Shown: positions 1 to 37,205, counted from the stretch's first letter. The stretch is 37,205 nucleotides of DNA from Candidatus Gastranaerophilales bacterium (GCA_944325825.1 CALVBP010000017.1:1-37205), one strand, 5' to 3'. Numbers and translations are program-made. Notes: a model not told the origin generated them from the letters alone.

Positions 1-126
1 GTGTCTTGTTCGCTCGCTTTTAACGGCAATTCCGCATTTTGCTTCTGTGTTTTCAACACATCGCAAAACTGCTCCAGCCTCAGCTCGCTCACGCAACTCG
101 CACAAAGCGAATCGTGTCACTATCAT
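1..126 (-). other. open frame running off the left edge, unidentified
   Basis: Reading leftwards from an ATG at 126, a frame of 42 codons stays open to the window edge. The predicted peptide is Arg/Glu/Ala/Cys-rich (MIVTRFALCELRERAEAG at the start) and resembles no family I recognise. There is no Shine-Dalgarno sequence, and it starts just beyond the tRNA terminator. This stretch is richer in GC than its surroundings and may equally be part of a dispersed repeat. The opposite strand is also open, so coding is unproven. Confidence 0.15.
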
Positions 127-130
127 CAGG

Positions 131-170
131 CTAATAAAAACACTCATCTAACGATGAGTGTTTTTATTAG
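131..170 (-). terminator. perfect 18-bp hairpin terminator after tRNA-Gly
   Basis: Arms 131-148 and 153-170 are perfect reverse complements separated by a 4-nt loop (taac). Read on the minus strand, the second arm ends in GTGTTTTTATTAG, which gives a U-rich tail. The outer base pairs overlap the last acceptor-stem base of the tRNA, so terminator and tRNA 3' end are directly abutted. Because the hairpin is flanked by A-runs and T-runs it could terminate on either strand. Confidence 0.8.
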
Positions 171-240
171 CGGACGACGAGACTCGAACTCGCGACGTCA
201 ACCTTGGGAAGGTTGCATTCTACCACTGAATTACATCCGC
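169..240 (-). tRNA. tRNA-Gly (anticodon CCC)
   Basis: On the minus strand the segment folds as a full cloverleaf. The 7-bp acceptor is GCGGATG/CGTCCGC with one G-U pair. The D arm is ATTC/GAAT, the anticodon stem CAACC/GGTTG around loop TTCCCAA, and the T arm GCGAG/CTCGT around TTCGAGT. The anticodon is CCC, decoding GGG glycine. CCA is not encoded. It starts 26 nt after the accC stop with no clear promoter between, so it is probably the last gene of the accBC transcript. Its 3' end runs straight into the terminator hairpin. Confidence 0.93.
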
Positions 241-266
241 TTATTTTGTAATTCCGGACTATAAAA

Positions 267-1628
267 TTATTTATTTTGTTCTATGCCTTTACGTTTATAA
301 AAATCTTCAATGAATCCGGTATTAAAATTCCCGCTCATAAAGACTTCATCTTCAACAATCTGCTGGTGGAAAGGTATTGTTGTTTTAATGCCGGTTACAA
401 CATACTCTTTTAAGGCCTGATACATTCTTCTTCTGGCTTCGTTTCTGTTTTCACCCCAGCAAATAAGTTTCCCTATCATAGAATCATAATACGGCGGAAT
501 TGAATATCCCGGATAAACATGAGAGTCAACTCTAATTCCAAATCCTCCCGGTGCAAAATATCCGTCAATTTTACCCGGACATGGCATAAATCCGTTATCA
601 GGGTCTTCTGCATTTATACGGCATTCAATAGCATGACCTCTTAAGAGAACATCTTTTTGCTCATATCCGAGTTTTTTACCGGAAGCCACAAGGATTTGTT
701 CTCTTACAATATCTATCTGAGAAATCATTTCAGTAACACAATGTTCAACCTGAACCCTTGTATTCATTTCCATAAAATACCATTTCCCGTCATGGTCAAG
801 CAAAAATTCGCAGGTTCCTGCGCCTTCATACCCGATTGCTTTAGCTGCTCTTACTGCCGCAGCACCCATTGCTTCCCTGGTCTTTGCATCAATTGCAGGA
901 GATGGTGCTTCCTCTAAAAGTTTCTGATGGCGTCTTTGTATTGAACAATCTCTTTCACCCAGGTGAATCACATTCCCAAAAGAATCCCCTAAAATCTGAA
1001 CCTCAATGTGTCTGGGATTTTCAAGAAATTTTTCTGCATAGACACCGGGATTGCCAAAGAATTTTTCTGCTTCCTGCTGGCATAGTTCCATATTCACAGC
1101 AAGTTCATCATCGCTGCGGACAATCCTCATACCTTTTCCGCCGCCGCCTGCTGTTGCTTTTAAAATTATTGGATAACCTGCCTTATGTGCAAATTCTTTT
1201 GCCTCTTCTACAGAGCTTAAAATTCCAGTACCGGGAGTAACAGGGACATCGTTTTCTATCATTGTCCTTCTTGCAGTAGCTTTATCACCCATTTTACGCA
1301 TAGCTTCAGCAGAAGGTCCAATAAATTTAATCCCGTGTTTTGTACAAATATCAACAAAGTCCGCTCTTTCTGACATAAATCCATAACCCGGATGAATTGC
1401 ATCTGCACCTGTCATCAATGCGGCAGAAATTATCGCCGGAATATTCAAATAGCTCTCAGAGCTCGGTGCAGGCCCGATACAATATGCATCTGTAGCCAAT
1501 CTCACGTGCAAAGATGTCGCATCTGCCTGTGAATATATTGCAACTGTCGGAATTCCAAGCTCTCTGCAAGCTCTGATTACCCTGACTGCAATTTCACCTC
1601 TGTTTGCTATTAAAACTTTATTAAACAT
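267..1628 (-). CDS. accC: acetyl-CoA carboxylase, biotin carboxylase subunit
   Basis: AccC performs the ATP- and bicarbonate-dependent carboxylation of biotin on AccB, the first half-reaction of acetyl-CoA carboxylase in fatty acid synthesis. The 453-aa protein has the family's usual length. It begins [16 protein letters not shown], the classic N-terminus, and has K116 in the same place as in E. coli. It carries the ATP-grasp loop GGGGKGM near residue 161, ENPRHIEVQ, and the metal/biotin motif [12 protein letters not shown] place the start at the ATG at 1628, which has AAGGGA 8 nt upstream, rather than at a TTG 21 nt earlier. It follows accB on the same strand, with a 13-bp hairpin in the gap. 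The partners accD and accA lie at 30.9-32.8 kb. Confidence 0.97.
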
Positions 1629-1649
1629 ATTTAATTCCCTTAAAAACAA

Positions 1650-1678
1650 CAGTGAATAGAATTAAATTCTATTCACTG
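1650..1678. repeat. 13-bp hairpin between accB and accC
   Basis: Arms cagtgaatagaat and attctattcactg are perfect reverse complements around a 3-nt centre. The adjoining 13-mer tcactgttcacta (1673-1685) recurs at 7754-7766 at the end of the GT9 gene, so this looks like a dispersed intergenic repeat. In the accBC mRNA it would form a stem just upstream of the accC ribosome binding site and could tune the AccB:AccC ratio (inference). Confidence 0.55.
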
Positions 1679-1691
1679 TTCACTACTTCCT

Positions 1692-2159
1692 TTATTCCAC
1701 ATACATTAAAACTTGACCGTATTCTATCGGGTCGCCGTTTTTAACGCATATTTGAATAACTTTACCTGAATGTTCGGATTTAATTTCATTCATGAGTTTC
1801 ATTGCTTCTATAATACAAACAACATCTCCCTCAGAAATTGTTTTACCGACTTCAACAAACGGTTCTGCATCCGGTGAAGGTGAAGCATAGAATGTTCCTA
1901 CCATCGGAGAAGTTATCGCTTTACCTTTTGGCGCCGGAGCTTCATTTGCCGCAGCCGGAGCTTGAGCCGGAACCGGAGCCGCAGCTTGCACAGGTGCAGA
2001 AACCTGCACAGCAGCCGGTGCTGCTGAAGACATCATCACTTCCGGCAAATCTTTTCTGATTGTTATTGCCTGTTCCCCGTCTTCCAGAGAAATTTCTGTA
2101 AGTTCGTTATCTGCAATAATTTTAGCTAATTTTTCTATATATTCTGTCTCAAATTTCAT
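1692..2159 (-). CDS. accB: acetyl-CoA carboxylase, biotin carboxyl carrier protein
   Basis: AccB carries the covalently bound biotin that shuttles carboxyl groups between AccC and AccD/AccA. The 155-aa protein shows the three expected parts: an N-terminal segment (1-40), a flexible Ala/Pro-rich linker (about 44-78), and a C-terminal biotinyl domain. The domain contains EAMKLMNEI, with K121 as the predicted biotinylation site. [10 protein letters not shown] opens the domain. AAGGAG lies about 9 nt before the ATG. It is the upstream gene of an accB-accC pair and follows efp on the same strand, an order common in bacteria. Confidence 0.97.
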
Positions 2160-2203
2160 ACTTAATAATCTCCTTTATAGTCCGGTTTAGAAATCCCCGC
2201 AGC

Positions 2204-2761
2204 TTAACATCTGTCGAGGTATTCATTGCTTCTGGTATCAACCCTTATCACATCACCGTTTTGTACAAAGAACGGAACTTGAACAACAGCTCCGGTTTCC
2301 AATGTAGCAGGTTTTGTACCGCCCTGAGCAGTATTCCCTTTTTCAGCAGGAGGTGTGTCAACAACTTCCAGCTCAACGTGCGCAGGGATATCAACACCGA
2401 TTATTCTTGAATCATGTGTCAATACTTGTACTATCATATTTTCTTTAAGATATTTAACCCCGTCGCCAACCTGGTCTTCCGTCAATTGCAATTGTTCGTA
2501 TGTTTCCATATCCATCATAACAAACTCTTTGCCTTCTTTATATAAATACTGCATTTCTTTACGGTTAAGCATAGCTTTTGCGACTTTTTCTCCGGCTCTA
2601 AAAGTCCTTTCAATAACGTTTCCCGTCTCTGCATTTTTAAGTTTTGTTCTTACAAAAGCAGCTCCTTTACCGGGTTTAACGTGAAGGAACTCGACTACTG
2701 TCCAGAGTCCGTTGTCTAATTCAAGTGTTAAGCCATTCTTTAAATCGTTTACTGAAATCAT
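2204..2761 (-). CDS. efp: translation elongation factor P
   Basis: EF-P binds between the ribosomal P and E sites and relieves stalling at consecutive prolines. The 185-aa length and three-domain layout match the family. The conserved loop KPGKGAAF puts the modifiable lysine at K32. The C-terminus [14 protein letters not shown] matches the EF-P signature region. The modification enzymes (epmA/epmB or ymfI-type) are not in the window, so the modification state is unknown. The start has AAGGAG 6 nt upstream. A separate promoter lies upstream of it, and accB follows 44 nt downstream. Confidence 0.97.
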
Positions 2762-2801
2762 ACTTGCTCCTTAACTGCGTAATTACTTTCTGTATTCCTT
2801 G

Positions 2802-2830
2802 ATACTACCACAAACAGGAAATTTGGGCAA
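2802..2830 (-). promoter_or_regulatory. sigma70-type promoter upstream of efp
   Basis: On the minus strand TTGCCC (2830-2825), a 17-nt spacer and TAGTAT (2807-2802) precede efp, giving a leader of roughly 35 nt with a good ribosome binding site. The -35 sits in a small GGGC/GCCC inverted repeat just after the rdgB stop. This would let efp-accBC be transcribed independently of rdgB. Confidence 0.5.
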
Positions 2831-2836
2831 GCCCGC

Positions 2837-3418
2837 TTAAATCGACTGTTTAGCAGCAGTTGAGAGATATTTAAGAATTCCCGCAAGTGCCTTTGAACGA
2901 TGTGAAATTTTGTTTTTTTCATCATCTTCAAGTTCTGCCATAGTTTTGTCCGAGTCTTTTAAGAGAAAAATAGGATCATATCCAAAACCGTGAATTCCGC
3001 TTTGCTTTAGAGCAATTGACCCCTCGCATACGCCTTGAACCACTTTTTCCACACCTCCTGCCGGATTAATCAGGGTCATACAGCATTCAAAATGTGCCGT
3101 TCTGTTTTTAATTCCGCTCATTTCTTCAAGAACCCTGTCTATACGTTTTTGAGGGGTTTCAGCATATCTTGCGGAATAAATCCCCGGAGCTCCGTCCAGA
3201 GCATCTATACACAATCCTGAATCGTCCGCCAGCGTCCAGGTATGAGAAATTTCCCAGGCTGCACGAGCTTTTATTAAAGAGTTATCTTCAAAGGTCTCGC
3301 CATCCTCTACGGGGTCAAATCCTTCGGGAGGTAAAATAAACTCTATCCCCGTCCCTTGAACCATTTCATTGATTTCTCTTACTTTATTTGGGTTTGATGT
3401 AGCAAGAACTATTTTCAT
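2837..3418 (-). CDS. rdgB: RdgB/HAM1-family dITP/XTP pyrophosphatase
   Basis: This enzyme hydrolyses non-canonical purine nucleotides (dITP, dXTP, ITP, XTP) to monophosphates and pyrophosphate, keeping deaminated bases out of DNA and RNA. The 193-aa protein matches the family length. It carries the N-terminal substrate loop ATSNPNKVREI, EDNSLIKARA, the metal/catalytic segment ADDSGLCIDALDGAPG, YSARYA, HGFGYDPIF, and the C-terminal SHRSKAL. It lies 31 nt after the ankyrin-like gene on the same strand and precedes efp. Confidence 0.95.
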   Translation of the reverse strand: MKIVLATSNPNKVREINEMVQGTGIEFILPPEGFDPVEDGETFEDNSLIKARAAWEISHTWTLADDSGLCIDALDGAPGIYSARYAETPQKRIDRVLEEMSGIKNRTAHFECCMTLINPAGGVEKVVQGVCEGSIALKQSGIHGFGYDPIFLLKDSDKTMAELEDDEKNKISHRSKALAGILKYLSTAAKQSI

Positions 3419-3449
3419 TTGTTATTCCCGTATTCTTTTCTCAATATAC

Positions 3450-4292
3450 TTACTTCTTTTCCCAGAGCATCTCATCACTTTTTCTGAGCAAGTTGTACTG
3501 CCTTAAAGAAAGATTATTCTTTGACAGAAGCATATCTATTCCAAAAGCAAGAATATCATGAGTTTCGTTATCAAAATCCGAAGTAATTTTTGAGCCGAAT
3601 TTATTGATAGAAGACGGGGAAAGTAATTTAACCATAATATCCGGATAATCTAATAACCTGATATTTAGCATATTCATTTCTCTATCATGCATATCGTGTA
3701 TCGGATACTTGCCCCTCTTATTTTTAACAAGAAGTATTTTTTTCAATGTTTTCGGGTCTTTCCCGAAAGTTTCAAAAATATTGTCTATCATAGAAGGCGT
3801 TGCATAGAAAAGAGGTGTCTTTCCCTTTTTATTTTTCGTAAGGTAAATTTTCTTTAATATATCCGGTCTATCTTTAAAGGCTCTGCCGATTTCTGTCACC
3901 TGTTCATCCTTTGCGTAATGCATCGGTATTTTGCCGGCATAGTTTTTAGTAAAATGAATTTTTCTCAGAACCTTTGGCTTGTCTTTTAAATTTTCATGCA
4001 CTTTTTTCATTGAATCCAAATCGGCATGATGCATAAATATTTCTCCGTTATACCCTCTGGAAGTCTGTTGGTATATATACATATCATTTGCCGCTTGTTC
4101 TTCTGTTTCTTTATAAGTGAAGAAGGCTTTAATTGCGCCGAGAGTTCCTGCAAGAAATCCTGCTTTTTTTGCAGCTTGTTTTGTAAATGTATCTTGCACA
4201 GGATTCGATTTTAAAACACTTTTCGGTATTCCTCGAAAATTAGGTGCAGAATAATACAGATTGGTTAATTGGGTGTTGAATGTAACTTTCAT
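3450..4292 (-). CDS. ankyrin-like repeat protein with 37-residue repeats, unknown function
   Basis: This 280-aa protein has no named family that I recognise. Residues about 78-224 hold four tandem units of 37 residues. Each contains G-K-x-P-(L/I/M)-(H/F)-x-A, then a helix, then (K/R)-P-x-x-(L/M)-(K/R)-K-I-x-(F/L)-x-K-N. This resembles ankyrin repeats (G-x-T-P-L-H-x-A) but is four residues longer than the usual 33. A short hydrophobic stretch (about 44-59) precedes the repeats, and there is no clear signal peptide. AAAGGAG lies 7 nt before the ATG. It is probably a lineage-restricted protein-binding scaffold (inference). Confidence 0.75.
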   Translation of the reverse strand: MKVTFNTQLTNLYYSAPNFRGIPKSVLKSNPVQDTFTKQAAKKAGFLAGTLGAIKAFFTYKETEEQAANDMYIYQQTSRGYNGEIFMHHADLDSMKKVHENLKDKPKVLRKIHFTKNYAGKIPMHYAKDEQVTEIGRAFKDRPDILKKIYLTKNKKGKTPLFYATPSMIDNIFETFGKDPKTLKKILLVKNKRGKYPIHDMHDREMNMLNIRLLDYPDIMVKLLSPSSINKFGSKITSDFDNETHDILAFGIDMLLSKNNLSLRQYNLLRKSDEMLWEKK

Positions 4293-4322
4293 TATTGTAC
4301 TCCTTTGTTGTCCGGTACAATA

Positions 4323-4350
4323 ATTTTACTCCCTGATTTTTTATAATCAA
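4323..4350 (-). promoter_or_regulatory. promoter for the ankyrin-like gene
   Basis: TTGATT (4350-4345), a 16-nt spacer and TAAAAT (4328-4323) read on the minus strand, about 30 nt before the start codon. The -35 overlaps the stop codon of the upstream GT2 gene. Confidence 0.45.
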
Positions 4351-5141
4351 CATGCTTTCTTGTAGTAATAATTTAATTCTTTGTTTAACTCCAGTTTTTT
4401 CCCCGGAGAAGAAAACAATTTAACCGGCAGTTTGCATTTTGCGAGCCTGTACTTTAAGCTTACAAGCAAGACTTCAAGCCCGTACTTGCAGGAACGCACA
4501 AAGTTAATTGATGAGGCTTCTTTAAAATATTTTGTAGGACAGGAAATTTCTCCAATCTTGTACCCGTTATAGAGAATAAGCGCAAGCATTTGATTATCAA
4601 AAATAAAATCATCGCTGCAATCTTCAAGGGGCAAACTTTCTAAAATTTCTCTCGTAAATCCCCTGAACCCCGTATGATACTCGGATAATTTTTCTCCTAT
4701 TACAAAGTTCTGAAACTCCGTTAAAAATCTGTTTGAAATAAACTTATACAAAGGCATTCCGCCTTTTAATGCGGAATTACCCAGCATCCTGGAAGCAATA
4801 ACGGCATCATATTCTCCAAATGCCATCATCGAAGCTATTGCCGGAATAAGTTTAGGTGTGTACTGGTAATCCGGATGAAGCATTATAACGATATCCGCTC
4901 CGGCCTTTAATGCCGCACGATAACAGGATTTCTGATTTCCGCCGTAACCGAGATTCTTTTCATGTACAATAGTTGTTATATTCAGCCTTTTGGCAATTTC
5001 TTTAGTCTCATCATCAGAGAAATCGTCGACAAGAATAATCTCATCGACGAAATTTTGATAAATCTCATTATAAGTCTTTTCTAAAGTCTTTTCCGCATTA
5101 TATGCAGGCATTATTACTACAACTTTTTTTCCGTTAATCAT
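4347..5141 (-). CDS. glycosyltransferase family 2, dolichyl/polyprenyl-phosphate sugar synthase-like
   Basis: The 264-aa protein has the GT-A fold signatures of family 2 in order: [14 protein letters not shown] at the N-terminus, [13 protein letters not shown] around residues 35-47, [10 protein letters not shown], and the acceptor-side HPDYQY near residue 89. This arrangement is typical of DPM1-like enzymes, which transfer a sugar from a nucleotide donor to a polyprenyl phosphate carrier. No C-terminal membrane helices are evident, so it would be a soluble or peripheral enzyme. The true substrate cannot be read from the sequence. The ribosome binding site is weak (GAGA well upstream). Confidence 0.85.
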
Positions 5142-5196
5142 TTTACATCATTTCTCAGTTAGTATATAATCTGCACAAGCCGAAAATACCGGTTTG

Positions 5197-5556
5197 TTAA
5201 CTTTCTACCGCCTCCTCAGCAGCCGGTTCTTCCGAATTACGGATAGTAGACTTGTCAGAATACAAAGCTTTGTTTTTGAATTTTTTAACCTGTCTGTCGA
5301 GCTTGTCTGCAAGAAGGTCAATACTTGCATACATAGATTCCGCAGACTCTTCGCAGCGAACAACTCCCGTATTCATTTTGCATGAAACTTCTGCAACGTG
5401 TTTTCCTGTTGCAGCAGGATTCTTGATTACTGAAAGCATTACATCAATACCTGTAATCTGATCGTAATGATTGGTTACTTTGCCGAGTTTTTCTTTGACG
5501 TAAGCCTTGATAGCGTCAGTAATCTCAATGTTTTTACCATTTACGTGTATATACAT
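5197..5556 (-). CDS. hpf: ribosome hibernation promoting factor / RaiA family
   Basis: The protein binds the 30S subunit across the mRNA and tRNA channel and silences ribosomes in stationary phase or stress. The 119-aa sequence has the S30EA fold pattern: MYIHVNGKNIEITDAIKAYV, then KLGKVTNHYDQI, AEVSCKMNTGVVR, and SMYASIDLLADKLDRQVKKFK. It is a short-form protein that lacks the long C-terminal dimerisation domain of typical cyanobacterial LrtA. It ends with an acidic Ala/Glu tail. An excellent AGGAGG lies 6 nt before the ATG, and it has its own promoter. Confidence 0.93.
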   Translation of the reverse strand: MYIHVNGKNIEITDAIKAYVKEKLGKVTNHYDQITGIDVMLSVIKNPAATGKHVAEVSCKMNTGVVRCEESAESMYASIDLLADKLDRQVKKFKNKALYSDKSTIRNSEEPAAEEAVES

Positions 5557-5583
5557 TTACACCTCCTAATGTGCTACCTTTTT

Positions 5584-5612
5584 ATTGTACAACATGTCAG
5601 AAGATTTTTAAA
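5584..5612 (-). promoter_or_regulatory. candidate hpf promoter
   Basis: TTTAAA (5612-5607), a 17-nt spacer and TACAAT (5589-5584) on the minus strand lie about 28 nt before the hpf ATG, leaving room for the AGGAGG. The -10 sits inside the small palindrome attgtacaa(c). Confidence 0.45.
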
Positions 5613-5681
5613 GTGCTTGTTTTGACTTTTTTACTTTCTAAAATCCACTCAGGGGGTGAATACCAAGTAAATACCAAAAGA

Positions 5682-5897
5682 TTACTCTAAAATCTGAGGC
5701 AGCTCTACGTCCGGCGCTCCGATAGTTCTAACCAGCTCAAGAACGGCAGCTTTCATCTGGCATTTTTGCGCCGTTGCGCTGAAAAAATCGCTGTAAAAAC
5801 ATCCCACACAATTACAGCCTCTTTTATAACATTCTAATGCCGTCGGTGTCCATCTTTTAACGGCAATAGCTCTTCCCATATCACGACTTTTAAACAC
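5682..5897 (-). CDS. 71-aa cysteine-rich small protein, unknown function
   Basis: No family is recognised. The protein has five cysteines in a compact pattern, C23-x4-C28-x-C30-x2-C33-x12-C46, with the centre reading CYKRGCNCVGCFY. This could hold zinc or an iron-sulphur cluster. A helical, Lys/Leu-rich C-terminal half follows, ending in DVELPQILE. The start is a GTG at 5897 with GGAGG 5 nt upstream, and a strong promoter lies about 75 nt further up, so the gene looks real despite its size. It stands alone between murF and hpf. A nucleic-acid-binding or redox role is possible but unproven. Confidence 0.72.
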   Translation of the reverse strand: MFKSRDMGRAIAVKRWTPTALECYKRGCNCVGCFYSDFFSATAQKCQMKAAVLELVRTIGAPDVELPQILE

Positions 5898-5972
5898 TTA
5901 TTCCTCCAAAAATACACATCCAGTGCTTTTTATATTCCCCAATGTCGAATAATTAATTTCAACTACTCTTTT

Positions 5973-6000
5973 ATTATATGGCTTAAGAAACCTTTTACAA
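5973..6000 (-). promoter_or_regulatory. strong promoter for the Cys-rich gene
   Basis: TTGTAA (6000-5995), a 16-nt spacer and a perfect TATAAT (5978-5973) on the minus strand. The predicted transcript would have a leader of about 70 nt before the GTG start at 5897. Confidence 0.6.
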
Positions 6001-6196
6001 CCCATTAAAACCCAATTGTAAACACTTTTTTACATATATTAAAAACCCTGTACCTATTGACCTTAAGCGTTTTTGAGGTGATTAAAACACCCATGCTTAC
6101 ATGATTTGACACGATTTCAAACATGCAAACCCATGCCACCAGCATGTTTGCATGAAACAACTTTTGGGTTAAGTTTTGTAAAGATGTTGGCATGGT
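6001..6196. other. non-coding gap after murF with overlapping hairpins
   Basis: I see no supported gene here. The one frame on the minus strand (6005-6193) lacks a ribosome binding site. The gap holds two overlapping inverted repeats. The first runs 6100-6125 (catg-a-tttga pairing with tcaaacatg). The second runs 6122-6154 (catgcaaac..atgc pairing with gcatgtttgcatg, with a 2-nt bulge). They share bases 6122-6125, so only one can form at a time. Several further CATG motifs crowd the same stretch. Neither hairpin is followed by a T-run, so a simple terminator is unlikely. Confidence 0.45.
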
Positions 6197-7501
6197 TCAT
6201 TTTAGAGCCGTTATCAACTCTTCAAGCTTCATTCCTCTTGAACCTTTCAAAAACAGGGTTTTGTCTGCCGAAACATTGTTTTTAATATATTCTGCGGCAC
6301 TTTTAGTATCAGAAAAATGTAAACTGCTAACCCTGTCTATCTTTTCAGTTATATTTTTTGCCAAATCTCCTATAGAAATTACCAGCGCATCAGGTTTTAA
6401 AAACTTGTGGTTATTAATATATTCCCCGAGTTCTTTATGGTAAAGGATTTCATCCTTGCCAAGCTCTTTCATATCCGCAAGTACGAGAGCATAATTGTCA
6501 TATAGCTCGAAAACGGTGTCAACAAAAGCTTTCATTGATTCAGGATTTGCGTTATAGCTGTCGTTTATAATCTCAAATCCTCCGGCATTTACCGCTTCCC
6601 AGCGCTTTTCTATCGGGTGATATTTTTTTAAACCTTTTTGAATTTCTTCTTCTTTCATTCCGAGTTTTAGACCTGTGTTAATTGCAGCAAGCGAGTTTTC
6701 TATGTTATAATCCCCGCCGGCATTCAGTTCATAAACAGTTCCTTTATACTCAAATTTTGAGCTGTCTGTATTTTTTTCTAAAACATTTACGTCATTTATT
6801 GAGTAATAAATTTTTTCTCCCGCAAAGTTTACGGTTTTTTTGATTAAATCATCATCATGGGCAATAAAAGTGTCACCACGCTGATATTTAACGATTTCGC
6901 ATTTAGCTCTTGCAATATTTTCTTTTGAGCCCAGTCTTCCGATGTGTGCGGTACCGACATTCGAAATAACCGTAATATCGGGCTCCGAGTATTTGGAAAG
7001 GAGTTCAATTTCTCCCAAACCTCTCATTCCCATCTCAAGCACAAGAACCTCTGTATCATCAGGCGCTTCAAAAATAGTCTGGCATAAACCTATTTCGTTA
7101 TTATGGTTAAGAGGAGTTTTAAAGGTTTTAAATTTTTCTGACAAAACCGATGAAATAAGCTCTTTTGTTGTAGTTTTACCCGAACTTCCGGTAACAGCAA
7201 CCACCGTAAAGTTAAGTTTATTTCTTCTGTAATTAGCAAGCTTGAGGTAAGCTTCCAGAGTATCGGGAACTTGAAAAGTTATTCCGTGGATTTGTGCAAA
7301 AGTGGTAAAACATCCTACAGCACCTTTTTCGATTGCCTGCGGGATAAATTTTTCCCCGTCGAAAGAGGCGCCTTTTAAAGGCAGATAAAAATCTCCGTTG
7401 GATATTGTCCTGGTATCTGTAGAAATATTCACGTCCAAATCCTCGCTGCTTCCTTTTAGAATTTTAGGATTTACGGCTTTAATTATTTCGTTGAGTTTCA
7501 T
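6197..7501 (-). CDS. murF: UDP-N-acetylmuramoyl-tripeptide--D-alanyl-D-alanine ligase
   Basis: MurF adds D-Ala-D-Ala to the UDP-MurNAc-tripeptide, the last cytoplasmic step of the peptidoglycan pentapeptide precursor. The 434-aa protein has the Mur ligase order: an N-terminal UMP-binding domain, the ATP loop VAVTGSSGKTTTKE, the central NHNNEIG, EMGMRGLGEI, VISNVGTAHIGRLGS, and the C-terminal domain with INDSYNANPESM. I chose the ATG at 7501, which has AAAGG 7 nt upstream, over the ATG at 7516. It is separate from the murD-ftsW-murG cluster 14 kb away, so wall genes are split over two loci here. Confidence 0.95.
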   Translation of the reverse strand: MKLNEIIKAVNPKILKGSSEDLDVNISTDTRTISNGDFYLPLKGASFDGEKFIPQAIEKGAVGCFTTFAQIHGITFQVPDTLEAYLKLANYRRNKLNFTVVAVTGSSGKTTTKELISSVLSEKFKTFKTPLNHNNEIGLCQTIFEAPDDTEVLVLEMGMRGLGEIELLSKYSEPDITVISNVGTAHIGRLGSKENIARAKCEIVKYQRGDTFIAHDDDLIKKTVNFAGEKIYYSINDVNVLEKNTDSSKFEYKGTVYELNAGGDYNIENSLAAINTGLKLGMKEEEIQKGLKKYHPIEKRWEAVNAGGFEIINDSYNANPESMKAFVDTVFELYDNYALVLADMKELGKDEILYHKELGEYINNHKFLKPDALVISIGDLAKNITEKIDRVSSLHFSDTKSAAEYIKNNVSADKTLFLKGSRGMKLEELITALK

Positions 7502-7519
7502 TACTTTGCCTTTCATTCT

Positions 7520-7560
7520 TCGCTTCAGTTGTTTTCTCTCCCTCTCCTTGGGGGCTTTTC
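7520..7560. repeat. purine-rich repeat-like segment upstream of murF
   Basis: On the minus strand the sequence reads gcccccaaggagagggagag just before murF. It looks like part of a dispersed intergenic segment and not gene sequence. Together with the 7652-7737 palindrome it makes this 250-nt gap a mosaic of repeats. The assignment as repeat rests on its appearance only, as I see no second copy within the window. Confidence 0.25.
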
Positions 7561-7651
7561 TTAATCACTCTTTTTATTGCTTACTACAAACCTGTTTTAA
7601 ATTCTTTGGCTGCCGTTTTAGAATAATGAATAATTTTTACTTTACTATTAT

Positions 7652-7737
7652 CCGTCATTCCGGGCTTGACCCGGAATCTATCAATATTAAATTTTTAATT
7701 AAAACGGATAGACCCTGAATCAAGTTCAGGGTGACGG
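7652..7737. repeat. large imperfect palindromic repeat element
   Basis: Two 31-nt arms (7652-7682 and 7707-7737) are imperfect reverse complements, 21 of 31 matching, around a 24-nt AT-rich centre. The arms carry gtcattccgggcttgacc and ggtcaagcccggaatgac-like sequence. I know this type as a widespread palindromic intergenic repeat in many bacterial genomes. Here it sits between the GT9 gene and murF. It is probably a non-autonomous, RNA-folding repeat and not a terminator. Confidence 0.6.
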
Positions 7738-7753
7738 GTTATTAATCTTTTAG

Positions 7754-8668
7754 TCACTGTTCACTATCTATCAACTCCATCAGTTTAGTATAAATATTAT
7801 CCGCAGATTGGTTTTCTTTAACAAGTTTTACATTATAAATTCTATCATCCGGCGCCCAGTAATAAATCATCTTATCTTCATAAAATACGGAAACCAGTGG
7901 AACATCTAATGCACATCCAAGATGCATTGTTCCGGTATCAATACTTATAAGAGCCTTACATTTTTTCAGAACACATGCCATTTCATAAATTGTTGTTTTA
8001 TTAACAAGATTTACAAACCTGCATTCTGCCTGCTCAAGAGATGCAGCATAATCTTCCGCGGCAGAGCCTGCTCCGAAGTAAATTACTTCGTACTCCGTAT
8101 TATTAAGCTTTTTGATAAGTCCAATCGCTGTCTCAATCGGCATGTCTTTTTCCTTGCGTTTACTTAAGGTACAAAGCCCGATATATTTTTTTGTCGGATC
8201 TAAACCTAATTTTGCAGGCAGCTCATCAGAAACAACATATCTTATCGGAAGGTTTTTAAGCGGTTTATCCGTAATTCTTGATAAAAGCCCGAGAGATCTC
8301 TTTTGAACAGGTTCTATAGGACTGTTTTTAGGTAAGCATACTACTTTTTTTGACCCGATAAGCTTTGAAATTATACTATTTCTAATATTTGTATAAGTTA
8401 CAAATGAGCAGTAAGGTTTTTTATAAGGGAATTCAAGTACAAATTTTACAATTCCTTTAAAATCTTTTTGTTCTCCTTTTTTATCGAAGATTACAACATC
8501 ATCAACATCTTTTTGGTATTTTGCAACCTCGTAAAAAGGCTTATCCACAACCATTACAACTTTTGAATCGGGATAAATAAGTTTGATATTCTGGCAGAGG
8601 GTATTGCAAAGAAGTACATCTCCAAAATACGCTGTATTGAATACTAAAAAAACTTTACTTTCAGCCAT
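7754..8668 (-). CDS. glycosyltransferase family 9 (heptosyltransferase-like)
   Basis: The 304-aa protein shows the GT-B pattern of ADP-heptose:LPS heptosyltransferases. It starts with VFLVFNTAYFGDVLLCNTL (the family's GDxxL loop), has IGLCTLSKRKEKDMP in the middle, and the C-terminal donor-site motif SIDTGTMHLGCALDVPLVSVFY. It probably adds a sugar to a lipid-linked or surface glycan. AGGAG lies 4-5 nt before the ATG. The last residues (DSEQ) and the stop codon fall in a 13-mer that recurs at 1673-1685, so its 3' end has been shaped by a repeat. It has its own promoter downstream of the five-gene polysaccharide operon. Confidence 0.87.
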   Translation of the reverse strand: MAESKVFLVFNTAYFGDVLLCNTLCQNIKLIYPDSKVVMVVDKPFYEVAKYQKDVDDVVIFDKKGEQKDFKGIVKFVLEFPYKKPYCSFVTYTNIRNSIISKLIGSKKVVCLPKNSPIEPVQKRSLGLLSRITDKPLKNLPIRYVVSDELPAKLGLDPTKKYIGLCTLSKRKEKDMPIETAIGLIKKLNNTEYEVIYFGAGSAAEDYAASLEQAECRFVNLVNKTTIYEMACVLKKCKALISIDTGTMHLGCALDVPLVSVFYEDKMIYYWAPDDRIYNVKLVKENQSADNIYTKLMELIDSEQ

Positions 8669-8691
8669 TTTCTCCTCAGAATAGTGTCTAT

Positions 8692-8720
8692 ATTCTACAG
8701 GAAAAAGCCAAAAGAGTAAA
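8692..8720 (-). promoter_or_regulatory. promoter for the GT9 gene
   Basis: TTTACT (8720-8715), a 17-nt spacer and TAGAAT (8697-8692) on the minus strand, about 23 nt before the ATG. The short leader contains a 6-bp inverted repeat (agaata/tattct) and the ribosome binding site. Confidence 0.5.
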
Positions 8721-8727
8721 CAGGATT

Positions 8728-9285
8728 TTAAAGAAATTTGCCTTCCGCTTTAAGTTTCTTGAAGTGCTCTATATCTCTGTATTTAAAGACCTTAGCAGGA
8801 TTACCGCCCGCAATAGCGTACGGTGGTATCTCTCCGTGTACGACGCTGCCGCCTTGAATAATAGCACCTTCACCTATTTTTGTACCGGGAAGAATCATAA
8901 CCCTTGAACCTAACCAGACAAAGTCTCCGATTTCAATATCTTTGTAAATATAAGTCTCATCATAAGAGATTTTTTCACCTTCATAGTTGTGGTTCTGAGC
9001 AATGATAAGGCATTCTACTCCGGAGTAGAAATAGTTTCCGATAGTAACTTTACCTAATCCATGAATATGAAAACCGTTCAAATTAACATTATTTCCCAGT
9101 ACAGTATTTTTATTAACAGTTGAATATCCCCTAACAAACAGATTTTCTCCTATTTTTTGCGCAGTTTTAAAAATCTGTCTGCCATACCATAAGGTTAATA
9201 GTTTTAATCTGTAGCGCTTTCTCAAGTCTCTTTTTAAAATAAAACATGTTAATAATTTACAAAGCAAATCAATTATTTTATCCAT
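8728..9285 (-). CDS. hexapeptide-repeat (left-handed beta-helix) acyltransferase
   Basis: The 185-aa protein belongs to the xenobiotic/maltose/colanic-acid acetyltransferase type. An N-terminal helical segment (1-50) leads into hexapeptide turns: IGENLFVRGYS, TVLGNNVNLNGFHIHG, KVTIGNYFYSGVECLI, IEIGDFVWLGSRVMILPG and KIGEGAIIQGGSVV. The usual C-terminal GNPAKVFKYRD closes it. The loop AQNHNY carries the likely catalytic histidine. It would transfer an acetyl or other acyl group to a sugar. The start is the ATG at 9285, one base after the preceding stop codon, so translation is probably coupled. It is the last gene of the polysaccharide operon. Confidence 0.88.
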   Translation of the reverse strand: MDKIIDLLCKLLTCFILKRDLRKRYRLKLLTLWYGRQIFKTAQKIGENLFVRGYSTVNKNTVLGNNVNLNGFHIHGLGKVTIGNYFYSGVECLIIAQNHNYEGEKISYDETYIYKDIEIGDFVWLGSRVMILPGTKIGEGAIIQGGSVVHGEIPPYAIAGGNPAKVFKYRDIEHFKKLKAEGKFL

Positions 9286-9286
9286 A

Positions 9287-10123
9287 TTACCAGCCAAGAT
9301 TATAAAAAATTAATTCAAGTTCTTTTTGCAAAACTGTAATTCTTTCTTTTTTATTTGAATATTCTGCCATAACGGATTTTACTGCATCAGATGTCAATTC
9401 ATATCGACGCATATCCAGAGGTTCAGGTTTTTCCATCCCAAAAGCGGAATAATAATCTTTGAATTTATAATCACCGCCTGAAATATTATTGCTGAGGATA
9501 ATTTGTCGATTAGGAATTCCGTAACTGTCTGCAAAAATTAAACCATGGAGAGAAGAAGAAAGTATACATTCACATTCACAAAGCTCTCTAGCAACACTTT
9601 TTGCATCCTGCTGAATATCAATGATTTTATATTCTTTAGCAGGCAGATTGATATTTAACCAGCTCTGTTTATCCGCATAATGCGGAATTATTCCAAGCTT
9701 GTATTTTTTTACAGAACTCATCGGATAAATTTTTGATATTAAAATCCCCGGATCTGCAAGTACGCAATTATCTAATTTCATGCCGGTTATCTTTTCAATT
9801 CTTTGTTTGGATAATTCTCCCCGAAGCGCTAATACCTCCAATTTCCCTTTGTATTTTTCTTCACCGCAGGCAGGAGAAATAAATCCAGCACCTGCAATAA
9901 CGACAGTTTTATCAGAAAATCCTGCGCCATTCATTATTTTTTCCAAATTCGAACCTACGCATAAAAGAGTAGCTTTATTAACCTCCCTTGTTCTGGAGTA
10001 GTTAATATTAAAATGCTTCATTAAATCAACATTAAATATATCTCCGGCATTTTTATTCTTCTTTCCGCCAAAGTAATATAATTTGTATTTTTTAATAAAC
10101 AATTCTTTTATAAAGTTCAACAT
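9287..10123 (-). CDS. polysaccharide pyruvyl transferase family protein
   Basis: The 278-aa protein matches the pyruvyl transferase fold (CsaB/WcaK-like), which adds ketal-linked pyruvate to sugars of surface polymers. Visible parts are YYFGGKKNKNAGDIFNVDL near the N-terminus, LRGELSKQRIEKI, NCVLADPGIL, the central KLGIIPHYADK, and the C-terminal SSSLHGLIFADSYGIPN, the family's best-conserved block. I prefer the ATG at 10123 to a GTG two codons earlier. It follows the PP-loop gene by 16 nt and its stop is one base before the acyltransferase start. Confidence 0.82.
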   Translation of the reverse strand: MLNFIKELFIKKYKLYYFGGKKNKNAGDIFNVDLMKHFNINYSRTREVNKATLLCVGSNLEKIMNGAGFSDKTVVIAGAGFISPACGEEKYKGKLEVLALRGELSKQRIEKITGMKLDNCVLADPGILISKIYPMSSVKKYKLGIIPHYADKQSWLNINLPAKEYKIIDIQQDAKSVARELCECECILSSSLHGLIFADSYGIPNRQIILSNNISGGDYKFKDYYSAFGMEKPEPLDMRRYELTSDAVKSVMAEYSNKKERITVLQKELELIFYNLGW

Positions 10124-10139
10124 AAGCACTAAATTCCAT

Positions 10140-11351
10140 TTATCGCCTTTTTATTTTAATACTAATGCCTAATATTCTAATTTTTATATATACTTTTCTT
10201 TCAGGGTAAGATTCGTCATAAATAAAATGTTTTAACCAAACTACAGCTTTGTAGAATATCGACTCATAAAACGGAATTTTAGCCCTCATTGCTCTATAAA
10301 TTGGTTCCATCATCGGTGCTTTTCTGTAGTGTTTTTCAAATAAAAACCAATAAAATTTAAATTTGTGTTTTTTATAATATTCAATATCAAAAACTTTTGC
10401 AAACTTCTCTAATTTCCCTATAGCATCTAACGCTAATATTACCTTCATACATTTAGAACAATGACTACAATTTTCTGCGTTGTCAGAACAAACGTGTAGA
10501 TATTTTTGAGCAACAGCAGAATCTGCAATTGATGCAACTTTTTCTAATTTATTTTTCTGCATACCTTCAGATATAATGTTCAGATTTTTATTATTGAAAC
10601 AATAATAAAGGAGCAACGCATATTCATCAGAATCGTTGACAGATGAGTTTAGGATACTGAATACATTTATATCAGTATTACTTGATGCGTAATAATATGC
10701 TTTCCATAATTTTTGCAAGCAACAAATTGCAAATATTGAGGAGAAATCATGCGTATATGCATGATTTCGAGGAAACATGTCAGCCAGATTTGAATTCGAT
10801 ATTATCAAGGGTAGATTATATTCTTTTGCAATTAGCATTGCTCTTTCAACACATTTATCATAAATATGTTTTTGAAAACTTGCATTTCCTCCGAATGAAC
10901 CTACATTAAACAAACATAGGTGTGTAAGCTGCATATCTTTATATGGAGATTGATAAGTACTAATTATAGTATTAAATGAATCAGTACCGCCGGATACACC
11001 TGTACCAACTGCTCCTGCATTTTGTAAAATTTCATCTGTCATAGGGGCAGTTACCTTAATCAAAGATATATGTTCATCATATTTTACCAACAATGGAATT
11101 AAGTTTTCATTTAGTTTATATGACAACTCCTCTGTTATAGGAATTTCTGATACAATATCATGCCCGTTTTTCAGAGCAAACGGCAAAACACCGATTGCAA
11201 ACGCATCAATCCTTTCGGTACATAAATATTGTTTATATTCCTTATCAACTTCAAACCATAATGTATCCAGTTTCCCGTCAATCGAATAATCAAAATTTAA
11301 TCTGGCTTTATCTCCGCTTTCTGTTATATATATTGAATTTAATTTAATCAT
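10140..11351 (-). CDS. PP-loop ATPase (QueC-like) protein in a polysaccharide operon
   Basis: The 403-aa protein has a PP-loop SGGTDS at residues 120-125, the AMP-forming signature of the ATP-pyrophosphatase/QueC/asparagine-synthetase superfamily. It also has a four-cysteine site C288-x6-C295-x2-C298-x2-C301, close to the zinc site of QueC. HAYTHDFSS (197-205) looks like a further active-site block. Residues 1-110 form an extra N-terminal domain with no recognised match. The most likely chemistry is adenylation of a carboxylate or amide transfer on a sugar or small molecule. True queuosine synthesis is unlikely given the neighbours. It starts inside the end of the SGNH gene (ATGATTAA overlap) with a strong AGGAAGGGGGG upstream. 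Confidence 0.72.
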   Translation of the reverse strand: MIKLNSIYITESGDKARLNFDYSIDGKLDTLWFEVDKEYKQYLCTERIDAFAIGVLPFALKNGHDIVSEIPITEELSYKLNENLIPLLVKYDEHISLIKVTAPMTDEILQNAGAVGTGVSGGTDSFNTIISTYQSPYKDMQLTHLCLFNVGSFGGNASFQKHIYDKCVERAMLIAKEYNLPLIISNSNLADMFPRNHAYTHDFSSIFAICCLQKLWKAYYYASSNTDINVFSILNSSVNDSDEYALLLYYCFNNKNLNIISEGMQKNKLEKVASIADSAVAQKYLHVCSDNAENCSHCSKCMKVILALDAIGKLEKFAKVFDIEYYKKHKFKFYWFLFEKHYRKAPMMEPIYRAMRAKIPFYESIFYKAVVWLKHFIYDESYPERKVYIKIRILGISIKIKRR

Positions 11352-12204
11352 TTACCCCCCTTCCTCTTTTTTCCCATATAAGCTGAGTTAATTTTTCGGC
11401 ACCTTGTAACTTTAAATGATGTCCGTCACAAAAATCCGAATGTTTAAATTCTTTGCTGTTATAAAAATTAAGGATTTTTACATTTTTATATCCTTCACAA
11501 ACTTTATACAGTTTTGAAAATAATTCTCTGGATTCCGGAAGATAGGAACGATATTCATCCTCTGCCGGAGGAATAACTATATAAAGATTTTGATTATTTA
11601 TTGAAGTTTCATCAATTAGTTTTACAAGAAAATCTATCTGATTATTTTTTCTTTGATTATTCTTATAATGTTTTAATGCCTGCTCTTTTATTTTCTTACG
11701 GTTAAACTCATCCTCCGGATATTCTGACATATTGCCGCAATAATTCTCAAATACGGGCTTTTCTTTATTTATATATCTTTCAATTTCTTTGCGGTAAGAT
11801 TTTTCCAGCTTATACAAGCCCTGCTTTTGAGCAATTTCTTTGTCCTGATAGTCAATATCAAATAATAGTTTGTACAAAATACAGTATTTAGACATTTTTG
11901 TCCTTATCAGAATATGTCCCGGGGTAAAAACCGAAAAAGAAAGAATAATATCTTTGACAAACTCTGTATTATATTTTTTATAAAGATTATACGCATAATA
12001 CAAATCCTGCGAAGGAGAAGCAAAATTAAACTCACCTTCTCCCGCACGGAAACCGCATGCCAGATGGGATGAACCAAGTATAAGAGTATTAATACTGCTT
12101 GCATTTACCGTCATATAGCCATACTTCTTTTTCACAAGAGTTTTTAAAGAAGGGATTTTATGCCTCAGCCTGTCTATTATCTCCTGTACAAAATTAATCC
12201 GCAT
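11344..12204 (-). CDS. SGNH/GDSL-like hydrolase or acyltransferase, divergent
   Basis: The 286-aa protein has weak but ordered SGNH features. The first is LILGSSHLACGF near residue 41 (block I, with S45 or S46 as nucleophile candidate). The second is YIVIPPAEDEYRS in the middle. The third is the C-terminal SDFCDGHHLKLQGAEKLT, which matches the block V D-x-x-H dyad. Such proteins de-acylate or acylate surface sugars. There is no signal peptide, so it would act in the cytoplasm or at the inner membrane face. The start is uncertain: ATG at 12204 (overlapping the upstream GT2 by 11 nt) or ATG at 12219. Confidence 0.65.
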   Translation of the reverse strand: MRINFVQEIIDRLRHKIPSLKTLVKKKYGYMTVNASSINTLILGSSHLACGFRAGEGEFNFASPSQDLYYAYNLYKKYNTEFVKDIILSFSVFTPGHILIRTKMSKYCILYKLLFDIDYQDKEIAQKQGLYKLEKSYRKEIERYINKEKPVFENYCGNMSEYPEDEFNRKKIKEQALKHYKNNQRKNNQIDFLVKLIDETSINNQNLYIVIPPAEDEYRSYLPESRELFSKLYKVCEGYKNVKILNFYNSKEFKHSDFCDGHHLKLQGAEKLTQLIWEKRGRGVND

Positions 12205-13063
12205 AAACCCGCCTGTCATCAAACTCTTGATTTACTCTTAATATTTTTATCCCGAATATATAATAATCTTTGTAATATTTATAATGCTTTATAGCCCAGA
12301 GGAAATGTCTTTCTTTGTAAATTACCCAATCTTTAATTTTAATATTGTGTTCCTCCGCAAAATTAATTAAATCAAGAGAAGTCGTTACTTTATCTCTTAA
12401 CAGATTTCCGCCTGTTCTTTGTTTAACAGTTGAATGCGGATTGGAAACATAATGATATACCGCCTCAGGAACAGTAACAGCAGAAGCACAGGCATATATT
12501 GCTCTTATTGTATATCCGCCGTCTTCATAATACACACCTTCCTGAAATTTTAAATCTTTTATTAACTCTCTCTTATACAGTTTTCCGACAGTTTCATAAT
12601 GGTTATCTATAGCTTTTATAATCTCCGCAGCATTATTATAAACAGCTTTCTCTTTTAAATTTAAATGCGGCTTAATTTTATCTGTTTTATCACGGGTCAT
12701 TGATGCTGCCGCCATATTAACCTTGTTTTGAAGTATGGCATTATACATATTTTCAAGATATTCTTCCGAAACCCAATCGTCCGCATCAACAAATGTTACA
12801 TATTCGCCCTGTGCAATTTCTAATCCCCTGTTTCTTGCCGCACCCTGTTTTTGGTTAGTCTGGGTTATTACTCTTATTCTGTTGTCTTTGTTTGCATATT
12901 CTTTTATTATATCCGGAGTTTTATCGGTTGAGCCGTCATCAATAACAATAATTTCTATATCTTTTAGACTCTGGCTAACAAGTGAATTTAGACATTTTGA
13001 AATATATTTTTCTGTATTATATGCCGGAATAATAACGGAAACTAAAATTAAACCTTTTTCCAT
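12194..13063 (-). CDS. glycosyltransferase family 2
   Basis: The 289-aa protein carries the standard GT-A signatures: VSVIIPAYNTEKYISKCL, IEIIVIDDGSTDKTPDII, GAARNRGLEIAQGEYVTF and the metal-binding VDADDWVSEEYLENM. The rest is typical of capsule and O-antigen glycosyltransferases. It is the first gene of a tight, partly overlapping five-gene operon read from a near-consensus promoter at 13108-13136. It probably transfers a sugar onto a growing surface polysaccharide. The donor and linkage cannot be read from the sequence. Confidence 0.92.
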   Translation of the reverse strand: MEKGLILVSVIIPAYNTEKYISKCLNSLVSQSLKDIEIIVIDDGSTDKTPDIIKEYANKDNRIRVITQTNQKQGAARNRGLEIAQGEYVTFVDADDWVSEEYLENMYNAILQNKVNMAAASMTRDKTDKIKPHLNLKEKAVYNNAAEIIKAIDNHYETVGKLYKRELIKDLKFQEGVYYEDGGYTIRAIYACASAVTVPEAVYHYVSNPHSTVKQRTGGNLLRDKVTTSLDLINFAEEHNIKIKDWVIYKERHFLWAIKHYKYYKDYYIFGIKILRVNQEFDDRRVYAD

Positions 13064-13107
13064 GTTGATATCTCATTTTTATAATATTTTATGCAAACAT
13101 ACCATGA

Positions 13108-13136
13108 ATTTTAATCTGCCTGTCGTTTTTTGTCAA
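13108..13136 (-). promoter_or_regulatory. near-consensus promoter of the polysaccharide operon
   Basis: A perfect TTGACA (13136-13131), a 17-nt spacer and TAAAAT (13113-13108) read on the minus strand, about 45 nt upstream of the GT2 start. The same -35 hexamer, read on the other strand, is TTGTCA and serves the divergent XRE gene. This is the best-looking sigma70 promoter in the window. Confidence 0.7.
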
Positions 13137-13159
13137 TGTAAAAACGGAAATTATATAAA
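13130..13159 (+). promoter_or_regulatory. divergent promoter of the XRE regulator gene
   Basis: TTGTCA (13130-13135) followed by TATATA at 16 nt or TATAAA at 18 nt (13154-13159). Its -35 overlaps the minus-strand -35 of the polysaccharide operon by five bases, so polymerase can occupy only one promoter at a time. Confidence 0.45.
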
Positions 13160-13171
13160 ATTCCATATATG

Positions 13172-13199
13172 CAATGTTTATTAATCAACGTAAGCATTG
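13172..13199. promoter_or_regulatory. imperfect inverted repeat, candidate operator
   Basis: caatgttta (13172-13180) and taagcattg (13191-13199) are reverse complements at 8 of 9 positions, separated by 10 nt (centre spacing 19 nt, about two helical turns). It lies in the leader of the XRE gene, just downstream of the shared divergent promoters. It is a plausible site for a dimeric HTH protein. No binding evidence is available. Confidence 0.35.
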
Positions 13200-13242
13200 T
13201 ATTTTTATCAAATGTAATCAGAAGGGGGATGGGCGCATAATT

Positions 13243-13569
13243 ATGTATTTCAATGATAAATTCTTTATTGCCAAAAAAATCAGATTAGCCAGAAAGCAAG
13301 CACGGCTTACTCAAGCCGAGCTATCTGAAAAAATCGGTATAAGCTCAAAACAATTATCCAGAATCGAAACCGGCGATTACATCCCGTCTTTACCGACATT
13401 TTTAAAAATAATAAGCGTACTCCCCATTGATATCAAGGATTTCGGAATCGAAAACGCTCCAAAAACCAATCCTATTAGGGAAAAATTAAACAAAATCTTT
13501 GCCTGTGCCACAGACAAAGAACTTGTACTCTTTTTTAAAATTGCACAAGCAATTGTCGGCCAAGAATAA
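13243..13569 (+). CDS. XRE-family helix-turn-helix transcriptional regulator
   Basis: The 108-aa protein has a Cro/C1-type HTH over about residues 8-62: IRLARKQARLTQAELSEKIG, then the recognition helix SSKQLSRIETGDYIPSLPTFLKII. A short helical C-terminal tail (70-108) may serve dimerisation. I use the ATG at 13243, which gives the usual domain start. The open frame extends back to an ATG at 13174, and a strong purine run (agaaggggg) lies 15-20 nt upstream beside a 3-codon ATG-GGC-GCA-TAA mini-frame. It is divergent from the polysaccharide operon and probably regulates it or itself (inference). Confidence 0.85.
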   Translation: MYFNDKFFIAKKIRLARKQARLTQAELSEKIGISSKQLSRIETGDYIPSLPTFLKIISVLPIDIKDFGIENAPKTNPIREKLNKIFACATDKELVLFFKIAQAIVGQE

Positions 13570-13597
13570 AAACACCATCTCCTTTTGATTCTCCAGC

Positions 13598-15970
13598 TTA
13601 TCCCCCGAAAATATCTCCGTCAAAATTTAATCCTTTAGCATTTTCAAGCAGCGGAAAATCTTTAATATTATAATTTTTAACAAAATTAATCGCTTCACTT
13701 CTTGCAAGTTCAAGAATCTTAGAATCATTTACCAAATCGGCAATAATCATATCCGGAAGTCCGCTCTGTCTTGTCCCTAAAAATTCCCCCGGGCCGCGTA
13801 TTTGAAGGTCTTTTTCCGCTATTACAAACCCGTCATTTGTCTGGGTCATAATATTAAGTCTTGCTCTTGTCTCCTGCGATTTTGTTGAAGACGAAAGTAC
13901 GCAATACGACTGCAAATCACTCCTTCCGACTCTTCCTCGGAGCTGATGAAGCTGCGAAAGTCCAAACCTCTCAGCGTTCTCTATAACAATAACGGTAGCA
14001 TTCGGAACATCAACCCCGACTTCTACAACCGTTGTCGAAACAAGAATATCATACTCTTTATTTTTAAACTTATTCATCACATCATCTTTTTCATCGTTCT
14101 TTAGTTTTCCATGCAAAAGACCAATTTTATACTCCGGAAATACATCATTCTGCCATCTTTCTCGCTCTTTCGTGGCGGCTTTGGCAGAAAGAGTCTCACT
14201 CTCATCAATCAGCGGATAGACTATATACGCCTGACGTCCGGCTTCCACCTCCCGCCTTATAAGATTAGCAATCTGCTTTCTGGAATTAGTCATTGTTGTA
14301 AGAATCGGCTTTCTTCCCTTCGGAAGTTCATCTATAATTGTTAAATCCAAATCCCCGTTTAAGGTGATGGCAAGAGTTCTCGGAATCGGTGTCGCTGTCA
14401 TTGTAAGCACCTGCGGATTTTGAGATTTTCGCCTGAGCGCAAGTCTTTGTTTAACCCCGAATCTGTGCTGCTCATCAATTACAACCGCTCCAAGATTCGC
14501 AAAATCAATATTATCTTGTATCAGAGCATGGGTTCCAACCGCAATATCAACCTGCCCGTTTCTTAAATTAGTTTCTGAAATACGGCGCTGCTTTTTGCCT
14601 ATACTGCCCAAAAACAGCTCAACTCTTATTCCAAGCGGATTTAACCAGCCGATAAGATTATTGTAATGCTGCTGCGCCAAAATTTCTGTAGGAGCCATAA
14701 TCGCCGCCTGATAACCGTTTTCTACCGCAGCCAAAAGCATTGCCGCCGCAACAACTGTCTTACCGCTCCCGACATCTCCTTGCAACAAGCGCTGCATCGG
14801 TTTTGTAGAATTTAAATCATTCAAAATTTCATTTAATGCTCTTTGCTGCGCACCGGTAAGTTTAAACGGAAGCGAGTTTATAAACCTCATTACAAGTCCG
14901 TCACGCTTGATTTGTAAAGGAATAGATGCAAGATTCCGGTTATTTTCTTCTCTGACCAGAGCCAGTCTTAACTGTATCAGGAAAAATTCCTCAAAAACCA
15001 GAGTATAGTGTGCTCTGTCAAGGTTCTCCTTATCATCCGGAAAATGAATTTGCCTTAAGGCAGTATGTTTTTCCATTAAGTTGTATTTTTTCACCAGAAA
15101 ATCAGGTAAAACAGTCTCAATCTCCGGCTCGTAGGTCTCAAGCACATTGAAAATCGCTTTTCTCAAAGTTTTTATATTAAGATTTTCACTCAAAGAATAA
15201 ATAGGAACAATTCGTGCCATATTTAAATTTGAGCCGTCAAAAACCTCATCATCCATAATTGAATACGTTGGTTTATCAAGAGTCAGCATCCCGTCATAAG
15301 AATTTATCTTGACCGTGCCGGACACCATAATGCCTGAACCTTTCGGAAACTGGGATTTCATCTTCTCCAACATAAACTTGCTTGATTTTGAAGCAAAAAA
15401 GTTCAGTGATATATTCCCGCTGCCATCGATTATTTTAACTTTTATTATCCCTAAGTTGTTTTTTGTAGTAAACGCTTCAACGGACCTTATAGTGCCAAAA
15501 ATAGTGGTTGTCATTCCGGGTTCAAGGTCTTTTATGCGGGTTCGGGTCGAATAGTCAACATGTTTTCTTGGAAAATAGTAGAGAAGGTCATTTGCCGTAT
15601 AAATCCCGAGTTTATTTAACATGTAAGCTATTTTAGGGCCCACACCTTTGATATATGTTACGTCCGTTTCTGAAATAGGCTTCCTGTCTGATTTTATTTC
15701 CTTTGCAACAGGCGGGGAAATGTATTCTGCCTTGATTACGGATACAAATCTTTCAAGAGATTTTTTTCTTGCCGGAGCAGTTTCCATAGGATACCGCTCA
15801 AAATGTTCCAAAAGCACCTTCCATTTTGGATTATCAGGATGCAGCTTAATTTCATTACGCAAAACCGAACATATAAACGAAGCGAAAGTTCTGCTTCTTC
15901 CGTTTATATTAATATATTTATGCTTAACCTCAATTTCTACAGCTTTTTTAACCTGCTCCAGATTATCCAT
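13598..15970 (-). CDS. recG: ATP-dependent DNA helicase RecG
   Basis: RecG remodels stalled forks and branches Holliday junctions. The 790-aa protein has the wedge/OB domain (about 105-300), LTGAQQRALNEI, Walker A GDVGSGKT (around residue 400), the DEQH box (VVIDEQHRFG), TMTATPIPRTLA, and the C-terminal helicase motifs TVVEVGVDVPNA and QLRGRVGRS. About 95 residues precede the point where E. coli RecG begins (IKGVGPK at 107-113). This extension, with NINGRSRTFASF, resembles that of cyanobacterial RecG. There is no Shine-Dalgarno sequence. TATAAT lies exactly 6 nt before the ATG, directly after the typA stop, suggesting a leaderless mRNA. Confidence 0.96.
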   Translation of the reverse strand: MDNLEQVKKAVEIEVKHKYININGRSRTFASFICSVLRNEIKLHPDNPKWKVLLEHFERYPMETAPARKKSLERFVSVIKAEYISPPVAKEIKSDRKPISETDVTYIKGVGPKIAYMLNKLGIYTANDLLYYFPRKHVDYSTRTRIKDLEPGMTTTIFGTIRSVEAFTTKNNLGIIKVKIIDGSGNISLNFFASKSSKFMLEKMKSQFPKGSGIMVSGTVKINSYDGMLTLDKPTYSIMDDEVFDGSNLNMARIVPIYSLSENLNIKTLRKAIFNVLETYEPEIETVLPDFLVKKYNLMEKHTALRQIHFPDDKENLDRAHYTLVFEEFFLIQLRLALVREENNRNLASIPLQIKRDGLVMRFINSLPFKLTGAQQRALNEILNDLNSTKPMQRLLQGDVGSGKTVVAAAMLLAAVENGYQAAIMAPTEILAQQHYNNLIGWLNPLGIRVELFLGSIGKKQRRISETNLRNGQVDIAVGTHALIQDNIDFANLGAVVIDEQHRFGVKQRLALRRKSQNPQVLTMTATPIPRTLAITLNGDLDLTIIDELPKGRKPILTTMTNSRKQIANLIRREVEAGRQAYIVYPLIDESETLSAKAATKERERWQNDVFPEYKIGLLHGKLKNDEKDDVMNKFKNKEYDILVSTTVVEVGVDVPNATVIVIENAERFGLSQLHQLRGRVGRSDLQSYCVLSSSTKSQETRARLNIMTQTNDGFVIAEKDLQIRGPGEFLGTRQSGLPDMIIADLVNDSKILELARSEAINFVKNYNIKDFPLLENAKGLNFDGDIFGG

Positions 15971-15976
15971 GGTTTA

Positions 15977-16006
15977 ATTATACTATATACTTTTGAACTT
16001 AACCAA
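15977..16006 (-). promoter_or_regulatory. promoter giving a probable leaderless recG mRNA
   Basis: A perfect TATAAT occupies 15982-15977 on the minus strand. Six bases (TAAACC) separate it from the recG ATG, so the expected start of transcription is the A of the ATG. A weak -35 (TTGGTT, 18-nt spacer) lies inside the end of typA. Confidence 0.5.
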
Positions 16007-17776
16007 ATCCATTTTGCGCATTCTGATATTTTGCGGTGTAATTTCCACAAGCTCATCATCGCCTATGTATTCAAGGCAATCCTCAAGAGAAAGTTCTTTA
16101 TGAGCTTGCAGGGTAACCATAACATCCGCCGTTGCACTTCTCATATTAGTAAGTTTTTTTGTCTTGCATATATTAACCACAATATCCTGAGGTCTGTTGC
16201 CTTCACCTATAATCATACCTCTATAGACTTTTGTTTTCGGGGTAATGAAGAACACTCCCCTGTCTTCAAACTGGGCTAAAGCATACGGAATAGCTTCACC
16301 CTGCTCGTGCGCAAGGATTGAACCGCTTCTTTGTTTCGGAATATCACCGGCATAAGGCTTATACTCATCAAAAGTATGGTACATTATACCTTCGCCTCTT
16401 GTCATACGAATAAATTCTGTTCTAAAACCTATCAACCCTCTTGCAGGAATAGAAAACTTAAGAGTGGTTCTGCCGTTAGCGCTCTGCATTTCATTCATAA
16501 CCGCTTTCCTCCCGGAAAGACGGTCAATTGCAGCACCTGCATATTCTTCCGGAACATCAATTACGAGATTTTCAAACGGTTCATATTGAACACCGTCTAT
16601 TTCTTTATATATAACCTCCGGTTTGGAAACCTGAAATTCATACCCCTCACGGCGCATAGTTTCAATTAAAATGCCAAGATGGAGCTCGCCTCTTCCGCTT
16701 ACTTTAAAGCAATCTGTTGAATCCGTTTCTTCAACCCTTAAACTTACATTCTTCTCCAATTCATCAAAGAGCCGCTTCCTTAACTGTCTTGAAGTAACAA
16801 ACTTACCTTCCTGACCGGCAAACGGACTGTCATTAACAGAGAAGTTCATCTGCAAAGTCGGCTCATCAACCATAATTAAAGGCAAAGGGTTGATATTATT
16901 TAAATCACATAAAGTTTCTCCGATATGAATTTCGGAAAACCCTGCAATACCTACTATATCTCCGGCTTCTGCTGCATCTATTTCAACTCTTCCAAGGTCT
17001 TTAAACCCAAAGAGTTTTGAAATTTTCCCTCTTTCAACACTTCCGTCGGCTTTAACCCAGGCAACCTGTTCCTGAGAAGTTACTTTTCCATTTGCAATCC
17101 TGCCTATAACAATTCTGCCGACATAATCGTTATAATCCAGAGTTGTTGCTCTGAATTGGAAAGGTTTATTTACATCACCGGAAGGTTCCTGAATATTTTC
17201 TAAAATACAGTCCAAAAGCGGGCTGACATCTTTCCTTTCATCATCCAGATGTTTTATCGCAAATCCATGAAGCGAACTTGCATAAATATAAGGAAAATCG
17301 ATTAAATCTTCTCTGTCGGTAAGCTCCGTAAACAAATCAAACACTTTATCCAGTGTATCATCCGGGTTTGCTGCGGGTTTGTCAATTTTATTTATAACTA
17401 CAATTATTTTAATACCCAGTTCTAAAGCTTTTGAAAGAACAAATCTGGTCTGGGGCATAGGGCCTTCCGCCGCATCTACAATTAAAAGTGCACCATCAAC
17501 CATACCCAGAACACGTTCAACCTCACCGCCAAAATCTGCGTGGCCCGGAGTGTCTACAACATTAATTTTTGTATCTTTATAATTAATAGAAATATTTTTG
17601 GAAAGAATTGTAATTCCTCTTTCCCGTTCCAAATCGTTGCTGTCTAATACACGTTCCTGAACATGTTGATTTTCTCTAAACGCACCGCTTTGTTTAAGCA
17701 TGCAGTCAACCAGTGTTGTTTTACCATGGTCAACGTGAGCTATTATCGCAATATTTCTTATATTTTTCTTATCCAT
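15983..17776 (-). CDS. typA: ribosome-associated GTPase TypA/BipA
   Basis: TypA is a translational GTPase of the EF-G/LepA group, linked to ribosome assembly and stress or cold adaptation. The 597-aa length is typical. The G domain shows AHVDHGKTT (G1), RGITILSK (G2), DTPGHADFGGEVERV (G3) and NKIDKP (G4). The beta-barrel and EF-G III/V-like domains follow. The C-terminal TypA-specific part has ARGLIGFRTEF, MYHTFDEYKPYAG and VNICKTKKLTNMRSA. It has its own promoter and sits 12 nt upstream of the recG start. Confidence 0.96.
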   Translation of the reverse strand: MDKKNIRNIAIIAHVDHGKTTLVDCMLKQSGAFRENQHVQERVLDSNDLERERGITILSKNISINYKDTKINVVDTPGHADFGGEVERVLGMVDGALLIVDAAEGPMPQTRFVLSKALELGIKIIVVINKIDKPAANPDDTLDKVFDLFTELTDREDLIDFPYIYASSLHGFAIKHLDDERKDVSPLLDCILENIQEPSGDVNKPFQFRATTLDYNDYVGRIVIGRIANGKVTSQEQVAWVKADGSVERGKISKLFGFKDLGRVEIDAAEAGDIVGIAGFSEIHIGETLCDLNNINPLPLIMVDEPTLQMNFSVNDSPFAGQEGKFVTSRQLRKRLFDELEKNVSLRVEETDSTDCFKVSGRGELHLGILIETMRREGYEFQVSKPEVIYKEIDGVQYEPFENLVIDVPEEYAGAAIDRLSGRKAVMNEMQSANGRTTLKFSIPARGLIGFRTEFIRMTRGEGIMYHTFDEYKPYAGDIPKQRSGSILAHEQGEAIPYALAQFEDRGVFFITPKTKVYRGMIIGEGNRPQDIVVNICKTKKLTNMRSATADVMVTLQAHKELSLEDCLEYIGDDELVEITPQNIRMRKMDLVKFKSI

Positions 17777-17800
17777 TTTTATATAATCCCGTATTTCTCT

Positions 17801-17829
17801 AGTGTAAGCTTTACACCTATTATTGTAAA
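17801..17829 (-). promoter_or_regulatory. candidate typA promoter
   Basis: TTTACA (17829-17824), a 17-nt spacer and TACACT (17806-17801) on the minus strand, about 24 nt before the typA ATG. The element overlaps a short inverted repeat (agctttaca/tgtaaaagct). Confidence 0.45.
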
Positions 17830-17929
17830 AGCTAAAGAGTAAAAAGCAAGCGAGGAAAACTTAAAATCAAATACGTCCAAACCATGCTATAATACAAAAC
17901 GGAAATTAAAATATTAAAATACACACAAC

Positions 17930-18316
17930 ATGAGTAACTCTGATATACATACTCTTTTATATAATTTAAAAGAAAGAATCAACACTTTACTAAAAATAAG
18001 TGAGAATCCTCAAGATACTGAAGCTTTGAGGGCGCTTGGCATTGAAATGCAAAAAAAAGAAAAATTTGAAAAAGCCCTTGAATACTATTTTGAAGCTTTA
18101 AAAAATTCTCCCAAAAAAGAAGTTGAATGTACTCTAATCGGAACGGTTTATTATCTTCAAGAAAAATTTGATAATGCTTTAAAATATTTTGAACTTGCTA
18201 TTGAATTAAATGATAATTATGAACCGGCTTATGAAGGCAGAAACCAGACCCTTTTGGAAAATCATCTTAAAATTGCGGAACTTCAAGAAAGATTGATTCG
18301 TGAATATTCAAATTAA
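17930..18316 (+). CDS. small tetratricopeptide-repeat protein
   Basis: The 128-aa protein has two clear TPR units. The first covers about 37-68 (EALRALGIEMQKKEKFEKAL and on). The second covers about 71-104 (GTVYYLQEKFDNALKYFELA and on), with W/G/Y/A/F/A/P spacing as expected. A leading helix and a trailing helix complete the solenoid. TPR proteins mediate protein contacts, and no partner can be named. There is no Shine-Dalgarno sequence. A TATAAT lies at 17888-17893 and a TAAAAT 9 nt before the ATG, so the leader may be very short. It is divergent from typA and precedes the response regulator. Confidence 0.8.
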   Translation: MSNSDIHTLLYNLKERINTLLKISENPQDTEALRALGIEMQKKEKFEKALEYYFEALKNSPKKEVECTLIGTVYYLQEKFDNALKYFELAIELNDNYEPAYEGRNQTLLENHLKIAELQERLIREYSN

Positions 18317-18362
18317 ACACTAAAAAAGGTTTAAAAATTTAAACGGGTAAAAAATACCTTTA

Positions 18363-18376
18363 AAAGTTATAACTTT
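18363..18376. promoter_or_regulatory. 14-bp perfect palindrome upstream of the response regulator
   Basis: aaagttataacttt is a perfect palindrome about 75 nt before the response regulator start and overlaps by one base a TATAAT at 18376-18381. It could be an operator or an autoregulatory site. AT-rich palindromes of this length also arise by chance. Confidence 0.3.
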
Positions 18377-18451
18377 ATAATTTAAGTATCCTTCACCCTG
18401 TTTTAATATTATGTTGGCAGAAAAGGTATTCTGCCGGAACAAGGAGGGTGT

Positions 18452-19111
18452 ATGAGTATAAAAATATTACTCGTTGAAGACCAAAAATTAATGCGTATAG
18501 GAATAAAGTCTTTGTTTTGTGACTATCCTGAACTTGAAATAATATCAGAAGCAATTAACGGAAAAGAAGCCGTAGAAAAGGCTAAACTTTTAAAACCGGA
18601 TATTATACTTATGGATTTGGGATTACCTGATATAACCGGTATAGAAGCTACAAAACAGATTCTGGAACATAATAATAATATACATGTAATAATCCTTACC
18701 TCCCATGTTACGGAAGAAGAAGTTACAGCAGCATTACAGGCAGGGGCAAGTGCTTATGTAATAAAGGATATTAATACAGAATTTTTAATGAATATAATAA
18801 AAATGATAAAAGAAGGTGCAATGTGGATAGACCCGCATGTAACACCATTTATACGGGATAAAAACTGCGGAATGGTTCCTTCAAGACAACTGTCAAGAAG
18901 TGTATTTAAAGAACGGCATTCAAATCTTACCCAGAGAGAATATGAAGTTCTTAAACTCATTGTAGACGGACAATCTAACAGTGACATCGCAAAGACTTTA
19001 ACCATAAGTGAACATACGGCAAAAGCTCATGTTTGTAATATTATCCAAAAACTTGTTGTAGACGATAGAACACAGGCAGCGGTTAAAGCTTTAAAGGAAG
19101 GATTGGTTTAG
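18452..19111 (+). CDS. NarL/FixJ (LuxR)-family response regulator
   Basis: The 219-aa protein is a two-domain transcription factor. The receiver domain (1-120) has the acidic pair E9/D10, the phosphoacceptor D55 (IILMDLGLPD), T83 and K105 (AYVIKD). The C-terminal LuxR-type HTH (about 155-219) reads LTQREYEVLKLIVDGQSNSD with recognition helix SEHTAKAHVCNII. AAGGAGG lies 6 nt before the ATG. No histidine kinase is encoded nearby, so it is an orphan in this window. A perfect 15-bp hairpin follows the gene. Target genes are unknown. Confidence 0.93.
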   Translation: MSIKILLVEDQKLMRIGIKSLFCDYPELEIISEAINGKEAVEKAKLLKPDIILMDLGLPDITGIEATKQILEHNNNIHVIILTSHVTEEEVTAALQAGASAYVIKDINTEFLMNIIKMIKEGAMWIDPHVTPFIRDKNCGMVPSRQLSRSVFKERHSNLTQREYEVLKLIVDGQSNSDIAKTLTISEHTAKAHVCNIIQKLVVDDRTQAAVKALKEGLV

Positions 19112-19144
19112 TTAAAAGAGAAGGAAGTATTCCTTCTCTTTTAA
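19112..19144 (+). terminator. 15-bp hairpin after the response regulator
   Basis: Arms ttaaaagagaaggaa (19112-19126) and ttccttctcttttaa (19130-19144) pair perfectly around a 3-nt loop. The hairpin begins right after the stop codon. The T-run is inside the stem and not after it, so termination may be partial. Confidence 0.6.
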
Positions 19145-19277
19145 AGAAAGGTTAAAATGAAAGTCTGCCCGCTACAGCTACCGATTATCTTCTGCTCTTT
19201 ATTTATAATTAACTAACCGTTCTAATATTCTTTGCAGTATAATATAATCAAGATTAATGTAAAGTTGGAGTATGAAA

Positions 19278-19739
19278 ATGGCAATAAAATCCTGGACAGA
19301 TTACTTTCTTGATATGGCAAAAACATGTGCTTCACGTTCAAATTGTTTGCGAGCACAGGTAGGTGCCGTAATCGTCGGACAGGATAAAAAGATTAAAGCA
19401 ACGGGATATAACGGAACGCCTTCCGGAGTTGAATCCTGCTATGAAAGAGGCAAATGCTACAGAATAGAAAACGGGATTCCGTCAGGCACAAGATATGAAA
19501 CCTGCCGTTCAATCCATGCGGAACAAAATGCTATTATACAGGCCGGTCAGGATAGATCAATGGGCGCTACAATGTATATTTACGGGCATAATTTTATCTG
19601 TATTCTTTGCAAAAGGTTTATTGTTCAGGCAGGAATCGTTGATGTTTATCTTAAAAAAGATGATAACTCGCCTGTAATTCATGTTTCTGTGGAAGATATT
19701 AAACGCGAACTGGAAAATCCGGAAAAAATAACCGTATAA
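19278..19739 (+). CDS. deoxycytidylate (dCMP) deaminase family protein
   Basis: The 153-aa protein belongs to the zinc cytidine/dCMP deaminase family (ComEB-like), which converts dCMP to dUMP for thymidylate supply. The zinc/catalytic HAE is at residues 80-82 (CRSIHAEQNAII), and the zinc-binding C-x2-C is at C108/C111 (FICILCKR). The usual proline before the first Cys is replaced by Ile, a mild departure. RAQVGAVIV and ATGYNGTPSG match the family's N-terminal blocks. The ATG at 19278 is chosen because GGAG lies 7 nt upstream; the earlier ATG at 19272 is too close. It is convergent with murG, only 2 nt apart. Confidence 0.9.
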   Translation: MAIKSWTDYFLDMAKTCASRSNCLRAQVGAVIVGQDKKIKATGYNGTPSGVESCYERGKCYRIENGIPSGTRYETCRSIHAEQNAIIQAGQDRSMGATMYIYGHNFICILCKRFIVQAGIVDVYLKKDDNSPVIHVSVEDIKRELENPEKITV

Positions 19740-19741
19740 TT

Positions 19742-20857
19742 TTATTTGGCAATAGATTCCAAACAGCTGACAATTTTAGATGTGGCGTCAAATCTGGCAA
19801 GATGGGATGAATTTTGTTTAAGATAATTCATCTTAACCGGATTTTCAAGGAGTTCAATAATAGTTTCTCTGAGTTTATTCGGCTCGAGTTCTTTATCTTC
19901 AAGATAAATACATGCGCCCATTTCAAGAAAATATTTTGCATTAATTCTCTGGTGGTTTGCTGCTGCGTACGGAAACGGTACCAGAATAGGAGCGGCTGCG
20001 CTTGCACTGATTTCGGAAAGGCTTAAAGAACCGGCACGCGAAATTACTATGTCGCTTGCTTTTAATACGGAAACCATATCCATAAAGTAAGGTTTAATTA
20101 GCAGGTTTTTATCCTGTTCCCAGCCCGGATAAATTAACTTAAGTTTTTCTGTCACTTCGTCATAATTTTTCTTTCCCGTTTGGAAAATTATTTGTATATT
20201 ATTTTCCTGAGAAAATTCCTTAAGTAATTCTACAACCGTATTATTAATAGCTTTTGCACCCTGCGAACCTCCCATAACACAAAGAGTAAGCTTATTTTCC
20301 AATCCCAATTTTGCCCTGGCTTCTTCTTTAGTAAGTATTTCAAAGTCTGCCCGAATTGGATTTCCGGTAACAATAGAGTTTTTATTCGGAATAAATCTTT
20401 TTGCTTTTTCAAAAGCAAGAGAAACAAATTTAGCACGTTTACAGAGCCTTCTTGTAACCAGTCCGGGCATTGCATCACAATCGTGCATCATATAAGGGGT
20501 TTTTGTAATAATACAGGCAAAAATCATCGGAGCAGAAACATATCCTCCTGTTGCAAAAACAGCATCGGGTTTATACTTTTGAATATACCTCATTGATCGC
20601 AAAATTGCTTTTACAAGTTTCATTCCCCAGATAAATATTTTTGGATTCAACCCTCTGGGCATACCTTTAATACTTACATGAAGGAATTTATAACCCTTTT
20701 TTGAGGCCAGTTCAAATTCCATATTTCTTTTATTTCCTACATAATATACTTTGTTACCCTCTGCGCTGAGAGCATCAGCAACAGCCATAGCCGGGTAAAT
20801 GTGTCCGCCTGTTCCGCCTCCGGTGACGAAATAGACTTTATTGTATGCTTCTGACAT
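19742..20857 (-). CDS. murG: UDP-GlcNAc--undecaprenyl-PP-MurNAc-pentapeptide GlcNAc transferase
   Basis: MurG converts lipid I to lipid II at the inner face of the membrane. The 371-aa GT28 protein has the N-terminal loop VTGGGTGGHIYPAMAVADAL, TGGYVSAPMI, MHDCDAMPGLVTR, IVTGNPIRADF, the C-domain CVMGGSQGAKAIN, and the donor site SRAGSLSLSEI with PYAAANHQ. Its start lies 20 nt inside the end of ftsW, so the two are translationally coupled. It is the last gene of murD-ftsW-murG and meets a convergent gene 2 nt beyond its stop without a visible terminator. Confidence 0.97.
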   Translation of the reverse strand: MSEAYNKVYFVTGGGTGGHIYPAMAVADALSAEGNKVYYVGNKRNMEFELASKKGYKFLHVSIKGMPRGLNPKIFIWGMKLVKAILRSMRYIQKYKPDAVFATGGYVSAPMIFACIITKTPYMMHDCDAMPGLVTRRLCKRAKFVSLAFEKAKRFIPNKNSIVTGNPIRADFEILTKEEARAKLGLENKLTLCVMGGSQGAKAINNTVVELLKEFSQENNIQIIFQTGKKNYDEVTEKLKLIYPGWEQDKNLLIKPYFMDMVSVLKASDIVISRAGSLSLSEISASAAAPILVPFPYAAANHQRINAKYFLEMGACIYLEDKELEPNKLRETIIELLENPVKMNYLKQNSSHLARFDATSKIVSCLESIAK

Positions 20858-21995
20858 TAGAGTAATTCCTTATCCTTTTCACATTATCTTTTGATATATT
20901 TAATAAAATTCCAACCATCCACAATGATACCATAATAGAAGAACCGCCGTAACTAATAAACGGCATCGGTACACCTGTTGCCGGAACAAAAGAGCTTGCA
21001 ACCCACATATTCAAAAAACCTTGAAAACATATTGAAAATGTAAGTCCGAGAGCAAGAAGTTTTCCGTACATATCCTGACATTTTGTAGCAATCAGGAATC
21101 CTCTTTGTAAAATTGTCCAGAAAAGACAAACTATTAAAAGGCATCCTATAAACCCGTGTTCTTCTCCTATAACGGCAAATATAAAGTCTGTGTGGGCTTC
21201 GGGAAGCCATGCCAGTTTTTGCTTTGAGCTTCCGTATCCTACTCCGTAAAGTCCGCCTGAGGCAAACGCTACAAGGGACTGAATAATATTATATCCTGCA
21301 CCTAGCGGATCAGCTTCCGGATGAAGCCAGGTTGTAATACGGGCAGATTGATACCCTCTTAAACCCTTTAATAACAATAACGGAATAAAACATGCCCCGC
21401 CAAAAAGTATTAACTGCGTTGAACCTCCGGCACAGAGATAAATTGCAACAGAAGTAAAAAGTAATAGCAGCAGCATACTTAAGTTTGGCTGCATGTAAAT
21501 AAGCGCCATCATTATAAGTATAGGAATAAATGCGGTTGCCATTTTATTCCCGTCAAAAATATCAGTATTTCTGTAGAAAACTCCGGCAAGAAGCATTACT
21601 ACTGCAGGTTTTGCAAACTCTGAAGGCTGCAGGCTTAAAGGGCCTATATTTATCCATCTTTGAGCCCCGTTAACCGTTACACCTGCTACTTTTACCAGAA
21701 TAAGCATTATTATGACAAATGCCGCAAACGGAAGGGTATAAGTCATTAATTTTTTATAGTGGAAATTAGATAAAAAACGGAGTCCGATAAATCCGATAAT
21801 TGCGCCAAAAAGCTGCTGCACAAGAAATCTTGCCGGATTAAGTCCCATTTCAATACACTTAGGCGCGCTTGCCGAGAATATTGCCATCAGTCCGATTACA
21901 ACAAGGAAAATTACCGCAATCAAAAGAGGTCTGTCGGATTGCATATTTTGAGTACTTATTTTTTCGCTTTGAAATTCGCTATTTTGATAAGACAT
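20838..21995 (-). CDS. ftsW: SEDS-family peptidoglycan glycosyltransferase FtsW
   Basis: This is a 385-aa polytopic membrane protein of the SEDS family, which polymerises lipid II at the septum with its partner PBP. About ten membrane helices follow a 25-residue polar N-terminus. Signatures include LSLQPSEFAKPAVVMLLAG, the large loop GLYGVGYGSSKQKLAWLPEA, HTDFIFAVIGEEHGFIG, and the C-terminal FVPATGVPMPFISYGGSS. Its place between murD and murG supports FtsW over RodA. The ATG at 21995 overlaps the murD end by 17 nt. An upstream in-frame ATG at 22025 is possible but less likely. Confidence 0.95.
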   Translation of the reverse strand: MSYQNSEFQSEKISTQNMQSDRPLLIAVIFLVVIGLMAIFSASAPKCIEMGLNPARFLVQQLFGAIIGFIGLRFLSNFHYKKLMTYTLPFAAFVIIMLILVKVAGVTVNGAQRWINIGPLSLQPSEFAKPAVVMLLAGVFYRNTDIFDGNKMATAFIPILIMMALIYMQPNLSMLLLLLFTSVAIYLCAGGSTQLILFGGACFIPLLLLKGLRGYQSARITTWLHPEADPLGAGYNIIQSLVAFASGGLYGVGYGSSKQKLAWLPEAHTDFIFAVIGEEHGFIGCLLIVCLFWTILQRGFLIATKCQDMYGKLLALGLTFSICFQGFLNMWVASSFVPATGVPMPFISYGGSSIMVSLWMVGILLNISKDNVKRIRNYSNVRSIQ

Positions 21996-23307
21996 ACTCT
22001 TTAAAAACTTCTCCTCTGTGTTCATAACTCTTGAACATATCGAAACTTGCACATGCCGGTGAAAGCAGCACAACATCAGGTTTAAGCTCTATTGCTTTAT
22101 CAACCGCTTCTTCAAGCGTGTCTGCATTTATTATATTACTAAAACCGTTTTTCCTTAAGTTTTCTTCAAACCTTTGAGCGGCTTCTCCTATGAGAAATAC
22201 GGTTTTAATATGTTTATTAATTGATTGGCACATTTGAGTCAGGTCGGTATTTTTGTCTCTTCCGCCCAAAATAAGTGCTACATCAACTCCGTTAAATGAA
22301 TCTATTGCAACAATTGAAGCTTCCGGATTCGTTGCTTTGGAATCGTTATAGAATGTAATTCCGTCCATAACTCTGACTTTTTCGAGCCTGTGTTCCGGAG
22401 CTTTGAAAGTCATAATACCTTTTTTAATTTCTTCATTCTTCATGCCGGCAATCTCTGCGCAAATAATTCCGCACATAATATTCTGATAATTATGATGACC
22501 GACAAGAGGACATTCATCAAGTGCAATTATTCGCTCTTCCCATCCGCCGGTTTTATACCAGATAGCATTATCTTTAATATAGCAGGCGTTTGGAGCACCT
22601 TCCGTATCAAAAAGAAAAACTTTTGATGAGGTGCATTTTTTAGAAAACTCAAGGAGTTTTTCATCTTTTGCATTCAAAATTGCGTATTCCGGTGCTTGTT
22701 TATCCAAGAATAATTTGGCTTTAGCATTGAAATAATTTTCTAATCCTTCATGCCAGTCAATGTGGTCCGGAGTAAAATTTGTCCAGCAAGAAATAAGAGG
22801 TTTAAAATCAACAGTCATTGCTGCCTGATAAGAACTTATCTCACATACTAAATAGTCGTTATTTTCATCCAGAAGAGATGTCGGAGGAACTCCTATATTC
22901 CCGCAAAACGGAGCTTTGTATTTTCTGCTCAGGATATGAGAAACCAGAGCGGTTGTAGTAGTCTTTCCGTTCGTTCCGGTTATTGCAATAAAAGGTGTTT
23001 TTGTATTTCTGTAAGCTAATTCAATTTCAGAAATTACGGGAATATTTTTTTCTTTGAGCTTTTGCATAATTCCTGCTTTTGGCGGGATTCCGGGACTTGT
23101 TATTGCAAAAGACGAGCCTGAAACAAAGTTTTCGCTGTGTTCTCCGTATTCAACATTTATACCGAGTTCTCTGAGTTCTTCAACTTTTGTCGTATCGACA
23201 TCGGACTTAGACTCTGTCAGGTATACATTATACCCTTTTTCCTTAAGAAATTTTGCTGCTGATATTCCGCTTTTTGAAAGCCCTAGGACCAATACTTTTT
23301 CTGACAT
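21979..23307 (-). CDS. murD: UDP-N-acetylmuramoyl-L-alanine--D-glutamate ligase
   Basis: MurD adds D-glutamate to UDP-MurNAc-L-Ala. The 442-aa protein has a Rossmann N-terminus (VLVLGLSKSGISAAKFL), ITSPGIPP, the ATP loop AITGTNGKTTTTALV, GNIGVP, CEISSYQ, NFTPDHIDWH, HRLEKV, YNDSKATNPEA and LILGGRDKN, and ends in LSPACASFDMFKSYEHRGE. The ATG at 23307 is used, with GGAGAG 8 nt upstream. It is the first gene of murD-ftsW-murG and diverges from fliF across a 171-nt gap with promoters for both. Confidence 0.97.
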   Translation of the reverse strand: MSEKVLVLGLSKSGISAAKFLKEKGYNVYLTESKSDVDTTKVEELRELGINVEYGEHSENFVSGSSFAITSPGIPPKAGIMQKLKEKNIPVISEIELAYRNTKTPFIAITGTNGKTTTTALVSHILSRKYKAPFCGNIGVPPTSLLDENNDYLVCEISSYQAAMTVDFKPLISCWTNFTPDHIDWHEGLENYFNAKAKLFLDKQAPEYAILNAKDEKLLEFSKKCTSSKVFLFDTEGAPNACYIKDNAIWYKTGGWEERIIALDECPLVGHHNYQNIMCGIICAEIAGMKNEEIKKGIMTFKAPEHRLEKVRVMDGITFYNDSKATNPEASIVAIDSFNGVDVALILGGRDKNTDLTQMCQSINKHIKTVFLIGEAAQRFEENLRKNGFSNIINADTLEEAVDKAIELKPDVVLLSPACASFDMFKSYEHRGEVFKEYVLSK

Positions 23308-23331
23308 AATATGCACTCTCCGATAGAAAAT

Positions 23332-23360
23332 ATTCTACTCCAAAAAAGAGAGAATGGAAA
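23332..23360 (-). promoter_or_regulatory. murD operon promoter
   Basis: TTTCCA (23360-23355), a 17-nt spacer and TAGAAT (23337-23332) on the minus strand, about 25 nt before murD. Confidence 0.5.
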
Positions 23361-23420
23361 TATTAATTTCATAATTGTTTTTTGGTAAAAAGCCTGTTAT
23401 CATTAATGAAAATTTACAAT

Positions 23421-23449
23421 TTGAAAAGTTTTTACTTGTAATGTATTAT
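23421..23449 (+). promoter_or_regulatory. fliF operon promoter (sigma70-type)
   Basis: TTGAAA (23421-23426), a 17-nt spacer and TATTAT (23444-23449). The motif is housekeeping-like and does not match sigma28 or sigma54 promoters. The expected transcription start falls at 23455-23457, on an in-frame GTG codon of fliF. Confidence 0.55.
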
Positions 23450-23478
23450 TTAAAGTGAACGACTGTGCGCGGGGAGAC

Positions 23479-25023
23479 ATGGAAAACAATTATTTTTCTC
23501 TATTGGCTAATGATGTGAAGAAGCTCTGGAACGGTTTGGACGAGGGGCAAAAACTTGGTATGCTTGCATTGCTTGTAATAACCATAGTTGCCGCAACCTT
23601 TTTCCTCTCTAAAGCAATGGAGCCTGATTGGGTTGTGCTATATTCAGATTTAAATGAAGTTAACGCACTGACTATTGTTGAAAATATGAAAAAAAACGGA
23701 TACCGCTATAAGGTTTCGGAAGATAAAAAGACAATTCTTGTTCCGTCAAATATCAGAGATGAAATGAGAATCTTTGTTGCGGAAAATGACCTGATAAAAA
23801 ATGCTGATACCGGTTTTGAACTTTTGGATGACATGCAGCTCGGTTCAACTGATTTTAAAAATAAATTAACCAAGCAAAGAATTTTTCAAGGTGAAATTAC
23901 CCGTGCAATAGAAAAAATTCAGGGAATCAAATACGCAAAAGTTCAGCTTGCAGAACCTGAGCGTTCAATATTCCAGGATACGGATGAAAAACCTACAGCT
24001 TCCGTAGTTCTGGTTTTAGAGCCGGGTTACAAACTAAAAAGTGCACAGGTAAAAGCTATTAAAAATCTCGTTGCATATTCTGTTCCGAGAATGACTCCCG
24101 AACAGGTATTTATAACTGACCAGAACGGAAACAGTTTGTCTGATGAGACTTCCAAAAACTCAACCGACATGGAAAGTTTTAAGTCCAATCTTGAAAAACA
24201 GACTGCAAACAAAGTTTCCGATGTTTTGGAAAAGATTGTAGGCAAAGGAAATGTTTCCGTACAGGTTAATGCGGATATTGATTTTAATTCCGCAAAAGCT
24301 ACTATAGAAAGCTATCTTCCTGTCAATGAAAAGGGTGAAGGCGTTGTGGTAAGTTCTCAAACCGAGGTTGAAACTTACGAAAATCCTAATAATGTCCCTA
24401 ATCCTAATAATGTTAATCAGAGAAATTTAAACTATTCTAAACAGAAAAGTTCAATAAATTATAACGTCTCAAAAGAGGTTAAACAGGTAATATATGCACC
24501 GGGTACAATTAAACGTTTATCTATAGCGGTTGCAATAAATAAAATTCTGACAGAATCAGAAAAAGAAGAAATTAAAAATCTCGTATTGTCAGCTGCCGGT
24601 GTAGACTATTCAAGAGGAGATGTTATTTCTGTTTCAGGGCTTCAATTTGAAGGTGCAACTCTTGATAAAAAGGTTAATGAAGAGGTTACAAAACAGTATC
24701 AGAGAGAACAAACTATCTATATGATTACATCATCCGTAATTCCGCTTATAATAGTGTTAGTTCTCGGTATTTTTGCTCTTCTGGTACTTAAAGGGTTTAT
24801 ATCAAAACTTCCTACGCCGACAAGAACAGAGAGAAAACCTCCGGAAGAAATTGCATCCAGAATAGTTGAAGAGGAAGAAGCTCCTGAAACTATGCCGAGA
24901 ACCGAATTTAATAAAAGAGAAATTCAATCTCAAAGAGATCAGAATATAACTGAATTAAATGAAGCTATCATGGCAGCTCCGGAAGATGCCGCAAAGCTCT
25001 TAACATCATTTATACGTGAATAA
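23479..25023 (+). CDS. fliF: flagellar MS-ring protein FliF
   Basis: FliF forms the membrane MS ring on which the flagellar rotor and export apparatus are built. The 514-aa protein has a membrane helix at about 26-44 (LGMLALLVITIVAATFFLS) and the YscJ/FliF ring-building domain, with VVLYSDLNEVNALTIVENM, FELLDDMQLGSTDF and VQLAEPERSIF. A second FliF domain (RLSIAVAIN) follows, then a membrane helix at about 412-440 and a cytoplasmic tail ending AAKLLTSFIRE that should bind FliG. The start is uncertain: ATG at 23479 has GGGGAG only 2 nt away, while an in-frame GTG at 23455 would be leaderless. It is followed 10 nt later by fliG. Confidence 0.95.
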   Translation: MENNYFSLLANDVKKLWNGLDEGQKLGMLALLVITIVAATFFLSKAMEPDWVVLYSDLNEVNALTIVENMKKNGYRYKVSEDKKTILVPSNIRDEMRIFVAENDLIKNADTGFELLDDMQLGSTDFKNKLTKQRIFQGEITRAIEKIQGIKYAKVQLAEPERSIFQDTDEKPTASVVLVLEPGYKLKSAQVKAIKNLVAYSVPRMTPEQVFITDQNGNSLSDETSKNSTDMESFKSNLEKQTANKVSDVLEKIVGKGNVSVQVNADIDFNSAKATIESYLPVNEKGEGVVVSSQTEVETYENPNNVPNPNNVNQRNLNYSKQKSSINYNVSKEVKQVIYAPGTIKRLSIAVAINKILTESEKEEIKNLVLSAAGVDYSRGDVISVSGLQFEGATLDKKVNEEVTKQYQREQTIYMITSSVIPLIIVLVLGIFALLVLKGFISKLPTPTRTERKPPEEIASRIVEEEEAPETMPRTEFNKREIQSQRDQNITELNEAIMAAPEDAAKLLTSFIRE

Positions 25024-25033
25024 AGGCAGTTAA

Positions 25034-26083
25034 ATGGGTATAGAAGAAATAAAAAAAGCAAAAGAAGACGCAAAAAAGACGTTCACCCGTCCGAGCCAGA
25101 AAGTGGCCGCTCTTTTGATTGCTTTAGGCCCGACAACTGCTTCTGAAGTATTAAAAAATATCCGTGATGAAGATTTGCTGGAACAGATTACTCTTGATAT
25201 TGCAAATTTAGGCAAAGTCTCTGATGAAGAATTAAATGAAGTTTTACTGGAATTTAAAACGGTATTTCAAGCTAAGAACTATATTACACAGGGCGGTTTT
25301 GCATATGCAAAACAACTTCTTGCACAGGCATACGGCGAACAAGAAGCTTCTCAACTTCTTGAAAAAGTTAATGCCATGGTTAATACAAACCCGTTTTATT
25401 TTCTAAATGAAGCTGACCCTTCGCAGCTTGCCAACACATTTGCTTCTGAAAATCCACAGCTTTTGGCTTTAATTCTTGCATACTTAAGGCCGGAACTTTC
25501 AGCACAGGTACTCGCGTTTTTACCTCCGGACGTTCAAGCGGTTGTTTCCATGAGAATTGCGGATATGACTCCTACAAACCCTGAAATATTAAGTACAATA
25601 GAAGACATTGTCCAAAGAAAATTTTCGGCCCTTCTTGTTCAGGATTTTTCAAATGCAGGCGGTGTAGAATCTCTGGCAAATATTTTAAACTGCTGCGACA
25701 GAGGAACAGAAAAAAACATTATGGAGTGGCTTGATATTGAGAATCAGAAAATGGCTCAAGAAGTCAGAGACCTTATGTTCGTATTTGAAGATATTATTAT
25801 TCTCGATGACAGAGCTATTCAAAGACTGCTCAGAGAAATTGACACAAAACAGCTTGCACTTGCTCTTAAGGGTACAAAAGACGAGATTAAAGATAAAATA
25901 TTCAAAAACATGTCTGAAAGAGCCCGTCAAATGCTTATTGATGATATGGAATACCTCGGTCCTGTCCGTGCTAAAGAAGTTCAAGAGGCTCAAACCGGTA
26001 TTGTTAATGCCATCAGGAACCTTGAAGCTACGGGTGAAATTACTATTACCCGTGCAAGTATTGAGGATGAATTAATTGAGTAA
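25034..26083 (+). CDS. fliG: flagellar motor switch protein FliG
   Basis: FliG couples the FliF ring to the C-ring and interacts with the stator to generate torque. The 349-aa protein has the N-terminal FliF-binding domain (SQKVAALLIALGPTTASEVL), the middle-domain motif ENPQ at 139-142 (EHPQ in many species), and the armadillo-like segment LALILAYLRPELSAQVLAFLP. The C-terminal torque helix region reads FVFEDIIILDDRAIQRLLRE and is followed by MLIDDMEYLGPVRAKEV. Its presence makes the locus flagellar and not an injectisome. It overlaps fliH by 8 nt. Confidence 0.96.
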   Translation: MGIEEIKKAKEDAKKTFTRPSQKVAALLIALGPTTASEVLKNIRDEDLLEQITLDIANLGKVSDEELNEVLLEFKTVFQAKNYITQGGFAYAKQLLAQAYGEQEASQLLEKVNAMVNTNPFYFLNEADPSQLANTFASENPQLLALILAYLRPELSAQVLAFLPPDVQAVVSMRIADMTPTNPEILSTIEDIVQRKFSALLVQDFSNAGGVESLANILNCCDRGTEKNIMEWLDIENQKMAQEVRDLMFVFEDIIILDDRAIQRLLREIDTKQLALALKGTKDEIKDKIFKNMSERARQMLIDDMEYLGPVRAKEVQEAQTGIVNAIRNLEATGEITITRASIEDELIE

Positions 26084-26825
26084 CAGAATCAAAAGTGACG
26101 AAATTCAAATAGGGGATAATTATGTTCTGCCGATTGAGCAGTCTAATGTTACCCGCCAACAAGCTAAAGTCAAAAAAATTATTGAAGAAACTGATGCCAG
26201 AGCCCAAAAAATTATTGACACAGCAGAAAGCAAATCCCAGATAATTATTCAAACAGCAAATACAGAAGCTGCAAGAATTATTGAAGATGCCCGAAAAAAA
26301 GGCGAAAAAGAATACGAAACCGTTAAAAATCAAGCCTATGATGAAGGTTTTACAAAAGGACAGGAAGATGGTCTTGAAAAATTTAAATCAGATTCGATAG
26401 AAGCTTTAAAAGCTCTGGATACTCTTTCTTCCAGCTCTTTTAATATAAAAAAGAATATTATAGATTCCGCCACCTTAGATATTGTAGAATTGGTTTCCGC
26501 AATAGCAGATAAAGTTTGCCATATTAAATTTGATGAGGAAGTTTTACATAAAATTACACTTGATGCAATAAAACAGCTCAATGATAAAGAAAATATTACA
26601 ATAATAGTTAATCCGGAACTGGTAAATATAATTCACGAGCTTTCAGAAAAATTTAAGGAAGAGATACCTAAACTTCAGACAATAAAAATCCTTGAAGATA
26701 GTTCGGTTTCAACCGACGGTGTTATTGTAGAAACTCTAAATACAAGACTTGATTCCAGAATCTCCGCACAAATTTCGGAGATTGCGCAAAATATGCTGAC
26801 AGGTGCAGACGATGAACTGGAATAA
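26076..26825 (+). CDS. fliH: flagellar assembly protein FliH
   Basis: FliH holds and restrains the FliI ATPase and links it to the export gate or C-ring. The 249-aa protein has a charged N-terminal region, a long coiled coil (about 25-110) rich in Ala/Glu/Lys with A-x-x-x-(I/A) spacing, and a C-terminal FliH/YscL-type domain containing ITIIVNPELVNII and DSSVSTDGVIVETLNTRLDS. The start is a TTG inside the end of fliG (TTGAGTAA), with GAGG 9 nt upstream. It overlaps fliI by 14 nt. Assignment rests on domain order and position. Confidence 0.88.
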   Translation: MSNRIKSDEIQIGDNYVLPIEQSNVTRQQAKVKKIIEETDARAQKIIDTAESKSQIIIQTANTEAARIIEDARKKGEKEYETVKNQAYDEGFTKGQEDGLEKFKSDSIEALKALDTLSSSSFNIKKNIIDSATLDIVELVSAIADKVCHIKFDEEVLHKITLDAIKQLNDKENITIIVNPELVNIIHELSEKFKEEIPKLQTIKILEDSSVSTDGVIVETLNTRLDSRISAQISEIAQNMLTGADDELE

Positions 26826-28134
26826 AGAAAAATATCTTGAAATTATTAATAATACCAGAACAATAAAAGAAGTCGGTAAAATTACCGAAATTATAGGTCT
26901 GACAATAGAATCAGACGGGCCGAAATCTTCTATCGGAGACCTGTGCTATATCTATAATGATTACAGTGATAAACCTATAATGGCAGAAGTTGTAGGATTT
27001 AAAAAAGATAAAATTCTGCTTATGCCGCTTGGTGCACCTGACGGAATAAGACCGGGAGCTCTTGTTATAAATTCAGGCGGTGCAATGAAAATAGGAGTCG
27101 GAGACCAGCTTATCGGCAGAGTTTTGGACGGTCTGGGACATCCTATTGATACTCTGGGAGAAATAAGGTTTACGGAATACCGTTCAACTCTAGCAGATGC
27201 TATTAATCCTCTAAAAAGAAAGCGCATTGATGAGCCTCTTGCTCTGGGAATCCGTGCGGTTGACGGATTTGCAACAGTAGGAAAAGGGCAGAGAATGGGG
27301 ATTTTTGCAGGTTCCGGTGTCGGAAAAAGCACAACTCTTGGCATGATGGCAAAAAATACTTCTGCTGATTTAAACGTAATTGCCCTAATTGGTGAACGCG
27401 GAAGAGAGGTTAAAGAGTTTATTGAAGAAATTCTCGGCTCAGAGGGAATGAAACGCTCGATTGTTGTTGCAGCAACCTCTGAACAACCGTCTCTTGTTAA
27501 GATTAAGGCAGCTTCTGTTGCTACCACTATAGCAGAATACTTTAGAGATAAAGGGCTGGATGTACTGTTTATGCTGGATTCCGTAACCCGTATCGCAATG
27601 GCTCAGAGAGAAGTCGGTCTTGCTATCGGAGAACCGCCTGCAACAAGAGGATACACACCTTCTGTATTTGCTATGATGCCTAAACTTATGGAAAGAGCCG
27701 GCACAAATGAATATGGAACGATTACCGGACTATATACCGTACTGGTCGAAGGGGATGATTTTAATGAACCTATTTCAGATACCGCAAGAAGCATTTTAGA
27801 TGGTCATATTGTACTTTCCAGAGCTTTAGCACATAAAAACCACTATCCGGCGGTAGATGTTCTCCAATCATTGAGCAGGGTAATGGGGGATGTTACAACC
27901 AAAGAACACCGAAATGCAGCAGGAGCTTTAAGAAATCTTATGGCTGTTTATGCCAGAAATGAAGATTTGATTAATATAGGGGCCTATGTTTCAGGAACAG
28001 ATCCCGTTTGTGATAAGGCTATTACTATGATGGGAGATATAAATAAATTCCTGATTCAATCTACAAATGAAAAATTTGAATACGATAAAACAGTGTCCGA
28101 ACTGCTTGCTTTAGCTTCACGCTCCGGAATATGA
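26812..28134 (+). CDS. fliI: flagellum-specific ATP synthase FliI
   Basis: FliI is the hexameric ATPase that energises flagellar type III export. The 440-aa protein is related to F1-beta. It has an N-terminal barrel (about 15-90), Walker A GIFAGSGVGKSTTLGM, GERGREVKEFIEE, Walker B LFMLDSVTRIAMAQREVG, PPATRGYTPSVFAMMPKLMER, and the C-terminal helical domain. I choose the ATG at 26812 with AGGTG 6 nt upstream over a GTG at 26803. It closes the fliFGHI set. No fliJ, fliE or fliK is seen in the window, as the next gene is mnmE. Confidence 0.96.
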   Translation: MNWNKEKYLEIINNTRTIKEVGKITEIIGLTIESDGPKSSIGDLCYIYNDYSDKPIMAEVVGFKKDKILLMPLGAPDGIRPGALVINSGGAMKIGVGDQLIGRVLDGLGHPIDTLGEIRFTEYRSTLADAINPLKRKRIDEPLALGIRAVDGFATVGKGQRMGIFAGSGVGKSTTLGMMAKNTSADLNVIALIGERGREVKEFIEEILGSEGMKRSIVVAATSEQPSLVKIKAASVATTIAEYFRDKGLDVLFMLDSVTRIAMAQREVGLAIGEPPATRGYTPSVFAMMPKLMERAGTNEYGTITGLYTVLVEGDDFNEPISDTARSILDGHIVLSRALAHKNHYPAVDVLQSLSRVMGDVTTKEHRNAAGALRNLMAVYARNEDLINIGAYVSGTDPVCDKAITMMGDINKFLIQSTNEKFEYDKTVSELLALASRSGI

Positions 28135-28206
28135 TAATTAATCAACGGGAGTATTCAGCGTATTAAAGGAGTGGTTGGGTAACGGAAAATCGCACATCCT
28201 AATCTG

Positions 28207-28236
28207 TTCACACATTTACAACTTTTCTTGTATAAT
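28207..28236 (+). promoter_or_regulatory. promoter giving a probable leaderless mnmE mRNA
   Basis: TTCACA (28207-28212), an 18-nt spacer and a perfect TATAAT (28231-28236), then exactly 6 nt (TGGTTT) to the mnmE ATG at 28243. The expected +1 is the A of the start codon. No Shine-Dalgarno sequence is present. Confidence 0.55.
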
Positions 28237-28242
28237 TGGTTT

Positions 28243-29577
28243 ATGAATATTTTAGAAGAATTTGATACAATTGCAGCAATTTCCACTCCGCTCGGAACCG
28301 GAGGAGTTGCTGTCATTCGTATTTCAGGTGAAAAAACTTTTAAGATTATTGAAAAAATTTTTACTAATCCTAATTTTGAACCCAGAAAATTTAACCACGG
28401 CTGGATTGTTGATAACGGAGTAAAAATAGATGAAGTTATTGTGCTTCCGTTTTTTGCACCAAACAGCTACACAGGTGAAGATGTCATTGAAATTCAATGT
28501 CATGGCGGGATTAACGTAGTAAAAAATATTCTTAATCTTGTACTCAAAAACGGTGCAAGAATGGCTGAAAAGGGCGAGTTTACAAAAAGAGCTTTTTTGA
28601 ATAAAAGAATGGACTTATCTCAAGCTGAGTCTGTCGCAGACATTATTCATTCTAAAACCAAAGAATTTGCAACCGTTTCAATGAAGAATCTTTCCGGAGT
28701 TTTACGAGAAAAAATTAACGACATCAGAAATGAAATTTTTGAAGTCCTGTCAAAAATTACGGCAGGCATTGATTTTCCGGAAGATGTTCAAGAGCCTGAA
28801 TATTCTTATCTTATAGATACCTTTACAAAAATAATTTTACAAATAGATTCTGTTCTCAGAGATGCTGATACTTCTAATGTTCTAAGACAGGGAATCTCTG
28901 TTACTATTGCAGGGCGTCCGAATGTCGGAAAATCTTCAATTTTTAATGCACTTTTGAGCCTTGACCGAGCAATAGTTACTGATATTGCCGGTACTACACG
29001 GGATGTAATTAAAGAAACGTTGGATTTGGGAATTCCGGTTACTCTCATAGATACGGCAGGAATAAGAGAAGCCGAAGAAGTTTCCAAAGTTGAAAAAATC
29101 GGAATTGAATATTCTAAACAATCTTTGGAAGATGCTGACTTAGTAATATTTGTATACGATGCGCTAGCCGGAATGACAAAAGAAGACGCAAAGATTTTAA
29201 AACTTGCCCAGGAAAAGAAACATATTGTAATTGCTAATAAATGTGATTTGATTTCGGAAAAGCAGGAAGGGATACATTATATTTCAGCAAAAACAGGCGA
29301 AGGAATCAGTGAACTAAAAGAACTTATAACAAAGAATGTTTGCGATATAGAACCGGAAAATCTTGAATTCGTTACAAATACCCGCCAGCAGGTTTGTCTT
29401 GCCAGGGCTAAAACTGCACTTGAACAAGCCCTTCTGGGTGCTCAATTAAAAGAACTGCAAGATTTGATTTCAATCGATGTAAAATCCGCAATTCTTGCTC
29501 TGGATGAAATTACAGGGGAATTAATTACGGATGATATTTTGAATAATATTTTTGATAATTTCTGCATAGGTAAATAA
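28243..29577 (+). CDS. mnmE: tRNA modification GTPase MnmE
   Basis: MnmE, with MnmG, installs the 5-carboxymethylaminomethyl group on wobble U34 of certain tRNAs. The 444-aa protein has the N-terminal folate-binding domain (IAAISTPLGTGGVAVIRISG, YTGEDVIEIQCHGG), the helical domain, an inserted G domain with GRPNVGKSS (G1), DIAGTTRD (G2), DTAGIREAE (G3) and NKCD (G4), and the C-terminal FCIGK. I use the ATG at 28243, directly after the -10 spacer. Its stop codon overlaps the anmK start by one base (TAATG). Confidence 0.97.
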   Translation: MNILEEFDTIAAISTPLGTGGVAVIRISGEKTFKIIEKIFTNPNFEPRKFNHGWIVDNGVKIDEVIVLPFFAPNSYTGEDVIEIQCHGGINVVKNILNLVLKNGARMAEKGEFTKRAFLNKRMDLSQAESVADIIHSKTKEFATVSMKNLSGVLREKINDIRNEIFEVLSKITAGIDFPEDVQEPEYSYLIDTFTKIILQIDSVLRDADTSNVLRQGISVTIAGRPNVGKSSIFNALLSLDRAIVTDIAGTTRDVIKETLDLGIPVTLIDTAGIREAEEVSKVEKIGIEYSKQSLEDADLVIFVYDALAGMTKEDAKILKLAQEKKHIVIANKCDLISEKQEGIHYISAKTGEGISELKELITKNVCDIEPENLEFVTNTRQQVCLARAKTALEQALLGAQLKELQDLISIDVKSAILALDEITGELITDDILNNIFDNFCIGK

Positions 29578-30731
29578 TGGAAAAAGAATCAAAAACAGTC
29601 ATAGCTTTAATGTCAGGAACCTCCTGCGACTCAATTGATGCAGGATTTTGTGAAGTTAATCCGGATTTGTCTGTAAAGCTGCTTAAAGGAATAAACCATC
29701 CTTATCCGGAACACATAAGAGCCAGATTGTTTCAAGCATTTAGAGGAGAAATAAATATTAAAGAGCTTTGTCAGCTTAATTTTGCAGTTGGTAAATGTTT
29801 TGCCGATGCAGCTAATATTTTAATAGGGGAGTTTGGAAAGCCGGATTTTATTTCGTCTCACGGACAGACGATTTACCATTATCCTTATGATGAAAAAATT
29901 GATAATATTTCTTTAAAAAGCACTCTTCAAATAGGTGAGAGTTCTGTAATAGCAAAAGAAACCGGATGCATGGTTATTTCTAATTTCCGTGAAACAGATA
30001 TAGCATACGGCGGACAGGGAGCACCGCTGGTATGTTTTGCCGATGAAAAGTGGTGGGGAAGAGGGAGAATACACGCACATGACGAAACCCGGGATTCCAA
30101 GAATTTTGCAATACAAAATATCGGAGGAATCTCAAATGTAACCGTTATATCCGATGAGTGTGATACTTTCGGGTTTGATACCGGATGCGGCAACATTATG
30201 ATTGATTATTGCACCCAAAAGTTTTTCGGACAAAAATATGATAAAGACGGAGAAATTGCGGCATCGGGAAAAGTTTGTGAAAGCTGGCTTGATTGTCTTT
30301 TACAAGATGAATATTATTTTATTGAACCGCCCAAAACTACAGGGAGAGAATATTTTTCTAACAAATATATCGAAAATATTTTAAAAACCGCACCGTCTGA
30401 GCCAAAAGATATTATTACAACCCTCACGGCACTTACCGCAAAAACAATTGCACAAGCTTACGAGCGGTTTATTTACCCTTCTGTCCATATTGATACCGTT
30501 GTTATAGGCGGAGGCGGAGCATATAATAAAACTATGATGAGGTTTTTAAAAAACTATCTTCCTAAAAGGATAGAACTCAAAACCCATGAAGATTACGGAA
30601 TTTCAAATAACTTTAAAGAGGTTATGGCATTTGCCCTTCTGGGTTATTGCAATTATTATGGAATTCCAAACAACCTTCCTTGCTGTACCGGTGCCGAAAA
30701 AAGAGTTGTTTTAGGGAAAGTGACATATTAA
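29577..30731 (+). CDS. anmK: anhydro-N-acetylmuramic acid kinase
   Basis: AnmK cleaves and phosphorylates 1,6-anhydroMurNAc to MurNAc-6-phosphate during recycling of cell-wall fragments. The 384-aa protein has the kinase signatures ALMSGTSCDSIDAGF (phosphate loop), SHGQTIYH, DIAYGGQGAPLVCFADE, NIGGISNVT, FDTGCGN (usually DTGPGN), and the C-terminal VIGGGGAYN. Loss of the Pro in DTGPGN is a minor change. It is coupled to mnmE by a TAATG overlap, an unusual partner. MurQ (the next recycling enzyme) is not in the window. Confidence 0.95.
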   Translation: MEKESKTVIALMSGTSCDSIDAGFCEVNPDLSVKLLKGINHPYPEHIRARLFQAFRGEINIKELCQLNFAVGKCFADAANILIGEFGKPDFISSHGQTIYHYPYDEKIDNISLKSTLQIGESSVIAKETGCMVISNFRETDIAYGGQGAPLVCFADEKWWGRGRIHAHDETRDSKNFAIQNIGGISNVTVISDECDTFGFDTGCGNIMIDYCTQKFFGQKYDKDGEIAASGKVCESWLDCLLQDEYYFIEPPKTTGREYFSNKYIENILKTAPSEPKDIITTLTALTAKTIAQAYERFIYPSVHIDTVVIGGGGAYNKTMMRFLKNYLPKRIELKTHEDYGISNNFKEVMAFALLGYCNYYGIPNNLPCCTGAEKRVVLGKVTY

Positions 30732-30930
30732 TATAGCTTTTAAAAGAGCCCTTTTGTAGTATTGCAGTTGGGAAATTCTTGCTGAACAATAATTATCTAA
30801 CCTCCGGTCACTACTTGTAACAATTTTATGAAAAACTGTACCAAACTGAAATTTTTGGTGTAAAATGAATTTATGCCAATCGCATTTAATTAGGGAAAAG
30901 GACAGTCGGGAATCCGGCTGAATATAAAAT
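30732..30930 (+). promoter_or_regulatory. structured leader of accD: -10 element, mini-ORF, Shine-Dalgarno and hairpin
   Basis: TAAAAT at 30861-30866 is followed after exactly 6 nt by a six-codon open frame, 30873-30893 (MPIAFN then TAG). AAAAGGA (30896-30902) follows. A 7-bp hairpin (30903-30909 with 30914-30920, loop gaat) separates it from the accD ATG at 30931. The linear distance from AAGGA to the ATG is 28 nt, too far, but folding of the 18-nt hairpin would reduce it to 10 nt. An in-frame TAA at 30925-30927 rules out an earlier accD start. No clear -35 is seen. Confidence 0.45.
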
Positions 30931-31797
30931 ATGACAATTCAAGAATGGTTTGACAAAAGAAAACAAGCTCAAATAGAACGCAGAGCGAAGGATATGAAGG
31001 GTATTGAAGACAATGCTGCCGGACTCTGGGTAAAGTGTGTACACTGTGATTCTCAAATATTAAAGAGTGAACTGGAAGAAAATCTAATGGTTTGCCCTCA
31101 TTGTGATTATCATTTTAGAATAAATGCAAGAACAAGAATTTCTCAGCTTTTTGATGAAGGCTCTTTTGAAGAACTATTTAAAAATGTTCTTCCTACAGAC
31201 CCTCTTAACTTTGTAGATACGGAATCTTACGCTGAAAGACTCAAAAAAGCACACGAAAAAACAGGGCTTGACGAAGCTGTAATAACAGGTTTAGGAAAAA
31301 TTGAAGGGCATAAAGTCGCAGCAGCTGTAATGGATTTTGACTATATGGGCGGCTCTATGGGAAGTGTTGTGGGAGAAAAAGTTACCAGAATAATGGAAAA
31401 AGCTCTTGCTCTCAAGCTTCCTATGCTTGCAATTACATCATCAGGCGGAGCAAGAATGCAGGAAAGCGCATTGAGTTTAATGCAAATGGCAAAGACTTCC
31501 TGCGCTGTGGGAAAACTTGATGAAGCCGGCATTTTATATATCAATCTTTTAACAGAGCCGACATTTGGCGGAATTACCGCAAGTTTCGGAACTCTGGGTG
31601 ATATTATTATTGCCGAACAAGGCGCCAGAATCGGTTTTGCCGGGAGAAGGGTTATAGAACAAACCATACGGCAAAAACTTCCGTCAGATTTCCAAACAGC
31701 AGAATACCTGCTTAAATACGGACAGGTTGATATCGTTTCCAAACGAAAAAACTTGAGAAAAACACTTGCCAACATTTTAGATATGCACGGAGTATAA
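30931..31797 (+). CDS. accD: acetyl-CoA carboxylase, carboxyltransferase beta subunit
   Basis: AccD, with AccA, transfers the carboxyl group from carboxybiotin to acetyl-CoA. The 288-aa protein starts MTIQEWFDKRKQ, typical of the family. It has the zinc ribbon C36-x2-C39 and C55-x2-C58 and the crotonase-like domain with SGGARMQESALSLMQMAK, EPTFGGITASFG and IGFAGRRVIEQTI. It lies 6 nt before accA, with accB and accC at the other end of the window. Its leader is unusual (see the adjacent entry). Confidence 0.97.
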   Translation: MTIQEWFDKRKQAQIERRAKDMKGIEDNAAGLWVKCVHCDSQILKSELEENLMVCPHCDYHFRINARTRISQLFDEGSFEELFKNVLPTDPLNFVDTESYAERLKKAHEKTGLDEAVITGLGKIEGHKVAAAVMDFDYMGGSMGSVVGEKVTRIMEKALALKLPMLAITSSGGARMQESALSLMQMAKTSCAVGKLDEAGILYINLLTEPTFGGITASFGTLGDIIIAEQGARIGFAGRRVIEQTIRQKLPSDFQTAEYLLKYGQVDIVSKRKNLRKTLANILDMHGV

Positions 31798-31803
31798 AAA
31801 AAT

Positions 31804-32760
31804 ATGTCTATAGTTTTAGATTTTGAAAAACCTATAGTTGAAATACAAAAGAAAATAGATGAACTAAAGAAAATGAGTGAAGATTCCGGAATGGATTTAG
31901 AAGCACAAATTCAGGATTTCGAGAAACAAGCTCAGGATTACAAAAAGGAGTTGTACTCAAAATTGAAACCTTCACAAAAACTACAAATTGCAAGACATCA
32001 GGAAAGACCAAAATTTTTGGACTTTGTTGAATTAATGTGCGAAGATTTTATTGAACTTCACGGTGACAGAGAAGGCACGGATGACAGGGCTATAATAGGC
32101 GGACTTGCTAAAATGGACGGCAAGCCGGTTATGATAATAGGTATCCAAAAAGGCAAAACTACCAAAGAAAATTTGGAATACAATTTCGGAATGCCGCAGC
32201 CTCAAGGTTACAGAAAAGCATTAAGACTTTTCAAACATGCAGATAAGTTTAATATTCCTGTTGTTACTCTTATTGACACCCCGGGTGCTTATCCGGGTAT
32301 TAAGGCAGAAGAAACCGGACAGGGTTCAGCTATTGCTGTTAATTTAAGAGAAATGTCAAAACTCTCTGTTCCTATAGTTGCGATTATTACAGGAGAAGGC
32401 TGCAGCGGCGGAGCCCTCGGACTGGCTGTAGCAGACAGAGTAATGATGCTCGAACATGCTTACTACACGGTTATTTCGCCGGAAGGCTGCGCATCTATTC
32501 TCTGGAGAGATGCTTCTATGTTTGCCGAAGCTGCAGAAGCTCTTAAAATAACTTCAAAAGACCTGCTTGAACTCGGTATTATTGATGAAGAAATTCCGGA
32601 ACCTCTAGGCGGTGCACATACCGATTATAAAGCGACGGCTGATTCTATGAAAGCTTCTATTATTAAGGCGCTTAAAGAGCTGAAAAAACTTCCGGTAAAA
32701 GACTTAAAAGAACAAAGATACGATAAATTCCGTGCAATGGGCAGATTTATTGAAGGTTAA
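31804..32760 (+). CDS. accA: acetyl-CoA carboxylase, carboxyltransferase alpha subunit
   Basis: AccA pairs with AccD to form the carboxyltransferase tetramer. The 318-aa length is normal. The N-terminal helical part (VLDFEKPIVEIQKKIDELKK) leads to the crotonase domain with RPKFLDFVELMCEDFIELHG, FGMPQPQGYRKALRLF, TLIDTPGAYPGIKAEETGQG, ITGEGCSGGALGLAV and SPEGCASILWRD. GGAG at the accD stop is 11 nt before the ATG. It is coupled to accD. Confidence 0.97.
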   Translation: MSIVLDFEKPIVEIQKKIDELKKMSEDSGMDLEAQIQDFEKQAQDYKKELYSKLKPSQKLQIARHQERPKFLDFVELMCEDFIELHGDREGTDDRAIIGGLAKMDGKPVMIIGIQKGKTTKENLEYNFGMPQPQGYRKALRLFKHADKFNIPVVTLIDTPGAYPGIKAEETGQGSAIAVNLREMSKLSVPIVAIITGEGCSGGALGLAVADRVMMLEHAYYTVISPEGCASILWRDASMFAEAAEALKITSKDLLELGIIDEEIPEPLGGAHTDYKATADSMKASIIKALKELKKLPVKDLKEQRYDKFRAMGRFIEG

Positions 32761-32838
32761 GTTTTGTAAATCTTATCCCAAAATCTTAAAGTTTTGCCAG
32801 AAATTGCCGTTAAACATCATGTAAGATAAAGGTGCATG

Positions 32839-34215
32839 ATGTCATTAGATAACGTTGCAAATTCTATTATTAAATTCTTTTCCGGTTTTGATTCCGCAGG
32901 TAAAAACTCCCGCATCGATACCATGCTTGAGTATGAAAAATTGGGAGAATATCTTAACGGAAGCCGGACAGAAAATGCTCCCGCTTATTCCGAATTATCA
33001 GAAAAAGACAAAGATACCCTGCAAAAATACTATACAAAATTGAAAGATAAATTTGCAAAATTTTTATCAAATGAAAATAAACTTCCTGAAATAACAGCGG
33101 ATAATTTAAATGATTATACTCTTTTGTACAGAGAACTCGGCATGAAATCCAGCAGAAGCCAAATTGAAGAACAAAAGTATCAAAAAATCATTAATTCGCT
33201 ATATCAATATGCGGAAAATAACGGTTATGACTTATCCGGTATTGAACCCGATCAGGTCGATTTTTTATATATTATGAATGAGGTTAAAAAATTAGCAAAA
33301 ATAAAAGAAAATAGAGCTATGCTTGCAGAAAAAAGCCTAGAATTTATTAATAAGCCGTATAATAACAGCGAACTTAAATCCGCTGTTAATAAATATCTAA
33401 AAGAACATGATATCAAAAAACAAACAGATTCCGCAGGAAGTATCGATTTAGGGAACGGAAAATTTGATAAACCGGCAACTCAGCAAACCGAGGTCTGCTG
33501 GGCATTAGCATCTATAAATTCTCTTTTGACAACAAAAGAAGGCACAAAACTTCTGGAAAGTAATAAATATTATGATAAAGATACCGGAGTCTTTGCAATC
33601 CATCTTCAGGAAGCGGAAGATAACGGTTTTCATGACGGAATTTATATAATCACACCGGAAGATATAAAAAAGGAAAGTCCGGATTTGGTTCAAGGAGAAG
33701 GAGATGCTGCTGCATATATTATTGCATTAAAAAGATATTTTGAAGAAGTTAACCGCAATCCTGAACTCAAAGCAAAAATGGAATCCGAAAAACATTCCGT
33801 CATAGATATGGATTCCGGCAACTACAGTTTCAGATTCTTTGAAGTCTTGACCGGAGGGAAATTTTCACAATACGGATTCAGGGATATGAAAGGCACACTC
33901 CATAACGGCATAGGTACCGGAGAACCATACTGTACCGGAAGTTTTGAAGAAATATATAATCTGGCAGATAAAAAAGAAGGGGCAATTGTGCTTGTTATTG
34001 CAGCACATAGTATAAGCGTTATAGGAGCAAGAGACGGGAAATTATTAATTCAAGAATCTAATAATAGTGAAGACTTTTCACGTGACTTTTCAGATAAAAA
34101 TCGTGAACACGTACTATTCCACCGTGTAGAAGATATAAATGGAGCACCGGCTTACGAACTTTCTCAGGATGATTACGAACACTATATTAATGCAATATCA
34201 TTTATTAAGTGGTAA
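32839..34215 (+). CDS. putative papain/calpain-like cysteine peptidase, orphan family
   Basis: This 458-aa protein belongs to no family I can name, but its second half looks like a papain-fold peptidase. Counting from the ATG at 32836, QQTEVCWALASINSLL gives a candidate nucleophile C221 followed by Trp, with Q216/Q217 as oxyanion-hole candidates. VIAAHSISVIGARDGKLLI gives H391, and QESNN gives N409/N410. The order Cys-His-Asn and the H-x-(I/Y)-S-V-x-G pattern resemble calpains. Residues 1-200 are charged and helical. There is no signal peptide or membrane segment. The second ATG (32839) fits AAAGG at 6 nt best. Activity is inferred. Confidence 0.6.
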   Translation: MSLDNVANSIIKFFSGFDSAGKNSRIDTMLEYEKLGEYLNGSRTENAPAYSELSEKDKDTLQKYYTKLKDKFAKFLSNENKLPEITADNLNDYTLLYRELGMKSSRSQIEEQKYQKIINSLYQYAENNGYDLSGIEPDQVDFLYIMNEVKKLAKIKENRAMLAEKSLEFINKPYNNSELKSAVNKYLKEHDIKKQTDSAGSIDLGNGKFDKPATQQTEVCWALASINSLLTTKEGTKLLESNKYYDKDTGVFAIHLQEAEDNGFHDGIYIITPEDIKKESPDLVQGEGDAAAYIIALKRYFEEVNRNPELKAKMESEKHSVIDMDSGNYSFRFFEVLTGGKFSQYGFRDMKGTLHNGIGTGEPYCTGSFEEIYNLADKKEGAIVLVIAAHSISVIGARDGKLLIQESNNSEDFSRDFSDKNREHVLFHRVEDINGAPAYELSQDDYEHYINAISFIKW

Positions 34216-34218
34216 AAT
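34213..34218 (+). promoter_or_regulatory. -10 element giving a possible leaderless prmA mRNA
   Basis: TAAAAT begins with the TAA stop codon of the previous gene and is followed by exactly 6 nt (AATTTT) and the prmA ATG at 34225. No Shine-Dalgarno sequence is present. The -35 region is poor, so this is weaker than the mnmE and recG cases. Confidence 0.4.
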
Positions 34219-34224
34219 AATTTT

Positions 34225-35112
34225 ATGAATTATTTTGAACTAAAAATCTCCATAAATCCTGATATGGAAGATATTATGTCAGATATCTTTTTTTCAAACT
34301 TTGACTGTGAAGGAGTTATCCTTGCAGAAGAAGCGTATAAAGATCTTGAAATGACTTCCACTACAAGAGGGACACTTAAGGTTTTTCTTACTTCTTTTCC
34401 TCAGAATCTTAACGAAATTCTGCATACGGAAAGAGAACTTTTGAAAGAACGAGGTTTTTCCGACAAAGATTTGGGGAGCTGGGAAATTGAACTTGATGAA
34501 AAAGAAAATCAAGACTGGTCTAAAAAATGGAAAGAAAAATGGGATATAACTCATGTTACAGACAGAATTGCGGTTGTACCGAGCTGGCTCAACTATACCC
34601 CGAAAGAAAATGAAATAACCATTACTCTTGACCCGGGCTGCGCTTTTGGCACCGGTACACATCAGACAACCCAATTATGTATGAAGGCTCTTGAAAAATA
34701 TATGCCTCAAGGAGCTTCTGTTGCAGATATCGGAACAGGTTCAGGGATTTTAGCTATCTGCGCAATAAAACTTGGCGCCAGCTCAGCCTACGGATGCGAT
34801 AACGACCCGACAGTTATTGATGTTTGCAAAGAAAATGCAGAAAAAAATCATGTTGTATGTACTTTTGAACTAAATACCGCAGACAAATTAACTCAAAAAT
34901 ACGATTTTGTATGTGCAAATATCCTTCATAATGTCTTAGCAGAGATTATGGGAGATTTAAAAAACATTATGAAACCAAATGCCAAAATGGTTCTAAGCGG
35001 TATTCTGGATGAGAAAAAAGATATTGTATATGAAGCTATAAAACGAGAACACCTTAAAGTAATTGAAACTTTGCATCAAGACCAATGGATTGCTATTGTA
35101 GTACAAAACTAA
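34225..35112 (+). CDS. prmA: ribosomal protein L11 methyltransferase
   Basis: PrmA trimethylates lysines and the N-terminus of ribosomal protein L11. The 295-aa protein has the N-terminal substrate domain, WSKKWKEKWDITHVTDRI, the conserved LDPGCAFGTGTHQTTQLC, and the class I methyltransferase motif VADIGTGSGILAICAIKLGA with CDNDPTVIDVCKENAEKN. The catalytic-site motif reads CANILHNVL in place of the usual ANILANPL. The C-terminus ends in the typical GI(L)-x-x-(K/Q) strand region. It starts 9 nt after the peptidase-like gene without a ribosome binding site. Confidence 0.95.
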   Translation: MNYFELKISINPDMEDIMSDIFFSNFDCEGVILAEEAYKDLEMTSTTRGTLKVFLTSFPQNLNEILHTERELLKERGFSDKDLGSWEIELDEKENQDWSKKWKEKWDITHVTDRIAVVPSWLNYTPKENEITITLDPGCAFGTGTHQTTQLCMKALEKYMPQGASVADIGTGSGILAICAIKLGASSAYGCDNDPTVIDVCKENAEKNHVVCTFELNTADKLTQKYDFVCANILHNVLAEIMGDLKNIMKPNAKMVLSGILDEKKDIVYEAIKREHLKVIETLHQDQWIAIVVQN

Positions 35113-35146
35113 ACAACCGGCGCATAAAATTTTTACTGCGTATGCA

Positions 35147-35152
35147 TATAAT
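35147..35152 (+). promoter_or_regulatory. -10 element giving a probable leaderless tspO mRNA
   Basis: A perfect TATAAT is followed by exactly 6 nt (TTAGTT) and the tspO ATG at 35159. There is no Shine-Dalgarno sequence and no convincing -35. A TG two bases upstream of the hexamer is close to, but not in, the extended -10 position. Confidence 0.45.
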
Positions 35153-35158
35153 TTAGTT

Positions 35159-35551
35159 ATGCAAAATCTTGATTGGTACAATACATTAAATCAACCGCCT
35201 TTTACTCCGCCTGCCTGGGTATTCCCTCCGGCGTGGACATTTCTCTATCTTACAATGCTGGCTGCGCTTATCTTTTTCGCATTTAAGCCGAGCAGCAAGG
35301 ATAATAAATCCTGGGGCTATACAGTATTTTTCAGTCAATTAGGGCTTAATCTCTGCTGGAGTCCGGTATTTTTCTATATAAAAAATCCAATTATGGCACT
35401 TGTAATTATAATTATTCTGGACATTCTGGTATTTTTGAATATAATTGCTTTCTTTAAAGTTTCTAAGCCGGCCGGTTGGCTTCTTATACCATATATGGTT
35501 TGGATACTTTTTGCCGCATATTTAAATACGGGATTTGTTTTATTAAACTAA
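35159..35551 (+). CDS. tspO: TspO/MBR family tryptophan-rich sensory protein
   Basis: The 130-aa protein is a five-helix membrane protein of the TspO/peripheral benzodiazepine receptor family, which binds porphyrins and other hydrophobic ligands. Signatures are WYNTLNQPPFTPPAWVFPPA, W-T-F-L-Y near the first loop, and the third-helix motif GLNLCWSPVFF, followed by hydrophobic helices to the end. At 130 aa it is shorter than most bacterial TspO (about 150-160), missing part of the N-terminal helix. It is followed by a strong bidirectional terminator. Confidence 0.92.
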   Translation: MQNLDWYNTLNQPPFTPPAWVFPPAWTFLYLTMLAALIFFAFKPSSKDNKSWGYTVFFSQLGLNLCWSPVFFYIKNPIMALVIIIILDILVFLNIIAFFKVSKPAGWLLIPYMVWILFAAYLNTGFVLLN

Positions 35552-35552
35552 G

Positions 35553-35588
35553 ACAAGGGGCGCTGCTTTTATGAGCAGCGCCCCTTGT
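35553..35588. terminator. bidirectional terminator between tspO and ftsZ
   Basis: acaaggggcgctgct (35553-35567) pairs perfectly with agcagcgccccttgt (35574-35588) around a 6-nt loop (tttatg). The GC-rich 15-bp stem stands out from its AT-rich surroundings and lies between two convergent genes. The T-run is weak on both sides. Confidence 0.75.
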
Positions 35589-35603
35589 AAACTCTTATAT
35601 CAA

Positions 35604-36788
35604 TTACTTTCTTAAGAAATCAGGAATCTGAATTTCTGAGAAAGAAGACATTGTAGGTGCCTTAGGAGCTGCATTATTGAATGCTCCGGAGAAGAATTCG
35701 GCTGCGCTAATTGAGCGGTTTTCAACCTTTTCTTCAATAGGCATTTGAGAGCGGAGTTCAAATCCTGTTGCAATAACAGTAATCTGAATTTCACCCTGAA
35801 TATTATCATCAACAACTGCACCGATTATTACCCTTGCATCATCAAGAACTGCATCATTAATAATATTAGTAGCATCCGTTACTTCATGAAGTGTCATATC
35901 AGGTCCACCCGTAATATTAACGATTACACCGCTTGCACCGTTGATTGAAGTTTCAAGAAGCTGAGAGTTAATAGCGATTTTAGCAGCTTCGATAGCTCTG
36001 CCTTCACCGGTACCTCTACCAATACCCATAAGAGCCGAACCGGATGCTTGCATAACACTTTTAACATCAGCAAAGTCAACGTTAATAAGTCCCGGAATTG
36101 TAATAATATCAGATATACCCTGAACACCTCTTAAAAGAACTTCATCTACTACAATGAAAGATTCTTGCAGAGAGACTCTTCTGTCTACTACGTCTAACAA
36201 CTTGTCATTCGGAATAACAATCAAAGCATCTACAGCTTCTCTTAATTTTTCCAAACCTTGTTCGGCCTGATTTTGTCTGCGCTTACCCTCAAAAGAGAAA
36301 GGCTTTGTAACAACACCGATTGTAAGTATTCCTAAGTCTTTAGCAATCTTAGCTACAATAGGAGCAGCCCCGGTACCTGTTCCACCGCCCATACCGGCAG
36401 TAACGAATACCATATCCGCACCTTCAATAGCTTGAGTAATTTCTTGTTGTGCTTCTTCAGCAGCCTTTTCACCAACTTGAGGTTCGCCGCCTGCACCCAG
36501 ACCGTTAGTCAATTTAGCACCAAGCTGAATTTTATTTTTGCAAGCAGAATAATTTAATACTTGCAAATCAGTATTCATAAGCCAGAACTCAACACCTGTC
36601 AAACCTGACTTAATCATTCTGTTAACAGCATTACCGCCGCCGCCGCCAACACCTATAACTTTAATTTTAGCAGGGTTAACGCCGGGTGCAGTTGATACTA
36701 TACTGTCAGATGATTGTATATTTTGATTCATGTCAGAAGAGGTATCAACATCCCTTCTTCCAAAAATATCCGGTCCTAAATTGTCCAC
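35604..36788 (-). CDS. ftsZ: cell division protein FtsZ
   Basis: FtsZ is the tubulin-like GTPase that forms the division ring. The 394-aa protein has a variable N-terminus (1-40), [18 protein letters not shown], the tubulin signature [46 protein letters not shown], and a C-terminal linker ending in [11 protein letters not shown], the conserved peptide that binds FtsA, ZipA or SepF-type partners. The start is a GTG at 36788 with GAGGA 6 nt upstream. It is monocistronic here and separate from murD-ftsW-murG. Confidence 0.97.
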
Positions 36789-36835
36789 GATTTTTCCTCT
36801 TATTTATTTAACTATACTATTAACAACATAATAAC

Positions 36836-36864
36836 ATACTATTTTAAATAGAAAAAATTGTAAA
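36836..36864 (-). promoter_or_regulatory. candidate ftsZ promoter
   Basis: TTTACA (36864-36859), a 17-nt spacer and TAGTAT (36841-36836) on the minus strand, about 47 nt before the GTG start. Further upstream, a 7-bp inverted repeat ttacatg/catgtaa (36904-36924) could be a regulatory site. Confidence 0.4.
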
Positions 36865-36939
36865 GTTTTTTCGGGGATTTTTTAAGGTTATTTTAATATA
36901 AGTTTACATGACAAAACCATGTAATCACAAGTATTTGGG

Positions 36940-37205
36940 GAGTATAGTCCTTAAAATTAATAATACCCGAAAAAATCAATCCCATGGCGATAAAACCGAT
37001 TTAAGCGCTTATATTTCCTTTTAATCTTCTCTGTTTATTCATTCTTGTAACATAATACAATCGTGTTGAAGGGGTAAATGAGAGGGGCTTGGCATAAGTA
37101 TTTTGTATCGGGGCTAATGCCGCCCCGAACCCTGCACCATATTTCTTTCTTTTATTGCGATACAAAAGAAAGAAATATGGAAAAGAAAGAAAATAACGCA
37201 CTGCT
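36940..37205. other. non-coding right end
   Basis: No supported gene is seen between ftsZ and the window edge. A 66-codon frame on the minus strand runs through the repeat hairpins and has no ribosome binding site. An ATG at 37177 with a short Lys-rich frame reaches the edge and might be the start of a plus-strand gene, but 9 codons are too few to judge. Confidence 0.3.
37108..37180. repeat. two adjacent hairpins, dispersed-repeat type
   Basis: A 7-bp GC hairpin (tcggggc 37108-37114 with gccccga 37122-37128) is followed by a perfect 17-bp hairpin (ccatatttctttctttt 37137-37153 with aaaagaaagaaatatgg 37164-37180, loop attgcgatac). The polypurine/polypyrimidine arms and position outside genes suggest a repeated intergenic element. 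Confidence 0.5.

Follow-up and report, generated by a model that had tools for sequence, protein, structure and literature searches.

A glycan-linked family of QueC-like PP-loop proteins co-occurs with polysaccharide pyruvyl transferases and may act on a carboxylate of the glycan

The window analysed here, a stretch of 37,205 nucleotides from Candidatus Gastranaerophilales bacterium (GCA_944325825.1 CALVBP010000017.1:1-37205), contains a minus-strand operon of five ORFs (13063 to 8728) whose junctions, in gene order, are overlaps of 29 and 8 bases, a gap of 10 bases and an overlap of 11 bases. The first gene (12194..13063) encodes a GT2 glycosyltransferase (PF00535, 1.6e-42) with the tag YYIFGIKILR at its C-terminus. 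It is followed by an ORF for an SGNH-hydrolase-like protein (11344..12222), classed from motif reading alone (GSSH close to the N-terminus, DGHHL close to the C-terminus), a QueC-like PP-loop ATPase of 403 aa (10140..11351), a polysaccharide pyruvyl transferase (9287..10129; PF04230, 1.8e-12) and an O-acetyltransferase-like hexapeptide acyltransferase (8728..9297; PF00132, 1.9e-13), whose best NCBIfam match was WbbJ, all such matches lying under the cut-off. The SGNH-like and PP-loop proteins had no Pfam match at E<=0.1. The pyruvyl transferase reached 48.2 bits against a PF04230 cut-off of 25.3, and its LRGE arginine and SSLHG histidine correspond in an alignment to the R148/H308 region, the PEP-binding part of characterised members, for which the CsaB residues R148 and H308 served as reference (PMC10435577). 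The five-gene operon of overlapping or nearly overlapping genes described by the sequence-only reading was thus borne out, its ORFs being real and Pfam recovering the GT2, PS_pyruv_trans and Hexapep families.

Downstream of the operon lies a GT9 heptosyltransferase-like gene (7754..8668, minus strand; PF01075, 1.3e-20), which probably belongs to the same accessory segment, and after it a MurF gene on the same strand as the operon. At the operon head, a divergent gene (13174..13569, plus strand; PF01381, 3e-14) encodes an XRE-type HTH protein that could possibly regulate the operon.

The PP-loop protein, delineated by its ORF, family alignment, profile and predicted structure, comprises an N-terminal domain (residues 1-111; 11019..11351) defined by alignment and predicted structure, the PP-loop motif SGGTDS (residues 120-125; 10977..10994), whose family form is S-x-G-x-[DS]-S, a QueC-type zinc-cysteine motif recognised in sequence and alignment (C288-x6-C295-x2-C298-x2-C301; 10449..10490), and a C-terminal tag, IRILGISIKIKR (10146..10181), also found on other glycan enzymes; all of these features are on the minus strand. 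Homologues with up to about 50% identity occur in other genomes, indicating that the ORF is a real gene. Some belong to the same GTDB family, others to MAGs of Bacilli and Clostridia from the rabbit gut or to larger genomes elsewhere in the phylum, and further ones lie on Paracoccus yeei plasmids, on a Nostoc plasmid and on three IMG/VR contigs; phage GenBank records gave no match to the family. A census of 398 genomes from the phylum of the Clostridia genome yielded only two clear members, the second of them on a 3.8-kb contig with unusable context.

A 23-row alignment of the family revealed invariant or nearly invariant positions S120-x-G122-x-D124-S125, N188, S223, K271 and the cysteine motif. 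Within the pyrophosphate loop, S-x-G is invariant and D-S nearly so across the 23 members, and the nearly invariant zinc-cysteine motif aligns with that of QueC; the Clostridia member (L004) is missing two of the four zinc cysteines. These conserved residues suggest that the PP-loop protein uses ATP and binds zinc. One member (genus g2), which lies outside glycan loci and is among those with no pyruvyl transferase close by, combines the PP-loop domain with a DD-carboxypeptidase-like domain in a fusion protein. The N-terminal segment of about 110 residues is found in every row of the alignment and is thus an integral domain of the family. The sequence-only reading had regarded it as an unusual fusion, a view that is not supported, given this constancy and the N-terminal extension that QatC also carries (PMC13279940). 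The domain is predicted to follow the order beta-beta-beta-alpha-alpha-beta-alpha, which is RNase H-like, and when searched alone it gave weak RNase H-like structural matches (Z at most 6.1), from which we claim no function.

Although the PP-loop protein scored above no cut-off in Pfam, NCBIfam or PADLOC, profile comparison and predicted structure agree that its PP-loop/zinc core is QueC-like, as had been read from the sequence. Comparison of the family core with same-phylum QueC sequences by hhalign gave a probability of 96.3 and an E-value of 1.5e-9, which refers to a single comparison and not to a database search, over 182 columns that include the ATP loop and the cysteines. An AlphaFold2 model built on a 7-sequence alignment (pLDDT 79.6, pTM 0.78) was matched by VIA-align to QatC (Z 13.0 over 301 residues, model residues 1-366, the best whole-model match), to Cap9 (Z 12.8) and to QueC 3bl5 (Z 11.8, 175 residues, rmsd 3.8), followed by other PP-loop enzymes. 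Foldseek against the PDB returned nothing at E<=0.001, and viral QueC models were matched at E 2.6e-4, so that the structural assignment draws on VIA-align and the viral QueC models. Searched against PDB sequences, the family profile found weak PP-loop matches only. Furthermore, two family members encoded elsewhere in the phylum scored 16.5-17.4 bits against PF06508, under its cut-off of 22.

A role in queuosine synthesis is improbable and was set aside. The QueC substrate motifs YxQxHxxE, VPxRN and YPDC (PMC13329287) are absent at the aligned positions of the family, the deazaguanine-recognition motifs having been replaced, and the genome of the window carries a separate canonical QueC (G000:C15:27175-27795, E 2.6e-49), which makes such a role for the PP-loop protein unneeded. 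Asparagine synthetase was likewise rejected, the protein of the window having no Pfam match. What would have spoken against the sequence-only reading, namely a match along the full length to an enzyme of queuosine or asparagine synthesis, did not appear.

The structural match to QatC brings in two further questions, the first of which is anti-phage defence. QatABCD was ruled out, since the 23 family members showed no match to the QatC profile PDLC02214 (PADLOC) at E<=1 and QatA, QatB and QatD were not recognised among the operon neighbours. The family and QatC cores aligned with an hhalign probability of 21%. As for their N-terminal domains, the profile score of 14.9 fell within the range of shuffled sequences (mean 10.9, maximum 18.0), and QatC was not listed in the structure search with the N-terminal domain alone; a common domain is therefore suggested by the whole-model alignment but is not significant by sequence. 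The second question is whether the PP-loop protein might attach a small carboxylate at the N-terminus of another operon product, such as the SGNH-like protein or the pyruvyl transferase. Protein modification has been proposed for QatC, which requires its partner QatB, and shown for Cap9 (PMC13279940). The best whole-model match being to this QatB-dependent protein, together with the loss of the QueC deazaguanine motifs in both, would agree with such an activity. However, a QatB-like protein was not recognised in the operon, the linked pyruvyl transferases are of several subtypes without an obvious common N-terminal glycine motif, and the QatC sequence match is weaker than that to QueC; we consider protein conjugation decidedly improbable.

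WbpG-type enzymes, which are PP-loop enzymes of O-antigen loci within the QueC superfamily (PMC13329287), provide a precedent for a role in glycan synthesis, and the protein could accordingly be of the WbpG/PseA type, converting a sugar N-acetyl group into an acetamidino group. Against this, the family core aligned with WbpG-type amidotransferases of the same phylum at a probability of only 8% over 61 columns, far below the QueC comparison, and TIGR03573 (N-acetyl sugar amidotransferase) matched none of 13 scanned members at E<=1. Moreover, the operon has no HisH-like glutaminase, and no WbpG/WbuX protein above cut-off was found in the genome of the window. The very weak profile match led us to reject a WbpG-like amidotransferase as the identity of the protein, and we rate this type of activity as quite unlikely. 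DUF6395 (PF19932) matched 7 of the 13 members weakly, the best at 21.5 bits (in another genome of the phylum) against a cut-off of 25; a literature search found neither a function nor a paper for this domain.

The operon differs in composition from its surroundings, with a GC content of 0.29-0.31 versus 0.36-0.39 nearby. The PP-loop gene is present in a single copy in the genome of the window, was found in none of eight same-genus genomes in a first survey, and occurs in 9 of 190 other genomes of the GTDB family, one of which (G116) is counted only through a weak broken match. The surroundings of MurF were compared in six same-genus relatives (G458, G448, G453, G449, G446 and G385). In G458, a glycan segment near MurF contains a hexapeptide transferase (72%), a GT9 (88% identical) and a different GT2 (52%), and no homologue of the PP-loop protein or the pyruvyl transferase was found in it. 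In G448, G453, G449 and G446, an MnmE-like gene, identified by sequence reading, adjoins MurF or lies one gene off, and G385 has other genes after MurF. Most relatives of the genome thus lack the operon at this position. This variable content among relatives marks the operon as an insert that can be exchanged, in keeping with its surface-glycan genes, and it was apparently acquired.

The co-occurrence with pyruvyl transferases, which the sequence-only reading had singled out for checking, holds: its frequency far exceeds chance and also exceeds that of a control made up of glycan genes. This link to pyruvyl TRANSFERASES was found at 10 of 17 PP-loop loci (15 genomes of the phylum), with PS_pyruv_trans within 5 kb, and within about 320 bases at seven of those ten. 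Gene number and genome size predict 0.14 loci by chance (P 1.7e-17, calculated with loci taken as independent, so that the relatedness of loci makes the true significance smaller). In a glycan-matched control covering ten genomes, 8 of 11 PP-loop loci had such a neighbour compared with 13 of 149 GT2 genes, these being the best-scoring part of a longer GT2 list (Fisher p 3e-6). Canonical QueC genes, in turn, were never within 5 kb of PS_pyruv_trans in the genomes with known PS_pyruv_trans positions. The seven loci with no PS_pyruv_trans nearby were those of G087, G071, G408, G237 (two), G223 and G274 (one of two), and some loci of this kind are on short contigs.

Outside this set, PS_pyruv_trans lies near the PP-loop gene in the Bacilli (L003) and Clostridia (L004) members. 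In L063, a row of the family tree, a pyruvyl transferase lies 1.6 kb away. All three viral contigs, one of them from a large phage, show the link. Two (L045 and L047) have PS_pyruv_trans about 1.6 kb from the PP-loop gene, and in the third (L046) a partial PS_pyruv_trans domain (E 2.4e-4, just under the Pfam cut-off) is fused to the PP-loop domain. A Paracoccus protein has the same fusion architecture and aligns with L046, its N-terminal part having no significant Pfam match by itself. In both fusions the PS_pyruv_trans part ends before the histidine motif, so joint catalysis is not proven by them. The linked members fall on deep, separate branches of the tree, and this spread, together with the fusions, argues against a single inherited arrangement. 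On a 204-kb viral contig, the PP-loop gene sits inside a compact set with a pyruvyl transferase and glycosyltransferases. The genes flanking this set have, by sequence reading, the look of virion structural genes and include a collagen-like repeat. Phages may possibly use the module, for example to decorate virion proteins.

The link could in principle reflect no more than co-membership of surface-glycan islands with variable content, in which case the PP-loop protein would do something unconnected, for instance modify nucleotides or tRNA. Such islands do collect unrelated genes, and the seven loci without a nearby pyruvyl transferase would fit this explanation. Yet GT2 genes, many of them in the same kind of island, are far less often found beside pyruvyl transferases, fusions are known from two groups, and the pair is kept in three viral contigs, in one case within a compact glycan gene set. 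We regard co-membership alone as highly improbable.

Ketal-pyruvyl transferases place a carboxylate on a sugar. In QueC and Cap9, a carboxylate is activated with ATP on the way to an amide (PMC13279940, PMC13329287). On the simplest interpretation, the PP-loop enzyme would act on the pyruvyl carboxylate or on another carboxylate of the glycan. We propose, with a probability of roughly one half, that the PP-loop protein shares a pathway with the pyruvyl transferase and adenylates a carboxylate of a glycan precursor, most likely that of the pyruvate ketal, which would be converted into an amide. According to this model, the GT2 enzyme, and probably also the GT9 enzyme that follows, would add sugars; the PS_pyruv_trans protein would equip a sugar with a pyruvate ketal and hence with a carboxylate; this carboxylate would be adenylated by the PP-loop protein, and attack by ammonia or an amine would yield the amide; and the SGNH-like and hexapeptide proteins would handle acyl groups. 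The pyruvyl carboxylate is the presumed substrate on the basis of gene linkage only, with a uronic acid in that glycan as the alternative, and the amide is the product that family chemistry suggests by analogy. The operon contains no recognisable glutaminase, which fits an enzyme that, in the manner of QueC, draws on free ammonia or on an amine. Enrichment is nevertheless also expected if the two enzymes merely share a kind of glycan pathway and act on different atoms.

Instead of ammonia, the nucleophile could be the amine of an amino acid, an amino sugar or a protein, in which case the PP-loop protein would be a ligase joining it to the glycan carboxylate, with the resulting amide lying in the polymer or on a side chain. 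The QueC fold can take an amine nucleophile, as in Cap9 (PMC13279940), and in G178 a gene for a TupA-like ATP-grasp ligase lies one gene from the PP-loop gene; however, the operon shows no recognisable gene for a dedicated amine donor or acceptor, and a ligase carries the same sequence expectation as the amide model. We consider a ligase unlikely. More broadly, amide formation on the pyruvate ketal may represent a widespread and so far unrecognised module of pyruvyl transferase and QueC-like ATPase, producing a pyruvate ketal and then its amide (or nitrile). Large phages carry the module too, one of them apparently beside genes for virion structure, and might decorate proteins of their own with it. 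We advance this generalisation as a doubtful one. To our knowledge, glycan decoration by the amide (or nitrile) of a pyruvate ketal has not been reported.

The known roles of QueC-like enzymes comprise queuosine synthesis, DNA modification and anti-phage defence. The family described here is a previously undescribed, glycan-linked branch of these enzymes, within a known superfamily and not categorically new. A 2026 survey of PF06508 mentions neither pyruvyl transferases nor polysaccharides (PMC13329287), and our literature search found no paper joining PP-loop/QueC proteins with pyruvyl transferases, except one genome report containing both terms. If the proposal is correct, QueC-like chemistry would extend to surface glycans, a specific modification detectable by mass would be predicted, and proteins now annotated as hypothetical would gain a function. 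Furthermore, since pyruvylated glycans anchor cell-surface proteins (PMC10435577), masking or altering the negative charge that these glycans carry would have clear biological consequences.

Compared with known systems, the family shares with QueC (PF06508) the PP-loop ATPase core, the C-terminal zinc-cysteine motif and a profile and structural match, but it has about 110 extra N-terminal residues, is without the substrate motifs and sits in glycan loci. QatC of the anti-phage qatABCD system is similar in length, has extensions around the QueC core and has also lost the deazaguanine motifs (PMC13279940), whereas its profile match to the family is weak, its PADLOC profile does not match and the qat partners are not recognised beside the family gene. 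Cap9 of type IV CBASS has a QueC-like core and the same proposed carboxylate activation; unlike the family, it consists of the core alone, keeps the canonical QueC active-site motifs and belongs to a defence context (PMC13329287). The WbpG/PseA/WbuX enzymes (TIGR03573) are, like the family, PP-loop enzymes from surface-glycan loci, but match it only very weakly by profile. DUF6395 (PF19932) matches several members, the best of these matches covering the cysteine region, although every scanned member is under the cut-off. Finally, the pyruvyl transferase of the operon is shorter than the CsaB-type ketal-pyruvyl transferases (PF04230) and divergent from them, yet it belongs to the same Pfam family and keeps the arginine and histidine of the PEP-binding region.

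In five loci of one related genus, the PP-loop domain forms a fusion with a domain resembling DD-carboxypeptidases (PF00768, E-value 1.8e-25 at best), namely at L018:7931-9793, L019:2834-4705, L020:9585-11456, L021:8293-10155 and L022:8981-10849. All five fusions carry a glycine at the position of the SxxK serine, and in each of them the KTG motif is altered to KYG or KVG. Consequently, judging from these substitutions, the DD-carboxypeptidase-like domain probably serves as a non-catalytic binding domain. No signal peptide was evident on the fusion protein. Elsewhere in the family, the member from Clostridia (L004:7902-9119) retains SCGVDS, but two of the zinc motif's four cysteines have been lost.

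Additionally, a short tag, with a pattern like I-x-[IF]-[LF]-G-I-[KS]-[IL]-x-[IF]-K-[KR], was observed at either terminus (C or N) of glycan enzymes that are not otherwise related. In the window, it is present in the PP-loop protein (window:10146-10181) and at the C-terminus of the GT2 glycosyltransferase (window:12194-13063); it also occurs in the PP-loop loci L015 and L016, the latter with six tagged genes. The pattern, which was composed after examples had been seen, gave 11 terminal matches versus 2.6 in shuffled sequences. This tag might possibly act as a docking or membrane-association signal.

Regarding gene neighbourhoods, a divergently transcribed XRE-type HTH gene (window:13174-13569) heads the window operon, and, from reading of the sequence, such a gene also adjoins the PP-loop gene of G087, a genome of the same phylum (L015:10295-10618). 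A 204-kb viral contig (L127; IMG/VR IMGVR_UViG_3300044646_001937) carries a glycan gene set comprising a pyruvyl transferase, the PP-loop protein and glycosyltransferases, flanked on both sides by genes resembling virion structural genes. At locus L051, the PP-loop gene and the pyruvyl transferase gene are separated by a gene of the asparagine synthase type (5681-7486; PF00733, 601 aa), which immediately adjoins the PP-loop gene and whose product lacks at its N-terminus the catalytic cysteine of class II glutaminases. Two places upstream of another PP-loop gene lies a gene for a TupA-like ATP-grasp ligase (L016:4433-5491; PF14305, 9.7e-50), likewise an amide-forming type of enzyme.
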